64,000 nucleotides of DNA from Candidatus Binatia bacterium (GTDB lineage Bacteria; Desulfobacterota; Binatia; UBA12015): NCBI GenBank assembly GCA_029243485.1, contig JAQWRY010000086.1, positions 124,001 to 188,000 of the forward strand, given 5' to 3'. This document shows positions 1-64,000 of the stretch, piece after piece; within the stretch, counting starts at the first letter, position 1, and every line of letters starts with the position of its first letter. Both the position numbers and the translations under genes were made by a program. The notes beneath the pieces are model-generated. The model did no database searches. It had not been told where the DNA came from and worked only from the letters and a program-made list of their open reading frames with translations.

Positions 1-339
1 GAAACAATCGCTGCCGATGCGTGTCTCCGTGCCGGCAGCCGTACCCCGGTGCACCGTACATCCCTCGCGAAAGACGTTTCGGTCCCCGATCGTCAAACCG
101 GTCGGCGCGCCGTCGTAGCCGAGATCCTGCGGCTCGTTGCCGAGGAACACACCCATGTGGACGACGTTGTCTCGACCCAGCGTCGTCCCGCTACAGATGT
201 AGGACTGCGCCTGAATTCTCGTACCGGCGCCGATCCGCACACCGGCTTCGATGACGGTGAAGGGCCCGACCGAGACGTCCGCCGCAAGCTCGGCTTCGGG
301 ACTGACGAGCGCGCGCGGGTGGATCAGCGTCGAGGTCAC
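1..339 (-). CDS. lpxA: Acyl-ACP--UDP-N-acetylglucosamine O-acyltransferase LpxA, N-terminal part (cut by window start)
   Basis: Reading the minus strand from a GTG at 339 gives 113 open codons that run off the window edge. The product begins [17 protein letters not shown] and shows left-handed beta-helix hexapeptide repeats ([18 protein letters not shown]), then [17 protein letters not shown], which is the LpxA signature region. LpxA transfers the 3-hydroxyacyl chain to UDP-GlcNAc in the first cytoplasmic step of lipid A synthesis, so the cell has, or descends from, an LPS outer membrane. The GTG overlaps the stop of yacG as GTGA, which suggests translational coupling. GGAG lies about 10 bases upstream of the start. 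The C-terminal half is outside the window. Confidence 0.9.
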
Positions 340-515
340 GAGGATTCATCTCCATCGTCGTCGGGCACGCCCCCCGGCTCTCCGGGAATGACGTACCGCT
401 CATCCAGCCACGAACCCAGATCGATCAATCGGCATCGCTCGGAACAGAAGGGACGGGATTTCGCCTCCTTCCAGATCACCCCTGCGCCGCACTGTGGACA
501 CTGAATCCTTCTCAT
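336..515 (-). CDS. yacG: DNA gyrase inhibitor YacG-type small zinc protein
   Basis: A 59-residue product from ATG 515. It contains CPQCG near the N-terminus and [21 protein letters not shown] after it, with the second zinc pair formed by the cysteines of RPFCSERC. This CX2C-X(~15)-CX3C pattern followed by RLIDLGxWL is the YacG family; the E. coli member binds GyrB and inhibits gyrase. An in-frame ATG at 554 would add 13 residues, but the family starts just before the first CxxC, so 515 is preferred. The acidic tail DDDGDESS is typical. Its TGA overlaps the lpxA GTG. Pairing with lpxA is unusual, as yacG often sits near coaE. Confidence 0.85.
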
Positions 516-592
516 CGCGTCTCTAGACTCTACCACTTCGCTCGCCTCACGCATTGTGAAACGCCCGACCTGGACGTACTGTCGCGTCCATC

Positions 593-1432
593 GTGGGGAA
601 GCTCGAAGGGCTGACGATCGTGGCGTTCGAGCGGCGAAGAGCCGTGGAGCTCGAGCGGCTACTCGCACGACACCAGGCAACCTTGGTCTCCGCGCCCGCG
701 CTTCGGGAGATCCCGCTCTCCGAGAACCCCGAGGCTCTCCGCCTTGTCGACGAGCTCCAGTCGGGGACCATCGGCGCGATCATCCTCCTGACCGGAGTCG
801 GCACGCGAGCGCTCGTGGAAGCCGTCGAGTCCCGATGCCCGCAGCCGCAGTTTATCGAGCTGCTCCGGAGCGTCCCTCTGATCGCGCGCGGACCGAAGCC
901 CGTCGCGGCGCTCCGCGAGCTCGGCCTGACCGCCAGACTCCGCGCGCCGGAGCCCAATACGTGGAGAGAGATCCTGGCCGAACTCGACAAGAGCTTCCCC
1001 GTCGAGGGCCTGCGCGTAGCCGTCCAGGAGTATGGCCGCACGAATCCTCATCTCACGGCCGGACTCGAAGCCCGCGGCGCGACCCCGCTCCCGATCCCCG
1101 TCTATCGGTGGGGCCTCCCAGAAGACCTCGGGCCGCTGCACGGCGCCATCGAGCGGCTGATCCGCGGCGACGCGCAGGTCGTCGTCTTCACGACCGCTGT
1201 TCAGCTCGATCACCTTCTCGAGGTCGCGGGGGAAGCGGCCGACGAGGTCGTGCGAGCCCTCCGAGAGAACACCGTCGTGGCCTCGATCGGCCCGTCGGCG
1301 ACGGAGGCCCTTGTAGAGAAGGGGATCACGCCCGAGATCGAGCCGGAGCATCCGAAGCTCGGCTACCTCGTAGCCGCGATCGCCGAACGAGCAGCTGCGC
1401 TGGTCGCCGGCAAGGCCCGCCCCGGCTCGTGA
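593..1432 (+). CDS. hemD: Uroporphyrinogen-III synthase HemD
   Basis: A 279-residue protein starting at GTG 593. Uroporphyrinogen-III synthase closes and inverts ring D of hydroxymethylbilane in the cytoplasm. The family is weakly conserved, but the two-lobe pattern is visible: [17 protein letters not shown] at the start, [13 protein letters not shown] in lobe 1, [14 protein letters not shown] at the hinge, [18 protein letters not shown] in lobe 2, and [17 protein letters not shown] near the end. Direct placement before hemE and hemG makes the call firm. hemA, hemB and hemC are not in the window. The gene is divergent from yacG with a 77-base gap that must hold the promoter of the whole hem array. 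Confidence 0.88.
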
Positions 1433-1477
1433 AGCCCGAAGGTGCCAAAGCCAGTCGGCCCGATTAGGATGGGAACG

Positions 1478-2512
1478 ATGAGCTCCGACGCCCCATTCCT
1501 CCTCGCTTGCCGACGCCAGAAGACGCCGTTCACGCCAATCTGGATCATGCGCCAAGCCGGCCGCTACCTGCCCGAATACCGCGCCGTCCGCCAGCGGTTC
1601 AGCTTCCTCGAACTGTGCAAGACACCTGAGGCGGCGGCCGAGGTCACGATACAGCCGATCGATCTCGTCGGGACCGACGCGGCCATCCTCTTTGCCGACA
1701 TCCTGCTCATCCTGGAACCGCTGGGCCTCGGTCTCGAGTTCTCGCCGGGCGACGGGCCATCCCTCGCCAACCCCATTCGGAGCCCCGAGCAGGTCGCAAA
1801 GATGCCGCGGCCCGACGTTCAGGACTCGCTCTCCTACGTCTACGAGACCATCCGCCAGGTGCGCAGCGGGCTCGCCGACCGGGTGCCGCTCATCGGCTTT
1901 GCCGGTGCGCCGTTCACCCTGGCCTCCTACGCGATCGAAGGCGGCGGCTCGCGCAACTACCTCACCACGAAGCGCTTCCTCCTCGAGCACCCCGAGGCCT
2001 GGAACGAACTCATGGCACGGCTCGTCGACGTCACGGTCGACTACCTGAGCGGACAGGTCGACGCGGGCGCGCAGGCTCTGCAGATCTTCGACAGCTGGGT
2101 CGGCCACCTCGGCCCGGACGACTACCGAACGTCCGTACTGCCCCACATGCAGAACCTCTTCTCGCGGCTTCCGAAGAGCGTTCCCGTGATCCACTTTGGC
2201 ACCGGAACGCTGGGACTGCTCGAGTTGATGACCCGAGGGGGCGGTGACGTGATCGGCCTCGACTGGCGCGTTCCGCTCTCCGAGGGTTGGCGCCGCATCG
2301 GACACGACCACGCCGTGCAAGGAAATCTCGACCCGGCGATTCTGTTCGCGCCCTTCCCGGTGATCCGAGAGAAGGTGCGTGCGCTGCTCGCGGAGGCCGA
2401 CGGACGCCCGGGTCACATCGCCAATCTCGGGCACGGCGTCCTTCCGAACACGCCGGTAGACGGGGTTCGCTGCCTGGTCGATACCGTGCACGAGCTCAGT
2501 ACGGGAGCGTGA
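1478..2512 (+). CDS. hemE: Uroporphyrinogen decarboxylase HemE
   Basis: A 344-residue enzyme that decarboxylates the four acetate side chains of uroporphyrinogen III to give coproporphyrinogen III. The N-terminal signature PIWIMRQAGRYLPEYR holds the substrate-binding Arg residues and the motif is intact. GFAGAPFTLASYAIEG and the catalytic Asp region LFADILLILEPLG are also clear. ATG 1478 is chosen because an AGGATGGGA-like Shine-Dalgarno sequence lies just upstream; ATG 1469 is an alternative adding three residues. The gene follows hemD by 45 bases and precedes hemG by two, consistent with one transcript. Confidence 0.97.
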   Translation: MSSDAPFLLACRRQKTPFTPIWIMRQAGRYLPEYRAVRQRFSFLELCKTPEAAAEVTIQPIDLVGTDAAILFADILLILEPLGLGLEFSPGDGPSLANPIRSPEQVAKMPRPDVQDSLSYVYETIRQVRSGLADRVPLIGFAGAPFTLASYAIEGGGSRNYLTTKRFLLEHPEAWNELMARLVDVTVDYLSGQVDAGAQALQIFDSWVGHLGPDDYRTSVLPHMQNLFSRLPKSVPVIHFGTGTLGLLELMTRGGGDVIGLDWRVPLSEGWRRIGHDHAVQGNLDPAILFAPFPVIREKVRALLAEADGRPGHIANLGHGVLPNTPVDGVRCLVDTVHELSTGA

Positions 2513-2514
2513 CC

Positions 2515-3975
2515 ATGGAGGCCCAGCAGCGCCCACGCCTCGTCGTAATCGGCGCCGGAATCACGGGCCTCGCCGCCGCGCACCGGGCCTGGGAGAAATC
2601 GGGCGACAGCGTCGACGTGCGAGTTCTCGAGGCATCTCCGCGCGCCGGTGGCGTGATCGCGACCGAGAAGCAGGGGGAACTCCTCCTCGAGGGCGGGCCG
2701 GATTCGTTCGTCACCGACAAGCCCGGCGCGATCAACTTGTGCCGCCGAATCGGGCTCGAGGACGAGATCCACCCCACCCAAGAGCAGTTCCGCAAGACGC
2801 TGATCGTGTCCCGAGGACGCCTACACTCGATGCCCGACGCGTTTCAGTTGATGGCACCAGCAAAGCTCGGCCCGTTCCTGCGATCCCCGGTCCTCTCGTG
2901 GAAGGGGCGTCTGACCGCGCTGAAGGATCTGGTCCTTCCGCGCGGGGGACCCGCCGAAGGTGGCGACGAGAGTCTCGCGTCCTTCGTGCGCCGACGCCTC
3001 GGGGACGAGGTCCTCGACCGAATCGCACAGCCGATGATCGGCGGGATTTACACCGCCGACCCCGAGACGCTCTCCCTGGCCTCCACGATGCCGCGCTTCA
3101 TCGACATGGAACGCGATCACCGAAGCGTGGTACTCGCGCTCGCAGCCCGGATGCGTCAAGCGCCGAACGAAGCGGCGAGCGGACCTCGGTACGGAATCTT
3201 CGTCTCTCTGCGCGGCGGGATCGGTGCCCTCGTCGAGAGGCTCGTCGAACGGCTCCCGCCGGGGGCCTTGCGAACGAATGCTCCGGTCGCCCGGATGACG
3301 CGAGACGAAGCCGGGCCGCGTCCTTGGAAAGTACACCTCGAGAACGGCGACGCCGAAGAGGCCGACGCGGTCATCGTGAGCGCACCGGCCCAACGGGCGT
3401 CGACCCTGCTGTCCGACTTCGACGGCGCACTCGGGGCGGGACTCGGGGAGATCGCCTACTCCTCCGCGGCGATCGTGTCCCTCGCGTATCGACGCGCCGA
3501 TGTTCCGTTCGCGCCCAAGGCGTTCGGATTCGTGGTTCCCTTCGTTGAAGGACGAAAGATCATTGCGGGGTCGTTCTCCAGCATCAAATACGCCGGCCGC
3601 GCACCCGAGGATCAACTCCTTGTTCGCATCTTCGTCGGCGGAGCGCTCCAGCCCGAGGTCCTGGAGAACGACGATACCGCGCTCGCCGCCCTCGTCCGTG
3701 AAGAGCTTCGCGACCTCCTCGGGATCCGATCGGAACCGAGCCTCACGCGGATCCACCGATGGCCGTCCTCCATGCCGCAGTACTACGTCGGGCACGCGGG
3801 CCGAGTCCGCCAACTCGAGCAACAAGCCGCCGCCCACCCCGGGCTTGCACTCGCCGGGAACGCCTACCATGGTGTCGGCCTCGCCGACTGCATTCGAGAT
3901 GGAGAGGAGGCCAGCGCACGGATGCTCGGCTATCTCCAGACAAGCGGACGCTCCGAGGGACCAGTCACCACATGA
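2515..3975 (+). CDS. hemG: Protoporphyrinogen oxidase (FAD-dependent, HemY/PPO type)
   Basis: A 486-residue FAD amine-oxidase-fold enzyme. The dinucleotide motif VVIGAGITGLAAAH is at the N-terminus, followed by a second FAD segment (GGVIATEKQGELLLEGGPDSF). The C-terminal FAD segment is ALAGNAYHGVGLADCIRDG. These are diagnostic of the oxygen-dependent protoporphyrinogen oxidase (HemY type, TIGR00562-like), which makes protoporphyrin IX or, in Gram-positives, coproporphyrin III. With hemE upstream the classical protoporphyrin route is more likely here, but this cannot be proved from sequence alone. ATG 2515 lies 2 bases after the hemE stop. The stop overlaps the tmk start as ATGA. Confidence 0.94.
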   Translation: MEAQQRPRLVVIGAGITGLAAAHRAWEKSGDSVDVRVLEASPRAGGVIATEKQGELLLEGGPDSFVTDKPGAINLCRRIGLEDEIHPTQEQFRKTLIVSRGRLHSMPDAFQLMAPAKLGPFLRSPVLSWKGRLTALKDLVLPRGGPAEGGDESLASFVRRRLGDEVLDRIAQPMIGGIYTADPETLSLASTMPRFIDMERDHRSVVLALAARMRQAPNEAASGPRYGIFVSLRGGIGALVERLVERLPPGALRTNAPVARMTRDEAGPRPWKVHLENGDAEEADAVIVSAPAQRASTLLSDFDGALGAGLGEIAYSSAAIVSLAYRRADVPFAPKAFGFVVPFVEGRKIIAGSFSSIKYAGRAPEDQLLVRIFVGGALQPEVLENDDTALAALVREELRDLLGIRSEPSLTRIHRWPSSMPQYYVGHAGRVRQLEQQAAAHPGLALAGNAYHGVGLADCIRDGEEASARMLGYLQTSGRSEGPVTT

Positions 3976-4598
3976 ACCGATTCATCACCATCGAGGGCGT
4001 CGAGGGCGCGGGGAAGACGACGCAAGCCGCGCGACTTGCCGACGTACTCCGGCGCGAAGGGCACGACGTCGTCCTGACCCGCGAGCCCGGGGGAACGGAT
4101 CTCGGGCGCCGGCTTCGGCACCTCCTCCTGGACGAGTCGTCTCTCGCACCGACGCCGCAGACCGAGCTTCTCCTCTATCTGGCCGATCGCGCCGAGCACG
4201 TTCAGCGCCTCATCCAGCCGGCGCTGGAGAAGGGCTCGGTCGTCATCGCCGACCGCTTCTCCGACTCGATGGTCGCCTATCAGGGCCACGGGCGAGGCGT
4301 GCCCGTCGAGACGGTTCGCAGCCTCGACGACTTCGCCCGCGGGGGCATCGAGCCCGCGCTCACCTTCGTGCTCGACCTCCCTCCCGAAGAGGGCCTCGAG
4401 CGCATCCGCGCCACCCGTTCCGGCGACCGCCTAGAGAACGAGGACATCGAGTTTCACCGCCGCGTACGAGCGGGGTTCCAAACCATCGCGGCGGAGTACC
4501 CCCAGCGGGTCACCGTGCTCGACGCGCGCAGCGACGTACCCGCCGTCGCGGCCGAGATTGCCGCACTGGCTCGCAAGCATCTCGGAGCGCCCGCGTGA
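3972..4598 (+). CDS. tmk: Thymidylate kinase
   Basis: A 208-residue dTMP kinase that makes dTDP for DNA synthesis. Visible motifs are the P-loop EGVEGAGKTTQ (residues about 8-17), the DR(F/Y) motif in VVIADRFSDSMVAYQG, and TREPGGTDLGRRLR for substrate binding. The length is typical of the bacterial family. The ATG overlaps the hemG stop (ATGA) and the TGA overlaps the holB GTG (GTGA), so translation is probably coupled. tmk next to holB is a widely conserved arrangement. Confidence 0.97.
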   Translation: MNRFITIEGVEGAGKTTQAARLADVLRREGHDVVLTREPGGTDLGRRLRHLLLDESSLAPTPQTELLLYLADRAEHVQRLIQPALEKGSVVIADRFSDSMVAYQGHGRGVPVETVRSLDDFARGGIEPALTFVLDLPPEEGLERIRATRSGDRLENEDIEFHRRVRAGFQTIAAEYPQRVTVLDARSDVPAVAAEIAALARKHLGAPA

Positions 4599-5608
4599 CC
4601 TTCGAGTCGATTCGAGGTCAGGACGGAGCCATCCAATCAATCCGTCGTGCTCTCGGGCGCGGCCGCCTCTCCCACGCGCTCATCTTCGCGGGGCCCGGGG
4701 GCGTCGGCAAAGGCATGGCGGCACACGCACTCGCGACGGCCCTCTTCTGCAAGAACGACCCCGGACTGGGCTGCGGCGCCTGCGAAGACTGCCACCTAAT
4801 GGAGACGGGGGGCCATCCCGATCTCTTCGTCGAGGATCTGGCCCGTGCCCGGGAAGAGAAGCCGACGGCCAGCCGACTCTCGATCGACCAGATCCGGCGG
4901 ACGAGGTCCCAGCTCGCGATGCGCGGCGTTCGCGGGAACAAGAAGGTGGGCCTGATCGACCAGGCGGAGCTGCTCTCGATCGACGCGCAGAACGCGCTGC
5001 TGAAGACGCTCGAGGAACCGCCCGGCGAAACGACCCTCGTGCTCGTCTCCACGAACGCCGACGCGCTGCTCACGACCATTCGGTCCCGCTGCCAGACCCT
5101 CCTGTTTGCACCTCTCGAGCGAGAACTCCTGCAGGAACTCCTGGTGAACGACGGAACCGATCCTGAGGTCGCCAAGCACGCCGCCGCACTCGCCGAGGGT
5201 AGCCTCGATCGCGCGCGATCACTCGCCGCCGAGGGAGGACTCGAGTACACCGCCGAACTTCGCGGTAAGCTCGCAACACTACCGAAACTCAGGCTCCCCC
5301 AAGTGCTCGATCTCGCCGCGGAGCTGGCGGCGCCACGCGGCGAGAAGGGGCAGGCGCAGCAACAGCTGAACCGGGCGACGGTGCTCGATTGGTGCCGGGA
5401 CCAGCTTCTCGAAGCAGCCCGCGCCACCGAGTCGACGGACGCCGCAGGCACCGACGACGAAGCCGAAGCCCACGATCGGCTGCACGAGATTCGTCGGGCG
5501 CTCCGGCGAGCCGATCGCGCCTATGCTATCAACCGGGAGTTCGAGAGGAACGCGAACTCCCACCTCGCCTGGGACCGCCTGCTCTTGGATCTGCGCGAAT
5601 CTCGTTAG
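4595..5608 (+). CDS. holB: DNA polymerase III subunit delta' (clamp loader)
   Basis: A 337-residue AAA+ clamp-loader subunit starting at GTG 4595. It has a P-loop (FAGPGGVGKGMAAHALA), a zinc-module set of cysteines (CGACEDCHLM, with LGCG just before) and LLKTLEEPPGETTLVLVSTN. The SRC motif (TIRSRCQTL) touches the ATPase site of the neighbouring subunit. The C-terminal collar region is less conserved and ends in an alpha-helical segment. tmk-holB-ricT is a recurrent gene order in bacteria, which supports both the call and the unusual GTG start overlapping tmk. Confidence 0.94.
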   Translation: MTFESIRGQDGAIQSIRRALGRGRLSHALIFAGPGGVGKGMAAHALATALFCKNDPGLGCGACEDCHLMETGGHPDLFVEDLARAREEKPTASRLSIDQIRRTRSQLAMRGVRGNKKVGLIDQAELLSIDAQNALLKTLEEPPGETTLVLVSTNADALLTTIRSRCQTLLFAPLERELLQELLVNDGTDPEVAKHAAALAEGSLDRARSLAAEGGLEYTAELRGKLATLPKLRLPQVLDLAAELAAPRGEKGQAQQQLNRATVLDWCRDQLLEAARATESTDAAGTDDEAEAHDRLHEIRRALRRADRAYAINREFERNANSHLAWDRLLLDLRESR

Positions 5609-5612
5609 TCCC

Positions 5613-6473
5613 ATGGAAGAAACCCACGAACAGGAAGCCCCCGAGGTCGCTCCGACGGCAGACGTCGTCGACGTCCGCTTTCGCGTTCCCGGTCGAGCCC
5701 GCGCATTCGACGCCACCCGGGTCGAGACCCGCGCCCAAGACCTCGTCGTCGTCGAGACGGACCGAGGTCCGGAGCTCGGCGAGGTCATGGCACCCGCTCG
5801 GCCTCGCTGGCCGAACGAAGCCAAGACGAAGCTGCCTCGCGTCCTTCGGACGGCCGACGCGAACGACATCAAGCGCGCGGACCACAACCGTCTTCAAGAA
5901 CGGGCTGCCGAACAGCACTTCGCCGAGCAGGCGCGAGCCCTCAAAATACGCGCGAAGCTAAGCCGAGTCGACTATCGCTTCGACGGCGGCAAGGCCGTCT
6001 TCTATTTCATCGGAGACGACCGACTCGACGCTCGGGGTCTCGCCCGCGATCTCGCGCAGAAGCTCCATACACGGGTCGAGATGAGACAGCTGGGCCCGCG
6101 CGACGCGACGCGCATAGTCGGCGGGATCGGCCCCTGCGGCCGAGAGCTCTGCTGCAGTAGCTGGATGCGCGACTTCGGGCCGGTGTCGATCAAGATGGCC
6201 AAGGCGCAGGACTTGTCGATGAACCCGTCGAAGCTCGCCGGGATGTGTGGCCGCCTCAAGTGCTGCCTCCGCTACGAGTACGACACCTACCTGACGCTTC
6301 GCCGATCCCTGCCCCGGATCGGCAAGAAGGTGAAGAGCATCAAAGGGAACGGCGTCATCGTACGCCAGGTATTGCTGAAGCAGTCCGTCCAGATCGAGCT
6401 GGAAGACGGTGAAGTCGTGGAGTGCTCCCTCGAAGAGTTGGTCGAACGCCGGCCGCCGGAAGCGAAATCGTAA
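5613..6473 (+). CDS. ricT: PSP1-domain protein, RicT (YaaT)-like
   Basis: A 286-residue protein with a short acidic N-terminus and a PSP1 C-terminal domain. The region GGIGPCGRELCCSSWMRDF followed by GMCGRLKCCLRYEYDTY carries the conserved cysteines that, in Bacillus RicT, coordinate an iron-sulfur cluster in the RicAFT complex affecting RNA processing. A regulatory or RNA-maturation role is therefore known for the family but not proven here; RicA and RicF are not in the window. The C-terminal IGKKVKSIKGNGVIVRQVLL segment resembles a KOW/SH3-like tail. ATG 5613 is four bases after the holB stop, and metG follows by four bases. Confidence 0.88.
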   Translation: MEETHEQEAPEVAPTADVVDVRFRVPGRARAFDATRVETRAQDLVVVETDRGPELGEVMAPARPRWPNEAKTKLPRVLRTADANDIKRADHNRLQERAAEQHFAEQARALKIRAKLSRVDYRFDGGKAVFYFIGDDRLDARGLARDLAQKLHTRVEMRQLGPRDATRIVGGIGPCGRELCCSSWMRDFGPVSIKMAKAQDLSMNPSKLAGMCGRLKCCLRYEYDTYLTLRRSLPRIGKKVKSIKGNGVIVRQVLLKQSVQIELEDGEVVECSLEELVERRPPEAKS

Positions 6474-6477
6474 TCGA

Positions 6478-8001
6478 ATGTCGGACCGCGCCTACATCAC
6501 GACCCCGCTTTACTACGTCAACGCCGAGCCCCACCTGGGCTCGACGTACACCAACGTGGTCGCGGACACTCTCGCCCGCTTCCAGCGGCAGCGCGGCGTC
6601 CCGACGGTCCTCCAGACCGGTACCGATGAGCATGGCGAGAAGATCGCCGAGACCGCGCGTGAAGCCGGAGTCAGCCCGAAGGACTTCGTCGACGACGTCG
6701 CCGCGAAATTCCAGGCCACGTGGGACTCGTGCGGCATCGAGTACGACAACTTCATCCGCACCTCGAACCCGGCGCACATCGAGTTCGTCCAGGGCGTCCT
6801 CGCGCGCCTGCACGAGAACGACGACATCTACTTCGGCTCGTACGAAGGGCTCTACTGCATCGGTTGCGAACGCCTCTACACCGAGAAGGAACTGAAGGAC
6901 GGCCTCTGCCCGGATCACCTCACCAAACCGAGCGAGGTATCCGAGCCGAACTACTTCTTCCGCATGGCGAAGTATCAGGACGCCGTGCGCGAGCACATCG
7001 AGAAGAACCCCCGGTTCATCCACCCGGAGGGCTACCGCAATGAGACGCTCGCGATTCTTCGCGACGACCTCGGTGACTTGTGCATCTCACGTCCGAAGGA
7101 GCGGCTCTCGTGGGGCATCGAGCTGCCCTTCGATTCAAACTACGTTACCTACGTCTGGTTCGACGCTCTCCTGAACTATGTGAGCGGGCCCGCCACTCTC
7201 GGGAGACTCGACGAGCTCTGGCCAGCCACGCTGCACCTCATCGGCAAGGACATCCTGAAGCCACATGCGGTCTTCTGGCCCACGATGCTTCTCGCCGCCG
7301 GCTTCCCGCTATATGACCGGCTTGGCGTGGGGGGCTTCTGGTCGAGCGGTGGACACAAGATGTCGAAAAGTCTTGGCAACGTCGCCAAGCCTCTCGAGCT
7401 GCGCGACAAGTACGGCATGGACGCGCTGCGCTACTTCTTACTGCGCGACATGGCCTTCGGCCAGGACGCCGACTTCACCGAGCAGGCGCTCATCACAAGA
7501 CTCAACGCCGACCTCGCGAACGGACTCGGCAACCTCGTGAGCCGCACGCTCGCGATGAGTAACAAGTACTTCGATGGGCAGATCCAGCCGCGCCTCCCCG
7601 AGGAGCCGGCCGACGCTGCCCTTGCGGCCGCGTTCGCAACCGCCCGGACTCAGCTCGACCAACACATCGACAACCTCGCATTCCACCGAGGACTCGGTGC
7701 CGTGTGGGAGGCGATCGACGCAGCGAACAAGTACGTGGCCGACCAGGCCCCTTTCAAGCTCGTGAAGGACGAAGCGCAGCGCCCACGCGTCGGTGCGATT
7801 CTGCACAATTGCGTCGAAGCGTTGCGGGTCGCAGCGCAGCTCTGCGCGCCCGTCCTACCCGAGTCGGCCGAGAAGATCCGAGAGGCACTCGGGCTTTCGT
7901 CCGATCGCTTCGCCGATCTCGATCTGGCCTGGGGTGACGCGTTCCAGGACGGGCACGCCCTCGGCGGCCCGATCAATCTGTTCCCCCGCGTCGAGGCCTA
8001 A
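6478..8001 (+). CDS. metG: Methionyl-tRNA synthetase (short form)
   Basis: A 507-residue class I aminoacyl-tRNA synthetase that charges tRNA-Met. The HIGH-class motif is EPHLGSTY near the N-terminus and the KMSKS loop is at residues 294-298 (GGHKMSKSLGN). The connective domain keeps one CX2C zinc-knuckle half (CIGCERLY). The protein stops after the anticodon-binding helical domain and lacks the C-terminal tRNA-binding (EMAP-like) extension found in longer MetG. It ends the hem-tmk-holB-ricT array and converges on fur with a 15-base gap. Confidence 0.97.
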   Translation: MSDRAYITTPLYYVNAEPHLGSTYTNVVADTLARFQRQRGVPTVLQTGTDEHGEKIAETAREAGVSPKDFVDDVAAKFQATWDSCGIEYDNFIRTSNPAHIEFVQGVLARLHENDDIYFGSYEGLYCIGCERLYTEKELKDGLCPDHLTKPSEVSEPNYFFRMAKYQDAVREHIEKNPRFIHPEGYRNETLAILRDDLGDLCISRPKERLSWGIELPFDSNYVTYVWFDALLNYVSGPATLGRLDELWPATLHLIGKDILKPHAVFWPTMLLAAGFPLYDRLGVGGFWSSGGHKMSKSLGNVAKPLELRDKYGMDALRYFLLRDMAFGQDADFTEQALITRLNADLANGLGNLVSRTLAMSNKYFDGQIQPRLPEEPADAALAAAFATARTQLDQHIDNLAFHRGLGAVWEAIDAANKYVADQAPFKLVKDEAQRPRVGAILHNCVEALRVAAQLCAPVLPESAEKIREALGLSSDRFADLDLAWGDAFQDGHALGGPINLFPRVEA

Positions 8002-8016
8002 GCCCCCCTCCCGAAC

Positions 8017-8484
8017 CTAGGGCGTCCGGGGCGTTCGGCCGGCGCCTTCACGACATTCGCGACAGATGCCGTAGAGTTCCATCCGATGACGCGCGAGCAC
8101 GAAGCCCAACCGCTCGGAGATCTCTTCCTGGAGCGCCTCGAGGCCCGGATCGTTGAACTCGACGATCCTGCCGCACTTGTCGCAGATAAGATGATCGTGG
8201 TGCTCTTCGTCGCTCTCTGAGTTCTCGTAGCGCGTTTGGCCGTCGGCGAAGTGCCGCTCCTCGGCGAGTTCGCAATCCTTCAGCAGCTTGATGGTGCGGT
8301 AGACGGTCGCGTACCCCACCCGCTCGTTCACCTTGCGAACCTCCTGATAGAGGTCGTCGATGCTCATGTGACGAGTGGACGCGAAGAAGACGCGCGCGAT
8401 GTCGTCTCGCTGGGCCGTGGACTTGAGCCCCTTCTCCTTCAGCGCTCGCCGGAAAGCGGAGAACCTCTCCGTGCGCGATTGCAT
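8017..8484 (-). CDS. fur: Fur-family transcriptional repressor
   Basis: A 155-residue metalloregulator. The winged-helix part contains TAQRDDIARVF and the recognition segment VGYATVYRTIKLLKDC. The dimerisation half has HHDHLICDKCGRIVEF with the metal-binding His cluster and a CxxC zinc site, and a second CRECREG pair near the C-terminus. This matches Fur/Zur/PerR paralogues. The residues seen do not settle which metal is sensed, although proximity to haem genes and the ISC operon would fit iron. It lies downstream of a small unknown gene on the same strand, 48 bases apart, and converges on metG. Confidence 0.9.
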   Translation of the reverse strand: MQSRTERFSAFRRALKEKGLKSTAQRDDIARVFFASTRHMSIDDLYQEVRKVNERVGYATVYRTIKLLKDCELAEERHFADGQTRYENSESDEEHHDHLICDKCGRIVEFNDPGLEALQEEISERLGFVLARHRMELYGICRECREGAGRTPRTP

Positions 8485-8532
8485 GTCGCTGCGTTAGAAG
8501 CGCCGCGCCCAATTGTCAACGCGCAGCGTCGC

Positions 8533-8901
8533 CTACTGGGCGGGAACGGGCTCGCCGCCGCGGATCATGACGAGCACTTCCTCCGAAAGGGGCACTCCGG
8601 ACAGGTCGCGTCCCGAGAGGGCACCCAGGAGCAAGTCGACCTGGATGTCCGGCGCCAGCTCCGATTCCACGAGGAGAATCTCCTGGTCGTCGACGCGGCA
8701 GAGCCCACTGCGCACGTGATAGCCAACCTCACGAAGCAGCCTCTCGCGGCGCACACGGATGCCGATCGACTCGGCGGCCGTGCGCAGCTCGGCGATCAGC
8801 GCTTCGAGCTTCTCTTCCTTCGCGCGATCTTTCGCGGAGCCTCGGCGGCGTGCCGAAGCGGGCGGACGCTTTCGAACCTTAGATTTTGTGGCTCTAGCCA
8901 T
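8533..8901 (-). CDS. Conserved-looking hypothetical protein, basic N-terminus
   Basis: A 122-residue protein I do not recognise. It opens with a Lys/Arg-rich tail (about residues 3-30) followed by an alpha-helical stretch (EEKLEALIAELRTAAESIGI). A compact segment follows with VRRERLLREVGYHVRSGLCRVDDQEILLVE and a leucine-rich C-terminus. The well-ordered middle and the in-frame stop close to fur argue that it is a real gene co-transcribed with fur. No catalytic motif or membrane segment is visible. A nucleic-acid-binding role is possible from the basic tail but is not supported further. Confidence 0.65.
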   Translation of the reverse strand: MARATKSKVRKRPPASARRRGSAKDRAKEEKLEALIAELRTAAESIGIRVRRERLLREVGYHVRSGLCRVDDQEILLVESELAPDIQVDLLLGALSGRDLSGVPLSEEVLVMIRGGEPVPAQ

Positions 8902-9005
8902 GTAGCCGCGCTACTATACGGCGCGAAACGCCGTTGTAAAGAGAAGCAAACTACGCAAGACACTGCGCGTCGGCAGAACTCTGGCCTCATCATCGGGAGC
9001 AGAAG

Positions 9006-9842
9006 ATGATCAAGAGCATCATCGTAGGCTTAGACGGCTCGGACCATTCGCGAAGTGCCCTTCGGTACGCCACCTGGTTGGCGCGACAGTTCGACGCCAC
9101 CGTGACGGGCCTCCACGTGGTCGACATCGTCTCGATCGAGGGATCGTTCTTCCACGACATCTCGGGCTCGCTGGGGTTCGAACCGTACCTCGACTTCACC
9201 TCCAAGATGCGCGAGGCGCTTCAGGATCGCGGCGCCGCGATCCTCGAAGAGTTTAGTCAGACCTGTCACTCCGAAGGCATCCGGTCGGAAACCGCTCTGC
9301 AGATAGGGATCGTCCCGAGTGAGATCTGTGAGCGCGCACGCGAAGCCGATCTCGTGGTGCTCGGGAACCGCGGCGTCAATCAGCGATTCACCACCGGCCT
9401 CCTCGGAGGCGTCACGGAGAGCGTGACGCGGCAGTGCTCCAAGCCGGTCCTCGTCACCCCACTCGAGTTCCAGACGCCTGCCGCTCCCTTGCTCGCGTAT
9501 GATGGCAGTGAGCGAGCCAGCGCCGCGATGCACGTCGCTGCCGAGGTTTGTTCGCAGCTCAGCCTACCCCTCTCGGTCCTGACGGTGTGCCGCGACGCGG
9601 AGCAGGGCGACCGCGTACTCGACCAGGCCCGGCGCTACCTCTCCTCGTACTCTCTACCTGCGTCGACAAAGGTGATGGACGGCCACGCATACGAGACGAT
9701 CCCGAGCGAGATCACGAGCCACGGATACGACCTGGTGTTCATGGGGTCGCACGGACACGGCCGCGTCATGGAGTTCGTTCTAGGCAGCACGACCGAGTAC
9801 GTGCTCAGGAACGTGCCCTGCCCAGTGTTCCTCAGCCGCTGA
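9006..9842 (+). CDS. Tandem-domain universal stress protein (UspA family)
   Basis: A 278-residue cytoplasmic protein with two UspA folds in tandem. Domain 1 starts IKSIIVGLDGSDHSRSALRYA and ends VVLGNRGVNQRF...PVLVTP. Domain 2 starts PLLAYDGSERASAAMHVAAE and ends with GSHGHGRVMEFVLGSTTEYVL. That segment fits the ATP-binding pattern G-X2-G-X9-G-S/T, whereas domain 1 has G-V in place of G-S/T. One nucleotide-binding site may therefore be intact and the other degenerate. GGGAGCAGAAG precedes the ATG as a ribosome binding site. It is a single gene; no sensor or regulator adjoins it. Confidence 0.92.
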   Translation: MIKSIIVGLDGSDHSRSALRYATWLARQFDATVTGLHVVDIVSIEGSFFHDISGSLGFEPYLDFTSKMREALQDRGAAILEEFSQTCHSEGIRSETALQIGIVPSEICERAREADLVVLGNRGVNQRFTTGLLGGVTESVTRQCSKPVLVTPLEFQTPAAPLLAYDGSERASAAMHVAAEVCSQLSLPLSVLTVCRDAEQGDRVLDQARRYLSSYSLPASTKVMDGHAYETIPSEITSHGYDLVFMGSHGHGRVMEFVLGSTTEYVLRNVPCPVFLSR

Positions 9843-10053
9843 GACGGTTCGTCTTGATCTTCGGCCGTCCCCGGTGCTTCCACTGATTTCGGCCGGGCAC
9901 GGGAGCCACTACCGGTTCCGCTTGAATCCCACAGGCGTCACGCCTCACTCCGTGGCAAGACCCACTCCTTCACCAAGGACCACCCAGAACAGCAGGCCGC
10001 GTCGTCGGGGTCGGACCGTCCGAGTTACAGCGGGCCACGGGTCGGGGGCGAAC

Positions 10054-10689
10054 TCAGGTACGCTCGCCGGTGGCGTCTCGGCCCGAAGCCGCGTCTTTGG
10101 ACGTATTCACGTCAGGCCCCGCGGAGTCGTCCTGACGCGCTTCGTCATCGGCGAGGTCGAGCAGGTTCCGCAGTCGGACCTCGATCTCTCGCAGGCCGTT
10201 CTCGAGCCGTTCCACCTCGGGGCCGATTCCGGGGACTTCACGAAGCCGGCTGACCGACTCCTTCAGACCTTCGTCCACGCGGCGCTGAAGATCGTCGATC
10301 CGGCGGCGCGACGTCTCGAGCATGTCGTCGATGATGCCAGCACCGGGGGCACTCTCGGGAACGAACTCCGATACACGCTTCTCGGCGGCCTCTCGCATCT
10401 CGCCGAAGGCCTCCATGCCCTGCTTGGTCGCTTCGGCGATCGCGTCGCCGCCGTAGCGGACCAGGTCCTGTAGGACGGGCAGCGAAAGGAAGCTCTTCTT
10501 CTTCCGCTCATCCTCGAGGATGATCTGGGCGAGGGTCACGGCTGTGAGATCTTCACCGGACTCGTTGTCGGTGACTTCGACCTCGTCACCCCGCCGGACA
10601 AAGGCGGCAACATCGTCCAGAGCGACATAACGACTGCTGGTCGTGTCGTACAGCTTGCGGTTGGCATAACGCTTTACGACGCGGCGCAT
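10054..10689 (-). CDS. PHA/PHB accumulation regulator-like DNA-binding protein (PhaR type)
   Basis: A 211-residue protein. The N-terminus MRRVVKRYANRKLYDTTSSRYVALDDVAAFVRRG is the characteristic PHB_acc_N domain that in PhaR binds both DNA and polyhydroxyalkanoate granules. It is followed by LTAVTLAQIILEDERKKKSFLSLPVLQDLVRYG. The C-terminal half is a long predicted helix/coiled coil (about 85-180) ending in a low-complexity acidic tail. No phaC, phasin or phaZ gene is in the window, so a granule role is by family only. ATG 10689 is preferred because the family begins there; an in-frame GTG at 10707 would add six residues. Confidence 0.85.
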   Translation of the reverse strand: MRRVVKRYANRKLYDTTSSRYVALDDVAAFVRRGDEVEVTDNESGEDLTAVTLAQIILEDERKKKSFLSLPVLQDLVRYGGDAIAEATKQGMEAFGEMREAAEKRVSEFVPESAPGAGIIDDMLETSRRRIDDLQRRVDEGLKESVSRLREVPGIGPEVERLENGLREIEVRLRNLLDLADDEARQDDSAGPDVNTSKDAASGRDATGERT

Positions 10690-11194
10690 TGTCGTGCTCG
10701 GTAACACTCACCCCAGAAGCGGGCAAGGATACGGCTGCCATACGCCTGCATCAGGATCCCCGCCCTAGGCGGTCGGGCGACGCTCTGTCAGGACCTTGAA
10801 AAACTCTGGGGTTTCTCCCGCTCGCACAAATTTGTCCACGGGTAAGAGCTCGCACCCAACCACCCGGTGTGAGAATCAGCCCCGCGGTCCCTGCACTTTT
10901 CCGGCGCGAACGAACAACCCCACCGCAGGCGGTTACGTACATGAACACCAGCGCACAATACCGTCACTTTCGTAACGCCGTGCGGCGCGGCTCATAACGC
11001 CTAAGTGCCCTCCCAGAATTTCGCCCGAAATCCCTCAAACGTTTGATTTTTCAAGTTATTGACCTGGCAATCTCGTGACACGGACCGACAGCACCGACCA
11101 TGGCGTCATCCTTGCTGTAATCGGCTGAGCGTCGCAACGAACGGATCCGCGACGAATCTACCGACCCCACAAACGAGAGATCAGGAGAGTGCGC
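10690..11194 (+). other. 505-base intergenic region between phaR-like gene and sigma-54 activator
   Basis: No reading frame here looks coding in either strand. It separates two divergent genes and must carry both promoters. Its right part is locally AT-richer (CAAACGTTTGATTTTTCAAGTTATTGACC around 11037-11065), unlike the surrounding coding DNA. CAAACGTTTG at 11037-11046 is a perfect 10-base palindrome. A sigma-54 promoter match is at 11101-11115. Nothing resembling a tRNA or structured RNA was recognised. Confidence 0.6.
11101..11115 (+). promoter_or_regulatory. Candidate sigma-54 (-24/-12) promoter
   Basis: TGGCGTCATCCTTGC fits the RpoN consensus TGGCACN5TTGC. GG and GC are at exactly the required spacing (11 bases between first G of GG and first G of GC plus one), and the TTGC block is perfect. 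It is followed by TGT. It lies 80 bases upstream of the ATG of a sigma-54 activator, in the right orientation. Two of six bases in the first block differ from consensus. Confidence 0.6.
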
Positions 11195-12367
11195 ATGGCC
11201 CGCCACGACGATGCACGTGACACGACTACCCCCCGATCCGAGTTCATGGGTCTCGTGGGGTCCCACCCCTCCATGCAACGCGTCTTCAACCTGATCCGGA
11301 AGGTCGGCCCGTCCCAGAGCGCGGTCCTGATCACAGGCGAGAGCGGGACGGGCAAGGAGTTGGTGGCGCGTGCGCTGCACGAGCTCTCGGGGCAGAAATC
11401 CCGCAACTTCGTCCCGGTCCACTGCGGCGCCATTCCCGAGGAGCTCCTCGAGAGCGAACTCTTCGGCCATGTGAAGGGCGCGTTTACCGGCGCCCTCGCC
11501 GCTCGAACCGGCCGATTCCAGCTCGCCAACGGCGGCAGCATCTTCCTCGACGAGATCGGTGAAATGAGCCCGCGGTTCCAGGTGAAGCTCCTTCGCGTGC
11601 TCGAGGACGGCTCCTTCGAGCCCGTCGGAGCGACCTCGACGCTACACACCGACGTCCGCGTCATCGCGGCGACCCACCGGGACCTCCGGACGATGGCCAA
11701 GGAGGGCGGATTTCGCGAAGACCTCCTGTACCGCCTCGATGTCGTCGAGATTCATCTTCCAGCCCTCCGCGAGCGGCGCGAAGACATCCCGCAGATAGCC
11801 GAGCACTTCTTGACGAAGCTCCGCGAGACCCGCGGAATACCTCGGTTCGAACTCGCTCCAGAGACCCGTCGCAAGCTGATGGCCTACGACTGGCCGGGTA
11901 ATGTCCGCGAGCTCCGCAACGTCCTCGAGCGCGCCGCCGTTCTGGCCGAAAACCCGGGCGTGATCGTCCCGGCTGACCTACCCGACTGGATCGCAGCGGC
12001 AGCCGGCGCCGAGACGCCCCTCCCCGCGACCTCGCGCGACTTCGTGAGCCCCTGGGACTTTGGGGCCGAAGGCACTGATTTCTATAAGGAAATGGAGAAT
12101 TTCGAGCGCAGGATGATCGGTCGGGCGCTGCAGCTCGCAGGCGGTAGCAAGCGCGAAGCGGCCCGCCTGCTGCAAGTGAACCGCACCACACTGCTCGAGA
12201 AGCTGAAGAGGCGCGGTTGGGAGATGCGCGGTGGGTCCCTCGAGCCCGTCGAGGCCCCCGCGGCCACGCCGGACGCCTGGCAGGGCCTCCGCCGCGGCCA
12301 GGCTTCGTTTCAGCCGGGCCAGGCCGCCCTCGAACTCCAGAAGCCGATCGCCGTCACGGGGAGCTGA
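11195..12367 (+). CDS. Sigma-54-dependent transcriptional activator without receiver domain
   Basis: A 390-residue bacterial enhancer-binding protein. The AAA+ domain begins within 20 residues of the start (FMGLVGSHPSMQRVFNLIRK), with Walker A GESGTGKE at residues 48-55. The sigma-54 contact loop GAFTGA is intact at 95-100, and Walker B is SIFLDEIGEM. Sensor motifs and NVRELRNVLERA follow. The C-terminus has a Fis-type helix-turn-helix (GGSKREAARLLQVNRTTLLEKL) and then a further ~50 residues of unassigned tail. No receiver, GAF, PAS or forkhead-associated domain precedes the AAA+ core, so activity must be controlled by level or by a partner. AGGAGA six bases before ATG supports this start over an upstream GTG at 11189. 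Confidence 0.95.
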   Translation: MARHDDARDTTTPRSEFMGLVGSHPSMQRVFNLIRKVGPSQSAVLITGESGTGKELVARALHELSGQKSRNFVPVHCGAIPEELLESELFGHVKGAFTGALAARTGRFQLANGGSIFLDEIGEMSPRFQVKLLRVLEDGSFEPVGATSTLHTDVRVIAATHRDLRTMAKEGGFREDLLYRLDVVEIHLPALRERREDIPQIAEHFLTKLRETRGIPRFELAPETRRKLMAYDWPGNVRELRNVLERAAVLAENPGVIVPADLPDWIAAAAGAETPLPATSRDFVSPWDFGAEGTDFYKEMENFERRMIGRALQLAGGSKREAARLLQVNRTTLLEKLKRRGWEMRGGSLEPVEAPAATPDAWQGLRRGQASFQPGQAALELQKPIAVTGS

Positions 12368-12771
12368 GCCGGAAATCGTAGAGGGTCCGGGAACAAGTCC
12401 CCGGACCGCGCAGGCCCTGTAAGAAGTGGGCGGTACCGTGCGTCTCTCCTCGGAACCCTTCGGCTCGTGGTGCCCGCGTTTGGACATCGTTGTCGAGTGG
12501 GCTCCAGCTGGGAAGAACCTCGACTTCGGGGGCCGATCGGCTGGTTCAGTTGTAATGGGCTAGGGGAGTTGCTAGGAAAAAGCCGTCTTTTCGAGGGGCT
12601 TGTACCAGAGGAGCGAGAACGTGCCCACGGCGCGTTTCAGCTGGGCGAATAAGGCCGCGGGCAACTCGTCTTCAATATTCTGGATTTTGTACATGAGGTC
12701 TGAGGGATCTCTTGGGTGGCGTTTCCGTCCGGTTTCTTCAAAGGCACCGACGGAAAGAAAGGAGCTTTGAC
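12368..12771 (+). other. 404-base region between sigma-54 activator and secreted protein, no gene seen
   Basis: It contains an 8-bp hairpin just after the activator (12384-12407) and no convincing coding frame. The stretch 12670-12770 (AATATTCTGGATTTTGTACATGAGG, then CGGAAAGAAAGGAGCTTTGAC) is the likely promoter and leader of the downstream secreted-protein gene. I could not place convincing -35/-10 or -24/-12 elements. Confidence 0.5.
12384..12407 (+). terminator. Hairpin after the sigma-54 activator gene, weak terminator candidate
   Basis: GGTCCGGG (12384-12391) pairs perfectly with CCCGGACC (12400-12407) across an 8-base loop, 17 bases after the stop codon. There is no T-run on its 3' side, so it may only stabilise the mRNA end or need Rho. 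Confidence 0.35.
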
Positions 12772-13761
12772 GTGAAGTACGAGAGGAGTTGGCTGGTCGC
12801 GCTGGCCATGACAGGCGCGATGGTTTTGGGGCTGAGCGGGACGAGCTCTGCGAACCAGGACGAAATGAGCTCGTACACGCAGCCGGGCGCACAGCTCGTT
12901 CTGCCGTACGACACCAACGAAGAACGTGTGACCTTCCTTGTGGCCAGCAACATCAGCGGCCGCCAGGTTTCGACGCACTGGGTCTTCTGGAACGAGGGCT
13001 GTGACGAGGAAGTGAATTTCTCGATCTGCCTCACGCCTAACGACACGGTCGTCGTCGATCCGTCTAACATGCAGGCCATCGGGCGGGACAACGAGGGCAT
13101 TGGTCCTGAGATCTCGCTCACCGGCGTGCGGGGTGTTGCCACGGTCGTCGCGTACGAGACCGATGACGAGTGCGCTGCGTTCACCTCGAGCAGCAGCATC
13201 GCCGACGACGCGATCGTGGGTTCGTTCACGTTCGCGGACACCGTTGACGGCTACTCGTTCGGTAACGACGCCCTCGCCCTCGGCACCATCGGTGGCGCAG
13301 TGCAGGTTCCCGAGCCCGATGTCGGCAACGACTACGAGTTTGTCGTGCAGACGTTCAACCCGAGCACCGTCGAGGCCAGCCTCGTCGTCCTGACCCACCT
13401 CGAAGAGCAGGCGAGCGATGGGACGGTCATCCCGGCTAAGGGTCAGCTCCGCTTCTCGACGAACTTTGTCGACACCACGGAGATCCCGACCTCGCTGCCG
13501 GATACGACGGTCAGCTGCACCTCGTTCTACAGCGTGGCTGGTGGGGACAATTCACTCATCCCGGCCGCGACGACGGTGGAGACCTCGGGTATCATCCGAC
13601 TCCAGCCGCAGTCGGGTCTCACCAATGGCGACGATTACCTCTACGGTATCGTTGGCCAGGCAGTTGTCGCCTACGGTGCCAGCTCGAGCGTGAAGGTCGA
13701 AGAGGTCCCTGGTTCGGCCTCGCCGGCTTTCATCGACGGCATGGACAACAGCCTGTTCTAG
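12772..13761 (+). CDS. Secreted protein of unknown function
   Basis: A 329-residue protein starting at GTG 12772, chosen because GAAAGGAG lies 7 bases upstream. The N-terminus KYERSWLVALAMTGAMVLGLSGTSSANQ is a clear Sec signal peptide with cleavage expected after SSA. The mature part is acidic, rich in Thr, Ser, Val and Asp, beta-strand-like, and contains a few cysteines (EGCDEE, FSICLT, DDECAA, TVSCTS) that could form two disulfides. I see no enzyme motif or lipobox. Two hairpins at its end, one a strong terminator, suggest it is monocistronic and well expressed. A cell-surface or extracellular structural role is conceivable but not shown. Confidence 0.8.
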   Translation: MKYERSWLVALAMTGAMVLGLSGTSSANQDEMSSYTQPGAQLVLPYDTNEERVTFLVASNISGRQVSTHWVFWNEGCDEEVNFSICLTPNDTVVVDPSNMQAIGRDNEGIGPEISLTGVRGVATVVAYETDDECAAFTSSSSIADDAIVGSFTFADTVDGYSFGNDALALGTIGGAVQVPEPDVGNDYEFVVQTFNPSTVEASLVVLTHLEEQASDGTVIPAKGQLRFSTNFVDTTEIPTSLPDTTVSCTSFYSVAGGDNSLIPAATTVETSGIIRLQPQSGLTNGDDYLYGIVGQAVVAYGASSSVKVEEVPGSASPAFIDGMDNSLF

Positions 13762-13778
13762 ATCCCACTCGGATCTAG
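13758..13778 (+). terminator. Perfect hairpin over the stop codon of the secreted-protein gene
   Basis: CTAGATCC (13758-13765) and GGATCTAG (13771-13778) form an 8-bp perfect stem with a 5-base loop and include the TAG stop. It stands 13 bases before a second, GC-rich terminator hairpin and may protect the mRNA 3' end. Confidence 0.45.
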
Positions 13779-13791
13779 CAGCAGTGCGAAG

Positions 13792-13828
13792 CGGCGCCCG
13801 GGGGAGACCCCGGGCGCCGTTTTTTTTT
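13792..13828 (+). terminator. Strong intrinsic terminator
   Basis: CGGCGCCCGGGG (13792-13803) pairs without mismatch to CCCCGGGCGCCG (13808-13819) through a GAGA tetraloop, and nine T residues follow (13820-13828). This is a textbook Rho-independent terminator ending the secreted-protein transcript. Confidence 0.95.
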
Positions 13829-13920
13829 GGTGCGCCGTCTGCGGTGCAGAGTGCCTGCGCACCGCGGCACAGCGCACATGAAACCTTGCGCAGTCAGATC
13901 GTTTCTGCCCTTATCCGTTG

Positions 13921-14664
13921 GTGCTCCCGCCTCGCCTCGGACTGACGCTCATCGCTACTTTCTGGCTTCTCTCGTGGGCAACCATCGCCTCTGCACAGTT
14001 TGGCGTAGGACAGGGAGGTGGCGGCCAGGGCGGTGCTCCCCCCCAGGGCCAGGCGCAGCAAGCCCCCGGGACTGCCGGCGGCTCCGACGTTGACGAGCTC
14101 GGCGGCCAGCTCCGCGATGCGGACCCCACGATCCGCCTCGAGGCCGTGAAGGCCCTCGCGGACGCGAACAAGGACGAAGACGCGATCCAACACCTGATCG
14201 ACGCGACGGCCGACGTCGATACCCGCGTTCGCCTCAAGGCCATCGATTGCCTGGGCGAAGCCCGCGCGAGCGCCGCGACTCCGGTCCTCGTGCAGACCCT
14301 GTACCTACGCGACAGCAAGCCCTGGCTGAAACAGCGAGTCCTCGTAGCGCTCGGCAAGATCGGTGATCCCCGCGCCGCGAAACCCATCGCGGACTTTCTC
14401 GAACGAGACGCCGAAGCCAACTTGATCGGTACGGCAATCTTCTCGCTCGGCGAGATCGGCAACGAAGGGTCGATTCCTGCGCTGCGCGACATGGCGCAGG
14501 GAACCGAAAACGAACGCCTTGCACTGCTGGCGAACGATGCAATCGGCAAGATCCAGCAACGCCAGGTAAACCCAGAGATCGAAATCCAGGCATTGCGGCC
14601 GCAACCGGGCGACATCCAGCGACCGGCCAGCGCAAGCGCCGGTGCGCCTCTCGCCGGCTTCTGA
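13921..14664 (+). CDS. Exported HEAT-repeat protein
   Basis: About 247 residues from GTG 13921 (a TTG at 13918 is equally possible; no good ribosome binding site is seen). The signal peptide runs to ATIASA-Q. A Gly/Gln-rich low-complexity linker follows (FGVGQGGGGQGG...), then four to five HEAT/PBS-lyase repeats: LRDADPTIRLEAVKALAD, TADVDTRVRLKAIDCLGE, KPWLKQRVLVALGKIGDPRAAKPIADFL, and AIFSLGEIGNEGSIPALRDMAQG. Such repeats are protein-interaction scaffolds; a periplasmic one has no obvious partner here. It lies 27 bases upstream of the mutase gene, but their link is probably only positional. Confidence 0.8.
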   Translation: MLPPRLGLTLIATFWLLSWATIASAQFGVGQGGGGQGGAPPQGQAQQAPGTAGGSDVDELGGQLRDADPTIRLEAVKALADANKDEDAIQHLIDATADVDTRVRLKAIDCLGEARASAATPVLVQTLYLRDSKPWLKQRVLVALGKIGDPRAAKPIADFLERDAEANLIGTAIFSLGEIGNEGSIPALRDMAQGTENERLALLANDAIGKIQQRQVNPEIEIQALRPQPGDIQRPASASAGAPLAGF

Positions 14665-14691
14665 AGTCGGCAGGGCACAAGGAGCCCTCGC

Positions 14692-16278
14692 ATGGCACAA
14701 GATGACAAGCCGACGCTGACGACCGCGTCCGGCATCCCCGTCGCACCCCTCTACGGCCCGGACGACGCGAAGAACTCCCTGGGCGAGCCCGGGGCCTATC
14801 CGTTCCTCCGTGGTCCGTACGAGACCATGTACCGCGACCGTCGCTGGACCATGCGCCAGTTCGCGGGATTCGGAAGCCCGGAAGACACCAACCAGCGCTT
14901 CCGCTTCCTTCTCGACCAGGGGCAACAGGGGCTCTCCACCGCTTTCGATATGCCCACTCTGATGGGGTACGACTCCGACCATCCGCGCTCGCGCGGTGAA
15001 GTCGGGCGCGAAGGCGTCTCGGTCTCGACGCTCGAGGACATGCAGATCCTCTTCGACGAGATTCCGCTCGATAAGGTCACCACGTCGATGACCGTGAACT
15101 GCACCGCGTCGGTCCTCCTCGCGATGTACCTCGCGATCGCCGAGGAGCGCGGTGTGCCCTGGACCTCCCTGGGCGGCACCATCCAGAACGACATGCTGAA
15201 GGAGTTCATCGCTCAGAAGGAGTGGATCTCTCCTCCCGAGCCCTCCGTCCGCGTCGTGGCGGACATGATCGAGTTCTGCACGCGCGAGGTTCCGCGATGG
15301 CACGCCGTCTCGATCAGCGGCTACCACATCCGCGAAGCCGGCTCGACGGCTGTGCAGGAACTCGCGTTCACGCTCGCCGACGGCATCGCCTACGTCGAGG
15401 AGGTCGTAAAGCGCGGCACGTTCACGGCCGACGACATCGGCCCCCGACTCTCCTTCTTCTTCGACGTCCACAACGACTTCTTCGAGGAGATCGCAAAACT
15501 CCGCGCGGCACGCCGACTGTGGGCCCGGATCATGCGCGAGCGCTTCGGCGCCACGAAGGACGAGGCCTGCCGACTGCGGATGCACGCGCAGACTGCAGGC
15601 GTGACGCTCACGGCGCAGCAGCCGCTCAACAACATCGTACGCGTGGGACTCCAAGCGCTCGCCGGAGTACTCGGCGGAGTGCAATCGCTCCACACGAATT
15701 CGTTCGATGAGACCCTCGCACTGCCGACGGAACAATCGGTCATGGTCGCACTCCGCACCCAGCAGATCATCGCTGAGGAGAGCGGTGTCGCGAATACCGT
15801 CGATCCGCTCGGCGGTAGCTACGCGCTCGAGGCTCTTACCGACAAGATCGAAGCAGAGGCCGAAGCTTACATCGCCAAGATCGACGACCTCGGCGGGATG
15901 GTGCCCGCCATCGACAAGGGCTATCCGCAGCTCGAGATCGCCGAGGCCGCCTACCGGGAGCAGAAGGCGTTCGATGCAGGCCAGAACATCATCGTGGGCG
16001 TGAACGGCTACGAGGCCCCCGAAGAACGGCCCATCGATACGTTGCACATCCCGATGGAAGTCGAAGACCGACAGGTCGATCGCGTTCGGCGCTTCAAGAA
16101 GAATCGCGATGCAGCGCTCGCTCGCGAATCCCTGGCCGAGGTCCGCACCGCAGCCCAATCGGGGGCGAACCTGATGCCTCCGTTGGTGCGCGCAGTGAAG
16201 AACGGCTGCACCGTGGGTGAGGTCTCCGACATCTATCGCGCCGTCTTCGGCGAATACCGCGACCCCGCCCACATTTGA
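14692..16278 (+). CDS. Acyl-CoA mutase catalytic (large) subunit, methylmalonyl-CoA mutase family, no B12 domain
   Basis: A 528-residue TIM-barrel subunit of adenosylcobalamin-dependent acyl-CoA mutases. Family motifs are clear: [41 protein letters not shown], the active-site His segment [20 protein letters not shown], and the C-terminal [21 protein letters not shown]. The protein ends after the barrel and lacks the DxHxxG cobalamin-binding domain. It therefore belongs to the two-polypeptide type that needs a separate small subunit, which is not in the window. Substrate (methylmalonyl-, isobutyryl-, ethylmalonyl- or another acyl-CoA) cannot be read with certainty. AGGAG lies 7 bases before the ATG. 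Confidence 0.92.
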
Positions 16279-16283
16279 TCTCC

Positions 16284-17039
16284 ATGCTGCCGCACTCGCG
16301 CACCGCTGTCACGCTCGTCACCGCTTGCGTGATCGGGCTCGGAGCTCTGGCCGCCGGCCCGGCCCAGGGGGAATCCGCTCGGCCCTGCAACCTCTATTAC
16401 CCGCTGCCCGCCGGCGGGACCTGGACGTACTACGAGGGACCGCTCGACGGGAAGCCGCGCGTCGAGAAGCTGGTTGTCGTGAAGTCCGTCGAGGGCACCA
16501 CAGCCCGCCGAACCGCGATCGTCGAACAATCGGTCCGCACCCCGGGAGCGCCCGGTGTCGCCGCCGGCCAAGCACAAAGCACGGTGCATTGTGACAACGG
16601 CCGGATCGGAATGACCGTTCAAGGCGTGGCGCAGGGCAGGGAAGGGGGCCGAACGTCCAGCGGCACCGTCACCGCGGAGATCCCCGGGATCGCGCCCGCA
16701 GCCAAACTCGTTGCCGGCTACCGGTGGAAGTCCAAGAGCCTGATCAAGGCGACGGATGACGAACTACGGTCCGTTACTGAGGGGCACCGGGAGAACCGCG
16801 TCGTCGGTTTCGAGCCGGTTACCGTGCCGGCAGGTCGATTCGACCGCGCGTTGAAGATCGAGTCGGTCGAGACCCTCCAGCAACAGGGACAAGGGCGAAC
16901 CGCGCGCCAGGAACTCCTCGAGTGGTACGTCGCCAACGTGGGACTGGTGAAGCGAGAGACCCGAGTGCGCAGCGGCAACAACGCCGCAACGAGCGTGGAG
17001 GTCCTGGTGAAGTCCAGTCTCCTCTCCGCGACACGCTAG
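16284..17039 (+). CDS. Exported protein of unknown function
   Basis: About 251 residues from ATG 16284; a TTG at 16275 overlapping the mutase stop is an alternative. The N-terminus (SRTAVTLVTACVIGLGALAAGPAQGESARPC) is a Sec signal peptide. The mature part begins NLYYPLPAGGTWTYYEG, a phrase seen in small exported beta-barrel-like proteins that describe themselves only as hypothetical. It continues with beta-rich sequence and VGFEPVTVPAGRFDRALKIESVE. Two cysteines are present. It sits 5 bases after the mutase gene on the same strand, but no functional tie to the mutase is evident. Confidence 0.72.
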   Translation: MLPHSRTAVTLVTACVIGLGALAAGPAQGESARPCNLYYPLPAGGTWTYYEGPLDGKPRVEKLVVVKSVEGTTARRTAIVEQSVRTPGAPGVAAGQAQSTVHCDNGRIGMTVQGVAQGREGGRTSSGTVTAEIPGIAPAAKLVAGYRWKSKSLIKATDDELRSVTEGHRENRVVGFEPVTVPAGRFDRALKIESVETLQQQGQGRTARQELLEWYVANVGLVKRETRVRSGNNAATSVEVLVKSSLLSATR

Positions 17040-17044
17040 TTCGC

Positions 17045-18718
17045 CTAGATCCGCTCGACGAGCCCGCGGGACCCATCGATCCGGACCCGCTCGCCGGATC
17101 GAAACGCGGTCGTCGCCCCCGCCAGACCCACGACCGCCGGGATCCCTAGCTCCCTCGCGATGATGGCTCCGTGCGAGAGGAGACCGCCGACCTCGAGCAC
17201 CAGACCGGACGCCAGAGACAAGTACGAGGTCCAGGCCGGATCCGTAGCCGCAGCGACGATCAGATCTCCGCGCTGAACCGATTCGAGTTCGTCCGCCGAT
17301 CGCACGACGCGGATCGGTCCGACGATCGTCCCCGGAGACGCCGGCGTGCCGCGAAGCTCGGTTGCCCCTTGTCCGTTCGAGCCAGAGCCTCGGTCAGACG
17401 ATTGCGGGCGCTCCCCATCATCGTCTCCCCACACCACTGCAGGCGGCATGGCGTCCCCATACCGCTCGTACTCCTCTCGACGCCGTGCTGCGCTGTCCGC
17501 GAGTGCGCCCCCCTCCCGCGGGCGCAGCAAGACGCCCTCGAGCTCCTCCACCGTCAGATAGAACACGTCGGCTTCGGACCGGAGCAATCCCCGTGCGGCC
17601 AGATCATCAGCCGCCGCACGGGCGAGCGATCGAAAAGCCGCCAGGAAGTAGTCGGCGTGGTAGCGCATGTTCTCGCGGACGGCGTAGTACTCCTGACACC
17701 ATCCAAGGCCCGCCTCGAAGAGCTTCCAGCGCACCGCACCCCCGAGTCCGCTTCCGATCGTCCGCCGCGCACGCTCGAGTACGACCGCCGGATCCGGCCG
17801 CGCCGCCGCGGGTTCGGACCTCGCCAGACGGCGGACCATCTCCACCAGAACCTCCGGCCGCTCACCCCACGTCGGGAACACGAGATCGCGCCCGACCAGC
17901 CGATGCCCATGACGGCGCCGAACCTCACCCAGCGCACGGCCGAACTCGCCGAGCTCCCCGCGGCCTGCGGCTTCCACCACATCGGCCGAAGAGAACTCCA
18001 TGACCGTCGCCCGCAGCCGGGGGTCGGCACGCACCGAGTCCGCCAGTGCGGACAGCTCCGCGTGCACTTCGAAGGTTCGGATTCCCGGAATGCCCGCGAC
18101 GAGCAAAGCGAGCGACTCCTCTTCCGGCAACCATTCGCGGGAAAGATGGGCGGTTAGATGGAAGAAGACGTAGGCGTAGATCATCGCCCAGCTCACGACG
18201 TCGAGGAAGCGTCCGAGACGTTCGCGAACTCGGCCGATCTGCTCTGCGATCTCGGTGGCCGACGCGCCCGGCCGGACCGCGAACCCTGCCAGTTCTTCGG
18301 AGACCCGCGCTGCTTCCTCGCGAAAGAGATCTGCACGCGACCATGGTGTCCAGCCGCGCTCGTTCCAGGTGAGCCGCGCCACCGTCGCGACCGTCCTCGG
18401 GTCATACAGTGCCCGCTGCCCACCGCTCAGGTCCCCTCGCAATTCTTCGGGGAGAAGCGCGAGCACTCCGTCGCTCAGGAAGACACCCGGCACCTCCTGC
18501 ATCACGTCATGAATCAGCGAAGCGTTGACGTAGACGTGCCCACGGATCAGCCGGAAGACCGGCTGGCGGCTCGCCTCGAGCAACCCCGCCTGCCGCAATC
18601 GTTGCTGCGCCATGTGCTCGGCCATCTGCTCGGCGAGAATCGAGAAGGTGAGCGGTGTCACGACCCCCGACCACAGCTCGTCCGCGGCGCGCCGGCTCCA
18701 GGCAATGGGTGTCGTCAC
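17045..18718 (-). CDS. PEP-utilising (phosphohistidine swivel) domain protein lacking an ATP-grasp domain
   Basis: A 557-residue protein from GTG 18718. The C-terminal ~100 residues are a PEP-utilisers mobile domain: GTPASPGTIVGPIRVVRSADEL, DLIVAAATDPAWTSYLSLASGLVLEVGG, then LSHGAIIARELGIPAVVG with the phosphorylatable His at residue 516. The first ~440 residues are helical and resemble the middle domain of PEP synthase/rifampicin phosphotransferase relatives (WSRRAADELWSGVVTPLTFS). They contain no ATP-grasp nucleotide-binding fold. In known enzymes the His is phosphorylated from ATP by that missing domain, so a separate partner would be needed. It converges on the preceding gene with a 5-base gap. 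Substrate unknown. Confidence 0.85.
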   Translation of the reverse strand: MTTPIAWSRRAADELWSGVVTPLTFSILAEQMAEHMAQQRLRQAGLLEASRQPVFRLIRGHVYVNASLIHDVMQEVPGVFLSDGVLALLPEELRGDLSGGQRALYDPRTVATVARLTWNERGWTPWSRADLFREEAARVSEELAGFAVRPGASATEIAEQIGRVRERLGRFLDVVSWAMIYAYVFFHLTAHLSREWLPEEESLALLVAGIPGIRTFEVHAELSALADSVRADPRLRATVMEFSSADVVEAAGRGELGEFGRALGEVRRRHGHRLVGRDLVFPTWGERPEVLVEMVRRLARSEPAAARPDPAVVLERARRTIGSGLGGAVRWKLFEAGLGWCQEYYAVRENMRYHADYFLAAFRSLARAAADDLAARGLLRSEADVFYLTVEELEGVLLRPREGGALADSAARRREEYERYGDAMPPAVVWGDDDGERPQSSDRGSGSNGQGATELRGTPASPGTIVGPIRVVRSADELESVQRGDLIVAAATDPAWTSYLSLASGLVLEVGGLLSHGAIIARELGIPAVVGLAGATTAFRSGERVRIDGSRGLVERI

Positions 18719-18868
18719 CCCCGTGGCTTATCGCGACTCCACGTGCGCCGCTACGGACGAACAGGTTGTCAGTGATCCACTCTGCGAGTAAGCTCGGCGT
18801 AGACGCGCGAGCGACTTCCCGAGCGGATGTCCTGCCACGAGAACCAGCTCGCCACGGAAAGCAGCGTT

Positions 18869-19396
18869 ATGGCGGCAGAACGAGGTCAGTCGTCGCAAAA
18901 ATTGGTCTACCTGCGAGACCACACTCCGCGGCCGCGATCCCGCATCGCGCGCAACAGCCAGCGCTCCACACCACCGCCGGCAGATCTTGCATCGGAAGCA
19001 ACGTGGCTCGCGCGGTCCTTGCTAGTAGTTGCCGGCGGGCTCCTTCTGTACTGGATGGGACTGGCCAGCGGGACGTCGCACCCGGGTGGCAGCGAATCCT
19101 GGCGCTGGGCTTCGTCTCACGCCCTGCCGCACCTCTTCCTTGCCGGCAGCGCGGCCTTCACGGCCCGCACCCTGCTCCGGTCCGAGGAGAGGGCCCATCT
19201 TTTCGTCGCGCTCGTGGCCGGTGCGCTGATCGTGCTCGCACTCGAAGGTCTCACCCGCGCCGTGATCGGAGGCGATCTCGGCGACCTGTCCCTGAGCGTT
19301 CGCACCGACGTACTGGTTCATACGGGAACGCTCGCCATCGGGGTCTGGGCCGCCTCGTTCGCCGTGCGCTCGGACAGCCGCCCGGCAGCGGCTTGA
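18869..19396 (+). CDS. Small integral membrane protein, unknown
   Basis: About 175 residues from ATG 18869 (ATG 18827 would add 14). A basic cytosolic N-terminus (RDHTPRPRSRIARNSQR) is followed by three or four membrane spans: LARSLLVVAGGLLLYWMGLA, HALPHLFLAGSAAFTARTLL, LFVALVAGALIVLALEGLTRAVI and VLVHTGTLAIGVWAASFAV. The pattern is reminiscent of VanZ-like proteins, but no diagnostic motif is seen. It is followed after ten bases by a Nudix gene on the same strand. Confidence 0.6.
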   Translation: MAAERGQSSQKLVYLRDHTPRPRSRIARNSQRSTPPPADLASEATWLARSLLVVAGGLLLYWMGLASGTSHPGGSESWRWASSHALPHLFLAGSAAFTARTLLRSEERAHLFVALVAGALIVLALEGLTRAVIGGDLGDLSLSVRTDVLVHTGTLAIGVWAASFAVRSDSRPAAA

Positions 19397-19406
19397 AGAT
19401 TCAGCC

Positions 19407-19958
19407 GTGAAGGGACACGACGCCGGAGCCGAAGTCGAGTTTCTCAGCGACCGGTACGGGCGGCCGCTCGACCTGGCCCACACGCTTCCCGACACGTCGT
19501 TCCGCCCCGTGAGCACGCGGCGTGAGGCCGAAGTCGCGATGGCGATCCGTCGGCCGAACGGGAAGATCCTCCTTCAGACCAAAACGAACTACCCCGGCGG
19601 AGTCTTCCGGATCCCTACCGGGGGACTGAAACGTGGCGAAGCCATCGAGCGCGCGCTGCTACGCGAAACCCAAGAAGAAACCGCTCTCGACGTCGACATC
19701 CGCGAGTTCATCGCGGTCTTGAGCTATCGCTCGAAGTCGAAGGAAGTCGTCTTCAAGAGCTACCTCTTTCTGCTCGACGAGACCGGGGGCACGTTGCAGG
19801 AAGAGGATCCCGAAGAGGGGATCACGGGATGGATCGAAGCCGACACGGCGGAGCTTCGCTCCACCGCGCAACAACTCCGCACGGGACCGAAGAGCTGGCG
19901 CAACTGGGGAGACTTCCGGGCGCTCGTGATCGACGCACTCCTACCGGCCCTCCAGTAG
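19407..19958 (+). CDS. Nudix hydrolase
   Basis: A 183-residue protein starting at GTG 19407. The Nudix box is complete: G, five residues, E, seven residues, then RETQEET (in GGLKRGEAIERALLRETQ and onward), which binds the catalytic Mg. Before it is VAMAIRRPNGKILLQTKTNYPGGVFRIP, a typical Nudix beta-strand. The C-terminus NWGDFRALVIDALLPAL is helical. Family members cleave nucleoside diphosphates linked to another moiety; which substrate cannot be told. It converges on ftsH with a 9-base gap. Confidence 0.92.
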   Translation: MKGHDAGAEVEFLSDRYGRPLDLAHTLPDTSFRPVSTRREAEVAMAIRRPNGKILLQTKTNYPGGVFRIPTGGLKRGEAIERALLRETQEETALDVDIREFIAVLSYRSKSKEVVFKSYLFLLDETGGTLQEEDPEEGITGWIEADTAELRSTAQQLRTGPKSWRNWGDFRALVIDALLPALQ

Positions 19959-19967
19959 GAGCGCCGG

Positions 19968-21893
19968 CTACGCGACCATCGTGCGATTCGGATCCCGGTT
20001 GCGGTCCGAGTCACGGATCTTGGCGTCCGCGAGAGCCTCCTTTAGCGCATCGCCCTCGAGGTTCTCGGCGGCTTCCAGGGTGGCGGCGAGACGATCGACG
20101 CCACGACGGCGCTCGGAGAGGAGCTGTCGAGCTCGCGCGTGCGACTGGCGCACCAAAGCCGCGACCTCGTCATCGATCGCCTCGGCCGTTGCCTCGCTCG
20201 CGGATTGAGGTCGCCCGAGAACATCCCCAAGGAAGGCCGACTCGCGCCGACCAAAGCTCAGGGGGCCGAGTTTTTCGCTCATCCCGTAGAGACACACCAT
20301 CTCGCGCGCAAGCTGCGATGCCCGCTCCAGGTCGTCCTGCGCACCTGTACTGATATCCCCGAACACAATTTCCTCGGCGACACGCCCGCCGAGTAGGACG
20401 GCGAGTCGATCGAGCAACTCCGCTCGTCGCATCAAAACGCGGTCCTCGGTCGGAAGCTGCATGGTGAACCCGAGTGCGCCGATCGACCGCGGGATGATCG
20501 ATATCTTTGTCACCGGATCGGAATTCTCGAGAAGCGCTGCAACCAAGGCGTGACCGGACTCGTGGTGCGCGACGAGAGTCTTGTCCTCGGGGCGCAGCAC
20601 CCGACTGCGCCTCTCCAGGCCGGTCATGAGCCTGTCGGCGGCATCCAGGAAGTGCTGCGTCTCGACCGCCACCGCGCCCGTCTGAGCGGCCAGGAGTGCC
20701 CCTTCGTTCACGAGGTTCGCGAGATCCGCGCCGGAGAATCCGGGCGTACGCGCGGCGATTCCGTTCACGTCGACATCAGGAGCCGCCTTCACTTCCTTCA
20801 GGTGGACGCGGAGGATCTTGTCGCGCCCGACACGATCCGGGAGCTCGACGACGATCCGTCGATCGAAACGCCCTGCGCGCAGGAGCGCAGAGTCCAGAAC
20901 CTCGGGCCGGTTGGTGGCAGCCAGCAACACGACGCCCTTCGACGAGTCGAACCCGTCCATCTCGACTAGGAGCTGGTTCAGCGTCTGTTCCTGCTCGTCG
21001 TGCCGTCCCATCTGTAGACCGGCGCCCGCACGAGACTTCCCGACGGCATCGAGCTCGTCGATGAAAACGATGCACGGAGCCTTCGCCTTCGCCTGCTCGA
21101 ACAGGTCCCGAACGCGAGCGGCGCCGAGTCCCACGAACATCTCGATGAATTCCGAGCCGCTGATCGAGAAGAAGGGAACCCTCCCCTCGCCGGCAATAGC
21201 GCGAGCCAGAAGCGTCTTGCCGGTTCCGGGCGGCCCGACCAGCAGGACGCCCTTGGGCGTGCGCCCGCCAAGACGCTGAAAGTGCGCGGGGTCGCGCAGA
21301 AACGAAACGACGGCTTCGAGTTCGGCTTTGGCCTCGTCAATTCCCGCGACGTCTCCGAAACGCGAGGTGATGTCGTCCTCCCCGTAGATCTTGGCCTTGT
21401 TGCGACCGAACGACAGCGCACCGGCCGCACCACCCCCACCCATGCGACGAGAGACGAAATTCCAAATCAGGAAGATGAGCGCGAACGGGAGAAGCCAGCC
21501 CAGAAGCAGAGTGCGCCAGAAGTCGTCGGCGATCTCGCCCGAGAACTCGACGTCGTGTTTCGACAAATCGGCGACGAGCGGAGCGGGGTCCAGGCCCGGA
21601 GGCCGGGTCGCTACCAAGGTCACGGTGGGATCGGTCGCGAACGATCCGACCACACCCTTGGCCTCCTTCACCTTCTTCCCGAGCTCTCCGGTCACCTTGT
21701 AATCGGGGCGGAGTTGGAAACGGATCTCGTCCGAGGTGATGAGAGCCTTCTCGATCGCGTTCTGCTCGGTCAGGTTGCCGAGCTCGCTGTAGTTCACCTG
21801 AACCGGCCGCGGTGCGACAAACAAGCTCTGCACCACGAGCAGCACCAGGAGTGCCGCCGGCAGGTACCAGATCGAGAAGCGGACGTTCTTCAA
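19968..21893 (-). CDS. ftsH: ATP-dependent zinc metalloprotease FtsH
   Basis: A 641-residue inner-membrane AAA protease that degrades unassembled or short-lived membrane and cytosolic proteins. Two membrane spans flank a periplasmic domain ([20 protein letters not shown] near residue 9 and [19 protein letters not shown] near 128). The AAA core has Walker A GPPGTGKT, Walker [13 protein letters not shown] and the SRH arginine region ([12 protein letters not shown]). The protease site is HHESGH, an HExxH zinc motif. The length is typical. It is last in an asnS-coaE-ftsH minus-strand run, 102 bases after coaE, so it may also have its own promoter. Confidence 0.97.
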
Positions 21894-21995
21894 GAGTTTC
21901 TCCCGCTCGGGAGCATTTCGGTCGCTCGGGCGAGGAAGGTCCTCGCGCGCTTTAAATCCTGCACGAATTCCAACTTAAGGCCGCGGCAGCCCCTG

Positions 21996-22595
21996 TCAAC
22001 GCGCGATTCGGGCGGCCCAGAGCTCGTCGAGCCGTCGGCGGAGATCCTCTCGCTGCCCGTCGTTCTCGATCACGACGTCCGCAGCCGCCCGCCGCTCGGC
22101 ATCCGGCATCTGCTTGGCGACCCGGGCGGCGACCTCTTCGGCAGTCAGTCCACGGCTCTCGGCCAGCCGGGCTCGCACCGTCTGGGGCGCCGCCGTGACC
22201 ACCCAGACCTCGTCTACGATGTCCCGCCATCCCGCCTCGAGGAGGATCGCCGCTTCCACCACGGCGAGGCGGGTTTCGCCCCCGTCGCGGGCTGACGCCA
22301 GGCGCCGCTCGATCTCATCACGGATCAGGGGGTGCACGATGGCGTTCAGGCGCTCGAGCTGACCGGGTTCGGAGAACACGCGAGCGCCGAGCTTCTTCCG
22401 ATCGACCATCCCGTCCGCCCCCACGACCTCGGCACCGAACCCGTCGACGACGGCGTCGAAGCCGCGCGTCCCCGGCTCGTAGACGCCGTGCCCGACCTTG
22501 TCGGCATCGATGACCGCAGCACCCATCGACGCGAGGAGGGACGAGGCCTCGCTCTTTCCCGACCCGATGCCACCGATCAATCCCACGACGCGCAT
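21996..22595 (-). CDS. coaE: Dephospho-CoA kinase
   Basis: A 199-residue P-loop kinase that performs the last step of coenzyme A synthesis, phosphorylating the ribose 3'-hydroxyl of dephospho-CoA. It starts RVVGLIGGIGSGKSEASSLLASMGAAVIDADKVGH, which contains the P-loop and the substrate-binding DAD motif. VVEAAILLEAGWRDIVDEVWVVTA and RLAESRGLTAEEVAARVAKQ complete the family pattern. It lies between asnS (51 bases upstream) and ftsH. Confidence 0.96.
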   Translation of the reverse strand: MRVVGLIGGIGSGKSEASSLLASMGAAVIDADKVGHGVYEPGTRGFDAVVDGFGAEVVGADGMVDRKKLGARVFSEPGQLERLNAIVHPLIRDEIERRLASARDGGETRLAVVEAAILLEAGWRDIVDEVWVVTAAPQTVRARLAESRGLTAEEVAARVAKQMPDAERRAAADVVIENDGQREDLRRRLDELWAARIAR

Positions 22596-22646
22596 GCCAC
22601 GCTTCTGGCAACCCCCGGCGCCCGCCGCAACCGAGTGCGCTTCACC

Positions 22647-23939
22647 TCAGGGAGTCGTTCGCTCCAGCATTCGTGGGAATGCAATGGTCTCACGCACGTG
22701 GTGAATGCCGCAGAGCCACGCGACCATGCGTTCGATCCCCATCCCGAACCCGGCGTGCGGAACCGAGCCGTACCGGCGGAGGTCGAGGTACCACTCGAAC
22801 GGATCGAACGGCAGATCGTGCTCGGCGATCTTCCCGCGCAGAACCTCCAGATCGTCCTCGCGTTGTCCGCCACCGATGATCTCGCCGTACCCCTCCGGCG
22901 CCAACACGTCGACGCACAGCGCCAGATGGGGCGCCGCGGGATCGTTCTTCATGTAGAACGCCTTACACGCGGCCGGGTACCGATGGACCATGACCGGGCG
23001 ATCGTACTGGCTGGCCAAGACGGTTTCTTCCTCGGCGCCCAAGTCGTCGCCCCATTCATGCGTGTGCCCGAGCCCACGCAACGCCTCGATCGCCTCGTCA
23101 TACGTGACGCGCGGGAACGGCTTCTGCACCTTTTCCAATGCGGCCACGTCGCGTTCGAGCAGCTCCAACTCGTCGCGTTTCTCCTCGAGGACACGAGCGA
23201 CCACGGACACGATGAAGTCCTCGGCCAGATCCATGTCGCCGTCCAGATCGAGGTAGGCGACTTCCGGCTCGATCATCCAGAACTCGGTGAGGTGACGGCG
23301 CGTCTTCGACTTCTCGGCGCGGAACGTCGGGCCGAGGCAGTACGCCTTCCCGAACGCCATGGCCCCGGCTTCCATGTACAGCTGGCCACTCTGCGTGAGG
23401 TAGACCCGTTCGCCGAAGTAGTCGACGGGAAACAGCGTGGTCGTCCCTTCGCAGGCCGCCGGCGTGAAGATCGGGGCGTCGATCAGCGTAAAGTTGCGGT
23501 CGTCGAAGTAGCTGCGGCACGCGCGGACGACGCTCGCGCGGATACGCATGATCGCGTGTTGCCGGCTCGAGCGAAGCCACAGATGACGCCGATCGAGAAG
23601 AAACGCCGTGCCGTGCTCCTTGGGCGTGATCGGATACTCGTCGGCCGGGGCCACGACCCGGATCTCTTCGATCTGGAGCTCGAACCCGCCCGGCGCTCGC
23701 TCATCGGGATTCACGTTCCCGGTCACCGTCAGAGAGGACTCCTGCGGCAGGTGCTTTGCCTCCTCGAAGACCTCTGGGGGCAGATTCGGCCGGAAGGCCG
23801 TGCACTGCATCGTCCCGGTCCCATCCCGGACCTGCAGGAACAGGAGCTTCCCGCTCGACCGCTTTCCCGCGAGCCAACCCCGGACCGTGACCACCTGTCC
23901 GGCATGGGCTGCGACCTCCGAAACGTGCGCCACCACCAT
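22647..23939 (-). CDS. asnS: Asparaginyl-tRNA synthetase
   Basis: A 430-residue class IIb synthetase. An N-terminal OB anticodon-binding fold ([27 protein letters not shown]) is followed by the catalytic core. The core has motif 2 ([24 protein letters not shown]) and motif 3 ([15 protein letters not shown]). The residues around [12 protein letters not shown] and GSVPHAGFG are of the AsnRS rather than AspRS type. Its presence implies direct charging of tRNA-Asn. ATG 23939 is used; an upstream in-frame start would add a poorly conserved tail. It reads divergently from iscS with a 143-base gap. Confidence 0.95.
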
Positions 23940-24003
23940 GGCCGCGTTAAAGGGGCGCACCGCCCGAATTGTCAAGGATTCCGTGGGATTCCGTCGACCC
24001 GGG

Positions 24004-24032
24004 TTGACTGCTCCCAAACCGTACCCTACTAA
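24004..24032 (+). promoter_or_regulatory. Likely sigma-70 promoter of the isc operon
   Basis: TTGACT (24004-24009) and TACTAA (24027-24032) are separated by exactly 17 bases and lie 51 bases before the iscS ATG. Immediately downstream, ACTA at 24038-24041 and TAGT at 24054-24057 form a short dyad with a 12-base spacer. That would be a suitable place for an IscR-type repressor, though it does not match the E. coli site well. Confidence 0.6.
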
Positions 24033-24082
24033 TTCATACTAACCAGGTCGGAATAGTCTTCTCTCGCCCCAGGACTCAAAAA

Positions 24083-25327
24083 ATGAAGCGTCGAATCTAC
24101 ATGGACAACCACGCCACGACCCCGCTCGATCCGCGAGTGCTCGAAGCGATGATGCCCTACTTCCAACAGGAATTCGGGAACGCAGCCAGCCGCAATCACG
24201 CCTACGGGTGGGAAGCCGAGCAGGCCGTCGACCGCTCTCGTGAGATCGTCGCCGAGCTGATCGGGGGCAAGGCGAAGGAAGTCCTCTGGCTGTCCGGCGC
24301 AACCGAGTCCAACAACCTCGCAATCAAAGGCGTGGTGGAGTTCTACAAAGACAAGGGCAACCACATCATCACGGCGTCGACCGAGCACAAGGCGATCCTC
24401 GACACGTGCAAGGCTCTCGAGCGCAAGAAGCTCGCTCGCATCACATACCTGTCCGTCGATGAGCAAGGCCGCGTCGACCCCGAGCAAGTCCGCGCCGCGA
24501 TCTGCGACGACACGATCCTCATCTCCGTGATGCTCGCGAACAACGAGATCGGCACGATTCAACCGCTCGCCGAGATCGGCAAGATCGCGAAAGAGAAGGG
24601 CGTCTTCTTCCACACCGACGCTACCCAGGGCTTCGCAAAGATCCCGATCGACGTGAACGAGATGGGAATCGATCTCCTCTCTGCTTCGGGCCACAAGGTC
24701 TACGGGCCGAAGGGCGTCGGGATCCTCTGGGTTCGCTCGCGCGGCCCCCGCGTTCGCCTCGCCTCGCAGATGGACGGCGGCGGCCACGAGCGCGGCATGC
24801 GATCGGGAACGCTCAACGTCACCGGCATCGTGGGCTTCGCCAAGGCTGTGGAAATCGCCAAGGCCGAGATGGTCGAAGAGACCGCGCGCATCCTCGCACT
24901 CCGCGAGCGCCTGAACTCGAAAATCACCGCCGATCTCGACGAGGTGTACCTCAACGGCCATCCGACCGAGCGCCTCGCCGGCAACCTGAACCTCAGCTTC
25001 GCCTACATCGAAGGCGAGTCGATGCTCATGGGCCTCAACGGCTCGGGCTCGCCCGACCTCGCCGCGATCGCGGTTTCGTCCGGCTCCGCCTGCACTTCGG
25101 CGACTCTGGAGCCTTCGTACGTACTGAAGGCCCTCGGGGTGGGTGACGAACTCGCACACACCTCCATCCGATTCGGACTCGGGCGCTTCAACACCGAAGA
25201 AGAAGTCGACTACGTCGCCGAGCGCGTGATCTCCGAAGTGAACCGATTGCGCGAGCTGTCACCGCTCTACGAGATGGCCAAAGAAGGCATCGATCTGAAA
25301 GATTACTTCGCCGGCGCCCAGCACTGA
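24083..25327 (+). CDS. iscS: Cysteine desulfurase IscS
   Basis: A 414-residue PLP enzyme that removes sulfur from L-cysteine as a persulfide and passes it to IscU. It opens [21 protein letters not shown]. The PLP lysine is K205 in [12 protein letters not shown] and the catalytic loop cysteine is C337 in [19 protein letters not shown]. The long mobile loop and the C-terminal tail that docks IscU identify a group I (IscS) desulfurase rather than SufS. It is first in a complete isc operon; iscU follows after 66 bases. Confidence 0.96.
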
Positions 25328-25393
25328 GAAGCTCCGCAAAGCGCAACGGCTTTCGAACAAGCGACGAACTTAGAGATACGGAAGGGCAAGAAC

Positions 25394-25807
25394 ATGGCTA
25401 GCTACAGCGACAAGGTACTCGACCACTACAGCCACCCACGCAACGTAGGTTCGTTCGAGAAGGGCGAAGAAGACGTCGGCACGGGTATCGTCGGCGCTCC
25501 CGAGTGCGGCGACGTCATGAAGCTCCAGCTCAAGATCAGCAAGCAGGGCGTCGTCGAAGACGCGAAGTTCAAGACCTTCGGCTGCGGCAGCGCGATTGCC
25601 AGCTCGAGCTACGTGACCGAGCTCGTGAAGGGCAAGACCGTCGACGAAGTCGAGCAGATCAAGAACTCGATCATCGTCGAGGAGCTCTCACTCCCTCCCG
25701 TCAAGATCCACTGCTCGGTGCTCGCCGAGGACGCCATCAAGGCGGCCGTGAAGGACTGGCGCGAGAACAACGGCCAGAAGGACGACGAAGGCACCGCAGT
25801 CGCCTAA
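25394..25807 (+). CDS. iscU: Iron-sulfur cluster scaffold IscU
   Basis: A 137-residue scaffold on which [2Fe-2S] clusters are built. The three cluster cysteines are C38 (PECGD), C64 (FGCGSA) and C107 (IHCSV), with the conserved Asp40. The LPPVK sequence at 100-104 is the binding site for the HscA chaperone, which is encoded downstream. The N-terminus SYSDKVLDHYSHPRNVG is classic. The C-terminus has a short polar extension (GQKDDEGTAVA). Confidence 0.97.
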   Translation: MASYSDKVLDHYSHPRNVGSFEKGEEDVGTGIVGAPECGDVMKLQLKISKQGVVEDAKFKTFGCGSAIASSSYVTELVKGKTVDEVEQIKNSIIVEELSLPPVKIHCSVLAEDAIKAAVKDWRENNGQKDDEGTAVA

Positions 25808-25840
25808 GGCGACGCATTCCCCCCAAACTCGAGGACGCCC

Positions 25841-26173
25841 GTGGCAGCAAAAGGAATCACTCTCAGCGACGCAGCGGTGACCAAGATCCGAACCTTGGTC
25901 CCCGACGGCGAGGACGAAGAACGCGGCCTGCGCGTGAAGGTCATCGGCGGCGGCTGCTCGGGGCTCTCGTACAAGATGGACCTCGACGAAAAGCGGACCG
26001 GCGACCGCGTCTTCGAGCGTGACGGCGCCCGCATCATCATCGATCGCAAGAGCTACCTGTATCTGAACGGTACCGAGCTCGACTACGCAGACGATCTCAT
26101 GCAGTCGGGCTTCAACCTGCAGAACCCCAACGTCAAGCGAAGCTGTGGCTGCGGCGCCTCCTTCGGGGTCTGA
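25841..26173 (+). CDS. iscA: A-type iron-sulfur carrier IscA
   Basis: A 110-residue HesB/IscA-family protein from GTG 25841, with GAGGA upstream. The three conserved cysteines are in IGGGCSGLSYKM and, near the C-terminus, [11 protein letters not shown]-type proteins carry [4Fe-4S] or iron to target enzymes. The gene overlaps hscB by 29 bases in another frame, which packs the operon tightly. Confidence 0.95.
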   Translation: MAAKGITLSDAAVTKIRTLVPDGEDEERGLRVKVIGGGCSGLSYKMDLDEKRTGDRVFERDGARIIIDRKSYLYLNGTELDYADDLMQSGFNLQNPNVKRSCGCGASFGV

Positions 26174-26810
26174 ACCGCAGATCCGTTGCTGGCACTGTAA
26201 GGAACCGAATCCACCGGCGTTCTTCTGTGCCGGCTGCGAGGCGGTTCAGTCTCTCCCCAGCGACAGCAACTATTCGAGTCTCCTCGGCTTCGACGGTCGT
26301 CCGTCGGTCGACGAGAAGCTCCTGAAGGAGCGGTACTACGAGCTGAGTCGGCGCCTCCATCCCGACCGGTTCCAGACTGGGTCTCCCCAAGAGCAGCGTG
26401 TTAGCCTCCAGGCCACCGCGCTTCTGAACTCTGCCTTCAAGACACTGAAGGACGTCGAGAGCCGCGGACGCTGGTGGCTCGAGCACGGCGGAGAGTCGCT
26501 GGGCCAAGACAACAATCAAGTACCTGCCGGACTCGCTGCGCAGGTCTTCGACATTCAAGAGAAGATTTCCGACCTCTCCGGGGCCTCAGGCGCAGATCGC
26601 GAAACACTCGCCACGGAACTCCGGCAGGTCCAATCGGACTTGACTGAACGAATGAACGAAGAGAGATCCAAAGTGGAGCGTCTCCTCGGAGACTGGCCGA
26701 GCGACGAGAAGACCGCGGGGCCCTCGCGCGCCGAGTTGAAGGGCCTTCTCTCGGAACTCTCCTACCTACGCACCCTGGCGCGCGACGTCCGGGGCGCCCT
26801 CGAGGAATGA
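26145..26810 (+). CDS. hscB: Fe-S co-chaperone HscB with N-terminal zinc-knuckle
   Basis: A 221-residue J-domain protein that delivers IscU to HscA and stimulates its ATPase. The HPD triad is at 72-74 (RRLHPDRF). The C-terminal helical domain ([18 protein letters not shown] and onward) is the IscU-binding bundle. Ahead of the J domain, C15, C18, C28 and C31 (RCWHCKEPN...FFCAGC) form a tetracysteine knuckle. This is found in eukaryotic HSC20 but is absent from the E. coli protein. GTG 26145 is the start that keeps the knuckle. The stop overlaps hscA as ATGA. Confidence 0.9.
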
Positions 26811-28639
26811 AGCCCATGCCTCCGCGCATCGTTGGAATCGATCTAGGCACGACGAACAGTCTGGTCGCGTACATGAACGGCGACCGGCCGGAGATCATCC
26901 CGGATCCGGGAAGCGGCGACTCGCTGCTCCCTTCCGCGATCTCGCGGCTGGACGAAGGCTCTTTCGTCGTGGGCGAAGTCGCGCGACAGCGCGCCCGGTT
27001 GCACCCGAAGAGCTCCGTACTCTCGGTCAAGCGCTTCATGGGCCTGGGAGTCGAACACGTAGACGCCGGCGACCGCTCGCAGTACCAGTTCGCCGACGAC
27101 GAGGGCCCCCTCCGCATCGTGATCGACGAGGATCCGGAGACCGCACTCACGCCGCCGGAGATCTCCTCGTTGATCCTCCGGGAGCTACGCCGGCGCGCCG
27201 AGCAGACCCTCGGCGAGGAAGTGCCCCGCGCGGTCATCACCGTTCCGGCCTACTTCAACGACAGCCAGCGTCAGGCAACCCGTGACGCCGGACGAATCGC
27301 CGGTCTCGAAGTGCTTCGACTCGTGAACGAGCCGACCGCGGCGGCCCTCGCCTACGGCCTCGACAAGCAGGAAGAAGCGGTCGTCGCTGTATTCGATCTC
27401 GGAGGCGGCACGTTCGACGTTTCCATTCTTCAGCTCCGCGAAGGCCTGTCCGAGGTCCTGTCGACCGGCGGCGACACGCGGCTCGGTGGTGACGACTTCG
27501 ATCGCGCCGTCGTCACGCAGTTCCAGAACGACCTCGGGCTCGGCGATCAGCCCGACACCGAAACCTTCGCGCTGCTGCTCGCCGCAGCGCAAGAGGCCAA
27601 GCGGGCACTGTCCTCTCAGGACGAGGCGCGCGTGGAGCTTCCTCTAGCCGGAGGCACGAAGATCGCGACGATCTCCCGGGCGCAGTTCGAAGCCGCAACG
27701 GCGGCATTGGTCGAGCGCACGATCGATCGCTGCCGGCAGGCCCTCGCCGACGCCGATCGGTCGACGTCGGATATCGACCACATCATCCTGGTCGGCGGTG
27801 CGACCCGGATGCCGGTCGTCCGCGCGCGGGTGGAGGAGTTCTTCGGCCGCGAACCCCTCGCCGGCATCGACCCCGACAACGTGGTCGCCCTCGGTGCCGC
27901 GGTTCAGGCGGGAATCCTGTCGGGCGGAACCAGGGACATGCTGCTGCTGGACGTCGTCCCCCTCTCTCTGGGGATCGAGACGATGGGCGAAGTGTTCACC
28001 CGCCTGATCGATCGCAACACCACCATCCCCGCAGCCGCACGAGAGCAATTCACGACCGCCGTCGACAACCAGACCCACGTGGACGTGCACGTCCTCCAGG
28101 GTGAACGAGAGCTCGCGAAAGACTGCCGAAGCCTCGCTCGGTTCCGCATCCCGATCCCTCCTCAGATCTCGGGTCTCCCCAGGGTCGAAGTCACGTTTTT
28201 GATCGACGCGAACGGGATCCTTTCGGTGTCCGCGCGCGACGAGCGGACGAACACAGAGCATTCGATCGAGGTGAAGCCGAGCTACGGACTCACCGACGAT
28301 ACGATCGAGAACATGCTAGAGGAGTCCTTCGATCTTGCCGAAGAGGACTTCACGGCGCGCCTTCTGATCGAGGCGCGAGTCGAAGCCGAGACCCTGCTTC
28401 ACACCACGGCTCGTGCGCTCGAGGGACACCCCGATCGGATCACCGATGAGGAACGCACGAAGCTCCTCGAGTCGGTCGACGTGCTGAAGGCTGCGTGCGC
28501 CGCGACCGATCACAACGCGATCCGCGACCAGATCGATGTCGTAAACGAGAACGGTCGACCGCTCGCCGAGCGGATCATGGACGACTCAATCCGAGCGGCT
28601 CTCTCGACTCGCTCCGTGGACGAGCTGACGAACTCATGA
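26807..28639 (+). CDS. hscA: Fe-S cluster assembly chaperone HscA (Hsp70 family)
   Basis: A 610-residue Hsp70. The nucleotide-binding domain shows [43 protein letters not shown] and [13 protein letters not shown]. The substrate-binding domain follows with [16 protein letters not shown] and the lid. HscA uses ATP to release clusters from IscU, recognising LPPVK. It is slightly shorter than DnaK and lacks the acidic DnaK tail; position between hscB and fdx assigns it as HscA. Both ends overlap neighbours by four bases (ATGA). Confidence 0.95.
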
Positions 28640-28959
28640 AACATAAAGTGACATTCCTGCCGAAGAACGTGACCGTCGAGGTCGACGCCGCGGAGTTTCC
28701 CTACGGCGACCATGGCAAGCCGGGATCACTCCTCGACATCGCCATCGAGAACGGCATCACACTGGAGCACAATTGCGGCGGCAACTGCGCCTGCACGACG
28801 TGCCACGTGATCGTTCGCGAGGGCGAAGCGAATCTCTCCGAGATGCAAGAGGACGAAGAGGACAAGCTAGACCAGGCACCGGGCCTGACGCCGTACTCCC
28901 GCCTGGGCTGCCAGTGCGTCGTCGAGGGCGACGTCACCGTCGAGATCCCCGAATTCTAG
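28636..28959 (+). CDS. fdx: ISC-type [2Fe-2S] ferredoxin
   Basis: A 107-residue adrenodoxin-like ferredoxin. Cluster ligands are C47, C53 and C56 (CX5CX2C in [15 protein letters not shown]) and C92 (RLGCQC). It supplies electrons during cluster assembly, probably to reduce sulfane sulfur on IscS/IscU. The start codon overlaps the hscA stop as ATGA. It ends the structural part of the isc operon; 132 bases follow before iscR. Confidence 0.95.
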
Positions 28960-29005
28960 AGGCGCCGTATGGATTTCCGAAGGGGAAATGGGCGGATTGG
29001 CACCG

Positions 29006-29036
29006 TTGACCTAGGGCTTCGCCGGTCTGCTAGGAT
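29006..29036 (+). promoter_or_regulatory. Possible promoter of the iscR-type gene
   Basis: TTGACC (29006-29011) and TAGGAT (29031-29036) have a 19-base spacer, longer than ideal, and lie 56 bases before the iscR ATG. If real, the regulator can be expressed apart from the isc operon. Confidence 0.35.
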
Positions 29037-29091
29037 GAGGGGACAGAATGCGGGGTAGAATGCAGAGCAGCCGAGCCTGGAGGGTATCCCC

Positions 29092-29562
29092 ATGGCTCTG
29101 ATGCAGGTGAGCCGGCGGGTGGATTACGCCCTCCGTGCGACGATCTACCTGGCCCGTCAGGAGCCTGGCCGGGCCGCGTCGGTCAGTGAGATCTCGTCGA
29201 CAGAGGCGATCCCGAAGAAGTTCCTAGAGAAGATCATACAGGACCTCATCCACGCCGGCCTGGTGAACTCGCGACGCGGCGCACACGGCGGGTGCTTCCT
29301 GGTACGCCCGCCCGAGGAAATCTCCTTCAAGGAGGTCATGGAGGCCGTAGAAGGCCCCATCGCGCTCAACGTCTGCGTGGGCGTCCCCCACGCGTGCTCG
29401 GTCAGCACGACGTGCGGCATGCAGCACATCTGGGCCGAAGGTCAGCGACGTCTGATCGACTATTTCGCCGCTACGAAGCTGTCCGAGCTTCTGGGCGCGC
29501 CGGGCTTACCGATCGTCACTCAGGACGAGCCCCCCGCCGCTCAGAGCGATTCGATCGGCTGA
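29092..29562 (+). CDS. iscR: Rrf2-family regulator, IscR type
   Basis: A 156-residue winged-helix regulator. The N-terminus VSRRVDYALRATIYLAR and the wing segment NSRRGAHGGCFLVRPPEEIS are Rrf2 family. C95, C102, C108 and nearby H112 give a CX6CX5CX3H pattern close to the CX5CX5CX2H [2Fe-2S] ligand set of E. coli IscR. A cluster-sensing repressor of isc genes is thus likely. It lies at the 3' end of the operon rather than the 5' end as in Proteobacteria such as E. coli. GGAGG is well placed upstream of the ATG. Confidence 0.88.
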   Translation: MALMQVSRRVDYALRATIYLARQEPGRAASVSEISSTEAIPKKFLEKIIQDLIHAGLVNSRRGAHGGCFLVRPPEEISFKEVMEAVEGPIALNVCVGVPHACSVSTTCGMQHIWAEGQRRLIDYFAATKLSELLGAPGLPIVTQDEPPAAQSDSIG

Positions 29563-29674
29563 AGCGCCGCAGCCCAAAACCTGCGGTATTGGGGTTCGGA
29601 AATTCTCACCACGTGCGTCGAAATGCCGCACCCTCCGTGTCGAATACCTGATCGCCGAACCCGTCTATTGGGTC

Positions 29675-30103
29675 ATGCAATCATCCTCTTTGGCCCGTGA
29701 CGACCGTGGATATGACCGCGGAATCGACAGCCTCGACCCGGACCACATGACCCCCGAACAGTTCTCCGGGATGCTCCGCAGCCACTCGTGGCGTGACGGA
29801 GAGCACCGCCTGGTGGCAGCGGTCCTTCAGGACGCCATCGAGACCTTTCACAAATGCGCCTTCGCCGAAACACAAGAGAAGCGTGATCAGTTCTCGGAGG
29901 TCTTGCGCTGGGTGTCCGACCGGGAGAATCACACGCTGTTCGCCTTCGCGACGATCTGCGACATTCTCGACCTCGACTCGGACTGTTTGCGTGAGGGGCT
30001 CATCCTCTGGTTCGACCAAAACAAGAAGCGACCGGTTTCGATCGGTGCCCGCTTCCTCGCTGACCCGCGGCGACAGATCGAGCGACTCGCCGCCGTAGGC
30101 TGA
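29675..30103 (+). CDS. Hypothetical protein
   Basis: A 142-residue soluble protein that I do not recognise. Polar, with predicted helices (EHRLVAAVLQDAIETFHKCAFAETQE and DSDCLREGLILWFDQ). The C-terminus has Arg-rich FLADPRRQIERLAAVG. Two cysteines are not in a known motif. The middle segment (LRWVSDRENHTLFAFATICDILDLD) recalls small regulatory or adaptor proteins, but no family is assigned. The 112 bases before it carry no other gene. Confidence 0.6.
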   Translation: MQSSSLARDDRGYDRGIDSLDPDHMTPEQFSGMLRSHSWRDGEHRLVAAVLQDAIETFHKCAFAETQEKRDQFSEVLRWVSDRENHTLFAFATICDILDLDSDCLREGLILWFDQNKKRPVSIGARFLADPRRQIERLAAVG

Positions 30104-30144
30104 TTTGGCGCATCGCCCACCCGACCCGTAGGGTTTGGTCGGCG

Positions 30145-30456
30145 ATGCCCGTTCACCAGTACCCCCCTTGCCCGGGCTGCGGAGAGAAACTGATCCGCAA
30201 GCCGGCCGGACGATGCCCCAATTGCGGGGCCGAAGTCGCTGACTTCGTAGTCAAGGAGCGCGACCGCGAAGAGCGCATCGAGAAGGTCGTCGCCGTGGTC
30301 TCGACCGTACTCGTCATCACCGTGATGGTGATCGGAGGCGGCTTCGGAGTGCTCGAGGGGGTTCTGATGTACGCAGCCGGCGGTGCCTTTGTGTGGTACC
30401 TCGCCAAGGGGACGTTTGGGAACAACCCCGAGCCGAAGGAACCGAACGAGCCCTGA
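30145..30456 (+). CDS. Small zinc-ribbon membrane protein
   Basis: A 103-residue protein with an N-terminal zinc ribbon, CPGCGEKLIRKPAGRCPNCG (two CxxC pairs 11 residues apart). A charged helix follows (VKERDREERIEKVV), then a membrane segment (VVSTVLVITVMVIGGGFGVLEGVLMYAAGGAF, one or two spans). Small zinc-ribbon membrane proteins occur widely with unknown role. It converges on the glycosyltransferase gene. Confidence 0.68.
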   Translation: MPVHQYPPCPGCGEKLIRKPAGRCPNCGAEVADFVVKERDREERIEKVVAVVSTVLVITVMVIGGGFGVLEGVLMYAAGGAFVWYLAKGTFGNNPEPKEPNEP

Positions 30457-30471
30457 GTCGGCCCGCGACCG

Positions 30472-31737
30472 CTACGAATCGCTCTCGCGATTCACGGCGG
30501 AACACGCGACCCCAGCGGCCAGAACGCAGAGGATCACCTCGTTGAAGGGGAGGCGAAAGCGAACCGCCGCCTCAAACGGAAGCTGCGCGAGCCACGGAGC
30601 CAGGAGGCAAAGTGCGAGGAAGGCACTCACGGCCGGGCGCCGCCGCGACAGCTGCCATAGCCCCAGAAAACCCGCCAGCAGCAATGGCACGAGGAGCACC
30701 GCGCACGCCAACACCACCCATGGGGGCACGGCGCTGCGCGACGGCCACGGTCTCCAGTAAACCCGCGCCTTGCGGACGACGTACCCGGCGGCCAACGCCG
30801 GATCCGCGCGCAGGTTCTCGAGGGCCAACCGGCGCCACTCCGCACTCTGACCCTGGAGCGTGTCCGCGCGGCTCGCAACTTCGGCGGCGACGCGAGGCGA
30901 GGTCTCCTGCTCGAACCGCACCGCAACCGCCCGTGCAACGATCGGGTCCGCGGCCACCGCTCGGGCGAGCTCGGGGTGCATCCCCCGCCACAGATTGTGG
31001 CCGCCCCCGTCGGTGATGAGCACGAACCCTCCGGAAGCCTCCGACGCGACCAGGGTCCACGGCCACAAGGTCAGCAGAGCACCCAGAACGAGAAAGCCCG
31101 CCCTCGCGCCCATCCGCGGGGCGCGAGCGCCGCCCAACAAGACGGCCGCGACGAGGCCCAACGGAAGGCACAAGAGCGCTGCCGGACGCGTCAACGCAGC
31201 CAGGCCGGCGGCGATCCCCGCAACCAACCAGAGCGCCGGGCGTAACCGCCGAGCATCACGAGCACCCCAGAGCATCGCGGCGAGCCAACCGCTGATGAGA
31301 AACGTAGCGAGCGGCTCGCTCGTCACTCCGGTGCTCACCAGAACCAGAATCGGGTGAACCGCGACCAGACCTGCAGCCACAAGGCCTGCGCGAGCCTCGA
31401 ATCGGAGTCCCCGGGCGACGAGATAGGTCAGCACGACGGAACCTCCGTCAAGCAACACGATCGCGCTCTTCACCCAGGCGATCGACTCGGGACGACATCC
31501 ACTGGCGATTGCGATGAAGCCCGGTAGCCCCGGGGCCCGGAACAAGGGCAAGTTGCTCGTCCACGGATAGCGACCCTCTCTGCACAGCGTGGTCGCGACC
31601 TCGAGGTAACTCGCCGCATCTCCGAACCAGAGCCCCGAGGGCCCCCGTTGCCAGAGCACGACCGCCCGGAGAGCCAACGCAGCGAAGACGATGCCGGCCA
31701 GGATCGCCCCTGGATGGCGCACGGCCGGGCGACTCAC
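30472..31737 (-). CDS. GT-C fold glycosyltransferase (GT39/ArnT-like), membrane
   Basis: A 421-residue polytopic protein from GTG 31737. After the first span (AILAGIVFAALALRAVVLW) comes the periplasmic loop with LWFGDAASYLEVATTLCREG, carrying a catalytic-type Asp. LFRAPGLPGFIAIASG, the arginine-proline motif usual in polyprenyl-sugar transferases, follows. About nine or ten further spans follow. It should move a sugar from a polyprenyl-phosphate donor on the periplasmic face; acceptor unknown. Its GTG overlaps the stop of the permease gene (GTGA), so it is the last gene of the pcnB-like/ABC transporter operon. That is an odd companion for a nucleoside transporter. Confidence 0.8.
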   Translation of the reverse strand: MSRPAVRHPGAILAGIVFAALALRAVVLWQRGPSGLWFGDAASYLEVATTLCREGRYPWTSNLPLFRAPGLPGFIAIASGCRPESIAWVKSAIVLLDGGSVVLTYLVARGLRFEARAGLVAAGLVAVHPILVLVSTGVTSEPLATFLISGWLAAMLWGARDARRLRPALWLVAGIAAGLAALTRPAALLCLPLGLVAAVLLGGARAPRMGARAGFLVLGALLTLWPWTLVASEASGGFVLITDGGGHNLWRGMHPELARAVAADPIVARAVAVRFEQETSPRVAAEVASRADTLQGQSAEWRRLALENLRADPALAAGYVVRKARVYWRPWPSRSAVPPWVVLACAVLLVPLLLAGFLGLWQLSRRRPAVSAFLALCLLAPWLAQLPFEAAVRFRLPFNEVILCVLAAGVACSAVNRESDS

Positions 31738-32648
31738 CGCGCATCCTCCGCCGAACCCAGTGCCAGTGGCGCCACGGCGCGTCCGCGAACCATCACGAGC
31801 ACGAGCAGAGTCACGAGGTACGGCAACATCAGCGCGAGTTGATGCGGCACCGCGACGTCGGCCGCCTGCAATTGAAACTGCAGGGCGCTGACCAGCCCAA
31901 AGAGAAGGGCCCCCGCGAGAACGCCCCACGGGGACCAGCGGCCGAAGACGACGACGGCCAAGGCGACGAAGCCACGCCCCGCGGTCACGCCCTCGACGAA
32001 CGTGTTCGTCGCCGCGAGCGTCAACGTCACCCCGGCGAGTCCGCTCAGTGCACCCGCGCAGAGCAGCGCGCCGATCTTGTACCGCCGCACCGAGAAGCCG
32101 AGGCTCGCAGCCGCCTGTGGATGATCCCCCATCGCGCGGAGGCGTAGGCCGAGGCCGGTGCGCCGGAAGAGGAACGCCAGCACCGGAACCAGAAGGAGCG
32201 CAAGGTAGACGAGCCCGTTCTGCTGCGCGAACACCGATCCGACGCCGGGGATCGCCACCAGCCCTGGAACCGGCACCCCGGGCAACGTCGGCAGGACCAA
32301 CGCCCCGCCGGTCGTCCCGTAAAGTGCGCGATACACAGCGCCGGTTCCACCGAGCGCGAGCAGGTTGATCGCCGCCCCCACGATGATCTGATCGGTTCCC
32401 CGCACGATCGCAGCCCAGGCGAAAATCGAGGCAACGGCAACGCCGGCAAACCCTCCCGCCAGAGCGCCGATCCCGGCGCTGCCCGATGCGTCCGCGGCAA
32501 CGGCCCCGACGAACGCCCCCGTCAACATCATCCCTTCGACGCCGATGTTGAGGACGCCTGTGCGCTCGACCAACAACTCACCGAGAGCCGCCAGAAGAAT
32601 CGGCGTCGCAAGCAAGAGCCCCGCTGCCAAGAAACTCTCAAGCAGCAT
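31734..32648 (-). CDS. ABC transporter permease, nucleoside/BMP type (second permease)
   Basis: A 304-residue inner-membrane permease with eight to ten spans. LVERTGVLNIGVEGMMLTGAFVGAVAA is the signature of simple-sugar/nucleoside (BmpD/NupQ-type) permeases, and FRRTGLGLRLRAMGDHPQAAASLGFSVRRYKIGALLCAGALSG is the coupling-helix region. It pairs with the permease encoded just upstream (11-base overlap) and the tandem ATPase. It ends in GTGA with the glycosyltransferase gene. Confidence 0.9.
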   Translation of the reverse strand: MLLESFLAAGLLLATPILLAALGELLVERTGVLNIGVEGMMLTGAFVGAVAADASGSAGIGALAGGFAGVAVASIFAWAAIVRGTDQIIVGAAINLLALGGTGAVYRALYGTTGGALVLPTLPGVPVPGLVAIPGVGSVFAQQNGLVYLALLLVPVLAFLFRRTGLGLRLRAMGDHPQAAASLGFSVRRYKIGALLCAGALSGLAGVTLTLAATNTFVEGVTAGRGFVALAVVVFGRWSPWGVLAGALLFGLVSALQFQLQAADVAVPHQLALMLPYLVTLLVLVMVRGRAVAPLALGSAEDAR

Positions 32649-33708
32649 CGCGTGACTCCGAGTCCGCCAGCGGAGGCGCCGACGCGAGGCCCGTCCAGGA
32701 GGTCCTACTGATCACCGCGACGGCAAGAAGGGTCGCGCCTTGGATGGCTACAGCCAGAACGGCGGAGATTCCGGCACTGCGCTCCATCGCCGACGCGCCC
32801 GTCCCGAGGGCCGCAAAGAAGAGCGCGGCCAGGAGAACGCCTCCCGATCGCAATCCACCCAAGAGCGCGATCGCGATGGCGGTGTAACCGTATCCCGGCG
32901 ACATGCGTTCGTACAGGCGTCCGGTCACCCCAGCCACCTCGATCGCGCCGGCGAGGCCGGCGAGGGCTCCCGAGGCCGCGAATGCCAGGAACAGGTCGCG
33001 CCCGACCGGGAAGCCCGCCACGCGTGCCGCGCTCGGATTGAGCCCGGAGCTTCGCAGCCGAAGACCGAGCGAGGTTCGTGAGAGGAGGGCGCCCACCACG
33101 ACCACCGCGACCAATCCGATGAGCAACCCGACGTGGAGGCGGGATCCCGGCACCAGGCGCCACAGTTCGGCGGTCACCGGGAACGGGTCGGACTGCGGAT
33201 ACGCACCCGACTGCTCCTTGAGAGGCCCGTTCACCGCGTAGGACACGAGGTAGAGCGCGACGAAGTTCAGCAGGATCGTCGTGATGACCTCGCTCACGCC
33301 GCGTCGCTCGCGCAGGAAGGCCGCCATCGCCGCCCAGAGGGCACCGGCAACGGCGCCCGACACGAGAACCAGCACCGCCTGCCCCGTCCAGGAACCCGTT
33401 CGAGTCGCTACCGCCGTCGCCACGAGAGCACCGACCAGAAGCTGTCCTTCCGCTCCGATGTTGAACACACCGCTGCGGAAGGCGAGCATCACGGCGAGGC
33501 CGGTCAGAAGTAGCGGACTCGTTCCAAGCAGGGTTGCAGCAAGGCTGCCCCCCGACCCGACGCTGCCGGAAATCAGTGCCCCGATCGCCTGAAGCGGGCT
33601 CGCACCCACGACCGCAGCCATCAGCCCGGTGAGAACGAGCGCGAGCGCCACCGCAGCCCCAGCCGGCGCCGCAGCGCGCATCCATCTCGGAACGCCGGTC
33701 GAGTTCAT
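32638..33708 (-). CDS. ABC transporter permease, nucleoside/BMP type (first permease)
   Basis: A 356-residue permease from ATG 33708. It shows FRSGVFNIGAEGQLLVGALVATAVAT, RRGVSEVITTILLNFVALYLVSYAVNG and SLGLRLRSSGLNPSAARVAGFPVGRDLF, the conserved features of BmpC/NupP-type permeases. The two permeases and one double-cassette ATPase make the usual importer for nucleosides. The ATG overlaps the ATPase stop (ATGA). No lipoprotein substrate-binding subunit (BMP/PnrA) is encoded in the operon. Confidence 0.9.
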   Translation of the reverse strand: MNSTGVPRWMRAAAPAGAAVALALVLTGLMAAVVGASPLQAIGALISGSVGSGGSLAATLLGTSPLLLTGLAVMLAFRSGVFNIGAEGQLLVGALVATAVATRTGSWTGQAVLVLVSGAVAGALWAAMAAFLRERRGVSEVITTILLNFVALYLVSYAVNGPLKEQSGAYPQSDPFPVTAELWRLVPGSRLHVGLLIGLVAVVVVGALLSRTSLGLRLRSSGLNPSAARVAGFPVGRDLFLAFAASGALAGLAGAIEVAGVTGRLYERMSPGYGYTAIAIALLGGLRSGGVLLAALFFAALGTGASAMERSAGISAVLAVAIQGATLLAVAVISRTSWTGLASAPPLADSESRDAA

Positions 33709-35219
33709 GCGGCCTCTTCCAGGCCGGCCATCAACCGCCCGATGACGACGCGATCCGCTGCGCCACCCGGAACCGCCCTGACGCGACCGCGGTACAGGAC
33801 GAACACTCGATCCGCGATCGCCTCGACCTCGTCGAGATCCGTCGACAGTACGAGAACCGCGGTCCCGGCCACGGCAAGTGCGCGTAGCCTCCCGTGGATC
33901 GAACGCGTCGCGACGAGATCCAGACCGCGCGTCGGATTCGCCGCCACGACGACAGCGAGATCCTCGCGAGAGATCTCCCGCGCGAGGACCAGCCGTTGTT
34001 GGTTTCCACCCGATAGAGCCGCCGCGGAAATCTCGGGGGCCGCCGGCTGTACCGAGAACGAACGGAGGAGCTCGCGCGCAGATGCCGCCTCGCGCCCGGG
34101 AGACATCCAGCCCTTCGGCGCGGCCCGTCGCAGCGGGGCGAGACCGAGAAGTAGATTCTCCCACAGCGCCATCTCCCCGACCATTCCGTCGCGCCTTCGA
34201 TCACCAGGCACCGCGGCCAACCCGGCGTTGCGCGCGTCGGCCGGGCTCCCGATCGGCACACCATCGATGGAAACGTCCCCCGTGAGCTCCGGAGCCCGAA
34301 TGCCGACGAGGGCATCCAGCAGCTCCTGCTGACCGTTCCCATCCACGCCAGCGATGACGACGACCTCGCCGCTCCGAACCGAGAGGTGGACGTCGGCCAG
34401 AGCGTTCCGCCCGTCGACGGCGGACCAGGTCAGAGCGCGTGCTTTTAGCCGAACCTCCCCCGGGCGCGGCTCAACCTTCGCGAGTTCCTTCGCCGACGTG
34501 CGATCGCCCACCATGAGCCGCGCGAGCGAGTCGCCATCGAAGTCGGACGCGGCACCGGTCTGCACGAGCTTCCCCTGACGCAGGACGCTCACCCGATCGG
34601 CGATTGCGAACACCTCGGCCAGCTTGTGGGTAACGATCGTGATCGCCGTCCCCTGCTGCGCCAGATCCCGGAGCATCGAGAAGAGATCGTCGACTTCGGA
34701 CGGCGTCAGAACCGCAGTGGGCTCGTCCAGGATCAGGAGGGATGGAACTTCGACCAGTGCCTTCAGGATCTCCACCCGCTGCTGCTCGCCAACCGACAGC
34801 TCGTCGATGCGGCGGTCAGGGTCTCCCACTTCGATTCCGCGCTGCTCCGCGAGTGCCCGCACCTCTTGACCGAGTGCCGCCCGGTCCAAAACGCCGAACG
34901 CGCGGCGCGCGAGGGCCAGGTTCTCCGAGATCGTCATCGTCGGCACGAGCATGAAGTGCTGGTGCACCATCCCGATCCCGGCCGTGCGCGCCTCATCGGC
35001 CGAACGCCACCGCACGACGTTTTCGCGCAGCCGGAGCTCGCCCTCATCCGGTCCGAGAAGGCCACACACGACGTGCATCAGCGTCGACTTCCCCGCCCCG
35101 TTCTCACCCAGAAGAGCGTGGATCTCTCCCGCACGACACGTCAGGCTGACGCCGTCGAGGGCGGCGACATCCCCAAAACGCTTCCCGATCGCCGTCGCCT
35201 CCAGGATTCGGTCGCTCAC
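33705..35219 (-). CDS. ABC transporter ATP-binding protein with two cassettes, nucleoside/sugar type
   Basis: A 504-residue protein carrying two ATP-binding cassettes. Cassette 1 has Walker A LLGENGAGKST, signature LSVGEQQRVEI and Walker B LLILDEPTAVLTP. Cassette 2 has a degenerate Walker A (IAGVDGNGQQELLDALVG) and signature LSGGNQQRLVLARE, with VVVAANPTRGLD instead of a classical Walker B. This asymmetry is normal for RbsA/BmpA-like double ATPases. GTG 35219 is chosen because it overlaps the preceding gene's stop (GTGA), giving the start SDRILEATAIGKRFGDV. Confidence 0.92.
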   Translation of the reverse strand: MSDRILEATAIGKRFGDVAALDGVSLTCRAGEIHALLGENGAGKSTLMHVVCGLLGPDEGELRLRENVVRWRSADEARTAGIGMVHQHFMLVPTMTISENLALARRAFGVLDRAALGQEVRALAEQRGIEVGDPDRRIDELSVGEQQRVEILKALVEVPSLLILDEPTAVLTPSEVDDLFSMLRDLAQQGTAITIVTHKLAEVFAIADRVSVLRQGKLVQTGAASDFDGDSLARLMVGDRTSAKELAKVEPRPGEVRLKARALTWSAVDGRNALADVHLSVRSGEVVVIAGVDGNGQQELLDALVGIRAPELTGDVSIDGVPIGSPADARNAGLAAVPGDRRRDGMVGEMALWENLLLGLAPLRRAAPKGWMSPGREAASARELLRSFSVQPAAPEISAAALSGGNQQRLVLAREISREDLAVVVAANPTRGLDLVATRSIHGRLRALAVAGTAVLVLSTDLDEVEAIADRVFVLYRGRVRAVPGGAADRVVIGRLMAGLEEAA

Positions 35220-36556
35220 GAATCCGTCTCTCTCGGCACCCGGTGGTGTGCCGCGACCCACGTTCGAGCCGCGGCGGTGGTCGCGAACTCACCTTCGAGC
35301 TGAGCGTCGAACGCTGCATCCAGGATTCGCTTGAAGTCGGGCCCTGGCGCGAAGCCGAGCTCGATAAGGTCCTGGCCTCGCAGGAGAGGCTCCGGACGAA
35401 TCTCTTCCACGGGGAGAGCAGCGAGCTGATCGACACAGTACTGCCACGTGGTGAGGTTTCCGGAACCCGACGAGACGTCGATCCGGATCAACTCGAGCAA
35501 GGAGGCGATCCAGGGCTCGCCGAGGAACCGCTTCAAGGTTGCCACGCGCATGTCGGGGGCCTGCATGTGACGCAGGTGGTTCGCGATGAGCCACGCCACC
35601 CGATCGCTGGTCTCACCGCTTTGCCGAAGTCGCCTACAGATCACGCGGGACAACTCCGCGCCCTGTTCACAGTGACCGAAGAAGCGAATCCGGCCGTCGT
35701 CGCCCTTCTCGAACGTGTGGGGCTTCGCCACGTCGTGGAGCAGCACGGCCAGGGCGAGCGCCGAGTCGTGTTGGGCCGGATCGAGCTTGTCGATACAGAG
35801 CAGAGTGTGAACGAAGACATCGCCCTCGGGGTGGTGATCGGGCGACTGCTCGACCCCGCGCATCGCCGCGATTTCGGGCAGCACCGCTTCGAGAAGCCCG
35901 CACTCTGCGAGGAGTTCGAAACCACGGCGGGCGGCCCCGTCTCGCAGGATTTTCACGATCTCGTCACCGATGCGCTCCCAGGCGATGTCCCGGATCGTCG
36001 ACGCATGAGCGACGATGCTCTGCCAGGTCGCCTCTTCGATCCGGAATCCGAAGCGGGCCGCGAAACGGATCGCCCGCAGCAACCGAAGGCGATCTTCGCC
36101 GAACCGAGCATCGGGATCTCCGATCGCCCGGATGCGCTTCGCCTCGAGGTCCGCGCGCCCCCCGACGTAGTCGGTGATCTCTCCGGTCTCGGGGTCGAGG
36201 AACATCCCATTGATCGTGAAATCGCGCCTCTCGGCGTCGCCGCGCGCATCGGAGAAGCGGACTTCGGACGGGCGGCGATGATCCACGTACACACCGTCGC
36301 TACGGAACGTGGCGACCTCGGTATCCCCGGCTTCGCCCAGCACCTTGATGACACCGAACTGTCTCCCGACCCCGACGGTACGGGGGAAGAGCGCCTCGAC
36401 CTGGCTCGCCAGAGCCGAGGTCGCGACGTCGTAGTCCTCAGGCGGAAAGCCCAGCTCGAGATCACGGACGCAGCCGCCGGCAAAGAGGGCCTCGAAGCCG
36501 GCTCCCCGCAGGCGCTCCACGACGCGCTCGGATTCTTGTTTGAGAGTCGGTGGCAC
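35216..36556 (-). CDS. CCA tRNA nucleotidyltransferase / poly(A) polymerase family protein
   Basis: About 446 residues from GTG 36556. The class II nucleotidyltransferase head shows FAGGCVRDLELGFPPEDYDVATSA (GG-RD with the DxD metal site), FTINGMFLDPETGEI and RRIR-type helix FGEDRLRLLRAIRFAARFGF. An HD-type region follows (HPEGDVFVHTLLCIDKL, LALAVLLHDVAKPHTF). CCA-adding and poly(A) enzymes cannot be told apart safely here. The start overlaps upstream sequence of the divergent lhr gene. The stop overlaps the ABC ATPase start as GTGA, coupling tRNA maturation with nucleoside transport genes. Confidence 0.87.
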   Translation of the reverse strand: MPPTLKQESERVVERLRGAGFEALFAGGCVRDLELGFPPEDYDVATSALASQVEALFPRTVGVGRQFGVIKVLGEAGDTEVATFRSDGVYVDHRRPSEVRFSDARGDAERRDFTINGMFLDPETGEITDYVGGRADLEAKRIRAIGDPDARFGEDRLRLLRAIRFAARFGFRIEEATWQSIVAHASTIRDIAWERIGDEIVKILRDGAARRGFELLAECGLLEAVLPEIAAMRGVEQSPDHHPEGDVFVHTLLCIDKLDPAQHDSALALAVLLHDVAKPHTFEKGDDGRIRFFGHCEQGAELSRVICRRLRQSGETSDRVAWLIANHLRHMQAPDMRVATLKRFLGEPWIASLLELIRIDVSSGSGNLTTWQYCVDQLAALPVEEIRPEPLLRGQDLIELGFAPGPDFKRILDAAFDAQLEGEFATTAAARTWVAAHHRVPRETDS

Positions 36557-36678
36557 AGCCGATGCTCGCACGCGCCTCGGGGGGGGCGCAATTGGGACCG
36601 TCCTCGACGTTGGATTCCCGCCGAGACGGCGGTACAACGCAGGGAGGGGCCGCGTTCGTGGCCCCAGACAGGTACATC

Positions 36679-39600
36679 ATGCGCGGCCTCGGATTCGACC
36701 CCCTTCTCGAAGGCTGGTTCGTCGATCGCTTCGGCGAGGCGACACCACCCCAAGCGCTCGGCTGGAAGGCAATCGCCGCCGGCCAGGATACGCTCATCTC
36801 CGCGCCAACCGGGTCCGGCAAGACTCTGGCGGCCTTCCTCTGGGCGATGAACGGGCTCGTCGAGAGCGCGCGGAACGATGCTCTCGAATCGACGACGATC
36901 CTCTATATCTCGCCGCTCAAGGCACTCGGGAACGACATCGAGAAGAACCTCGCGATCCCACTCCGCGCGGTGCGTGAACGGGCCGAGACGGCCGGAATCC
37001 CACTGCAGGACATCCGCGTCTCGGTGAGAAGTGGAGACACCCCGGCCTCCGAGCGTCAGGCGATGCTGCGACGCCCACCCCACATCCTGATCACCACTCC
37101 CGAGTCTCTGTACATCCTCCTCACGGCCGCGAAGAGCCGCGAGATGCTCCGAACCGTCAAGACGGTCATCGTCGACGAGATCCATGCCGTGGCCGGCGAC
37201 AAACGCGGCGCCCACCTCGCGCTCACCCTCGAACGGCTGGACCAGCTCGTCGGCCACCGCCCCCAGCGCATCGGCCTCTCTGCGACACAGAAGCCGATCG
37301 AGAAGGTCGCCGGACTCCTCGTCGGAGCGGGGCGTACCCGCAAAGACGGCACGCCGGACTGCGAGATCATCGACACGGGTCACCGGCGCGCCATGGAGCT
37401 GCGCATCGAAACGCCGGACATGGAGCTCGGCGCGATCGCGACCCACGAGCTCCGTGCTTCGATCTACGACCGGATCGCCCAACTGGTCGCCACCCACGAG
37501 ACCACGATCATCTTCGTGAACACCCGGCGGCTCGTTGAACGCGTCGCACACGATCTCGGAGAACGGATCGGCGCCGACCGGATCGTCGCTCACCACGGAA
37601 GCCTTTCGAGGCGCAGCCGGCTCGCGGCCGAAGAGAAACTGAAATCCGGCGATGTCCCCGTCGTCGTCGCGACGGCGTCCCTCGAGCTCGGAATCGACGT
37701 CGGGCATGTCGACCTAGTCTGTCACCTCGGCGCACCTCGCGCCCTCGCCACACTCCTTCAGCGCGTCGGCCGCTCGGGGCACTGGCTGGGGAGCGTGCCC
37801 CGCGGCGTGTTCTTCCCGCTCACCCGCGACGAGATGCTCCAGACGGCAGCTGCAGTACGCGCGATTCGCACCGGCGAGCTCGACCAGATCCTCATGCCCA
37901 ACGCGCCGCTCGACATCCTCGCGCAGCAGATGGTCGCCAGCATCGCGGCCGAGGAGATGGGGGTCGACGAACTCTACGGGCTCGTGCGCCGGGCCCACCC
38001 CTACCGGGACCTTTCCCGGGAGAACTTCGACCGGGTCCTCGAGATGCTCGTCGAGGGTATCTCGACGAGTCACGGTAGGCGCGCGGCCCACCTGCATCAC
38101 GACCGCGTCAATCAACAACTCAAACCCCGCCGCGGAGCTCGGCTCGCATCCATCACTGGCGGCGGCGCCATCCCTGACACCGCCGACTACGCGGTCATCG
38201 AAGACCCCACCGGCGCACGAGTCGGCACTGTCAATGAGGATTTTGCGATCGAGAGTATGCGGGGGGACATCTTCCTCCTCGGCAATCACTCCTGGCGCAT
38301 CCGACGGGTCGAATCCGGAACCGTGCGCGTCGAAGACGCCGGCCAGGCCCCACCCACGATCCCGTTCTGGCTCGGCGAAGCTCCGGCACGGACCCGCGAG
38401 CTCTCCGAGGCCGTGTCCACGTTGCGCGAAGATACGGCGACTCGCCTCATCGACCGCGATGCCGCCGTCACGTGGCTCATGAGTGAGTGTGGGATCGACC
38501 GCGGCGGCGCAGAACAGATCGTAGAGTACGTGGCGGCGACCGTGGCGATGCTCGGGACCGTCCCCACGTGCGAGCGGATCATCGCCGAGCGCTTCTTCGA
38601 CGAGAGTGGCGGCATGCAGCTCGTCATCCACTCACCGTTCGGCGGCGCCGTGAACCGCGCGCTCGGGCTCGCGCTGCGCAAGAACTTCTGCGTCAATTTC
38701 GACTTCGAGCTCCAGGCGGCGGCCACCGACGACGGCGTCGTGATCTCTCTCGGCGAGCAACACAGCTTCCCGCTTCCGAGCGTTTTCACGATGGTCCGGC
38801 CCGATAAGCTGGAGGCCGACCTCATCCAAGCCGCGCTCGCAGCCCCGATGTTCGGGAATCGGTGGCGGTGGAATGTCACGCGTTCGCTCGCCCTCGCCCG
38901 ACACAGCGGCGGCAAGCGCGTACCGATGAACATCCAGAGAATGCGGGCCGAGGATCTGCTCGCCGCCGTCTTCCCGGCCCAACTCGGATGCGGCGACAAC
39001 CGCACCGGGCCGATCCAGGCTCCCGAACACCCGCTAGTCGACGAGACGCTCGACAACTGCCTGCACGAGGCGATGGATACCGAGGGCCTCCGCGCAATTC
39101 TCGAGAAGATGCGAAGCGGCGAGATCCGGACCGTTGCCGTCGAAACGTCGAGCCCCTCGCCGATGGCCCACGAGCTGCTGAACGCGTACCCGTACGCGTT
39201 CCTCGACGATGCTCCTTTGGAGGAGCGCCGCGCCCGCGCCGTAAACCTCCGCCGGACCGACTCCAGCATTGCGAGCGGCATCGGCGCTCTCGACCCCGCC
39301 GCGATTGCCGAGGTTCGCGAGCAGGCCTGGCCGGACGTGCGGGACGCGGACGAATTGCACGATGCGCTGCACGGCTTCGTGTGGCTCCCTCGCGAGACCC
39401 TGCGCCAAAACCCGCCCTGGCTCGCTTGGATGGACGAGCTCGCAGCGGCAGGGCGGGTCACGATCGCCCGGTGGACGGCCGAGGGAGACACGGCACCTCG
39501 CGAGGCATTCGTCGCCGCGGAGCGGATCGAGTTCGTCCGGCTCGCGCTCCCGGACGCGACCCTCGACCCCGCTATGGACGCGCCTACCGGTTCTCCCGTA

Positions 39601-40962
39601 GCCCCGGAAGCCGAGACCGCGGTCCAGACCGCGCTCCGGGGCTGGCTCAGCGCACAGAGCCCGACGACCGCCGCCTCGCTTTCCGCGACGCTCGGCCTTC
39701 GGCCGACGACGATCGAGGCAGGTCTCGCACAGCTCGAGAATGATGGCTTCGCGATGCGGGGGACCTTCTCTCCCGGTGCGACCGGCGAGGAATGGTGCGA
39801 GAGGCGGCTGCTCGCGCGAATTCATCGTCTGACCCTCGGGATCCTCCGGCGCGAAATCGAACCCGTCAGCGTCTCGAACCTGATCCGCTTCCAGCTCAGA
39901 TGGCAGCATGTATCGCCCCGCACCCAGCTCCACGGGCGCGAAGGGCTCGCGATGATCATCGAGCAACTCCACGGGATCGAAGCGCCCGCGCCCGCGTGGG
40001 AGGGCTCGATCCTCCCGGCGAGGATCGAGGCGTATGCGCCGAACCTCCTGGACGAGCTCTGCTTCTCCGGCGAGGTTGCATGGGGTCGCTTCTCGCCACC
40101 GAATCCGAACCCCAACCGTGGCACCCGGCGCCCCAGCGCACCGACCCGCAACGCACCCCTGGGCCTCGCTCTGCGCGAAGACCTCCCGGCACTCTTGGCC
40201 GGACGGGCCGCCCCCGACACATCGCAGCTCTCGGGCGACGCGAAGGCTGCGCTCGCGGCCCTCGAGCGTGACGGCGCCTCCTTCCTCGGCGACATCGCGC
40301 GCTCCGCGTCTCTCCTCCCGACGTCCGCAGAGGGCGCCCTCTGGGAGCTCGTGGCACGGGGAATGGTGACCGGCGACGGGTTCGCCGGGCTGCGGACCCT
40401 ACTCACTCCGGAAGAGAAGCGCCGCAGCGACCGACGCCTCCGATCCGTCCGAGGCGGACGGGGACGCAATCGCCGGCTTCCGGTCGGCCGCTGGGCGACA
40501 CTCCTCCACCGGGACGTCACCACCCCCCTCGACGAGGAAGAGCACGCGGAGTGGGCTGCGGACCTGCTGCTTCGGCGCTACGGCGTCGTCTTCCGCGAGG
40601 TCACGGCCCGCGAATCGTTGATGCCTCCCTGGCGTATGCTCCTGGCCGCTCTGCGCAGGCTGGAGGCCCGCGGTGAAATCCGCGGCGGCCGCTTCGTCGA
40701 GGGGATCATCGGTGAGCAGTTCGCGAGCCCGGCGGCGGTCGAAGCGCTTCGCGCCACCCGAAGGGAAGATGGGGGCGAGGTCGTCTTGATCTCGTCTGCC
40801 GACCCTTTGAACCTCGTGGGAATCCTAACGCCCGGTGCCCGAGTTGCTCCGCAGAGCGGTCAGGTGATCGCCTTCGCCGATGGTGTCCCGATCGAATGCG
40901 GTGACCTTGGCCACGTTCGAAGCCGCCTCGCCGCCCAGGGCAAGGCTGAATCACTGCGATGA
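36679..40962 (+). CDS. lhr: Large ATP-dependent helicase Lhr
   Basis: A 1427-residue superfamily 2 helicase of the Lhr type. Its order is: N-terminal RecA domain with QALGWKAIAAGQDTLISAPTGSGKTLAAFLW (Walker A), TVIVDEIHAVAGDKRG (DEAH-box variant DEIH) and IGLSATQKP (motif III). The second RecA domain follows with FVNTRRLVERVAHDLGE and ATASLELGIDVGHVD. It continues with LQRVGRSGHWLGSVPRGVFFPLTRDE (motif VI), then winged-helix/Lhr core and a long C-terminal extension. ATG 36679 is chosen because family similarity begins there; earlier in-frame ATGs are within the pcnB-like promoter. The stop overlaps selA (ATGA). Confidence 0.93.
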   Translation: MRGLGFDPLLEGWFVDRFGEATPPQALGWKAIAAGQDTLISAPTGSGKTLAAFLWAMNGLVESARNDALESTTILYISPLKALGNDIEKNLAIPLRAVRERAETAGIPLQDIRVSVRSGDTPASERQAMLRRPPHILITTPESLYILLTAAKSREMLRTVKTVIVDEIHAVAGDKRGAHLALTLERLDQLVGHRPQRIGLSATQKPIEKVAGLLVGAGRTRKDGTPDCEIIDTGHRRAMELRIETPDMELGAIATHELRASIYDRIAQLVATHETTIIFVNTRRLVERVAHDLGERIGADRIVAHHGSLSRRSRLAAEEKLKSGDVPVVVATASLELGIDVGHVDLVCHLGAPRALATLLQRVGRSGHWLGSVPRGVFFPLTRDEMLQTAAAVRAIRTGELDQILMPNAPLDILAQQMVASIAAEEMGVDELYGLVRRAHPYRDLSRENFDRVLEMLVEGISTSHGRRAAHLHHDRVNQQLKPRRGARLASITGGGAIPDTADYAVIEDPTGARVGTVNEDFAIESMRGDIFLLGNHSWRIRRVESGTVRVEDAGQAPPTIPFWLGEAPARTRELSEAVSTLREDTATRLIDRDAAVTWLMSECGIDRGGAEQIVEYVAATVAMLGTVPTCERIIAERFFDESGGMQLVIHSPFGGAVNRALGLALRKNFCVNFDFELQAAATDDGVVISLGEQHSFPLPSVFTMVRPDKLEADLIQAALAAPMFGNRWRWNVTRSLALARHSGGKRVPMNIQRMRAEDLLAAVFPAQLGCGDNRTGPIQAPEHPLVDETLDNCLHEAMDTEGLRAILEKMRSGEIRTVAVETSSPSPMAHELLNAYPYAFLDDAPLEERRARAVNLRRTDSSIASGIGALDPAAIAEVREQAWPDVRDADELHDALHGFVWLPRETLRQNPPWLAWMDELAAAGRVTIARWTAEGDTAPREAFVAAERIEFVRLALPDATLDPAMDAPTGSPVAPEAETAVQTALRGWLSAQSPTTAASLSATLGLRPTTIEAGLAQLENDGFAMRGTFSPGATGEEWCERRLLARIHRLTLGILRREIEPVSVSNLIRFQLRWQHVSPRTQLHGREGLAMIIEQLHGIEAPAPAWEGSILPARIEAYAPNLLDELCFSGEVAWGRFSPPNPNPNRGTRRPSAPTRNAPLGLALREDLPALLAGRAAPDTSQLSGDAKAALAALERDGASFLGDIARSASLLPTSAEGALWELVARGMVTGDGFAGLRTLLTPEEKRRSDRRLRSVRGGRGRNRRLPVGRWATLLHRDVTTPLDEEEHAEWAADLLLRRYGVVFREVTARESLMPPWRMLLAALRRLEARGEIRGGRFVEGIIGEQFASPAAVEALRATRREDGGEVVLISSADPLNLVGILTPGARVAPQSGQVIAFADGVPIECGDLGHVRSRLAAQGKAESLR

Positions 40963-42338
40963 GCCTCCGCTCTCTTCCAAGCGTCGACGCGGCCCTTGCG
41001 ACCCCGGAGGCGGCGGCGCTTCTCGACCGCGTTCCCCGCGCCCTCGCGACGGATGCCGTTCGGGTCGTGCTCGACCAGTGCCGGAAGCAGATCCGTTCTT
41101 CGGATCTCGCGGAAGCTCCCTCTACCGCGACGATCATCACGCGTGCGGACGTATGGATCCAGCAGGAGCTCGGCGCGAACTTGCCTTCGGTCGTGAACGC
41201 GACGGGCATCGTTCTTCATACCAACCTCGGGCGCGCGCCCCTGGCTCCCGCGGCGATCGAGAGCCTGGCCCAGGCCGCGCGCCAAACGAGCGCCATCGAG
41301 TTCGACGTCTCGACCGGAACGCGCGGCCACCGAGACGACCACGTCTCGCGCCTCCTCGCCGACCTCACCGGTGCCGAGGCGGGGATGGTCGTGAACAACA
41401 ACGCGGCCGCTCTCCTGCTCGCCGTCGACTCCCTCGCTTCGCGGCGAGAGGTGATCGTCTCCCGTGGAGAGCTCATCGAGATTGGGGGTGCTTTCCGACT
41501 GCCCGACGTCCTGCGAAGAGCGGGCGCGGTACTTCGCGAGGTCGGCACGACGAACCGTACGCGGGTCGAGGATTACGCAAAGGTCCTGTCGCGGCGGACG
41601 GCGCTGATCCTTCGGGCGCATCCGTCGAACTACCGCGTCGAGGGATTCACGGAGCAACCCGGCCGGGCGGATCTCGCGCGGCTCGCGCACGAACACGGGA
41701 TCCCCTTTGTCGAAGACCTGGGCAGTGGTGCCCTCGTCGACCTCCGCCAGTTCGGCGTTCCCCATGAGCCGACTCCTGCCGAAGCAATTCGGTCCGGCGT
41801 CGATATCGTCACATTCAGCGGCGACAAGCTCCTGGGCGGGCCGCAGGCCGGCCTCCTCGTCGGCAAGGCCGACCTGATCGCCAAGCTCCAGAAGAATCCT
41901 GTGAGGCGAGCCCTTCGCGTCGACAAGCTGATCCTCGCGGCGTTGCGCGCCACACTCACTCTCTACCGAACATCCAACGACCTACCCGCGGATCTCCCTA
42001 CACTCGGCCTGCTCGCGCGAACGGAAGAGCGCCTCGACGAGATCGCCCGTGAGGCGCACGACCTCCTGCGTGAAGCGCTTCCCGCCGAGTTCACCCTCCA
42101 GGTGATCCCCTCGGAGAGCGAGATCGGCAGCGGCGCACAGCCGACGATCACGCTCCCGAGCCGCGCCATCCGCGTTCGGCACGAAGGTTGGGACGCCGCC
42201 CGAGTCGCCCACTTCTTCCGATCGGCCTCTCCGGCCATCCTCGGCCGCATTGCACACGGCGACCTTCTCCTCGATCTGCGTGCCGTTCCCGAAGCCGCAG
42301 ATCTGCTCCCGCACGGAATCGAGACAAGCGAATCATGA
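40959..42338 (+). CDS. selA: L-seryl-tRNA(Sec) selenium transferase
   Basis: A 459-residue PLP enzyme converting Ser-tRNA(Sec) to Sec-tRNA(Sec) with selenophosphate. The N-terminal tRNA-binding helices are followed by VVNATGIVLHTNLGRAPLAPAAI and GHRDDHVSRLLADLTGAEAGMVVNNNAAAL. The PLP lysine is in FSGDKLLGGPQAGLLVGK. C-terminal EIGSGAQPTITLPSRAI is also typical. Both ends overlap neighbours as ATGA (lhr, selB). It shows that the organism uses selenocysteine. Confidence 0.97.
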   Translation: MSLRSLPSVDAALATPEAAALLDRVPRALATDAVRVVLDQCRKQIRSSDLAEAPSTATIITRADVWIQQELGANLPSVVNATGIVLHTNLGRAPLAPAAIESLAQAARQTSAIEFDVSTGTRGHRDDHVSRLLADLTGAEAGMVVNNNAAALLLAVDSLASRREVIVSRGELIEIGGAFRLPDVLRRAGAVLREVGTTNRTRVEDYAKVLSRRTALILRAHPSNYRVEGFTEQPGRADLARLAHEHGIPFVEDLGSGALVDLRQFGVPHEPTPAEAIRSGVDIVTFSGDKLLGGPQAGLLVGKADLIAKLQKNPVRRALRVDKLILAALRATLTLYRTSNDLPADLPTLGLLARTEERLDEIAREAHDLLREALPAEFTLQVIPSESEIGSGAQPTITLPSRAIRVRHEGWDAARVAHFFRSASPAILGRIAHGDLLLDLRAVPEAADLLPHGIETSES

Positions 42339-44251
42339 GCCAGACTGAACGCGTGATCCTGGGCACGGCCGGTCACATCGACCACGGCAAAACGGCGTTG
42401 ATCCGAGCGCTGACCGGCCAGGAAACCGACCGACTCGCCGCCGAGAAGGAGCGCGGCATATCCATCGAGTTGGGATTCGCCCACTATGAGATCGACGGCC
42501 ACCGATTCGGCGTCGTCGACGTGCCCGGCCACGAGCGCTTCATCCGGCAGATGCTGGCCGGTGCCCACGGGATCGACCTGGTGCTGTTCACCGTCGCCGC
42601 CGACGACGGGATCATGCCGCAGACCGAAGAGCACTTCGACATCCTCCACCTTCTGGGCGCGCGCCACGGCGTGTTCGTCATCACCAAGACAGATCTCGTG
42701 GACGCCGATCGGCTGGCCGAAGTCCGGTCCGACATCGAAGTTCTCGCGGTGGGCACGGCCTGCGAAGCCTGGCCGGTCCTCGCGGTTTCCAGCATGACCG
42801 GTACGGGCCTCGACGAGCTTCGATCCGAGCTCTCGCGACAACTCTCAGCTCTCCCGGGGCGCGATACGTCCGGGTACTTCCGGCTACCGATCGATCGGTC
42901 CTTTACGCTGCACGGCCACGGCTTGGTCGTCACCGGAACCGCCATCGCCGGTGCCGTTCGCGAAGGCGATGCGCTCGCGATTCGACCCGGCGACATCACC
43001 ACGCGGGCCCGCTCGGTGCAGGTCCACGGCGAAGCCGTCACACAGGGTCTGGCCGGCCAACGCGTCGCCGTGAATCTGCCCGGAGTCGAGAAGAGCGATG
43101 CCAAGCGCGGCTTGTGGCTGACGGACCCACGCATCGAGGTCACGACGGACCGCGTCGATTGCTGGTTCGAGGTGCGACCCGGTGCGCCACGCCCGTTGCG
43201 CAGCTTCGACCGACTTCGCGTTTACGTGACGACAGCGGAAGTCATGGGCCGGCTCATTCTGCTGGGTGACCAGAAGGAACTCGAGCCGAAGTCCTCGGGG
43301 TGGTGCCAGATCGCGCTGGACGAACCCGTTCTCGTCGCCGCGGGGGACCGATTCATCGCGCGCACGGAAGCGGCCACACGGACGACAGGCGGCGGAGAGA
43401 TCGTGCATCCATTCGCCCCGCGGCACCGGGCTTCCGACTCGAGTCTGATCGAACGCCTCGAGGTCCTTCACTCGGGTGCCGCACCCGAACGGCTCCGTGC
43501 TTTCCTCGATCTCCTGAACGAGTTCGCTGCGCCCACGGAGTTCGTCGCCCAGTGCCTGGGACAGTCCGAGAAGAGAGTTTGCGAGTCGGCTTCGCAAGCG
43601 AAAGACGTGCTCCCGCTCCCCGATGCCGATGAGCCCGAAGCGTGGACGACCGTCGAGAAGTGGCAGAAGCTGGAGGCCGAGGTCCGCGAGGCGCTGAAGT
43701 CCTTCCACCGCGTTCACCCGATCGCCGAGGGGATGGATCTCGAGTCCCTCCGATCGCGGCTTCGCGTCCCTCTTCCGGCGAAGCTGTTCCGCCCCGTGAT
43801 CGCGCGACTCGACGCCGCGGGGACCGTCATTCGAGAAGAAGCGACCGTCCGGCTCCCGGAGCACAAGGTGACCCTCGACAAGGCGCAGGAAGGCCATACG
43901 ACGAAGATCCTGGAGGCGATCAACGCCGGCGGCCTCACGCCGCCCGACGCGAAGCAGCTGGCCTCCGCTCTGGACGTCACGCAGCCGAAAGCTCTCGAGT
44001 TGCTTCACCTACTCGAGAAGCAGGAAAAGATCGTGCGCGTCACGGCGGACCTGTTCTACGCGAGCGATTCCTACACGCAAGCGAAGCAGCTTCTCCGAAC
44101 CGGGATGGAGGCCTCAGCCGAGATCACCGTTGCCGATTACCGAACGGCGCTCTCCGCGAGCCGCAAGTATGCTCTCGCACTGCTCGAACACTTCGATCAG
44201 TCGGGTATCACGATTCGCGTCGGAGACAGCCGCCGGTTGCGCACGACGTGA
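42335..44251 (+). CDS. selB: Selenocysteine-specific elongation factor SelB
   Basis: A 638-residue GTPase. The EF-Tu-like head has [14 protein letters not shown] (G1), [12 protein letters not shown] (G3) and VITKTDLVD (G4), then EF-Tu domains 2 and 3. The C-terminal region contains winged-helix domains that read the SECIS hairpin ([34 protein letters not shown] and [26 protein letters not shown]). The length suggests a standard four-domain SelB. No selC tRNA, selD or selenoprotein gene was recognised in the window. The operon is lhr-selA-selB. Confidence 0.96.
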
Positions 44252-44254
44252 GAC

Positions 44255-44286
44255 CCGAGCCCTAGCAGCGCTTTTGAAGGGCTCGG
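44255..44286 (+). terminator. Hairpin downstream of selB
   Basis: CCGAGCCCT (44255-44263) pairs with AGGGCTCGG (44278-44286), nine perfect base pairs with a 14-base loop that itself contains CAGCGCTTTTG. It lies between two convergent genes, so it could serve either strand. No T-run follows the stem on either side. Confidence 0.4.
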
Positions 44287-44308
44287 TCCGGAGCTCTCCA
44301 ACGACCTG

Positions 44309-45271
44309 CTAGTGCCCGCCGCCGCGGAGGGGGTTCACTCCAGTCGCCGGACTCGGCACCGGCAGCTCCAAAGCTACGCGCTCGACGACCTCGGAGTCGA
44401 TCCGGATGTCGGCCGTCTTCTTCAGCTCCTCGTAGTATTCCTGGGTACGAGTCTGGACGGCCGAATGCCGGAGGCTCGTGCGGATTTGCTCGCGAACCTG
44501 ATCCAGCGGCTTGCCTTTTCCGTCACGACGCTCCTCGAGCTTGATGATGTGATGGCCGTACTGCGTCTTCACGACGTCGCTCAAGTTTCCCGGCTCTTTA
44601 AGCGAGAACGCCGCCGCCTCGAACTCCGGGACCATCCGCCCGTGCCCGAAGAAACCGAGGTCGCCCCCCTTGCGCGCGGACGCAGTGTCGACGGAGTGCT
44701 CCTTGGCCAGATCTTCGAAACTCTCCGGTTCGGTTTCGAGTTTCTCGCGCAGTTCTTCGGCGAGTTCCTCCTCGCGAACCAGGATGTGGCGGGCCCGCAG
44801 AGTGGTCGTCGAGTACCGCGCCTGATTCTCGTCGTAATAGGCCAAAATCTGCTCCTCCGTGATGGGCGGAACCGACTGGAGATCCTTCACCAATTTCTGC
44901 ACGACAAGACGGCGGTTCATGTCCTCGACCTGCTGTCGGATGTCCGGATCCTGATCGAAGCCGCGCCGGATTCCCTCATCGAACAGGAGCTGATGCAGAA
45001 CGTAATTCTCGACGAAACGGGCTCGTCCGTCTTCGTCCATCAGGCCTCGCGAGCGGGCCGGGAGTCGCTGCAACTCGACGGTGAGTTCGTCGACCGTCAT
45101 GACGTCGTCGCCGTACCGCGCCGCAACCTCACCCGCGACCGTGGCCTGCGCGACGGTGGTCGAGGTCGGCTTCGCGCTATTCGTCTCGGGAACCGGCGGG
45201 GGCTTCCCATCGCAGCCGGCCAGAATCAGTCCAAGGACGACACCCACACACAAAGTAGTTCTTTCGAGCAT
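44309..45271 (-). CDS. Parvulin-type peptidyl-prolyl isomerase lipoprotein
   Basis: A 320-residue lipoprotein from ATG 45271 (an upstream TTG at 45289 is possible). The lipobox LILAGC follows a short signal peptide, so it is anchored to a membrane outside the cytoplasm. A SurA-N-like helical chaperone region (LTVELQRLPARSRGLMDEDGRARFVENYVLH) precedes the rotamase domain. That domain has RARHILVREEELAEELREKL, KGGDLGFFGHGRMVPEFEAAAFSL and TQYGHHIIKLEER, which is complete. PrsA/PpiD/SurA relatives fold secreted or outer-membrane proteins. It converges on selB and diverges from the next gene. Confidence 0.92.
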   Translation of the reverse strand: MLERTTLCVGVVLGLILAGCDGKPPPVPETNSAKPTSTTVAQATVAGEVAARYGDDVMTVDELTVELQRLPARSRGLMDEDGRARFVENYVLHQLLFDEGIRRGFDQDPDIRQQVEDMNRRLVVQKLVKDLQSVPPITEEQILAYYDENQARYSTTTLRARHILVREEELAEELREKLETEPESFEDLAKEHSVDTASARKGGDLGFFGHGRMVPEFEAAAFSLKEPGNLSDVVKTQYGHHIIKLEERRDGKGKPLDQVREQIRTSLRHSAVQTRTQEYYEELKKTADIRIDSEVVERVALELPVPSPATGVNPLRGGGH

Positions 45272-45424
45272 CCTTCCTGAATAATGCAAAAGCGCCGGTC
45301 ATGCGAAGGTTTTACAAGCCTCCGCAAAGCAGGGTCGGAGGGCGGTTGACCCCCGGGCGGGGTGTTCGGTAGAGCGAGTCTAGGTCCGCCCAAGCCACAT
45401 CCCCCACCCGGACCCTCGAGCCCG

Positions 45425-46705
45425 ATGAAGTTTCCGAGCGAAGAGAGGTTCCTCCAATACTGCACCAGCAAGCGAAGAACGTATCTTCGCCAGCTGTTCG
45501 AGCGGCGAAATCCGCGTGGATTCTACGACCTCTGGCACGGCGAGTTGGTCCTTTCGGGGACGCCCTTTGAAGTCGCGGGTGTCTCCCGAGCCCGTTGCCG
45601 GCGCCTGGGACGGGAGCTCCGCTGGCTGCTTCTGCAGGATCTCCACCGGGTGGTGCGCAACGTCGTTCCCGAGTTCTCTCCCGCTCCCCACTCGGTCCTG
45701 GACCGGTTGCCGGGCGCCATGCAGCAGGCTCGTGTCGCGAGGTCCATGCTCATCGCGGGCGAACCGGGTGTCGGCAAGGAGCAGCTTGCCATTCTGCTCC
45801 ACGTCCTCTCCGGGAGACCGGGCGCCCTCGTCCGGGTGGCCGCCGCAGAGCTCGGCCGCGAGGGAGGTACGCCGACGCGGCAGCTCATGCCGGAGCGCGG
45901 CTCGGTCTTCATCCACGACCTCGAACGGCTGGCGCCGCAGGCCCAGGAGGAGCTCCTCACCTTCCTCAACGGGGATGCCAGGCGCCGCAACCTTCTCTTT
46001 TTCGTCGGCACGCAGGCCGAACCGAGGGAACTTGTAAGCCGGCACGGCATCCGCCGAGATCTCTTCGTCCGGGTCAGCCAGACGGAAGTCCGGCTGCCGT
46101 CGCTCGAGCAGGAGATGGACGCGCTCCCTGAGTTCGTGGCCGACATCGTCTACGACCTGGTCCGCATCTCCCCGGAAGAGCTAGCGATTCTCCGCGAGCA
46201 GGCCGAGGCGCTCGCCGCCGTCTGGAGGCGCGGGAAGAGTATCCCCGTGCCTGCGGGCTACGACTTCGTATCCGAGGCGCTCTCCTACGTGCTCTGGGAT
46301 GCACGCAGGGCGCGTGCCGCAGCACTCCTCGGACCGGACCTCGACCGGGAGCTCGACGGCGCCGCGACGGCGGAAAACCATCGCGGCGTCCGTGACCTCG
46401 TCGCACGAGCCACGACCCTACGGCAGCGCAGCGGAACGAGCCAATCGACCCAGACAACGGCCGCGCCCGACCGCTCGGTCCAGCAGGCTGACCCGGCCAG
46501 CGCGGCGTCTCGCGGCCCAGTCGATACCGTTCCCACCCACCTCGGTCACGACGCGCTGTTGCGCGCGTACTACTCGGCGCTCCTGCGCGAAGAAGGTGAG
46601 GACATCGAACGGGTCGCCCTCCGGGCCGGCCGCGGTGTCGCGTGGGTCCATGCCGAACTCGAGCGGCTCTCACTCCGTCGCGTGCAAGCAGCGCCGCGCG
46701 CCTGA
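45425..46705 (+). CDS. Degenerate sigma-54-activator-like AAA+ ATPase
   Basis: A 426-residue protein from ATG 45425. An N-terminal ~100 residues are basic and unassigned (FPSEERFLQYCTSKRRTYLRQLFERR). An enhancer-binding-protein-like AAA+ core follows, with Walker A-like GEPGVGKE at 112-119 and Walker B-like VFIHDLERL at 161-169. The GAFTGA loop region is lost. NGDARRRNLLFFVGTQ corresponds to sensor I. After a Gln/Thr-rich linker comes a Fis-like C-terminus (DIERVALRAGRGVAWVHAELERLSLRR). Loss of the sigma-54 contact loop argues against direct RpoN activation. Instead it may bind DNA or control another ATPase. It is divergent from the PPIase lipoprotein gene. Confidence 0.72.
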   Translation: MKFPSEERFLQYCTSKRRTYLRQLFERRNPRGFYDLWHGELVLSGTPFEVAGVSRARCRRLGRELRWLLLQDLHRVVRNVVPEFSPAPHSVLDRLPGAMQQARVARSMLIAGEPGVGKEQLAILLHVLSGRPGALVRVAAAELGREGGTPTRQLMPERGSVFIHDLERLAPQAQEELLTFLNGDARRRNLLFFVGTQAEPRELVSRHGIRRDLFVRVSQTEVRLPSLEQEMDALPEFVADIVYDLVRISPEELAILREQAEALAAVWRRGKSIPVPAGYDFVSEALSYVLWDARRARAAALLGPDLDRELDGAATAENHRGVRDLVARATTLRQRSGTSQSTQTTAAPDRSVQQADPASAASRGPVDTVPTHLGHDALLRAYYSALLREEGEDIERVALRAGRGVAWVHAELERLSLRRVQAAPRA

Positions 46706-46901
46706 TCGCTACACGTCGCGAGCGCTTTTCACAGTTGCACCCGGCCGCCGCATGAGACAACATCCTTGCACTTCTTGGATGTGGTATTACCTCTCATCAA
46801 GCATAAATAAGAACGGAACGACCGTAAAGTCGGCCAATGGTCACGCGTCCGACCTCGGGCCGGAACTGGCGCTGAACGTTCCGATCTCGAAAGGGTTCGA
46901 A

Positions 46902-47165
46902 ATGGACGACGTGTTGCGCCAAGCGGAAGCTCTGCTCCGCTTCTCCGGTGAAGTCGAGAACCGCATGGCCGAGAGTGGCCTCGGAGGCGTAACCGGCGTC
47001 ATCGAACGATACGTCCAGCTCCGCCAGGCACTCGATCGGCTGAGTCAGCGTGAGCTCGACTGGGCAAAGGGCGAAGTCGATCGCCTGATCGAAACGCTGA
47101 ACGCGGTCGCGGAGCAGCTCGAACAGCTCCGCGCGATCAAGCTCGCGATCGTCGACCCGAACTGA
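46902..47165 (+). CDS. Small helical (coiled-coil) hypothetical protein
   Basis: About 87 residues from ATG 46902, with AAAGGG 8 bases upstream. The whole protein is helical with heptad character (VLRQAEALLRFSGEVENRMAE, IERYVQLRQALDRLSQRELDWAKGEVDRLIETLNAVAEQLEQL). An upstream ATG at 46752 would add 50 unordered residues and is less likely. It overlaps the 3' end of the convergent VanZ-like gene by 29 bases. No family is recognised. It may be a scaffold or a small regulator. Confidence 0.55.
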   Translation: MDDVLRQAEALLRFSGEVENRMAESGLGGVTGVIERYVQLRQALDRLSQRELDWAKGEVDRLIETLNAVAEQLEQLRAIKLAIVDPN

Positions 47166-47598
47166 CGGGCCACCCTAGCGAGACGGCGACGCCTGCAGCG
47201 ATCGCGGCCCCCAGCGTATCGAGAAGAACGTCCTGCACTGCGCTCGTTCGACTCGCGACGAACGCTTGGTGAAACTCGTCGGTCGCGGCGTACGACGCGC
47301 AGAGTGCGACGGCCCAAAGTCCGAGCTGCACGGGACTTCGCTCGTCGTCTGCCAGGGCCCGCAGCATGAGCAGCGACAGAATCGCGTACTCGGTCACATG
47401 CGCGAGCTTTCGAACCAATCCGTGTGCGAACTCGATCTGCTCCGCATCTGCCCACGGCAACAACAGTTCCAGAAGGGGGAAGAGGAACCGACTCGTTCCC
47501 GTGCCGCTGAAGCTGTCGGTCGAAAAGAGGAAGATCACCGAGGCCCAGACTGCGACCGGCCCCCAGCGCGACAGCGCGCTCGGCCTCGTGTGGGTCAG
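47137..47598 (-). CDS. VanZ-like membrane protein
   Basis: About 153 residues. VanZ-family spans are visible: RWGPVAVWASVIFLFSTDSFSGTG, RKLAHVTEYAILSLLMLRAL, LGLWAVALCASYAATDEFHQAFV and SAVQDVLLDTLGAAIAAGV; the KLAHVTEY and DEFHQ motifs are diagnostic. No ATG, GTG or TTG stands at the expected start. A CTG at 47598 overlaps the VKOR-DsbA stop as CTGA, and I assume it as a coupled start; a GTG inside the first span would truncate the protein. VanZ proteins are linked to teicoplanin resistance in Enterococcus, but function here is unknown. Confidence 0.72.
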   Translation of the reverse strand: MTHTRPSALSRWGPVAVWASVIFLFSTDSFSGTGTSRFLFPLLELLLPWADAEQIEFAHGLVRKLAHVTEYAILSLLMLRALADDERSPVQLGLWAVALCASYAATDEFHQAFVASRTSAVQDVLLDTLGAAIAAGVAVSLGWPVSSGRRSRA

Positions 47599-48845
47599 GG
47601 CGTCGCAGCCTGGGCGGCCTGGGCCGCAAGACGCTCCCGCTCGATCGCCAAGGCGTACCGGTACTGCTCGGGTCGGGAGAATCCACCCTTGATCCGACGC
47701 CCATTGATGAACAGGGTCGGCGTGGACTCGACGCCGGCGTCGAGACCGTCTCGAACGTCTTTCTTCACCGACGCCATGGCGTCGGGCGACGCGACGCACT
47801 TGTCGTAGGCGGCCATGTCAAGGCCCGCCTGCTGGGCGAAGGAACTCAAGTCGGCTGTCGCAAGGTCGTCCTGGTTCGTAAAGGCCAGGTAACTGAACGC
47901 GGCGTCCTTGCCCTGCCGGCTGGCACACTCGGAGGCCACAGCCACCTGGCACGCCACCACGTGGTTGCGGGATTCGATCGCGGGATTGCAGTCGGCATTC
48001 AGCGGGAAGTTCCGGTGAATCACACGCACGTCACCCGGACCCTCTGCGATCACGCTACTCAGGTCGAGAAAGGCTCGCCGGCAATAAGGACACTGGTAAT
48101 CCGAGAACTCCACGATCGTGATGGGAACCGGAGCCACCGAGGCATGTCGCTCGTCGATTGGAGGGTCCACGACGGGCTGAGAAATGTAGTACGCGTAGAA
48201 ACGGGGATCGTCCCTCTTGATCCCTTCGACCGTCACCGGCCCCGACGAGGAACCGCCCCCCTGAGCCACCGCAAGCAGGGCGATCCCGACAGCCGTGCCG
48301 GCAGCCGCAATGCCCAGGAAGCGTCCGGCCGCGAAACCGCTGCGGTCGCCCGTAGCGAGGATCCGGAAGAGGGCCAGCGCACCGCCGAACAGTGCGAGGC
48401 TCACGACATCCAACGAAAGGCACATCGGGCAGAACACCCCGATGGCGAACGTGGAGACTGCGAAGAAGTAGAGCGATACGGCGAGAATCGAGCCGGTCAA
48501 TGCCAGCAGCGCCGTCGCGGCGGGGAGTCGATCCTTGGCGGGCGACCGCATCACGTAAACGGAAACGGCGGCCGTGCCGAGATAGGCCAGGAGCGCCCAG
48601 GCGCCCACCGGGGCCCCGAGGAAATTCGCGTACGAACTCCCCAGAACCATGTCGCAGGACATCCCCTCGGAGATGTCGCAGAAACTGGTGTAGTCGCCCT
48701 GGCTTGCTGCCAGTTGTTGGTGGATATAGAGCACCACCGACCCGAGAATCATGCCCACGATCGAGAGGACCAAGGCAAGGGCGGGCAGGGCTCCGGTGGC
48801 TGGCGTCGCGGACGAGGAACTAGAGGTGCGACGGGCGTCTGACAT
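47595..48845 (-). CDS. VKOR-DsbA fusion: disulfide-bond-forming enzyme
   Basis: A 416-residue inner-membrane protein that joins a vitamin K epoxide reductase-like domain (residues about 20-195) to a DsbA-like thioredoxin domain (about 230-410). The VKOR part has loop cysteines C56 and C64 and the quinone-side CPMC at 139-142. The DsbA part has CPYC at 252-255 and a cis-Pro region STPTLFI. Such fusions oxidise periplasmic cysteines and pass electrons to quinone. The start ATG shares two bases with the ATG of the divergent glycosyltransferase. The stop overlaps the VanZ-like gene. Confidence 0.94.
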   Translation of the reverse strand: MSDARRTSSSSSATPATGALPALALVLSIVGMILGSVVLYIHQQLAASQGDYTSFCDISEGMSCDMVLGSSYANFLGAPVGAWALLAYLGTAAVSVYVMRSPAKDRLPAATALLALTGSILAVSLYFFAVSTFAIGVFCPMCLSLDVVSLALFGGALALFRILATGDRSGFAAGRFLGIAAAGTAVGIALLAVAQGGGSSSGPVTVEGIKRDDPRFYAYYISQPVVDPPIDERHASVAPVPITIVEFSDYQCPYCRRAFLDLSSVIAEGPGDVRVIHRNFPLNADCNPAIESRNHVVACQVAVASECASRQGKDAAFSYLAFTNQDDLATADLSSFAQQAGLDMAAYDKCVASPDAMASVKKDVRDGLDAGVESTPTLFINGRRIKGGFSRPEQYRYALAIERERLAAQAAQAATP

Positions 48846-51800
48846 GACCTGTGCCGATCGTAGCCACGCCCCAGCTGAGATTCAACGCATCCCCTCCGGG
48901 CGGCGCGGCCTGAGTCTGCTGCTGGTTGGAATCGTCCTTCTGGTGGCGGTGCCGCCGGCGAGCGCCCGAGACCTCATCGTCAACGGCGGATTGACCGCCG
49001 GGACCAACGACCAGCCCAATGCCTGGAAGCCGGATCTCTGGAGCCCCTCGAAGGGCACCGCGTTCGAGTGGAAGAAGGGCGAGGGCACGCCGGGCATCCT
49101 CGTCGTCCGGAATCTCCGCCCGAACGACTCTCGCTGGGTCCAGGACGTCGCCGTCGAGCCCAACCGCTGGTACCGGCTCTCGGGCTTCATCCGGGCCGTA
49201 GGGGTCTCGGAGGAGGGCGTCGGCGCCAACCTGGCGCTGATGCGCGGGTTCGACCACAGCGAGGCGCTGAAGGGGGACACCGAATGGACCCCCGTCGGGC
49301 TGTGGTTCAAGACCAAAGGCGAGAGGAGCGTAAAGGTTGCCTGCCGCCTCGGCGGCTTCGGCCAGATCTCGGCGGGAGAGGCCTGGTGCACGGGCATCCG
49401 TCTCGAGCAGCAGGCCGGGCCTCCGCTGAACGCCAACTACGTCTACGGCCCGATCGAGGAATCCACGGCGCCCGTCGGTTTCCCCACGGCGCTCGGACTC
49501 TTTCTGCTGCTGCTCTACGGAATCGGTCATCACGGACGCGTGGGCACCCACGCACCGCGCGGGGAGCGCATGCTCTTCGCCGGGATCCTCTTGGTCGTTC
49601 TCGCCGCGAAGATCGCCGCAGCCCCGCACTTCCAATACAAGGTCGACGTCGGGACGTACTCCGCCTGGGCGATGCGGCTCGCCACCGAGGGCCCCGCGCG
49701 CTTCTACGCGCCGAACTACTTCGCCGACTACCCGCCGGGCTACATGTACGTCCTGTGGGGTGTCGGCCTGCTCGCGAAGACGCTCGGCATCCCGTCCGGC
49801 TCGGACGGCTTCATCATCCTGCTGAAACTCCCGGCCCTGCTTACCGATGCCGCGGTCTCCTGGCTGCTGTACGCGCGTCTGCGCGGGACGGAGAAGAAGC
49901 TCGCGTGGAGCGCGGCTCTCGCGTTCACTCTGAACCCCGCACTTCTCTTTAACTCGGCGGTGTGGGGACAAACCGACTCGGTCCTCGCACTCCTCGTGCT
50001 CCTCGCGGTCCTCGCGCAGGGCGAGCGGCGCTTCGAACTCTCATGGATCTTCGCGGCGCTTGCCGTGCTCACGAAGCCCCAGGCCCTTCTCCTCGTCCCC
50101 CTGCTGCTCTTCTGGCCCCGAGGTTGGTGGAAGAGTGGCCGGCCGCTGTCCTGCCTCCTCGCCGTTCTCGCAGTGGTGTTCACGATCGCGGACCCATTCC
50201 GAGGAGATCGGCCATGGATGTGGCTCGTCGACCTCTACTTCGGGACGACAGGGTACTACGCAGAGACCTCGGTCAACGCGATGAACCTCGCGGCGCTCCT
50301 CTTCGGGATGCGCCACAACGACGCCGAGATCACACTCGGGATTTCCGCGAACAACTGGGGCTTAGGGATCGGCCTCCTGATCGGCCTCGGATTCTTCGTC
50401 GCGTACCTCTTGCGACGCGATCGCCTACTCTACATCAACCTCTTCGCGTCCGCGACGCTCGTTTCCTTCCTGTGCCTCACGCGGATGCACGAACGCTACC
50501 TCTACCCGTTCTTCGTCTTCGGAGCGCTGGTCGGCGTGACCGGATCGGTCGGCGTTCTGTACTGGAGCCTGTCGGCGCTTTTCCTTGCCAACGAGCTGAT
50601 CGTCTACCTGCACCAGCAGACCGCTACCGCCGGGCCGGACTGGCTCTGGCGAACGGTGGCGGCCTTGAACACGGCCTGCATGTTCGCGTGGCTCGGGGTC
50701 ACGTGGCAGATGGCCCGTGGTCGGCTCACGGCCCCCGGACTCACGGCACTCGAGCAGGACGATGCCGCCTGGCTCCGCTCGCTCTCGATGGACGGTCCGA
50801 CGAGTCCGATCAACGCACCATCCACGACGACCGAGAAGAAGGAGGGCATCCTCTCCCTTGCGTGGATCCGAGCTGAGTTGGTCTTCCTCCTCGGCCTCAC
50901 CGCCGTAGCCTTCGGGCTGCGAACTTACGCCATCGATCAGCCCATCGATCTCGTGTTCGATGAGGTCTACTTCGTCGAACAAGCGCGGAACTACTTGAAC
51001 GGGGTCGACTTCCTCGATCCGCATCCTCCGTTCGCCAAGCTCATGATCGGACTCGGCATCGGGACCGTAGGCGACACGCCGTTCGGCTGGCGCATCATGA
51101 ACGCGATCGTCGGAACGGTGCTCGTCGTGCTGATGTACATCTTGGCCCGGGAGCTCTTTCAGCGTCGCGTGGCCGCGGCCATGGCCGCCCTGTTCGTCAC
51201 CATCGACGGCCTCTGCATCGTGGATTCCCGGATCGCCGTCATCGACATCCACTACGTCACATGGGCCGTCGCCGCGTACATCCTGACGATCCGGTTGATT
51301 CGGCGGAAGCTGTACCAAGACGTTCCCCGCCTCCTCCTCATCGGGTTGGTGCTCGGGATCTCCGTCGGCTCCAAGCTTTACATCCCATTCTTCAGCTTCC
51401 TGTTGGTGCTCGGCGCGTTGACCGTCACGGGACGGAACGAGGCCCTACGACGCCAGGAGTCCGTGGTCCGCTTCCTCCTGAAGCCGGTCCTCATCGTGGG
51501 CTGGTTCGCCTTCGGCATCTACGTTCTGACCTACACACCCCACTACCTCTGGGGCTGGTGGCACTCCCCGATCGATCTCGTCAACTACATCTTGGTCGAA
51601 GTGCCGAACTACCAATCCGCCGTCGCCGACGCGGCGCACCCGTATTCGTCGAAGTGGTACACGTGGCCGCTTCTTCTCCGGCCTGTCTGGTATTTCTGGA
51701 AGGACCCGGGGCCGGCTCCCGGCATGGTCGTCGGGATCTGGGGCTCGGGAAATCCCGCCGTGTGGTGGGCCGCCGTACCGGCCTTGCTGTTCGCATCGTG

Positions 51801-52284
51801 GCACGCGGTCCGCGAGCGGCGCATGGCGCTCGGCTTCGTCGCCGCCGGCTGGCTCCTCCACCTCGCGCCGTGGGTCGGCATCGGCCGGACGCTCTTCCTG
51901 TACCACTACCTTCCCTCGCTCCTCTTCGCGTTCCTCGCGCTCGCGTGGCTTCTGGACCGGCTGTGGAACGGGGAGGGCTCGAAGGTCGAGCGCGGCCTCG
52001 CTGGCTCCGCCCTCCTCGCAAGTCTCTTCCCGGTCGTGACCGCGACCACCGGGACGCTCGGCACCATCGTCTTCCTCGCGCTGCTGGTGACCTACTACTT
52101 GTTGGTCAACTTAGGACGCGTCGACCCCATTCGGCTCGGTCGCGTCACCGTCGGTGTCTACTGCGTCGCGATTCTCGCGATTTCCTGGTACTTCCTGCCA
52201 ATCTGGCTCGGGATTCCCGTGACCAAGCAGGCCTGGCAGGCCCGCATGTGGATCTCGGGATCCGGCATCATGAATTGGATCTGA
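48844..52284 (+). CDS. Giant double glycosyltransferase: exported module + GT-C (ALG/PIG-M-like) + PMT-type O-mannosyltransferase
   Basis: A 1146-residue membrane protein. Signal/anchor about 20-41; exported beta-rich module about 42-200 (paired C167 and C182); membrane span near 205-225. First GT-C domain about 235-640 has periplasmic-loop D268 (KVDVGTYSAW) and D295-YPPGY, as in dolichol-type GPI/ALG transferases. A polar linker follows at ~640-690. The second GT-C domain is PMT/GT39: FDEVYF with D706-E707, H727-PPFAK and GWRIMNAIVGTVLV, about ten spans, which is the protein O-mannosyltransferase signature. Polyprenyl-phosphate-mannose would be the donor. Such a triple fusion is not one I recognise. 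Stop overlaps the next gene (TGATG). Confidence 0.85.
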   Translation: MTCADRSHAPAEIQRIPSGRRGLSLLLVGIVLLVAVPPASARDLIVNGGLTAGTNDQPNAWKPDLWSPSKGTAFEWKKGEGTPGILVVRNLRPNDSRWVQDVAVEPNRWYRLSGFIRAVGVSEEGVGANLALMRGFDHSEALKGDTEWTPVGLWFKTKGERSVKVACRLGGFGQISAGEAWCTGIRLEQQAGPPLNANYVYGPIEESTAPVGFPTALGLFLLLLYGIGHHGRVGTHAPRGERMLFAGILLVVLAAKIAAAPHFQYKVDVGTYSAWAMRLATEGPARFYAPNYFADYPPGYMYVLWGVGLLAKTLGIPSGSDGFIILLKLPALLTDAAVSWLLYARLRGTEKKLAWSAALAFTLNPALLFNSAVWGQTDSVLALLVLLAVLAQGERRFELSWIFAALAVLTKPQALLLVPLLLFWPRGWWKSGRPLSCLLAVLAVVFTIADPFRGDRPWMWLVDLYFGTTGYYAETSVNAMNLAALLFGMRHNDAEITLGISANNWGLGIGLLIGLGFFVAYLLRRDRLLYINLFASATLVSFLCLTRMHERYLYPFFVFGALVGVTGSVGVLYWSLSALFLANELIVYLHQQTATAGPDWLWRTVAALNTACMFAWLGVTWQMARGRLTAPGLTALEQDDAAWLRSLSMDGPTSPINAPSTTTEKKEGILSLAWIRAELVFLLGLTAVAFGLRTYAIDQPIDLVFDEVYFVEQARNYLNGVDFLDPHPPFAKLMIGLGIGTVGDTPFGWRIMNAIVGTVLVVLMYILARELFQRRVAAAMAALFVTIDGLCIVDSRIAVIDIHYVTWAVAAYILTIRLIRRKLYQDVPRLLLIGLVLGISVGSKLYIPFFSFLLVLGALTVTGRNEALRRQESVVRFLLKPVLIVGWFAFGIYVLTYTPHYLWGWWHSPIDLVNYILVEVPNYQSAVADAAHPYSSKWYTWPLLLRPVWYFWKDPGPAPGMVVGIWGSGNPAVWWAAVPALLFASWHAVRERRMALGFVAAGWLLHLAPWVGIGRTLFLYHYLPSLLFAFLALAWLLDRLWNGEGSKVERGLAGSALLASLFPVVTATTGTLGTIVFLALLVTYYLLVNLGRVDPIRLGRVTVGVYCVAILAISWYFLPIWLGIPVTKQAWQARMWISGSGIMNWI

Positions 52285-52976
52285 TGGGCATGCGAATCGC
52301 ACTCCTCATTGCCGCGGCGCTTCTCCTCACAGGACTGTGTGCAGGCTCCGCTCACGCCACGCGAGAGTTGGTCCGCAACCCGCTGCTCAGCCAGGGCAAG
52401 GACGGCAAGCCGCTCCACTGGAAACCCGAAGGCTACCGCATGGAGCCCACCGTCACGGTCTTCGGTTGGAACGTCGACGACTCGAAGATCGGCGTGATCG
52501 AAATCGAGAACAAGGTCGCTAACGATGCACGCTACGTGCAGTCCGTGCCGGTCTCGCCCGACACCTGGTACCACGTGAGCGGCTGGGGCCGGGCCGAAAA
52601 CGTCGGTGCGACGAGCATGGGGCTGTACCTCTCCGTCCTCGGGACGTTCCACAACTCGCGAGACCTTCGCGGCACACTCGGGTGGCAGCCTCTGAGTTTC
52701 TGGGTGAGGACCGGGGGCTTGGAGACGAAGTTGAAGATCTCGTGTCGACTCGGCGGCTACAGCTCGCTGAATACCGGCAAGGGATGGTGCACCGGGATCT
52801 CCGTCATGGCCGCCGGAAGTCCCGAGCCGAGCAGGTACGTGTACGGAAGCACAGCGGCCCAGCAGCTCAGCGGGGGCCCCTTCGGAATCCAGGCCATCGC
52901 GGTGCTCCTCGTGCTCGGTGCACTGCTGCTGATCTGGCGTTACGTGCTTCCACCGTCGAAGCAGATTCCCGAATGA
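52284..52976 (+). CDS. Membrane-anchored paralogue of the exported module of the glycosyltransferase
   Basis: A 230-residue protein: signal peptide (RIALLIAAALLLTGLCAGSAHA), exported beta-rich domain about 25-190, and C-terminal span (IQAIAVLLVLGALLLIWRYVL) with a short basic tail. The exported domain aligns with residues 42-200 of the upstream protein. Both begin R-(D/E)-L with N three residues on, share WY-x-(L/V)-SG, CRLGG, (A/G)WCTGI and YVYG, and keep two cysteines (C154, C169) the same 14 residues apart as C167/C182. The fold resembles a carbohydrate-binding jelly roll. It may present a glycan or hold the substrate. It overlaps both neighbours. Confidence 0.8.
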   Translation: MGMRIALLIAAALLLTGLCAGSAHATRELVRNPLLSQGKDGKPLHWKPEGYRMEPTVTVFGWNVDDSKIGVIEIENKVANDARYVQSVPVSPDTWYHVSGWGRAENVGATSMGLYLSVLGTFHNSRDLRGTLGWQPLSFWVRTGGLETKLKISCRLGGYSSLNTGKGWCTGISVMAAGSPEPSRYVYGSTAAQQLSGGPFGIQAIAVLLVLGALLLIWRYVLPPSKQIPE

Positions 52977-54544
52977 GACTTGCGACACTCGTCGTGCTCA
53001 CCTTGGTCGGGGGATGGCTTCGAATGTCGGCCCTCGACTTCGGCCTACCGGACAAGTTTCGTCCCGACGAAGAATACCTCGTCTCTCGCGCCACGGGCTT
53101 CCACCAGGACGCGAACCCACACTTCGCGGTGTACCCGGCCGCGCAGATGTACGTCCATCAAGGGGCACTTCGGCTCATCGCGTGGGCCGAAGGCCATCCG
53201 GGCGATTTCCGGGGCGCATTTCGCGACGACGGCTTCGCCCGTGTCCACCTCGTGGGACGTCAGCTCTCCGCCGGCTTCGGCACCGCGACGATCCCCGCCA
53301 TCTACTGGGCGACGCTTCCCGCCTACGGCGGGCCTGCGGCTCTCGCGAGCGCAGCCCTCATGACCTTCGCCACGATTCACGTCCGAGAATCCAAGTACTC
53401 GACGACAGACGCGCCCGCCGTCTTCTGGCTGACGCTTTCAATCGGGATGCTCCTACGGGTCGTCGGGCGGGGTCGGCGCCTGGATTCGCTCCTGGCGGGG
53501 GTCGCGACCGGGCTGGCAATGGGAACGAAGTACCCGACGGGAGCAATCCTCGCCGGTATGGCACTCGCCCATATTGGTGCACGGCACCGGGAAGGCCGCT
53601 CCCTCTGGCGCGTCTTGCGCGACATCCGTCCCTACATCACGCTGGTCACGGCGTTGATCGTGTTCGTCTGCGTGACCCCGTACCTTCTGCTCGACTGGGA
53701 GCAGACCCTGAAGGACTTCGCGTATCAGCGAGGGTTCATCGAGAACGGTGTGGGCAACACCTTCTCCGGATGGGGATGGTCCTGGTTCCTCACAAAGGCG
53801 ATGCCCGATGGAGTCGGCCCCATTCTGGCAGCGGCGCTCTTCGCGTCCGTACTCTGGGTGCTCGTCCGACCGCGCATCGGGACGTGGTCGTTGCTCGGCT
53901 TCCTGATCGTCGCGAGCGTCGGCATCACCTCGAGTCGCTACGCGTTCTACCGGTACATCCTCATCCCGCTGCCGGTCCTGATCGTGTTTCTCGGAATCGC
54001 GATCGGAGACGTACGCAAGCTCGTGGGACGACACCTGCCTCCTCGGTGGGCGACCGCCGCCGTGTCGGTTTGTGTGGCATTCCTGCTGGTCCCCGTCGGC
54101 ATCCGCGACTACAAGCTCAACCGGCTCCTCGCGCGGAGGGACACCCGTACGATGGCGCGCGAGTGGATTACCGAGAACATTCCGGAGGGCGCGGCAATCG
54201 CGATGACGCACCAGAGGACGCCCTACGGGAAACCTCAGCTGCACGGTAAGTACCGGACGAAACCCTTCGGGAGCCCACAGCTCTCGCGACGACAAGGCGT
54301 GCGGTGGGTCCTCTCCGATTCCGACGTCCTCCCGTTCTATTCGCCCGGACCGAATGAGGCGCAACTCGCGGCGCTCGACCGGGAAGCGACGCTCGTGTTC
54401 GACGCGAACCCGGTGAAACCGAATACTCCGGAGCCGATCTTCGACCAGGGTGACGCGTTCTACGTGCCGCTTCGACACGCCTCGAGTGTGAAGCGTCCTG
54501 GGCCGCGAATCCGTATCTGGGAGATTCGCCCCGCCGCAAAGTAG
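52973..54544 (+). CDS. GT-C glycosyltransferase (GT39/PMT_2-like), membrane
   Basis: A 523-residue polytopic transferase. The first span (LATLVVLTLVGGWLRMSAL) is followed by the catalytic-type acidic pair D32-E33 (KFRPDEEYLVSR). Later features are YPAAQMYVHQGALRLI, a run of about ten spans, and a ~120-residue periplasmic C-terminal domain (ENIPEGAAIAMTHQRTPYGKP...). It belongs to the ArnT/PMT_2 group that uses polyprenyl-phosphate sugars. The ATG overlaps the anchored-module stop (ATGA), so the three genes are translated together. It converges tail-to-tail with the next gene, one base apart. Confidence 0.83.
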   Translation: MRLATLVVLTLVGGWLRMSALDFGLPDKFRPDEEYLVSRATGFHQDANPHFAVYPAAQMYVHQGALRLIAWAEGHPGDFRGAFRDDGFARVHLVGRQLSAGFGTATIPAIYWATLPAYGGPAALASAALMTFATIHVRESKYSTTDAPAVFWLTLSIGMLLRVVGRGRRLDSLLAGVATGLAMGTKYPTGAILAGMALAHIGARHREGRSLWRVLRDIRPYITLVTALIVFVCVTPYLLLDWEQTLKDFAYQRGFIENGVGNTFSGWGWSWFLTKAMPDGVGPILAAALFASVLWVLVRPRIGTWSLLGFLIVASVGITSSRYAFYRYILIPLPVLIVFLGIAIGDVRKLVGRHLPPRWATAAVSVCVAFLLVPVGIRDYKLNRLLARRDTRTMAREWITENIPEGAAIAMTHQRTPYGKPQLHGKYRTKPFGSPQLSRRQGVRWVLSDSDVLPFYSPGPNEAQLAALDREATLVFDANPVKPNTPEPIFDQGDAFYVPLRHASSVKRPGPRIRIWEIRPAAK

Positions 54545-54545
54545 C

Positions 54546-55754
54546 CTACTGCAGAACTTGCAGCTGGCCCTCGACGCGACGCCGCCGCGAATGGTGACGC
54601 ACCGCGGTCTCTTCCGTTCGCTCGAGATAAGACTTGTACAGATCGCGCGCGAGCACCTTCGGACCGGTCACGCCGTCGACCAGGGCCCGCGTCGCGGGCG
54701 GTCGCGCAAGGAGCTGGCAGGTGAGCGCCCACGCCTCGGCGCCACCCTGTGTGCTCACGTCCAGCGCCACGAGCGCATCCGCGAGATCCACCAAGGGCGC
54801 CGGGTTGTGCGAGTCGAGGGCAACGGCCGCGGCGAGCGGCGGGGCCGCACTCGCCATTCGGCCCGCCTGAAACTCGAGCCGCCCGAGGAGTCGCCACGGC
54901 TCAGCATCACATGCGTCGACGATCACCGCATCGCGGAGCAGGCGGCTCGCCCGCTCGTCGGCGAAGGCGCGGCTCTCGTGCAGAGCGACCCGACTCAATC
55001 GCCGAACCGTGTCTCGCTGCCAACGCCTGAGGCGGTGTCGTCCCGCCTCCTCGAGCGACTCCGCCAGAGGGCGCCCGAGACACCGGAAACTATCCACTTC
55101 GGTCCACCGACCGGCCGGAGAGAGGCGCAGCATACGCCCGGTTCGAGTCGGTTCTGCGAGTCCGGCCGGGGGAAACTCGGTCTCCCAAGACTCGACGAGC
55201 TCATCCCGATACGTCTCGTAGCGTGACTCACCGGCGATCTTGGGAGCACACAGGAAACGAGGTCGCTTCTCCGCGAGCCACCAACCGCAGGTCATCGACT
55301 CCTTCTCACCATCGAGTTCCGCCAGGATGGCCGGCTCGCCACGCATGGTGTGGACCACCAACGCCTTGCGCGCTGTCATCGGACCCGACACGAAGTCGTG
55401 CCGACCGAGGAGCACGCCCGGCTTCTGGGTCACGTCCACCAGCGCCAAGAGAGCGCCGTCGCGCCCCTCACCGAGGGCGATCGGCACGAGTGCCATGAGG
55501 TACGGCGAGGCCTCCCCGACCTCGATGAAGACCGCCTCTGAGCCGGGGGGGAGTGCGGCGCGGGCACGGGCGCGACGCACGCTCGGGTCGCGGGGAGGTG
55601 GCTTTGGCGCCGACGTGGGGGACGGCGGCCGCTGGGAAACGGCCCGGCCCATTCGCGCGGCTCGTGCCTTCGCCTCGATCGTCGTCGGCGACGCCGTCGG
55701 TGCGCAGGCGGCGCAACCGAGGGCCAGCGCGAGGGCAGCGAGGCGGACGAACAC
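54546..55754 (-). CDS. Exported (possibly lipo-) protein with TPR-like C-terminus
   Basis: A 402-residue protein. The N-terminus VRLAALALALGCAACAP is a signal peptide with cysteines at positions 14 and 17. Neither gives a perfect lipobox, so lipidation is uncertain. A disordered proline-rich stretch follows (RPPSPTSAPKPPPRDP), then a beta-rich middle domain. A helical tail (RRLSRVALHESRAFADERASRLLRDAV...RLLGRLEFQAGRMASAAPPLAAAVAL) resembles tetratricopeptide repeats. No enzyme motif is visible. It follows the FecR-domain gene after 14 bases and is probably in the same transcript. Confidence 0.65.
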   Translation of the reverse strand: MFVRLAALALALGCAACAPTASPTTIEAKARAARMGRAVSQRPPSPTSAPKPPPRDPSVRRARARAALPPGSEAVFIEVGEASPYLMALVPIALGEGRDGALLALVDVTQKPGVLLGRHDFVSGPMTARKALVVHTMRGEPAILAELDGEKESMTCGWWLAEKRPRFLCAPKIAGESRYETYRDELVESWETEFPPAGLAEPTRTGRMLRLSPAGRWTEVDSFRCLGRPLAESLEEAGRHRLRRWQRDTVRRLSRVALHESRAFADERASRLLRDAVIVDACDAEPWRLLGRLEFQAGRMASAAPPLAAAVALDSHNPAPLVDLADALVALDVSTQGGAEAWALTCQLLARPPATRALVDGVTGPKVLARDLYKSYLERTEETAVRHHSRRRRVEGQLQVLQ

Positions 55755-55768
55755 TCAGACAGTATACG

Positions 55769-58162
55769 TCACCGGCGGCTGACTCCGACCCGACCACCGC
55801 CGGAACTCCCACCACGCGATCCACCACTGAAACTACGGCTTCCACCCAAACTGGAGCGGCCACCGCTTCGCGCGGTCGAACGGCCCGGCCCCGATGCCGA
55901 GCGACCGCTGGACGAGAACGACGACCGCGAGCCACTCGACACGGCGCGCCTGTTGCCCCCGGAGGATCCCCGAGATTGCGTTGTGGAGGCCCCCCGGGGG
56001 GGCCTCCGACCGGAGCTCGCGACGCGCGGCGGGGGCGCGGGCCGGGTCGCGCGAGCGGACGAACCCGACCGGGTCACGCGGGGAGACGTCGCCTTGCGGC
56101 TCACACGGGCAGGCGAGGCGGACCGACTCACACGGGGAGACACCGACGGCCGCGTTCCCGCACGACCCACAGTATTCGTCCGGGCTCCAGAGCGACCGGC
56201 ACTGGCGCGTGGCTTCGAGGCCCTCGCCCGTGTCACGGCCTCACGCCCCCCGCCCGACTGGCGTCGGGAAACCGGGGGCCGGCCGATCCCCGAACGTGCT
56301 GAGGATGCTCTCGTGGCCCCGGCGCCACTCACCGCCGCGCGCTCGGGTCCGCGGGAGGCACCACGCGACCGGCGCGCGCGGGAAGCGCCGACCGGATTAC
56401 GCTCCGAGCTTTCCGGAGAGAACGCCGGCCGGCTCGCGACGTAGGGCTCGCTCCGACGGGCAAACCGGCGCGGCGCCGATGGCGGGGCCGCTCGGGCCGC
56501 TCGGGTCGTGCGGGCCGGCGGACGCGGCGCGACGCTTGCGCGACCGCCGGCCCGCGTATCCACGCGTGCAGTCGGTGCGCGAGAACGGGAGGGGCGAGAG
56601 GACGTCGCCGCAGAACGCACCGATGAGCGACCGGTCTGTCCGCGCGCCGCGAGCTGCGCGCGTTCGTCTTGGCTGCCACTCCGGGTTCGACTCGCGTTCC
56701 GCTGCACCCGCGGGGTGCCCCGTGCGCCAGATGACCCCGTGAGTCCCGCGCGCCTCACGCCGGAGCGTTCGCGGCCACTGGGCGGCCTCGCCCCACGCCC
56801 CACGGCTTCTCTCGAGGGCTGGACGGCACGTCGGCTCGATCGGTCCGGCGTCACGCCGACCCGACCGCTCACCGCACGAAGACCCCGGCGATCGCGTTCG
56901 CCAAGAGGAGCCCTGCGACCACCGCGGCCGAATCCTCCACGCTCCGTTCCCGTGAAGCCACCGGGGTGATGACGATTCACGTGACGAACGTCCTTCACGC
57001 GGACGTTGTAGATATTTTTTTGCTTGATAATGACGTTATTGACGACCCGCGGCCCGCCCCATCCACCCCACCAGGCAGAACCGACGCGGACCCCCCCGAA
57101 GCCTCCCCACCACGGGTAACAGGGCTCACCCCAACCGAGGGGGACCCAGCCGACGTAGCCGGCGCCGATCCCCACGGACACGGACGCGCCGTAGCCGTAC
57201 CCGCCGCCGTAGCCGTAGAAGGCGACGAGAGCTGGCGAGTACGCCGGGCGCGCGATCACGGTCCCCGGGGCCCAATACCAGTAGCTGTTCTGCCGTACCC
57301 AGCGACCGTAGTGGAACGGCGCCCAGCCCCACGCGGCGTAATCCATCCACGTCCATCCCCACGGCTCCACAAAGACCCAGCGCCCATCACGATACGGCGC
57401 CCAACCCGCACTCACGTTGGTGGGGCGCCACATCTGACCGTAGCCACGCTGGTACTCCCAAACCCCGTTCTCATCGAGGTCCTCTACGCCGTAGATGTCC
57501 GCGCTGACATGCTGGTAGCTCTGGGACGCGTCGACGCGGTCGTCGCGCGAACGTTCCCACCTGTCGAAGTCGTCTTCCGCGGCATTCGCGATCGGGCGGT
57601 AGCGTGCCGGACCGTCCGATGCGCCGACGACCGCGCTCGCGTGAGCGAACAACTCGAAGCGGTCATCGCCCACGTGAGCGATCGCCTCACCACGTCCGAC
57701 GCGAACCGTCGTGCGTCCGTCGGCCTCGACGTCGACCCGATAGCTCCCCGCGCGCTTCAAGACGATGGCGGCGCCCGGCGTATCGATCTCGACGTGTCTC
57801 TGGTTCGGGTCGCTTCGCAGACGGACGATGACGCGCCCCACGCGAACACCCACTTGCGTGGCATCCGCGGCCACCTCCAACAGATCGAGCTGGGTGTCGG
57901 CGCCAAGGCGCGCGTACGTGCCCGGAGCCAACTGAATCTCGGCGCGCGCGCCCGCCCCCGAATAAAAGGCGTCCCCGGTGACGAGTGGTGCGTTCACGGC
58001 GACGCCGGTCCAATCCTCGCCATCGTGGAGTCGGTACGACGCGGGGCCATCGATCAGGCTGATACGGGCGACCCCTGGGGGATCATCGGCGGCCACGGCC
58101 AATGAGGGCGAAAAAAGCGTGAGCGCGAAGGCTGCGAGCAATCCGATCTTTCGACAAGCCAA
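55769..58162 (-). CDS. FecR-domain / tryptophan-rich (DUF6600-like) exported protein with long Arg/Ser/Gly tail
   Basis: A 797-residue exported protein from TTG 58162; AGGGAGG at 58170-58176 lies seven bases upstream and fixes this start. The signal peptide is cut near AVAADD. A FecR-like domain (about 45-160) is followed by aromatic repeats (WAPYRDGRWVFVEPWGW, WMDYAAWGWAPFHYGRW) and a Gly/Tyr/Trp-rich segment (to ~385). The last ~390 residues are almost only Arg, Ser, Gly, Ala and Pro, highly basic and disordered. FecR domains usually sit in periplasmic sensors; here there is no membrane span after the signal. The tail may bind nucleic acid, polyanionic glycan or LPS. Confidence 0.78.
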   Translation of the reverse strand: MACRKIGLLAAFALTLFSPSLAVAADDPPGVARISLIDGPASYRLHDGEDWTGVAVNAPLVTGDAFYSGAGARAEIQLAPGTYARLGADTQLDLLEVAADATQVGVRVGRVIVRLRSDPNQRHVEIDTPGAAIVLKRAGSYRVDVEADGRTTVRVGRGEAIAHVGDDRFELFAHASAVVGASDGPARYRPIANAAEDDFDRWERSRDDRVDASQSYQHVSADIYGVEDLDENGVWEYQRGYGQMWRPTNVSAGWAPYRDGRWVFVEPWGWTWMDYAAWGWAPFHYGRWVRQNSYWYWAPGTVIARPAYSPALVAFYGYGGGYGYGASVSVGIGAGYVGWVPLGWGEPCYPWWGGFGGVRVGSAWWGGWGGPRVVNNVIIKQKNIYNVRVKDVRHVNRHHPGGFTGTERGGFGRGGRRAPLGERDRRGLRAVSGRVGVTPDRSSRRAVQPSREAVGRGARPPSGRERSGVRRAGLTGSSGARGTPRVQRNASRTRSGSQDERAQLAARGQTGRSSVRSAATSSRPSRSRAPTARVDTRAGGRASVAPRPPARTTRAARAAPPSAPRRFARRSEPYVASRPAFSPESSERNPVGASRARRSRGASRGPERAAVSGAGATRASSARSGIGRPPVSRRQSGGGREAVTRARASKPRASAGRSGARTNTVGRAGTRPSVSPRVSRSASPARVSRKATSPRVTRSGSSARATRPAPPPRVASSGRRPPRGASTTQSRGSSGGNRRAVSSGSRSSFSSSGRSASGPGRSTARSGGRSSLGGSRSFSGGSRGGSSGGGRVGVSRR

Positions 58163-58298
58163 GGTGATGCCTCCCTGAGTTCGAGCCGTGAAGACTCGCT
58201 ACCACCTACCCAACACAGCCGTCGGGCGAAGGACTCGAAAGTCACCGAAATACCTAATAAGAAAGGCGTTTCTTCAATTTCCCCGTCTTGACCAGTTC

Positions 58299-58314
58299 GG
58301 GGGGGGGGGGGGGG
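58299..58314. repeat. 16-base homopolymeric G tract
   Basis: G at 58299-58314 without interruption (C on the minus strand), six bases beyond the mltA stop and 136 bases upstream of the FecR-domain gene start. Tracts of this length slip in replication and change length. The tract also challenges sequencing accuracy, so its exact length is uncertain. Confidence 0.85.
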
Positions 58315-58320
58315 CGAGTC

Positions 58321-59283
58321 CTACACGAGCCAGACCACCTGAGCCCGCGCCCGCAACTCACCCGCTATCAGCTCCGCCGGCGCACCCGCACCGGCGAACA
58401 GGTCGATCCGTGTGCGACCTCGGATTGCGGCACCCTGGTCCATCGCAACGACGACACGTCGCAAGATGGAACCGTCGGGCATCGGCGCCGTGAGAAACCC
58501 GACGGACCCCATTGGCGTCACCTCCGGATCGGTCGCGACGGACCGGAACGGAACGAGGGCCACGCCCATCGCCCCGACCGGGCCACGTTCCGGCGGCGCG
58601 TCGACCTCTCGAAAGAAGATGTAGCGGGGATTGGTGTGAAGGATCTCGAAGAGACGGCCTCGATGCTCGCGCAGCCACTTCTTGATCGCCGGAGCCGTCG
58701 CCTGCTTCGCAAAGAACTCGCCGCGAGCGACGAGTTCCTTCCCGATCGAATGATACGAGCGGCCATTGTTGGCTGCGTAACCGACACGAGCCGTTTCGCC
58801 GTTTCCCAGATCCAACCGGCCGGAGCCCTGCACGTGCAGGAAGAAGCTCTCGACCGGGTCGTCCAGCCAGAACAGCTCGAGGCCCGCGCCCGAAAGCGCT
58901 CCCTGGTCGATGTCGCGTCGGGATGCCCTGCGATGCGCATCGTTTCCCGGTGCTCGAAAGAGCGGATACCGGAACCGCGGGCTCCGCTCGCGCCGCGCCG
59001 GCAGCACCGGCTCGTAGTAGCCGGTGAGAAGGACGTCCACCGGCTCCGAGCGCGCGCGTTGCGCGAAGACGCTATCGACGGAGCCACCCGCGGCTAATCG
59101 ACCGATGGCTTCGTCGAGAAGCCGGCAGCGAGCCGAGTCCTCCTGCAGACCGGTGCGCGCCAGTTCCAGCGACGCCAACAGGGATTCGCGATCTCCATCA
59201 TCCCGAAACGGAGTGCCCGCGTGTGCCACCACGACGACACAGAGCAGCGCAAAGACCGCTGCCAACCCCCTCCGTCCCGTCAT
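58321..59283 (-). CDS. mltA: Membrane-bound lytic murein transglycosylase A (MltA)
   Basis: A 320-residue enzyme from ATG 59283 that cleaves peptidoglycan glycan strands. An N-terminal signal peptide (GLAAVFALLCVVVVAHAG) without a lipobox is followed by LLTGYYEPVLPARRERSPRFRYPL, the MltA signature. The 3D domain contains DPVESFFLHVQGSGRLDLGNGE, RVGYAANNGRSYHSIG and ...VVVAMDQGAAIRGRTRIDLFAGAG, whose Asp residues are catalytic in the family. It lies 25 bases after the anti-sigma/AsmA gene on the same strand, suggesting membership of the sigma operon. Confidence 0.93.
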   Translation of the reverse strand: MTGRRGLAAVFALLCVVVVAHAGTPFRDDGDRESLLASLELARTGLQEDSARCRLLDEAIGRLAAGGSVDSVFAQRARSEPVDVLLTGYYEPVLPARRERSPRFRYPLFRAPGNDAHRRASRRDIDQGALSGAGLELFWLDDPVESFFLHVQGSGRLDLGNGETARVGYAANNGRSYHSIGKELVARGEFFAKQATAPAIKKWLREHRGRLFEILHTNPRYIFFREVDAPPERGPVGAMGVALVPFRSVATDPEVTPMGSVGFLTAPMPDGSILRRVVVAMDQGAAIRGRTRIDLFAGAGAPAELIAGELRARAQVVWLV

Positions 59284-59308
59284 CGCGGGCCGAGCGTACC
59301 GCCGATGA

Positions 59309-60847
59309 TCAGCCGGCGCGAGGAGCGAAGAACAAGGTGGCAAGACGCGGCATCGGGAAGAACCTCGAGGCGAAAACCTCGAGGTCGACCCGGGGCTGAA
59401 GCTGTGGCCACGTCCCGTCGACCTGGAACGGAATCGCCAGTTGGCGGTTCTCATTCAAGAGCTTGCCCGAGACCGGTGCGATCGCCACGAGTTCGGCAGA
59501 CATCTCGGCGGAAACCACCAGGGTTCCGGTGAAATCGACGACGCCCGTGCTCTCCAAAGAACCAGCTCCGACGATTTCGAAACCTTGTCCGTACGCATGC
59601 AGGTCTCGCGCTGAAAGGCCCGATCGGCGAACCGAAACCGCAGTTCGGATCTCGTCAAAAGGAGTATCCGCGGCGGCCAGAACCATGCCCAGATGGGTCG
59701 GTGCATCGCCGTCCCCGATCCAGGGCCGAATCGTGTCGGCGATCAGGTTCTTGCCGACGAGCGCGCCCGAGACCACCTGCATCTTGCCGGCACCCGAGAC
59801 GTTCGAAGCGATCTGATCCCAACCATTGCCTACGGTCCGAAGAGTCCCGTCGTAGGACAACCCGCCGCGAATGGCGCTGCGTGCCGAAGCGAGTGCGCGC
59901 AGCGGTACGGCGTCGAGATCGACTTCGCTGAAGCGATACTGCGGCGGCGTACCACCACCCCAGGGGCCGACGGTTCCGACGAGCCCTAGATTCTGTTCCG
60001 TGGACTCGATACCCGCGCGTGCGCGGAGAGTCGCCGGGGCGGTCTCGCTGAGACCCTCCAGCACAGCGTCGACGTCGGCCATACGCACTTCGCGCGGACC
60101 ACCGGCCGCCCGATCTATGATTCGAATGATGCCGTCGGTCACGCGGACCGAGCGAACCGAGTTCTTGGCGGCATCTGCCAGAAGCCCGCTCAACCGCTCC
60201 GAGGTCGGCAGAAGCGAGTCGATGTTCACGTCACCGGATGTGCTACGCGTAACGTTGATGACGGGTCGATCGAGCTCGAGATCGCCTCCGAATTCGCCGT
60301 CTCGCACAGAAGCGAGGTCCACGACGAACTTGGCGGACGGGGCGGCGATCAACGGATCGCCTCCCGCCGGATCGTCGATGATCAGCCCATCCAGTTCGAT
60401 TTGAGGACCACCTAGGAACGAGACCGAGACGGCGTTGACCGAAGCCCTGCCGCCCAGGCCGGCTTCGAGACCAGCGAGCATCGAACCTTCGAGGTAGTTC
60501 CCGGCACTGCGTCCGGCCAGCAGGGCAGCTATCAGGCCGCCCATCGCAAGCGCCACGCCTGCGGCGATCTTCCAGTAGGACGAAGCCTCTTTGCGGCGTT
60601 CACCGTCGACGACGCGCGTCGACAACACGAGTTCCTCGGCGCAATCGGAGCACATGGCGACGTGGCTCTCGAACGCAGCCTCTTCGGAATCACTGAGGAG
60701 GTGTTCGATGTAGTTCGCCAACTGGAACTCGTTCGGATGCTCCTCGTAGATCGCGGGGTCCTGGCCGAACTCCGAGGACGTGTCCAGGAACGCATCGCGA
60801 ACCATGCTGCGAATGGCCGCCAGGCCGGGATCGCCGGTGCGGGCCAT
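59309..60847 (-). CDS. Zinc-finger anti-sigma factor fused to an AsmA-like periplasmic domain
   Basis: A 512-residue single-span protein. The cytosolic N-terminus carries a zf-HC2 anti-sigma zinc motif: H62, C66 and C69 in ESHVAMCSDCAEEL. The span is about 89-112 (YWKIAAGVALAMGGLIAALLAG). The ~400-residue extracytoplasmic part is beta-rich with the AsmA/DUF748-like pattern (NAVSVSFLGGPQIELDGLIIDDP, VDLASVRDGEFGGDLELDRPVINV, RQLAIPFQVDGTWPQLQPRVDLE). Known anti-sigma factors have small periplasmic parts; AsmA domains belong to lipid-transport bridge proteins. Its start overlaps the ECF sigma stop by one base, so they are a regulator pair. Confidence 0.82.
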   Translation of the reverse strand: MARTGDPGLAAIRSMVRDAFLDTSSEFGQDPAIYEEHPNEFQLANYIEHLLSDSEEAAFESHVAMCSDCAEELVLSTRVVDGERRKEASSYWKIAAGVALAMGGLIAALLAGRSAGNYLEGSMLAGLEAGLGGRASVNAVSVSFLGGPQIELDGLIIDDPAGGDPLIAAPSAKFVVDLASVRDGEFGGDLELDRPVINVTRSTSGDVNIDSLLPTSERLSGLLADAAKNSVRSVRVTDGIIRIIDRAAGGPREVRMADVDAVLEGLSETAPATLRARAGIESTEQNLGLVGTVGPWGGGTPPQYRFSEVDLDAVPLRALASARSAIRGGLSYDGTLRTVGNGWDQIASNVSGAGKMQVVSGALVGKNLIADTIRPWIGDGDAPTHLGMVLAAADTPFDEIRTAVSVRRSGLSARDLHAYGQGFEIVGAGSLESTGVVDFTGTLVVSAEMSAELVAIAPVSGKLLNENRQLAIPFQVDGTWPQLQPRVDLEVFASRFFPMPRLATLFFAPRAG

Positions 60848-61512
60848 CAGAATTCTCCCTCGAAGTGAGCGGTAACCAGTTTCCGAAGCTTCTGGTGCAG
60901 TCTCATCTTCCGCACGTATGCGGCATTGGTCGTAATGCCGATCGTGGTAGCGACCTCATCGATTGGAAGTCCCTGGAAGTAGAATAGCTGCACGAACATT
61001 TGGTCCTTGGGCGGGAGCTGCGTGACGAGTTCACGCACCTTGGCCGCTCTTTCTGCCGCTTCGACTTGTGGTTCTGGCCCGGGCCGGGAATCCGGCCGGG
61101 CTTCTCGGACCCGCCAACTCTCGCCACTTTCCGGATCGTCCAGCGAGATCGTTCGCCCCTCCCGCCGAAGGCGGTCGATGGTGAACCGATTTGCTACTAC
61201 CCGGAGCCAACTTGCGAGAGAACAGCCGTTCCGCCCCTGATACTGTCTCAACTTGCGAGAATCTTTATCGAATAGGGCCAGAAAGACGTCCTGGCTGAGG
61301 TCTTCGATTTCCTCTTTCCTATATGGACGACCGAACTGCTGAAAAATAACGGTTACACCGTAGGAAACGATGCCCGAGTACTTTTCGACCAGCGTAGTGC
61401 GCGCATCGGCATCGCCACCGATGCACCCCGCTAGGAGTTCAGCAGTGGAGTCAGCGCTTTTGGCCTTAGGGAGCGCCACGACGCGGTCGTCACATGAGGC
61501 TGAGCCACGCAT
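60847..61512 (-). CDS. ECF-family RNA polymerase sigma factor
   Basis: A 221-residue sigma factor from ATG 61512. Region 2 is EKYSGIVSYGVTVIFQQFGRPYRKEEIEDLSQDVFLALFD, and WLRVVANRFTIDRLRREG binds the -10 element. Region 4 is VRELVTQLPPKDQMFVQLFYFQGLPIDEVATTIGITTNAAYVRKMRLHQKLRKL, which binds -35. Region 3 is missing, as in ECF factors. The Pro/Arg linker between regions is longer than usual. The next gene encodes its presumed membrane-bound zinc-finger anti-sigma factor (overlap 1 base). A start further down at GTG cannot be excluded. Confidence 0.88.
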   Translation of the reverse strand: MRGSASCDDRVVALPKAKSADSTAELLAGCIGGDADARTTLVEKYSGIVSYGVTVIFQQFGRPYRKEEIEDLSQDVFLALFDKDSRKLRQYQGRNGCSLASWLRVVANRFTIDRLRREGRTISLDDPESGESWRVREARPDSRPGPEPQVEAAERAAKVRELVTQLPPKDQMFVQLFYFQGLPIDEVATTIGITTNAAYVRKMRLHQKLRKLVTAHFEGEF

Positions 61513-61772
61513 GACCGTGGCGGAAGTTGTAGGCGGACTGCGGGGAAAGGGCAAGGTCAGGTTGTCCTCGTTTTGGATTAGCGCGCCTTTTCGCAGGACT
61601 ACGACCGGCCAGCTGTTCGAGGGATTCCCGGGTCCGGATTGGATAATCGGCTCTATTCTCGCTAAAAATGCCATGGACGGTTGGGGGCGCCGGGTCTCTT
61701 CCGGCTCGTGGCGAACAAGAAGCGGGGACCCTCCGTAAGTATGGACGAAGGGAAGCGTCCGTTTTCGACACT

Positions 61773-62063
61773 GTGAGCACCATCGCATTCATCTTCTTGG
61801 GAATCTGCGGCACGGCCAGCCTGATGGCGGCCGTCTGGATCGTGGCGTACCGCGTCGGCTTCGACGAGGGGCGTCTGACGATCCCGCTCCGGATGATTTC
61901 CGCTCTAGCCGAGCACCGCGTAACGTGTCTCGAGGAAGATCCCGCCCGAACCGCACGGGACTTGTCCCAACATCTGGGGCTTCCCGAGGACGAAGCGCGA
62001 CGGCTGACCGATCGTGCCGAGCAGGCCGGAGCGATGCCCTCGAGCACCCTGCGCTCGGCCTGA
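61773..62063 (+). CDS. Small single-span membrane protein, unknown
   Basis: About 96 residues from GTG 61773. One span (IAFIFLGICGTASLMAAVWIVAYRVGF) is followed by a soluble tail with helices (TIPLRMISALAEHRVTCLEEDPARTARDLSQHLGLPEDEARRLTDRAEQAGAM). The tail resembles a small winged-helix/MarR-like stretch. Divergent from the ECF sigma gene over a 260-base gap. The function is unknown. Confidence 0.5.
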   Translation: MSTIAFIFLGICGTASLMAAVWIVAYRVGFDEGRLTIPLRMISALAEHRVTCLEEDPARTARDLSQHLGLPEDEARRLTDRAEQAGAMPSSTLRSA

Positions 62064-62148
62064 GCGCCGACCTCGCCCCGAGCCGTTCCGAAACGGAACA
62101 GTCCGGGCCCGCTTGAGGTTCAAGCCCGACCGGCCGAGAAACAGAGCC

Positions 62149-63294
62149 GTGAAGAAGAACAGGACCTCCCCCCAGACCACCCGTCGCAAGCGATCCCGGC
62201 CCGCGAAGAACGCCCCGGAGCCGCCCCCAGGCGACTTCGATGAGCCGAGCCCACCGCGACGAGGAGAGGTCCCCGTCGGGATGGATGCCGAAGGGCCCGC
62301 GAGGACGCGGCGTGCCGATGAGCCGCGATCCCGTGAGGACATTGTCCAAGACATCGCAACCGACATCGCCGAGACCGCCCAGAAACTCGTGACGGATCGC
62401 ACCAGCGTCGCCGACATGAAGCTGATCCACTCGTCTCTGAAGGAATTGCGAAGAGCCTTCCGCGTATTCTCGCATTACGAGGGGATGCGAAAGGTCTCGA
62501 CGTTCGGTTCGGCCCGCACCCCTCCCGGGTCACCCCAGTACGAGCAAGCCCGCGAGTTCTCACGCCGGATCGCGGACGCCGGCTTCATGGTGATCACCGG
62601 CGCCGGCCCCGGAATCATGCGAGCGTGCAACGAAGGGCCGGGGCGCGACCGCAGCTTCGGGATCAACATCCGGCTCCCGTTTGAGCAGTCGGCGAACGAC
62701 ATCATCGACAATGATCCCAAGCTCATCACCTTCAAGTACTTCTTCACGCGCAAACTGATGTTCGTGAAGGAAGCGGACGCGATCGCGCTCTTCCCGGGCG
62801 GCTTCGGCACGCACGACGAGGGATTCGAATCGCTGACGCTGCTTCAGACCGGCAAAGCGAGGCCGCTTCCGGTCGTCTTCATCGATGCGCCGGGCGGTAC
62901 GTACTGGAAGACCTGGAAGCGTTACATCGAACGACACCTCCTGAAGGAGGGGCTGATCTCGAAAGCCGACATGCGCCTGTTCCTCGTGACCGACGACCTC
63001 GATGTCGCGATCGAAGAGATCGAACACTTCTATAGCCGCTACCACTCCTCGCGCTTCGTCGGAGATCGATTGGTACTTCGGCTCACCAGCCCACTCTCGA
63101 GGGAAACCATCGCCGATCTGAACGACGAGTACGGCGACATTCTCGCGCACGGAAAGATCCACCAGACGAATGCGCTGCCCGAGGAAGCCGCAGAACGCGA
63201 GCTCGCAGAACTACCGCGACTCGTCTTTCATTCGGCGAGGCGACACTTCGGCAGGCTCCGGATGCTGATCGACGACGTGAACGACGCTGACTAG
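62149..63294 (+). CDS. LOG-family (lysine decarboxylase-like Rossmann) protein
   Basis: A 381-residue protein from GTG 62149. The first ~75 residues are basic, proline-rich and disordered. The LOG/Rossmann domain shows RKVSTFGSARTPPGSPQYEQAREFSRRIADAGFMVITGAGPGIMRACNEG and the motif PGGFGTHDE, which in the family coordinates nucleotide phosphate in nucleotide-5'-monophosphate nucleosidases (PpnN) and cytokinin-activating LOG. The C-terminal ~80 residues are helical and mixed. A nucleotide N-glycosidase role is likely by family; the true substrate is unknown. It converges on the VOC gene after 77 bases. Confidence 0.86.
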   Translation: MKKNRTSPQTTRRKRSRPAKNAPEPPPGDFDEPSPPRRGEVPVGMDAEGPARTRRADEPRSREDIVQDIATDIAETAQKLVTDRTSVADMKLIHSSLKELRRAFRVFSHYEGMRKVSTFGSARTPPGSPQYEQAREFSRRIADAGFMVITGAGPGIMRACNEGPGRDRSFGINIRLPFEQSANDIIDNDPKLITFKYFFTRKLMFVKEADAIALFPGGFGTHDEGFESLTLLQTGKARPLPVVFIDAPGGTYWKTWKRYIERHLLKEGLISKADMRLFLVTDDLDVAIEEIEHFYSRYHSSRFVGDRLVLRLTSPLSRETIADLNDEYGDILAHGKIHQTNALPEEAAERELAELPRLVFHSARRHFGRLRMLIDDVNDAD

Positions 63295-63371
63295 GAGCCT
63301 GACCCCAGGTCGGTCGCGGCGATCCGGGCGGCGTCAGCTCGTCGTGAGCCAGCTTGGGGCAGGTTCGTAGT

Positions 63372-63767
63372 TCACTTCCGTCGACCGAGCATCCCACCGG
63401 GTACGATCAGCTCGATGATGTTGCCGTCGGGGTCGCGCACGAAGAGTTGGCCGACCTCTTCGCCGAGCCCGAACGCTTCAACCCCGCTTTCGGTCACCGC
63501 ATCGAGCGTGGCCTGGTAGTCGTCGATCTGGAAGGCCAGATGCGTCGCCGCGGGCGACAGGCTCTTCGGAGGCGTGCTTCGGTCCATCCCCGGAATCTCG
63601 CCTATCAAGTGCACCTGGACGTCGCCGAGCTGGTACCAGACTCCCGGGAAGCCGAAGTCGGGACGCTCGGTCTCCTCAAAACCGAGAACGCCTTCGTAGA
63701 ACGCGCGGGAGCGCTCCAAGTCTGTGATCTGGACGCTCACGTGATGAGCTCGCTTTACAATCGCCAT
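63372..63767 (-). CDS. VOC-superfamily (glyoxalase/bleomycin-resistance fold) protein
   Basis: A 131-residue protein from ATG 63767, with GGAG eight bases upstream. One VOC beta-alpha-beta-beta-beta module pair is visible: AHHVSVQITDLERSRAFYEGVLGFEETERPDFGFPGVWYQLGDVQVHLIG and ATHLAFQIDDYQATLDAV...GQLFVRDPDGNIIELIVPG. Likely metal ligands are the His of HHVSV, the His of THLAF and the Glu of NIIEL. The reaction cannot be told. Starts 2 bases after the stop of the gene encoded upstream on the same strand. Confidence 0.88.
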   Translation of the reverse strand: MAIVKRAHHVSVQITDLERSRAFYEGVLGFEETERPDFGFPGVWYQLGDVQVHLIGEIPGMDRSTPPKSLSPAATHLAFQIDDYQATLDAVTESGVEAFGLGEEVGQLFVRDPDGNIIELIVPGGMLGRRK

Positions 63768-63769
63768 AC

Positions 63770-64000
63770 TCAGTCTCCTGGCCCCTTCGGTGACACCTCG
63801 CCGCCCACCCACCACGCGGCGAGCCGCTCGTCCTTCTGGTCCCATGGGTAGAGCCCTTCTTGCAAGTCGGGCGGACGCTCGAACACCCGGGGCGTCTCGC
63901 CGCCGAGGCGAGACAGCGAACGAGGCGAGGCAACGATCAAACCACGACCCCCGGCGGCAAACCGCGTGACGTCCGAGACTACTCCAAGTACCGGCAGGGG
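63770..64000 (-). CDS. C-terminal fragment of an unknown protein (cut by window end)
   Basis: Minus-strand frame open from the right edge (64000) to TGA at 63770-63772, 76 residues. The product ends LPVLGVVSDVTRFAAGGRG and, after a basic stretch, EGLYPWDQKDERLAAWWVGGEVSPKGPGD. Its stop precedes the VOC start by two bases, which suggests one operon. I do not recognise the family; the N-terminal part lies beyond the window. Confidence 0.6.
   Translation of the reverse strand, partial: PLPVLGVVSDVTRFAAGGRGLIVASPRSLSRLGGETPRVFERPPDLQEGLYPWDQKDERLAAWWVGGEVSPKGPGD

Follow-up and report, generated by a model that had tools for sequence, protein, structure and literature searches.

The locus lies in a stretch of 64,000 nucleotides (the window) from a Candidatus Binatia genome, a draft of 88 contigs estimated to be 97.5% complete, and comprises three overlapping genes on the forward strand. 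Gene 1 (nt 48844-52284, 1146 codons plus stop) encodes a 1146 a.a. CBM-GT87-PMT fusion, with an alternative start in its frame possible at nt 48751. Gene 2 (nt 52284-52976, 230 a.a.) encodes a second CBM-like module with an N-terminal helix and a C-terminal membrane helix; its start is uncertain, with further in-frame starts at nt 52275 and 52290. Gene 3 (nt 52973-54544, 523 a.a.) encodes a PMT/PMT_2-type GT-C protein by Pfam, in which D32-E33 is invariant in 13/13 aligned homologues. The overlaps of one base between genes 1 and 2 (TGATG) and four bases between genes 2 and 3 (ATGA) confirm the preliminary description of the locus, as do the anchored copy of the module in gene 2 and the further PMT_2-like gene; the overlaps themselves suggest translational coupling at most. 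A third gene also lies at this locus in one related family (f9), but its kinship with gene 3 was rejected for lack of meaningful BLASTP similarity (E 0.46).

Divergent from gene 1 lies a VKOR-DsbA fusion (nt 47595-48845, reverse strand) of the kind involved in disulfide bond formation, a conserved neighbour with a putative role in the system. We considered and rejected a tie between this gene and a cysteine pair in the module, since the pair, present in most copies of the window's own family (f1), is found in no fusion module of family f6, although VKOR-DsbA is nearby there as well.

The product of gene 1 begins with a hydrophobic segment (residues 24-37, nt 48913-48954; signal peptide or anchor, by alignment-averaged hydropathy), followed by the CBM-like module (about residues 43-205, nt 48970-49458) and a second segment that is hydrophobic by hydropathy (residues 214-227, nt 49483-49524). 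The remainder is made up of two GT-C domains assigned by Pfam, GT87 (residues 238-626, nt 49555-50721) and PMT with PMT_4TMC (residues 673-1146, nt 50860-52281), on either side of a linker found to be poorly conserved by dN/dS (residues 627-672, nt 50722-50859). The first half had been described as ALG/PIG-M-like, which was not borne out; it instead exceeded the cut-off for Pfam GT87 (PF09594, 33.6 bits, cut-off 25) and displays the motifs D268, D295-YPPGY, WGQTD (374-378), KPQ (411-413), and HERY (549-552). It matched no PDB chain by sequence, even at E 10, and gave a weak match (22.9 bits, cut-off 150) to an NCBIfam "cell surface glycopolymer" family. The second half is a full PMT, as proposed, passing both Pfam PMT (PF02366, 77.1 bits, cut-off 22.7) and PMT_4TMC (PF16192, 86.2 bits, cut-off 32.4), with the motifs D706-E707, HPPFAK (727-732), D801, R1015, and F1018. 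Its score against the NCBIfam PrMnsylTfPmt equivalog (NF058602) was 78.4 bits, below the cut-off of 800, and it is therefore not filed under that equivalog. The claim of two catalytic GT-C units in one chain is hence supported by GT87 and PMT in a single frame, and that of an extracytoplasmic kind of GT-C enzyme by family membership. A structure prediction of the full-length fusion from a four-row alignment was uninformative (pLDDT 34, pTM 0.25).

The module of gene 1 is homologous to gene 2 (36% identity), whose structure was modelled (pLDDT 77, core about 90). Upon comparison of the gene 2 model with the PDB using Foldseek, the first 13 rows were all CBMs, with 23 CBMs among the best 50 rows, and the best structural match of the module reached a Z of 17.2 (rmsd 2.6, 145 aligned). 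What had been noted as a beta-rich module is thus predicted to adopt a carbohydrate-binding (CBM) fold, a CBM4/16/22/61-like beta-sandwich also common to other carbohydrate-active, phage, and insecticidal proteins; by extension from the gene 2 model, the gene 1 module would share this fold. Gene 2 matched no Pfam family above the cut-off and no NCBIfam family, and given that no named CBM sequence family was matched, we have used the label "CBM-like".

Both GT-C halves are read through in one open frame, uninterrupted by stops, in 57 of the 148 genomes that represent the class (our own count from a match listing), including 13/14 genomes in f1, 5/6 in f6, and 39/41 in f9; no stop occurs near residues 640-690 in these relatives. 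In three further genomes the fusion is cut by contig ends (G012, G018, and G085), one contains a match to the module only (G088), and the 87 genomes of other families had no match better than E 3e-15. Compared with three genus relatives, the CBM, GT87, and PMT parts, together with genes 2 and 3, have a dN far lower than dS (dN 0.08-0.25, dS 0.79-1.30), and the 46-residue linker is more variable (dN 0.29-0.71). The fusion is neither a chance joining nor a frame error. A contig scan with short exact peptides returned three close relatives and one cyanobacterium, the match in the latter covering only residues 682-1138 at 23% identity.

The motifs first singled out in the two halves (D268, D295-YPP, FDEVYF with D706-E707, and HPPFAK) are all present, and among 14 aligned fusion proteins D268, D295, Y296, P297, and P298 are invariant in the GT87 half, as are F705, D706, E707, H727, P728, P729, A731, and K732 in the PMT half. 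D706, D801, R1015, and F1018, all four likewise invariant in the 14 proteins, align with D77, D189, R649, and F652 of yeast Pmt1, which are the counterparts of D74, D176, R441, and Y444 in MtPMT, where alanine replacement abolishes or nearly abolishes activity (PMC12331936). The PMT half therefore retains what is expected of a PMT, namely a catalytic aspartate in the first loop, another in the second, and an arginine and an aromatic residue in the fifth, and judged by its sequence is a putative transferase of mannose to protein Ser/Thr. In the GT87 half, the active-site residues D58, Y62, Y92, Q163, K195, and H322 of PimE (PMC12041525) correspond, by spacing only, to D268, Y272, Y302, Q376, K411, and H549. 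W319 is likewise essential in PimE (PMC12041525); no tryptophan lies at the matching distance from H549 in the fusion, where T546 is found.

These parts are also found in different combinations. All ten f9 loci dissected encode a GT87-PMT protein with a separate, adjoining module gene, and a weakly scoring CBM-GT87-PMT arrangement recurs at L078, in a distant class. Elsewhere in the phylum we noted split loci, in which the PMT gene lies beside a separate GT87 gene (9/9) and contains a detectable CBM in 5/9. The window's own genome also encodes a CBM-GT87-CBM paralogue without PMT (L033), and CBM-GT87 proteins without PMT are present in f9 (e.g., L080). The split loci additionally contain GT2 (5/5 tested) and GtrA (4/4 tested) genes, and four of their GT2 proteins match PgfS best, at 295-296 bits (below the cut-off of 500). 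In the window's 97.5% complete genome, GtrA (PF04138) gave no match at E 0.001, and no carrier-sugar synthase was linked to the fusion locus; five GT2 matches lie away from it, with identities of at most 34%, and the best of these has a stop in its frame.

Gene neighbourhoods point to candidate acceptors. In 9/9 split loci we identified a small protein with one CxxCH motif, a signal-like start, and a linker rich in Thr and Pro. At one locus (L088) the cytochrome-like gene is present below the initial scan threshold. Of 41 exact matches to the Thr-Pro pattern across seven split-locus genomes, 36 fell inside the locus, compared to 0.16 expected if evenly spread; as matches overlap, this amounts to 6 tracts out of no more than 11. 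In 4/4 f6 loci scanned, the fusion is adjoined by Thr-Pro-rich genes whose start is lipoprotein-like, and no Thr-Pro-rich gene above the threshold was found on scanning 12 f1 loci, among them that of the window, and 6 f9 loci.

Genome-wide, the window's genome contains 79 Thr-Pro matches at 12 sites, of which five are in frames with a hydrophobic start (by script), three more appear extracellular by eye, and four do not resemble secreted proteins. Median match counts were 7.5 in 60 fusion genomes (the 57 and the three with contig-end truncations) and 0 in the 88 others (rank test P 5e-12), where genomes are not independent and overlapping matches inflate the counts. Thr-Pro tracts occur despite the lack of a fusion in 38 of these 88 genomes, including genomes of families f7, f11, f13, and f15, and in a second class a match was present in 6/8 split-pair genomes and 24/138 others (G477, counted among the others, has none). 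A reversed-pattern control gave 0 matches in the window's genome, 8 in G008, and as many as 34 elsewhere; in G533 it outnumbered the real matches (6 versus 3). Given the non-independence, the inflated counts, and the tracts in fusion-free families, we rejected the idea that Thr-Pro tracts simply mark the fusion and have instead relied on gene neighbourhood, not genome counts, as the argument for an acceptor.

In mycobacteria, PMT (Rv1002c, GT39) initiates O-mannosylation of proteins, and PimE, a GT87 enzyme, extends mannoproteins (PMC12757957), both acting outside the cytoplasm with a polyprenyl-phosphate donor (PMC12757957, PMC12041525, PMC12331936). Given that the first half of gene 1 belongs to GT87, the family of PimE, the pair in the fusion matches the mycobacterial initiator and extender. 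In the parts of these sources drawn upon, the mycobacterial enzymes are separate and no CBM is mentioned, whereas here they form a single chain with a CBM-like module in metagenome-assembled genomes.

Building on the computed fusion and its conservation, the domain identities, the PMT catalytic residues, the CBM fold prediction, and the links from domain shuffling and gene neighbourhood, we favour, at a probability of about 0.56, a reading of gene 1 as a one-chain initiator and extender of O-glycans on Thr-Pro-rich exported proteins. Here, the enzyme would sit in the inner membrane, and its PMT half would take a sugar, most likely mannose, from a polyprenyl-phosphate carrier and attach it to Thr or Ser residues of exported proteins, favouring stretches rich in Thr-Pro. 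The GT87 half may then extend the glycan by one or more sugars, drawing on carriers of the same type, in the way that PimE extends mycobacterial mannoproteins, while the N-terminal module, facing the periplasm, would keep the new glycan or the acceptor near. Gene 2 would contribute another module, anchored in the membrane, and gene 3 would encode a third GT-C enzyme that adds one more sugar. In this scheme we infer the sugar, the order of the steps, the acceptor, and the ligand of the module.

An unlikely but credible alternative is that the GT-C halves build a surface polysaccharide or glycolipid, an envelope glycan bound by the CBM in the manner of EmbC, AftD, and ORF12 of Citrobacter youngae. 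The CBMs described as attached to GT-C enzymes bind acceptor polysaccharides (in the part of PMC11127046 drawn upon), PimE also acts on a glycolipid (PMC12041525), and both the weak glycopolymer-family match of the GT87 half and the f1 and f9 fusions scanned without an acceptor gene nearby would fit. The PMT half, however, retains PMT_4TMC along with the catalytic residues typical of protein O-mannosyltransferases, and the Thr/Pro-rich CxxCH protein of every split locus and the lipoprotein-like gene of the f6 loci speak against a glycan acceptor. It is distinctly unlikely that the two halves are independent enzymes, with PMT acting on proteins, GT87 acting on another acceptor, and the fusion serving togetherness or equal amounts only. 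The paralogue L033 and the f9 proteins such as L080 indicate that GT87 can work apart from PMT, but the two adjoin in 9/9 split loci, form a single chain in L078, and are the known extender and initiator of mannoproteins. Finally, an artefact (frame error, misassembly, or chance joining), for which the draft state of the genome is the only argument found, is extremely improbable, being contradicted by the open frame in 57/148 genomes and by the low dN relative to dS of each of the three domains.

Other known systems share parts of this composition. The three-component GtrA/GtrB/Gtr systems resemble the split loci, which likewise hold GT2 and GtrA beside GT-C enzymes; they differ in that the split loci have two GT-C enzymes, not one, and in that no GtrA was found in the window's genome. 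EmbA/B/C, AftD, and ORF12 have one GT-C core each. As in the fusion, that core is joined to an extracytoplasmic CBM, but the acceptors are polysaccharides (PMC11127046). In the Gram-positive Streptococcus mutans, the Pgf operon (PgfS, PgfM1, PgfE, and PgfM2) modifies surface proteins using a GT-A transferase and two membrane proteins, the PMT_2-type PgfM1 and the similar PgfM2, with no such fusion, CBM, or GT87 enzyme mentioned in the part of that source drawn upon (PMC5856776). The split-cluster gene resembles the PgcA-type TPTx-repeat cytochromes of Geobacter, which are secreted and contain Thr-Pro repeats (PMC5732950), though G. sulfurreducens PgcA has three hemes compared to the single CxxCH noted here. 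The main text of the PgcA paper (PMC5732950) does not contain "glycosyl", and the Geobacter metallireducens genome paper (PMC2700814) makes no mention of mannosyltransferase, glycosylation, or GtrA.

In the open-licence literature searched we found no described system of such composition, in agreement with the preliminary description; its wording of a "probable new system" was too strong, as the enzyme families and the two-step logic are known and the fused form is new. Bacterial protein O-mannosylation so far seems limited to Actinomycetota (PMC12331936). A GT39 enzyme is, however, required for protein glycosylation in Caldicellulosiruptor bescii, and GT39 PMTs occur in nearly 4000 other bacterial species (PMC12757957), so that the presence of a PMT beyond Actinomycetota is by itself no novelty. 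The novelty would lie in an initiator and a likely extender as one conserved chain, in 57/148 genomes of the class.

More tentatively, and at somewhat less than even odds, a single enzyme may both start and extend an O-glycan on a protein, using a CBM of its own to pass the product between the active sites, and its split relatives may add glycans to extracellular c-type cytochromes at their Thr-Pro linkers, which would tie O-glycosylation to extracellular electron transfer. The one-chain initiator and extender would offer a natural test of whether both steps are coupled, and the split clusters offer a concrete candidate acceptor in the small CxxCH protein, with its linker rich in Thr and Pro.

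The locus comprises three genes lying head to tail on the forward strand, in which gene 1 (nt. 48844–52284, 1146 residues) is followed, with a one-base overlap, by gene 2 (nt. 52284–52976) and, with a further four-base overlap, by gene 3 (nt. 52973–54544). Via Pfam, gene 1 displayed GT87 (residues 296–544), PMT (685–900), and PMT_4TMC (924–1138) domains, each above the curated cut-off; gene 2 matched no family over the cut-off, and gene 3 matched PMT and PMT_2. Given PMT_2 matches are numerous in the host genome (43, 38 of them above the cut-off; 6.55 Mb in 88 contigs), GT-C enzymes as such are common there, and the distinctive feature of the locus is the fusion encoded by gene 1. The start of a divergent VKOR-DsbA fusion gene (nt. 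47595–48845, reverse strand) overlaps that of gene 1 by two bases; this neighbor recurs in 12 of 13 loci from the window's own family (f1) and within five genes in four of five loci from family f6. Beyond gene 3 lies a reverse-strand open frame of 797 residues (nt. 55769–58162) with a signal-like N-terminus and a very long Arg/Ser/Gly-rich tail.

The joining of two GT-C halves in one chain, as put forward in the preliminary description, is not a frame error. Using a profile built from 14 fusion proteins, we searched 148 genomes of the class and found GT87 and PMT in a single stop-free open frame spanning both halves in 57 (counted from the listing), namely 13/14 genomes in f1, 5/6 in f6, and 39/41 in family f9. 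Contig ends interrupt the fusion in three further genomes, another (G088) retains a module match only, and the best profile match in the 87 class genomes outside these families was E 3e-15. Where the relatives found carried a name, they were MAGs entered as 'Deltaproteobacteria bacterium' or plain 'bacterium'. Purifying selection acts on every part of the system, while the linker at residues 627–672 is loose. The beta-rich module forms the N-terminus of the fusion in f1 and f6, and is a separate gene directly downstream of GT87-PMT in all ten dissected f9 loci. In four f9 loci (L047, L054–L056), a different membrane-type protein gene follows the fusion and module; the L047 copy (L047:12254–14266) shows a below-cut-off match to the LA_3751/3752 glycosyltransferase family and a C-terminal PA14 domain.

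The AlphaFold2 model of gene 2 (eight sequences; mean pLDDT 77, core near 90) was used as a Foldseek query, and the first 13 rows were all CBMs (hyaluronan-binding module, CBM4-2, CBM16, and CBM61), with 23 CBMs among the 50 rows listed; phage tailspikes, insecticidal proteins, and cyclases that share this fold are among the remainder. With VIA-align, the first row gave a Z of 17.2 (rmsd 2.6, 145 aligned) and many others about 12–14. The module is thus predicted to share the CBM fold, which alone is no proof of sugar binding. Crude hydropathy places a hydrophobic segment on either side of the module in gene 1, followed by the first GT87 helix, from which D268 would sit on the module's side of the membrane. 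A paralogue in the same genome (L033:8068–10650) carries the module, GT87, and a second module in one frame, without PMT.

By alignment of the PMT half to yeast Pmt1, D706, D801, R1015, and F1018, all invariant among the 14 fusion proteins, correspond to D77, D189, R649, and F652. These equate to D74, D176, R441, and Y444 of mycobacterial MtPMT, where activity is reported to be lost or nearly lost upon alanine substitution and about half retained in Y444F (PMC12331936). In the GT87 half, D268, D295, Y296-P298, Y300, Y302, W374, D378, K411-Q413, E474, N478, R547, and H549-Y552 are invariant in the same proteins, G375 and Q376 are nearly so, and position 272 is Y in 24 of 27 rows and F in three. 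The mycobacterial GT87 enzyme PimE is reported to require D58, Y62, Y92, Q163, K195, H322, and W319 (PMC12041525). Measured from D58, Y62 (+4), Y92 (+34), Q163 (+105), K195 (+137), and H322 (+264) have apparent counterparts at similar distances from D268, namely Y272 (+4), Y302 (+34), Q376 (+108), K411 (+143), and H549 (+281), by spacing comparison rather than alignment. No tryptophan matches W319 at its spacing (three before H322), where T546 lies instead. In gene 3, D32-E33 is kept in 13/13 homologues.

A sample of 395 genomes from the phylum gave 11 matches, nine within the window's class; outside it, G421 and G477 match at E 1e-30. GT87 and PMT are adjacent genes in 8/146 sampled genomes of the class of G477 and in 1/12 of the class of G421 (G421 itself). 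The G477 locus (L078) again carries CBM-GT87-PMT in one frame, with weak scores (60, 74, and 120 bits) and the PMT part alone recognized by Pfam. In the nine split loci fetched (L077, L086–L093), a GT87 gene always adjoins PMT; the module is fused to PMT in five (L077, L087, L088, L089, and L092), and the other four gave no module match at the PMT N-terminus. A GT2 gene lies beside PMT in the seven with genes listed (PF00535 in 5/5 tested), and GtrA genes matched PF04138 in 4/4 tested, with none seen in the L077 gene list. Four of the GT2 proteins scored best to PgfS and next to the ArnC-type model. The split loci thereby share with GtrA/GtrB systems the GT2 and GtrA equipment for polyprenyl-phosphate sugars (PMC11127046).

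All nine split loci also encode a small protein whose N-terminus looks signal-like on visual inspection; it carries one CxxCH and a Thr/Pro-rich stretch, which is long and regular in eight and shorter and less regular in L093. Two of four scanned pass a Pfam cytochrome cut-off and two fall below. This protein is a likely candidate acceptor: Thr/Pro-rich linkers are reported as sites of actinobacterial PMTs (PMC12757957), as is a PMT preference for proline-rich sites (PMC12331936). Similar repeats occur in the Geobacter cytochrome PgcA, where they were proposed to bind metal oxides (PMC5732950). An exact 24-base Thr-Pro pattern, for which the backward pattern served as a control, matched 41 times across seven of these genomes, and 36 of the matches fell in the split locus (0.16 expected if even), although matches overlap and these represent six tracts of at most 11. 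The single match in G603 lies outside its split locus, G591 and G640 have no matches to the pattern, and in G533 the control (six) exceeded the real pattern (three). Thr-Pro-rich genes with a lipoprotein-like start adjoin the fusion in 4/4 f6 loci scanned (L050–L053), and the one scanned against Pfam matched no family; more Thr-Pro-rich genes lie near in L050, L052, and L053. In the window's own genome the pattern matches 79 times, across 12 sites (L128–L139), with 39 of the matches inside one tract (L136); five sites have a hydrophobic start by script, three more appear extracellular by eye, and four do not. A genome of the same family (G008) has 142.

The simplest reading is the mycobacterial O-mannosylation scheme, PMT then GT87, here on one chain. 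The PMT half would place the first sugar onto Thr/Ser of a protein as it comes out of the export pathway and the GT87 half would extend that sugar, with the CBM module keeping the product nearby. Gene 2 would contribute another module, this one anchored, and gene 3 would supply the third GT-C reaction. We favor, at a probability of roughly 0.56, a role in protein O-glycosylation in which the two steps act on one and the same glycan. The main rival is a polysaccharide role, to which the CBM points, as does the absence of any acceptor gene beside the fusions of f1 and f9, where no Thr-Pro-rich gene passed the threshold in 12 f1 loci (window included) or six f9 loci scanned. The O-glycosylation reading is further weakened by the lack of a linked carrier synthase or flippase at the window's locus, the failure to find GtrA in its genome despite the many PMT_2 matches, and the presence of Thr-Pro tracts in genomes without the fusion.

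Within the open-licence PMC literature (titles and abstract openings), we found no description of a PMT-GT87 fusion or of glycosylated Thr-Pro cytochromes. The occurrence of a PMT outside Actinomycetota already has a precedent in Caldicellulosiruptor (PMC12757957). The preliminary claim of a probable new glycosylation system holds in part: the enzyme families and the two-step logic are known, and what would be new is their fused, CBM-bearing form.
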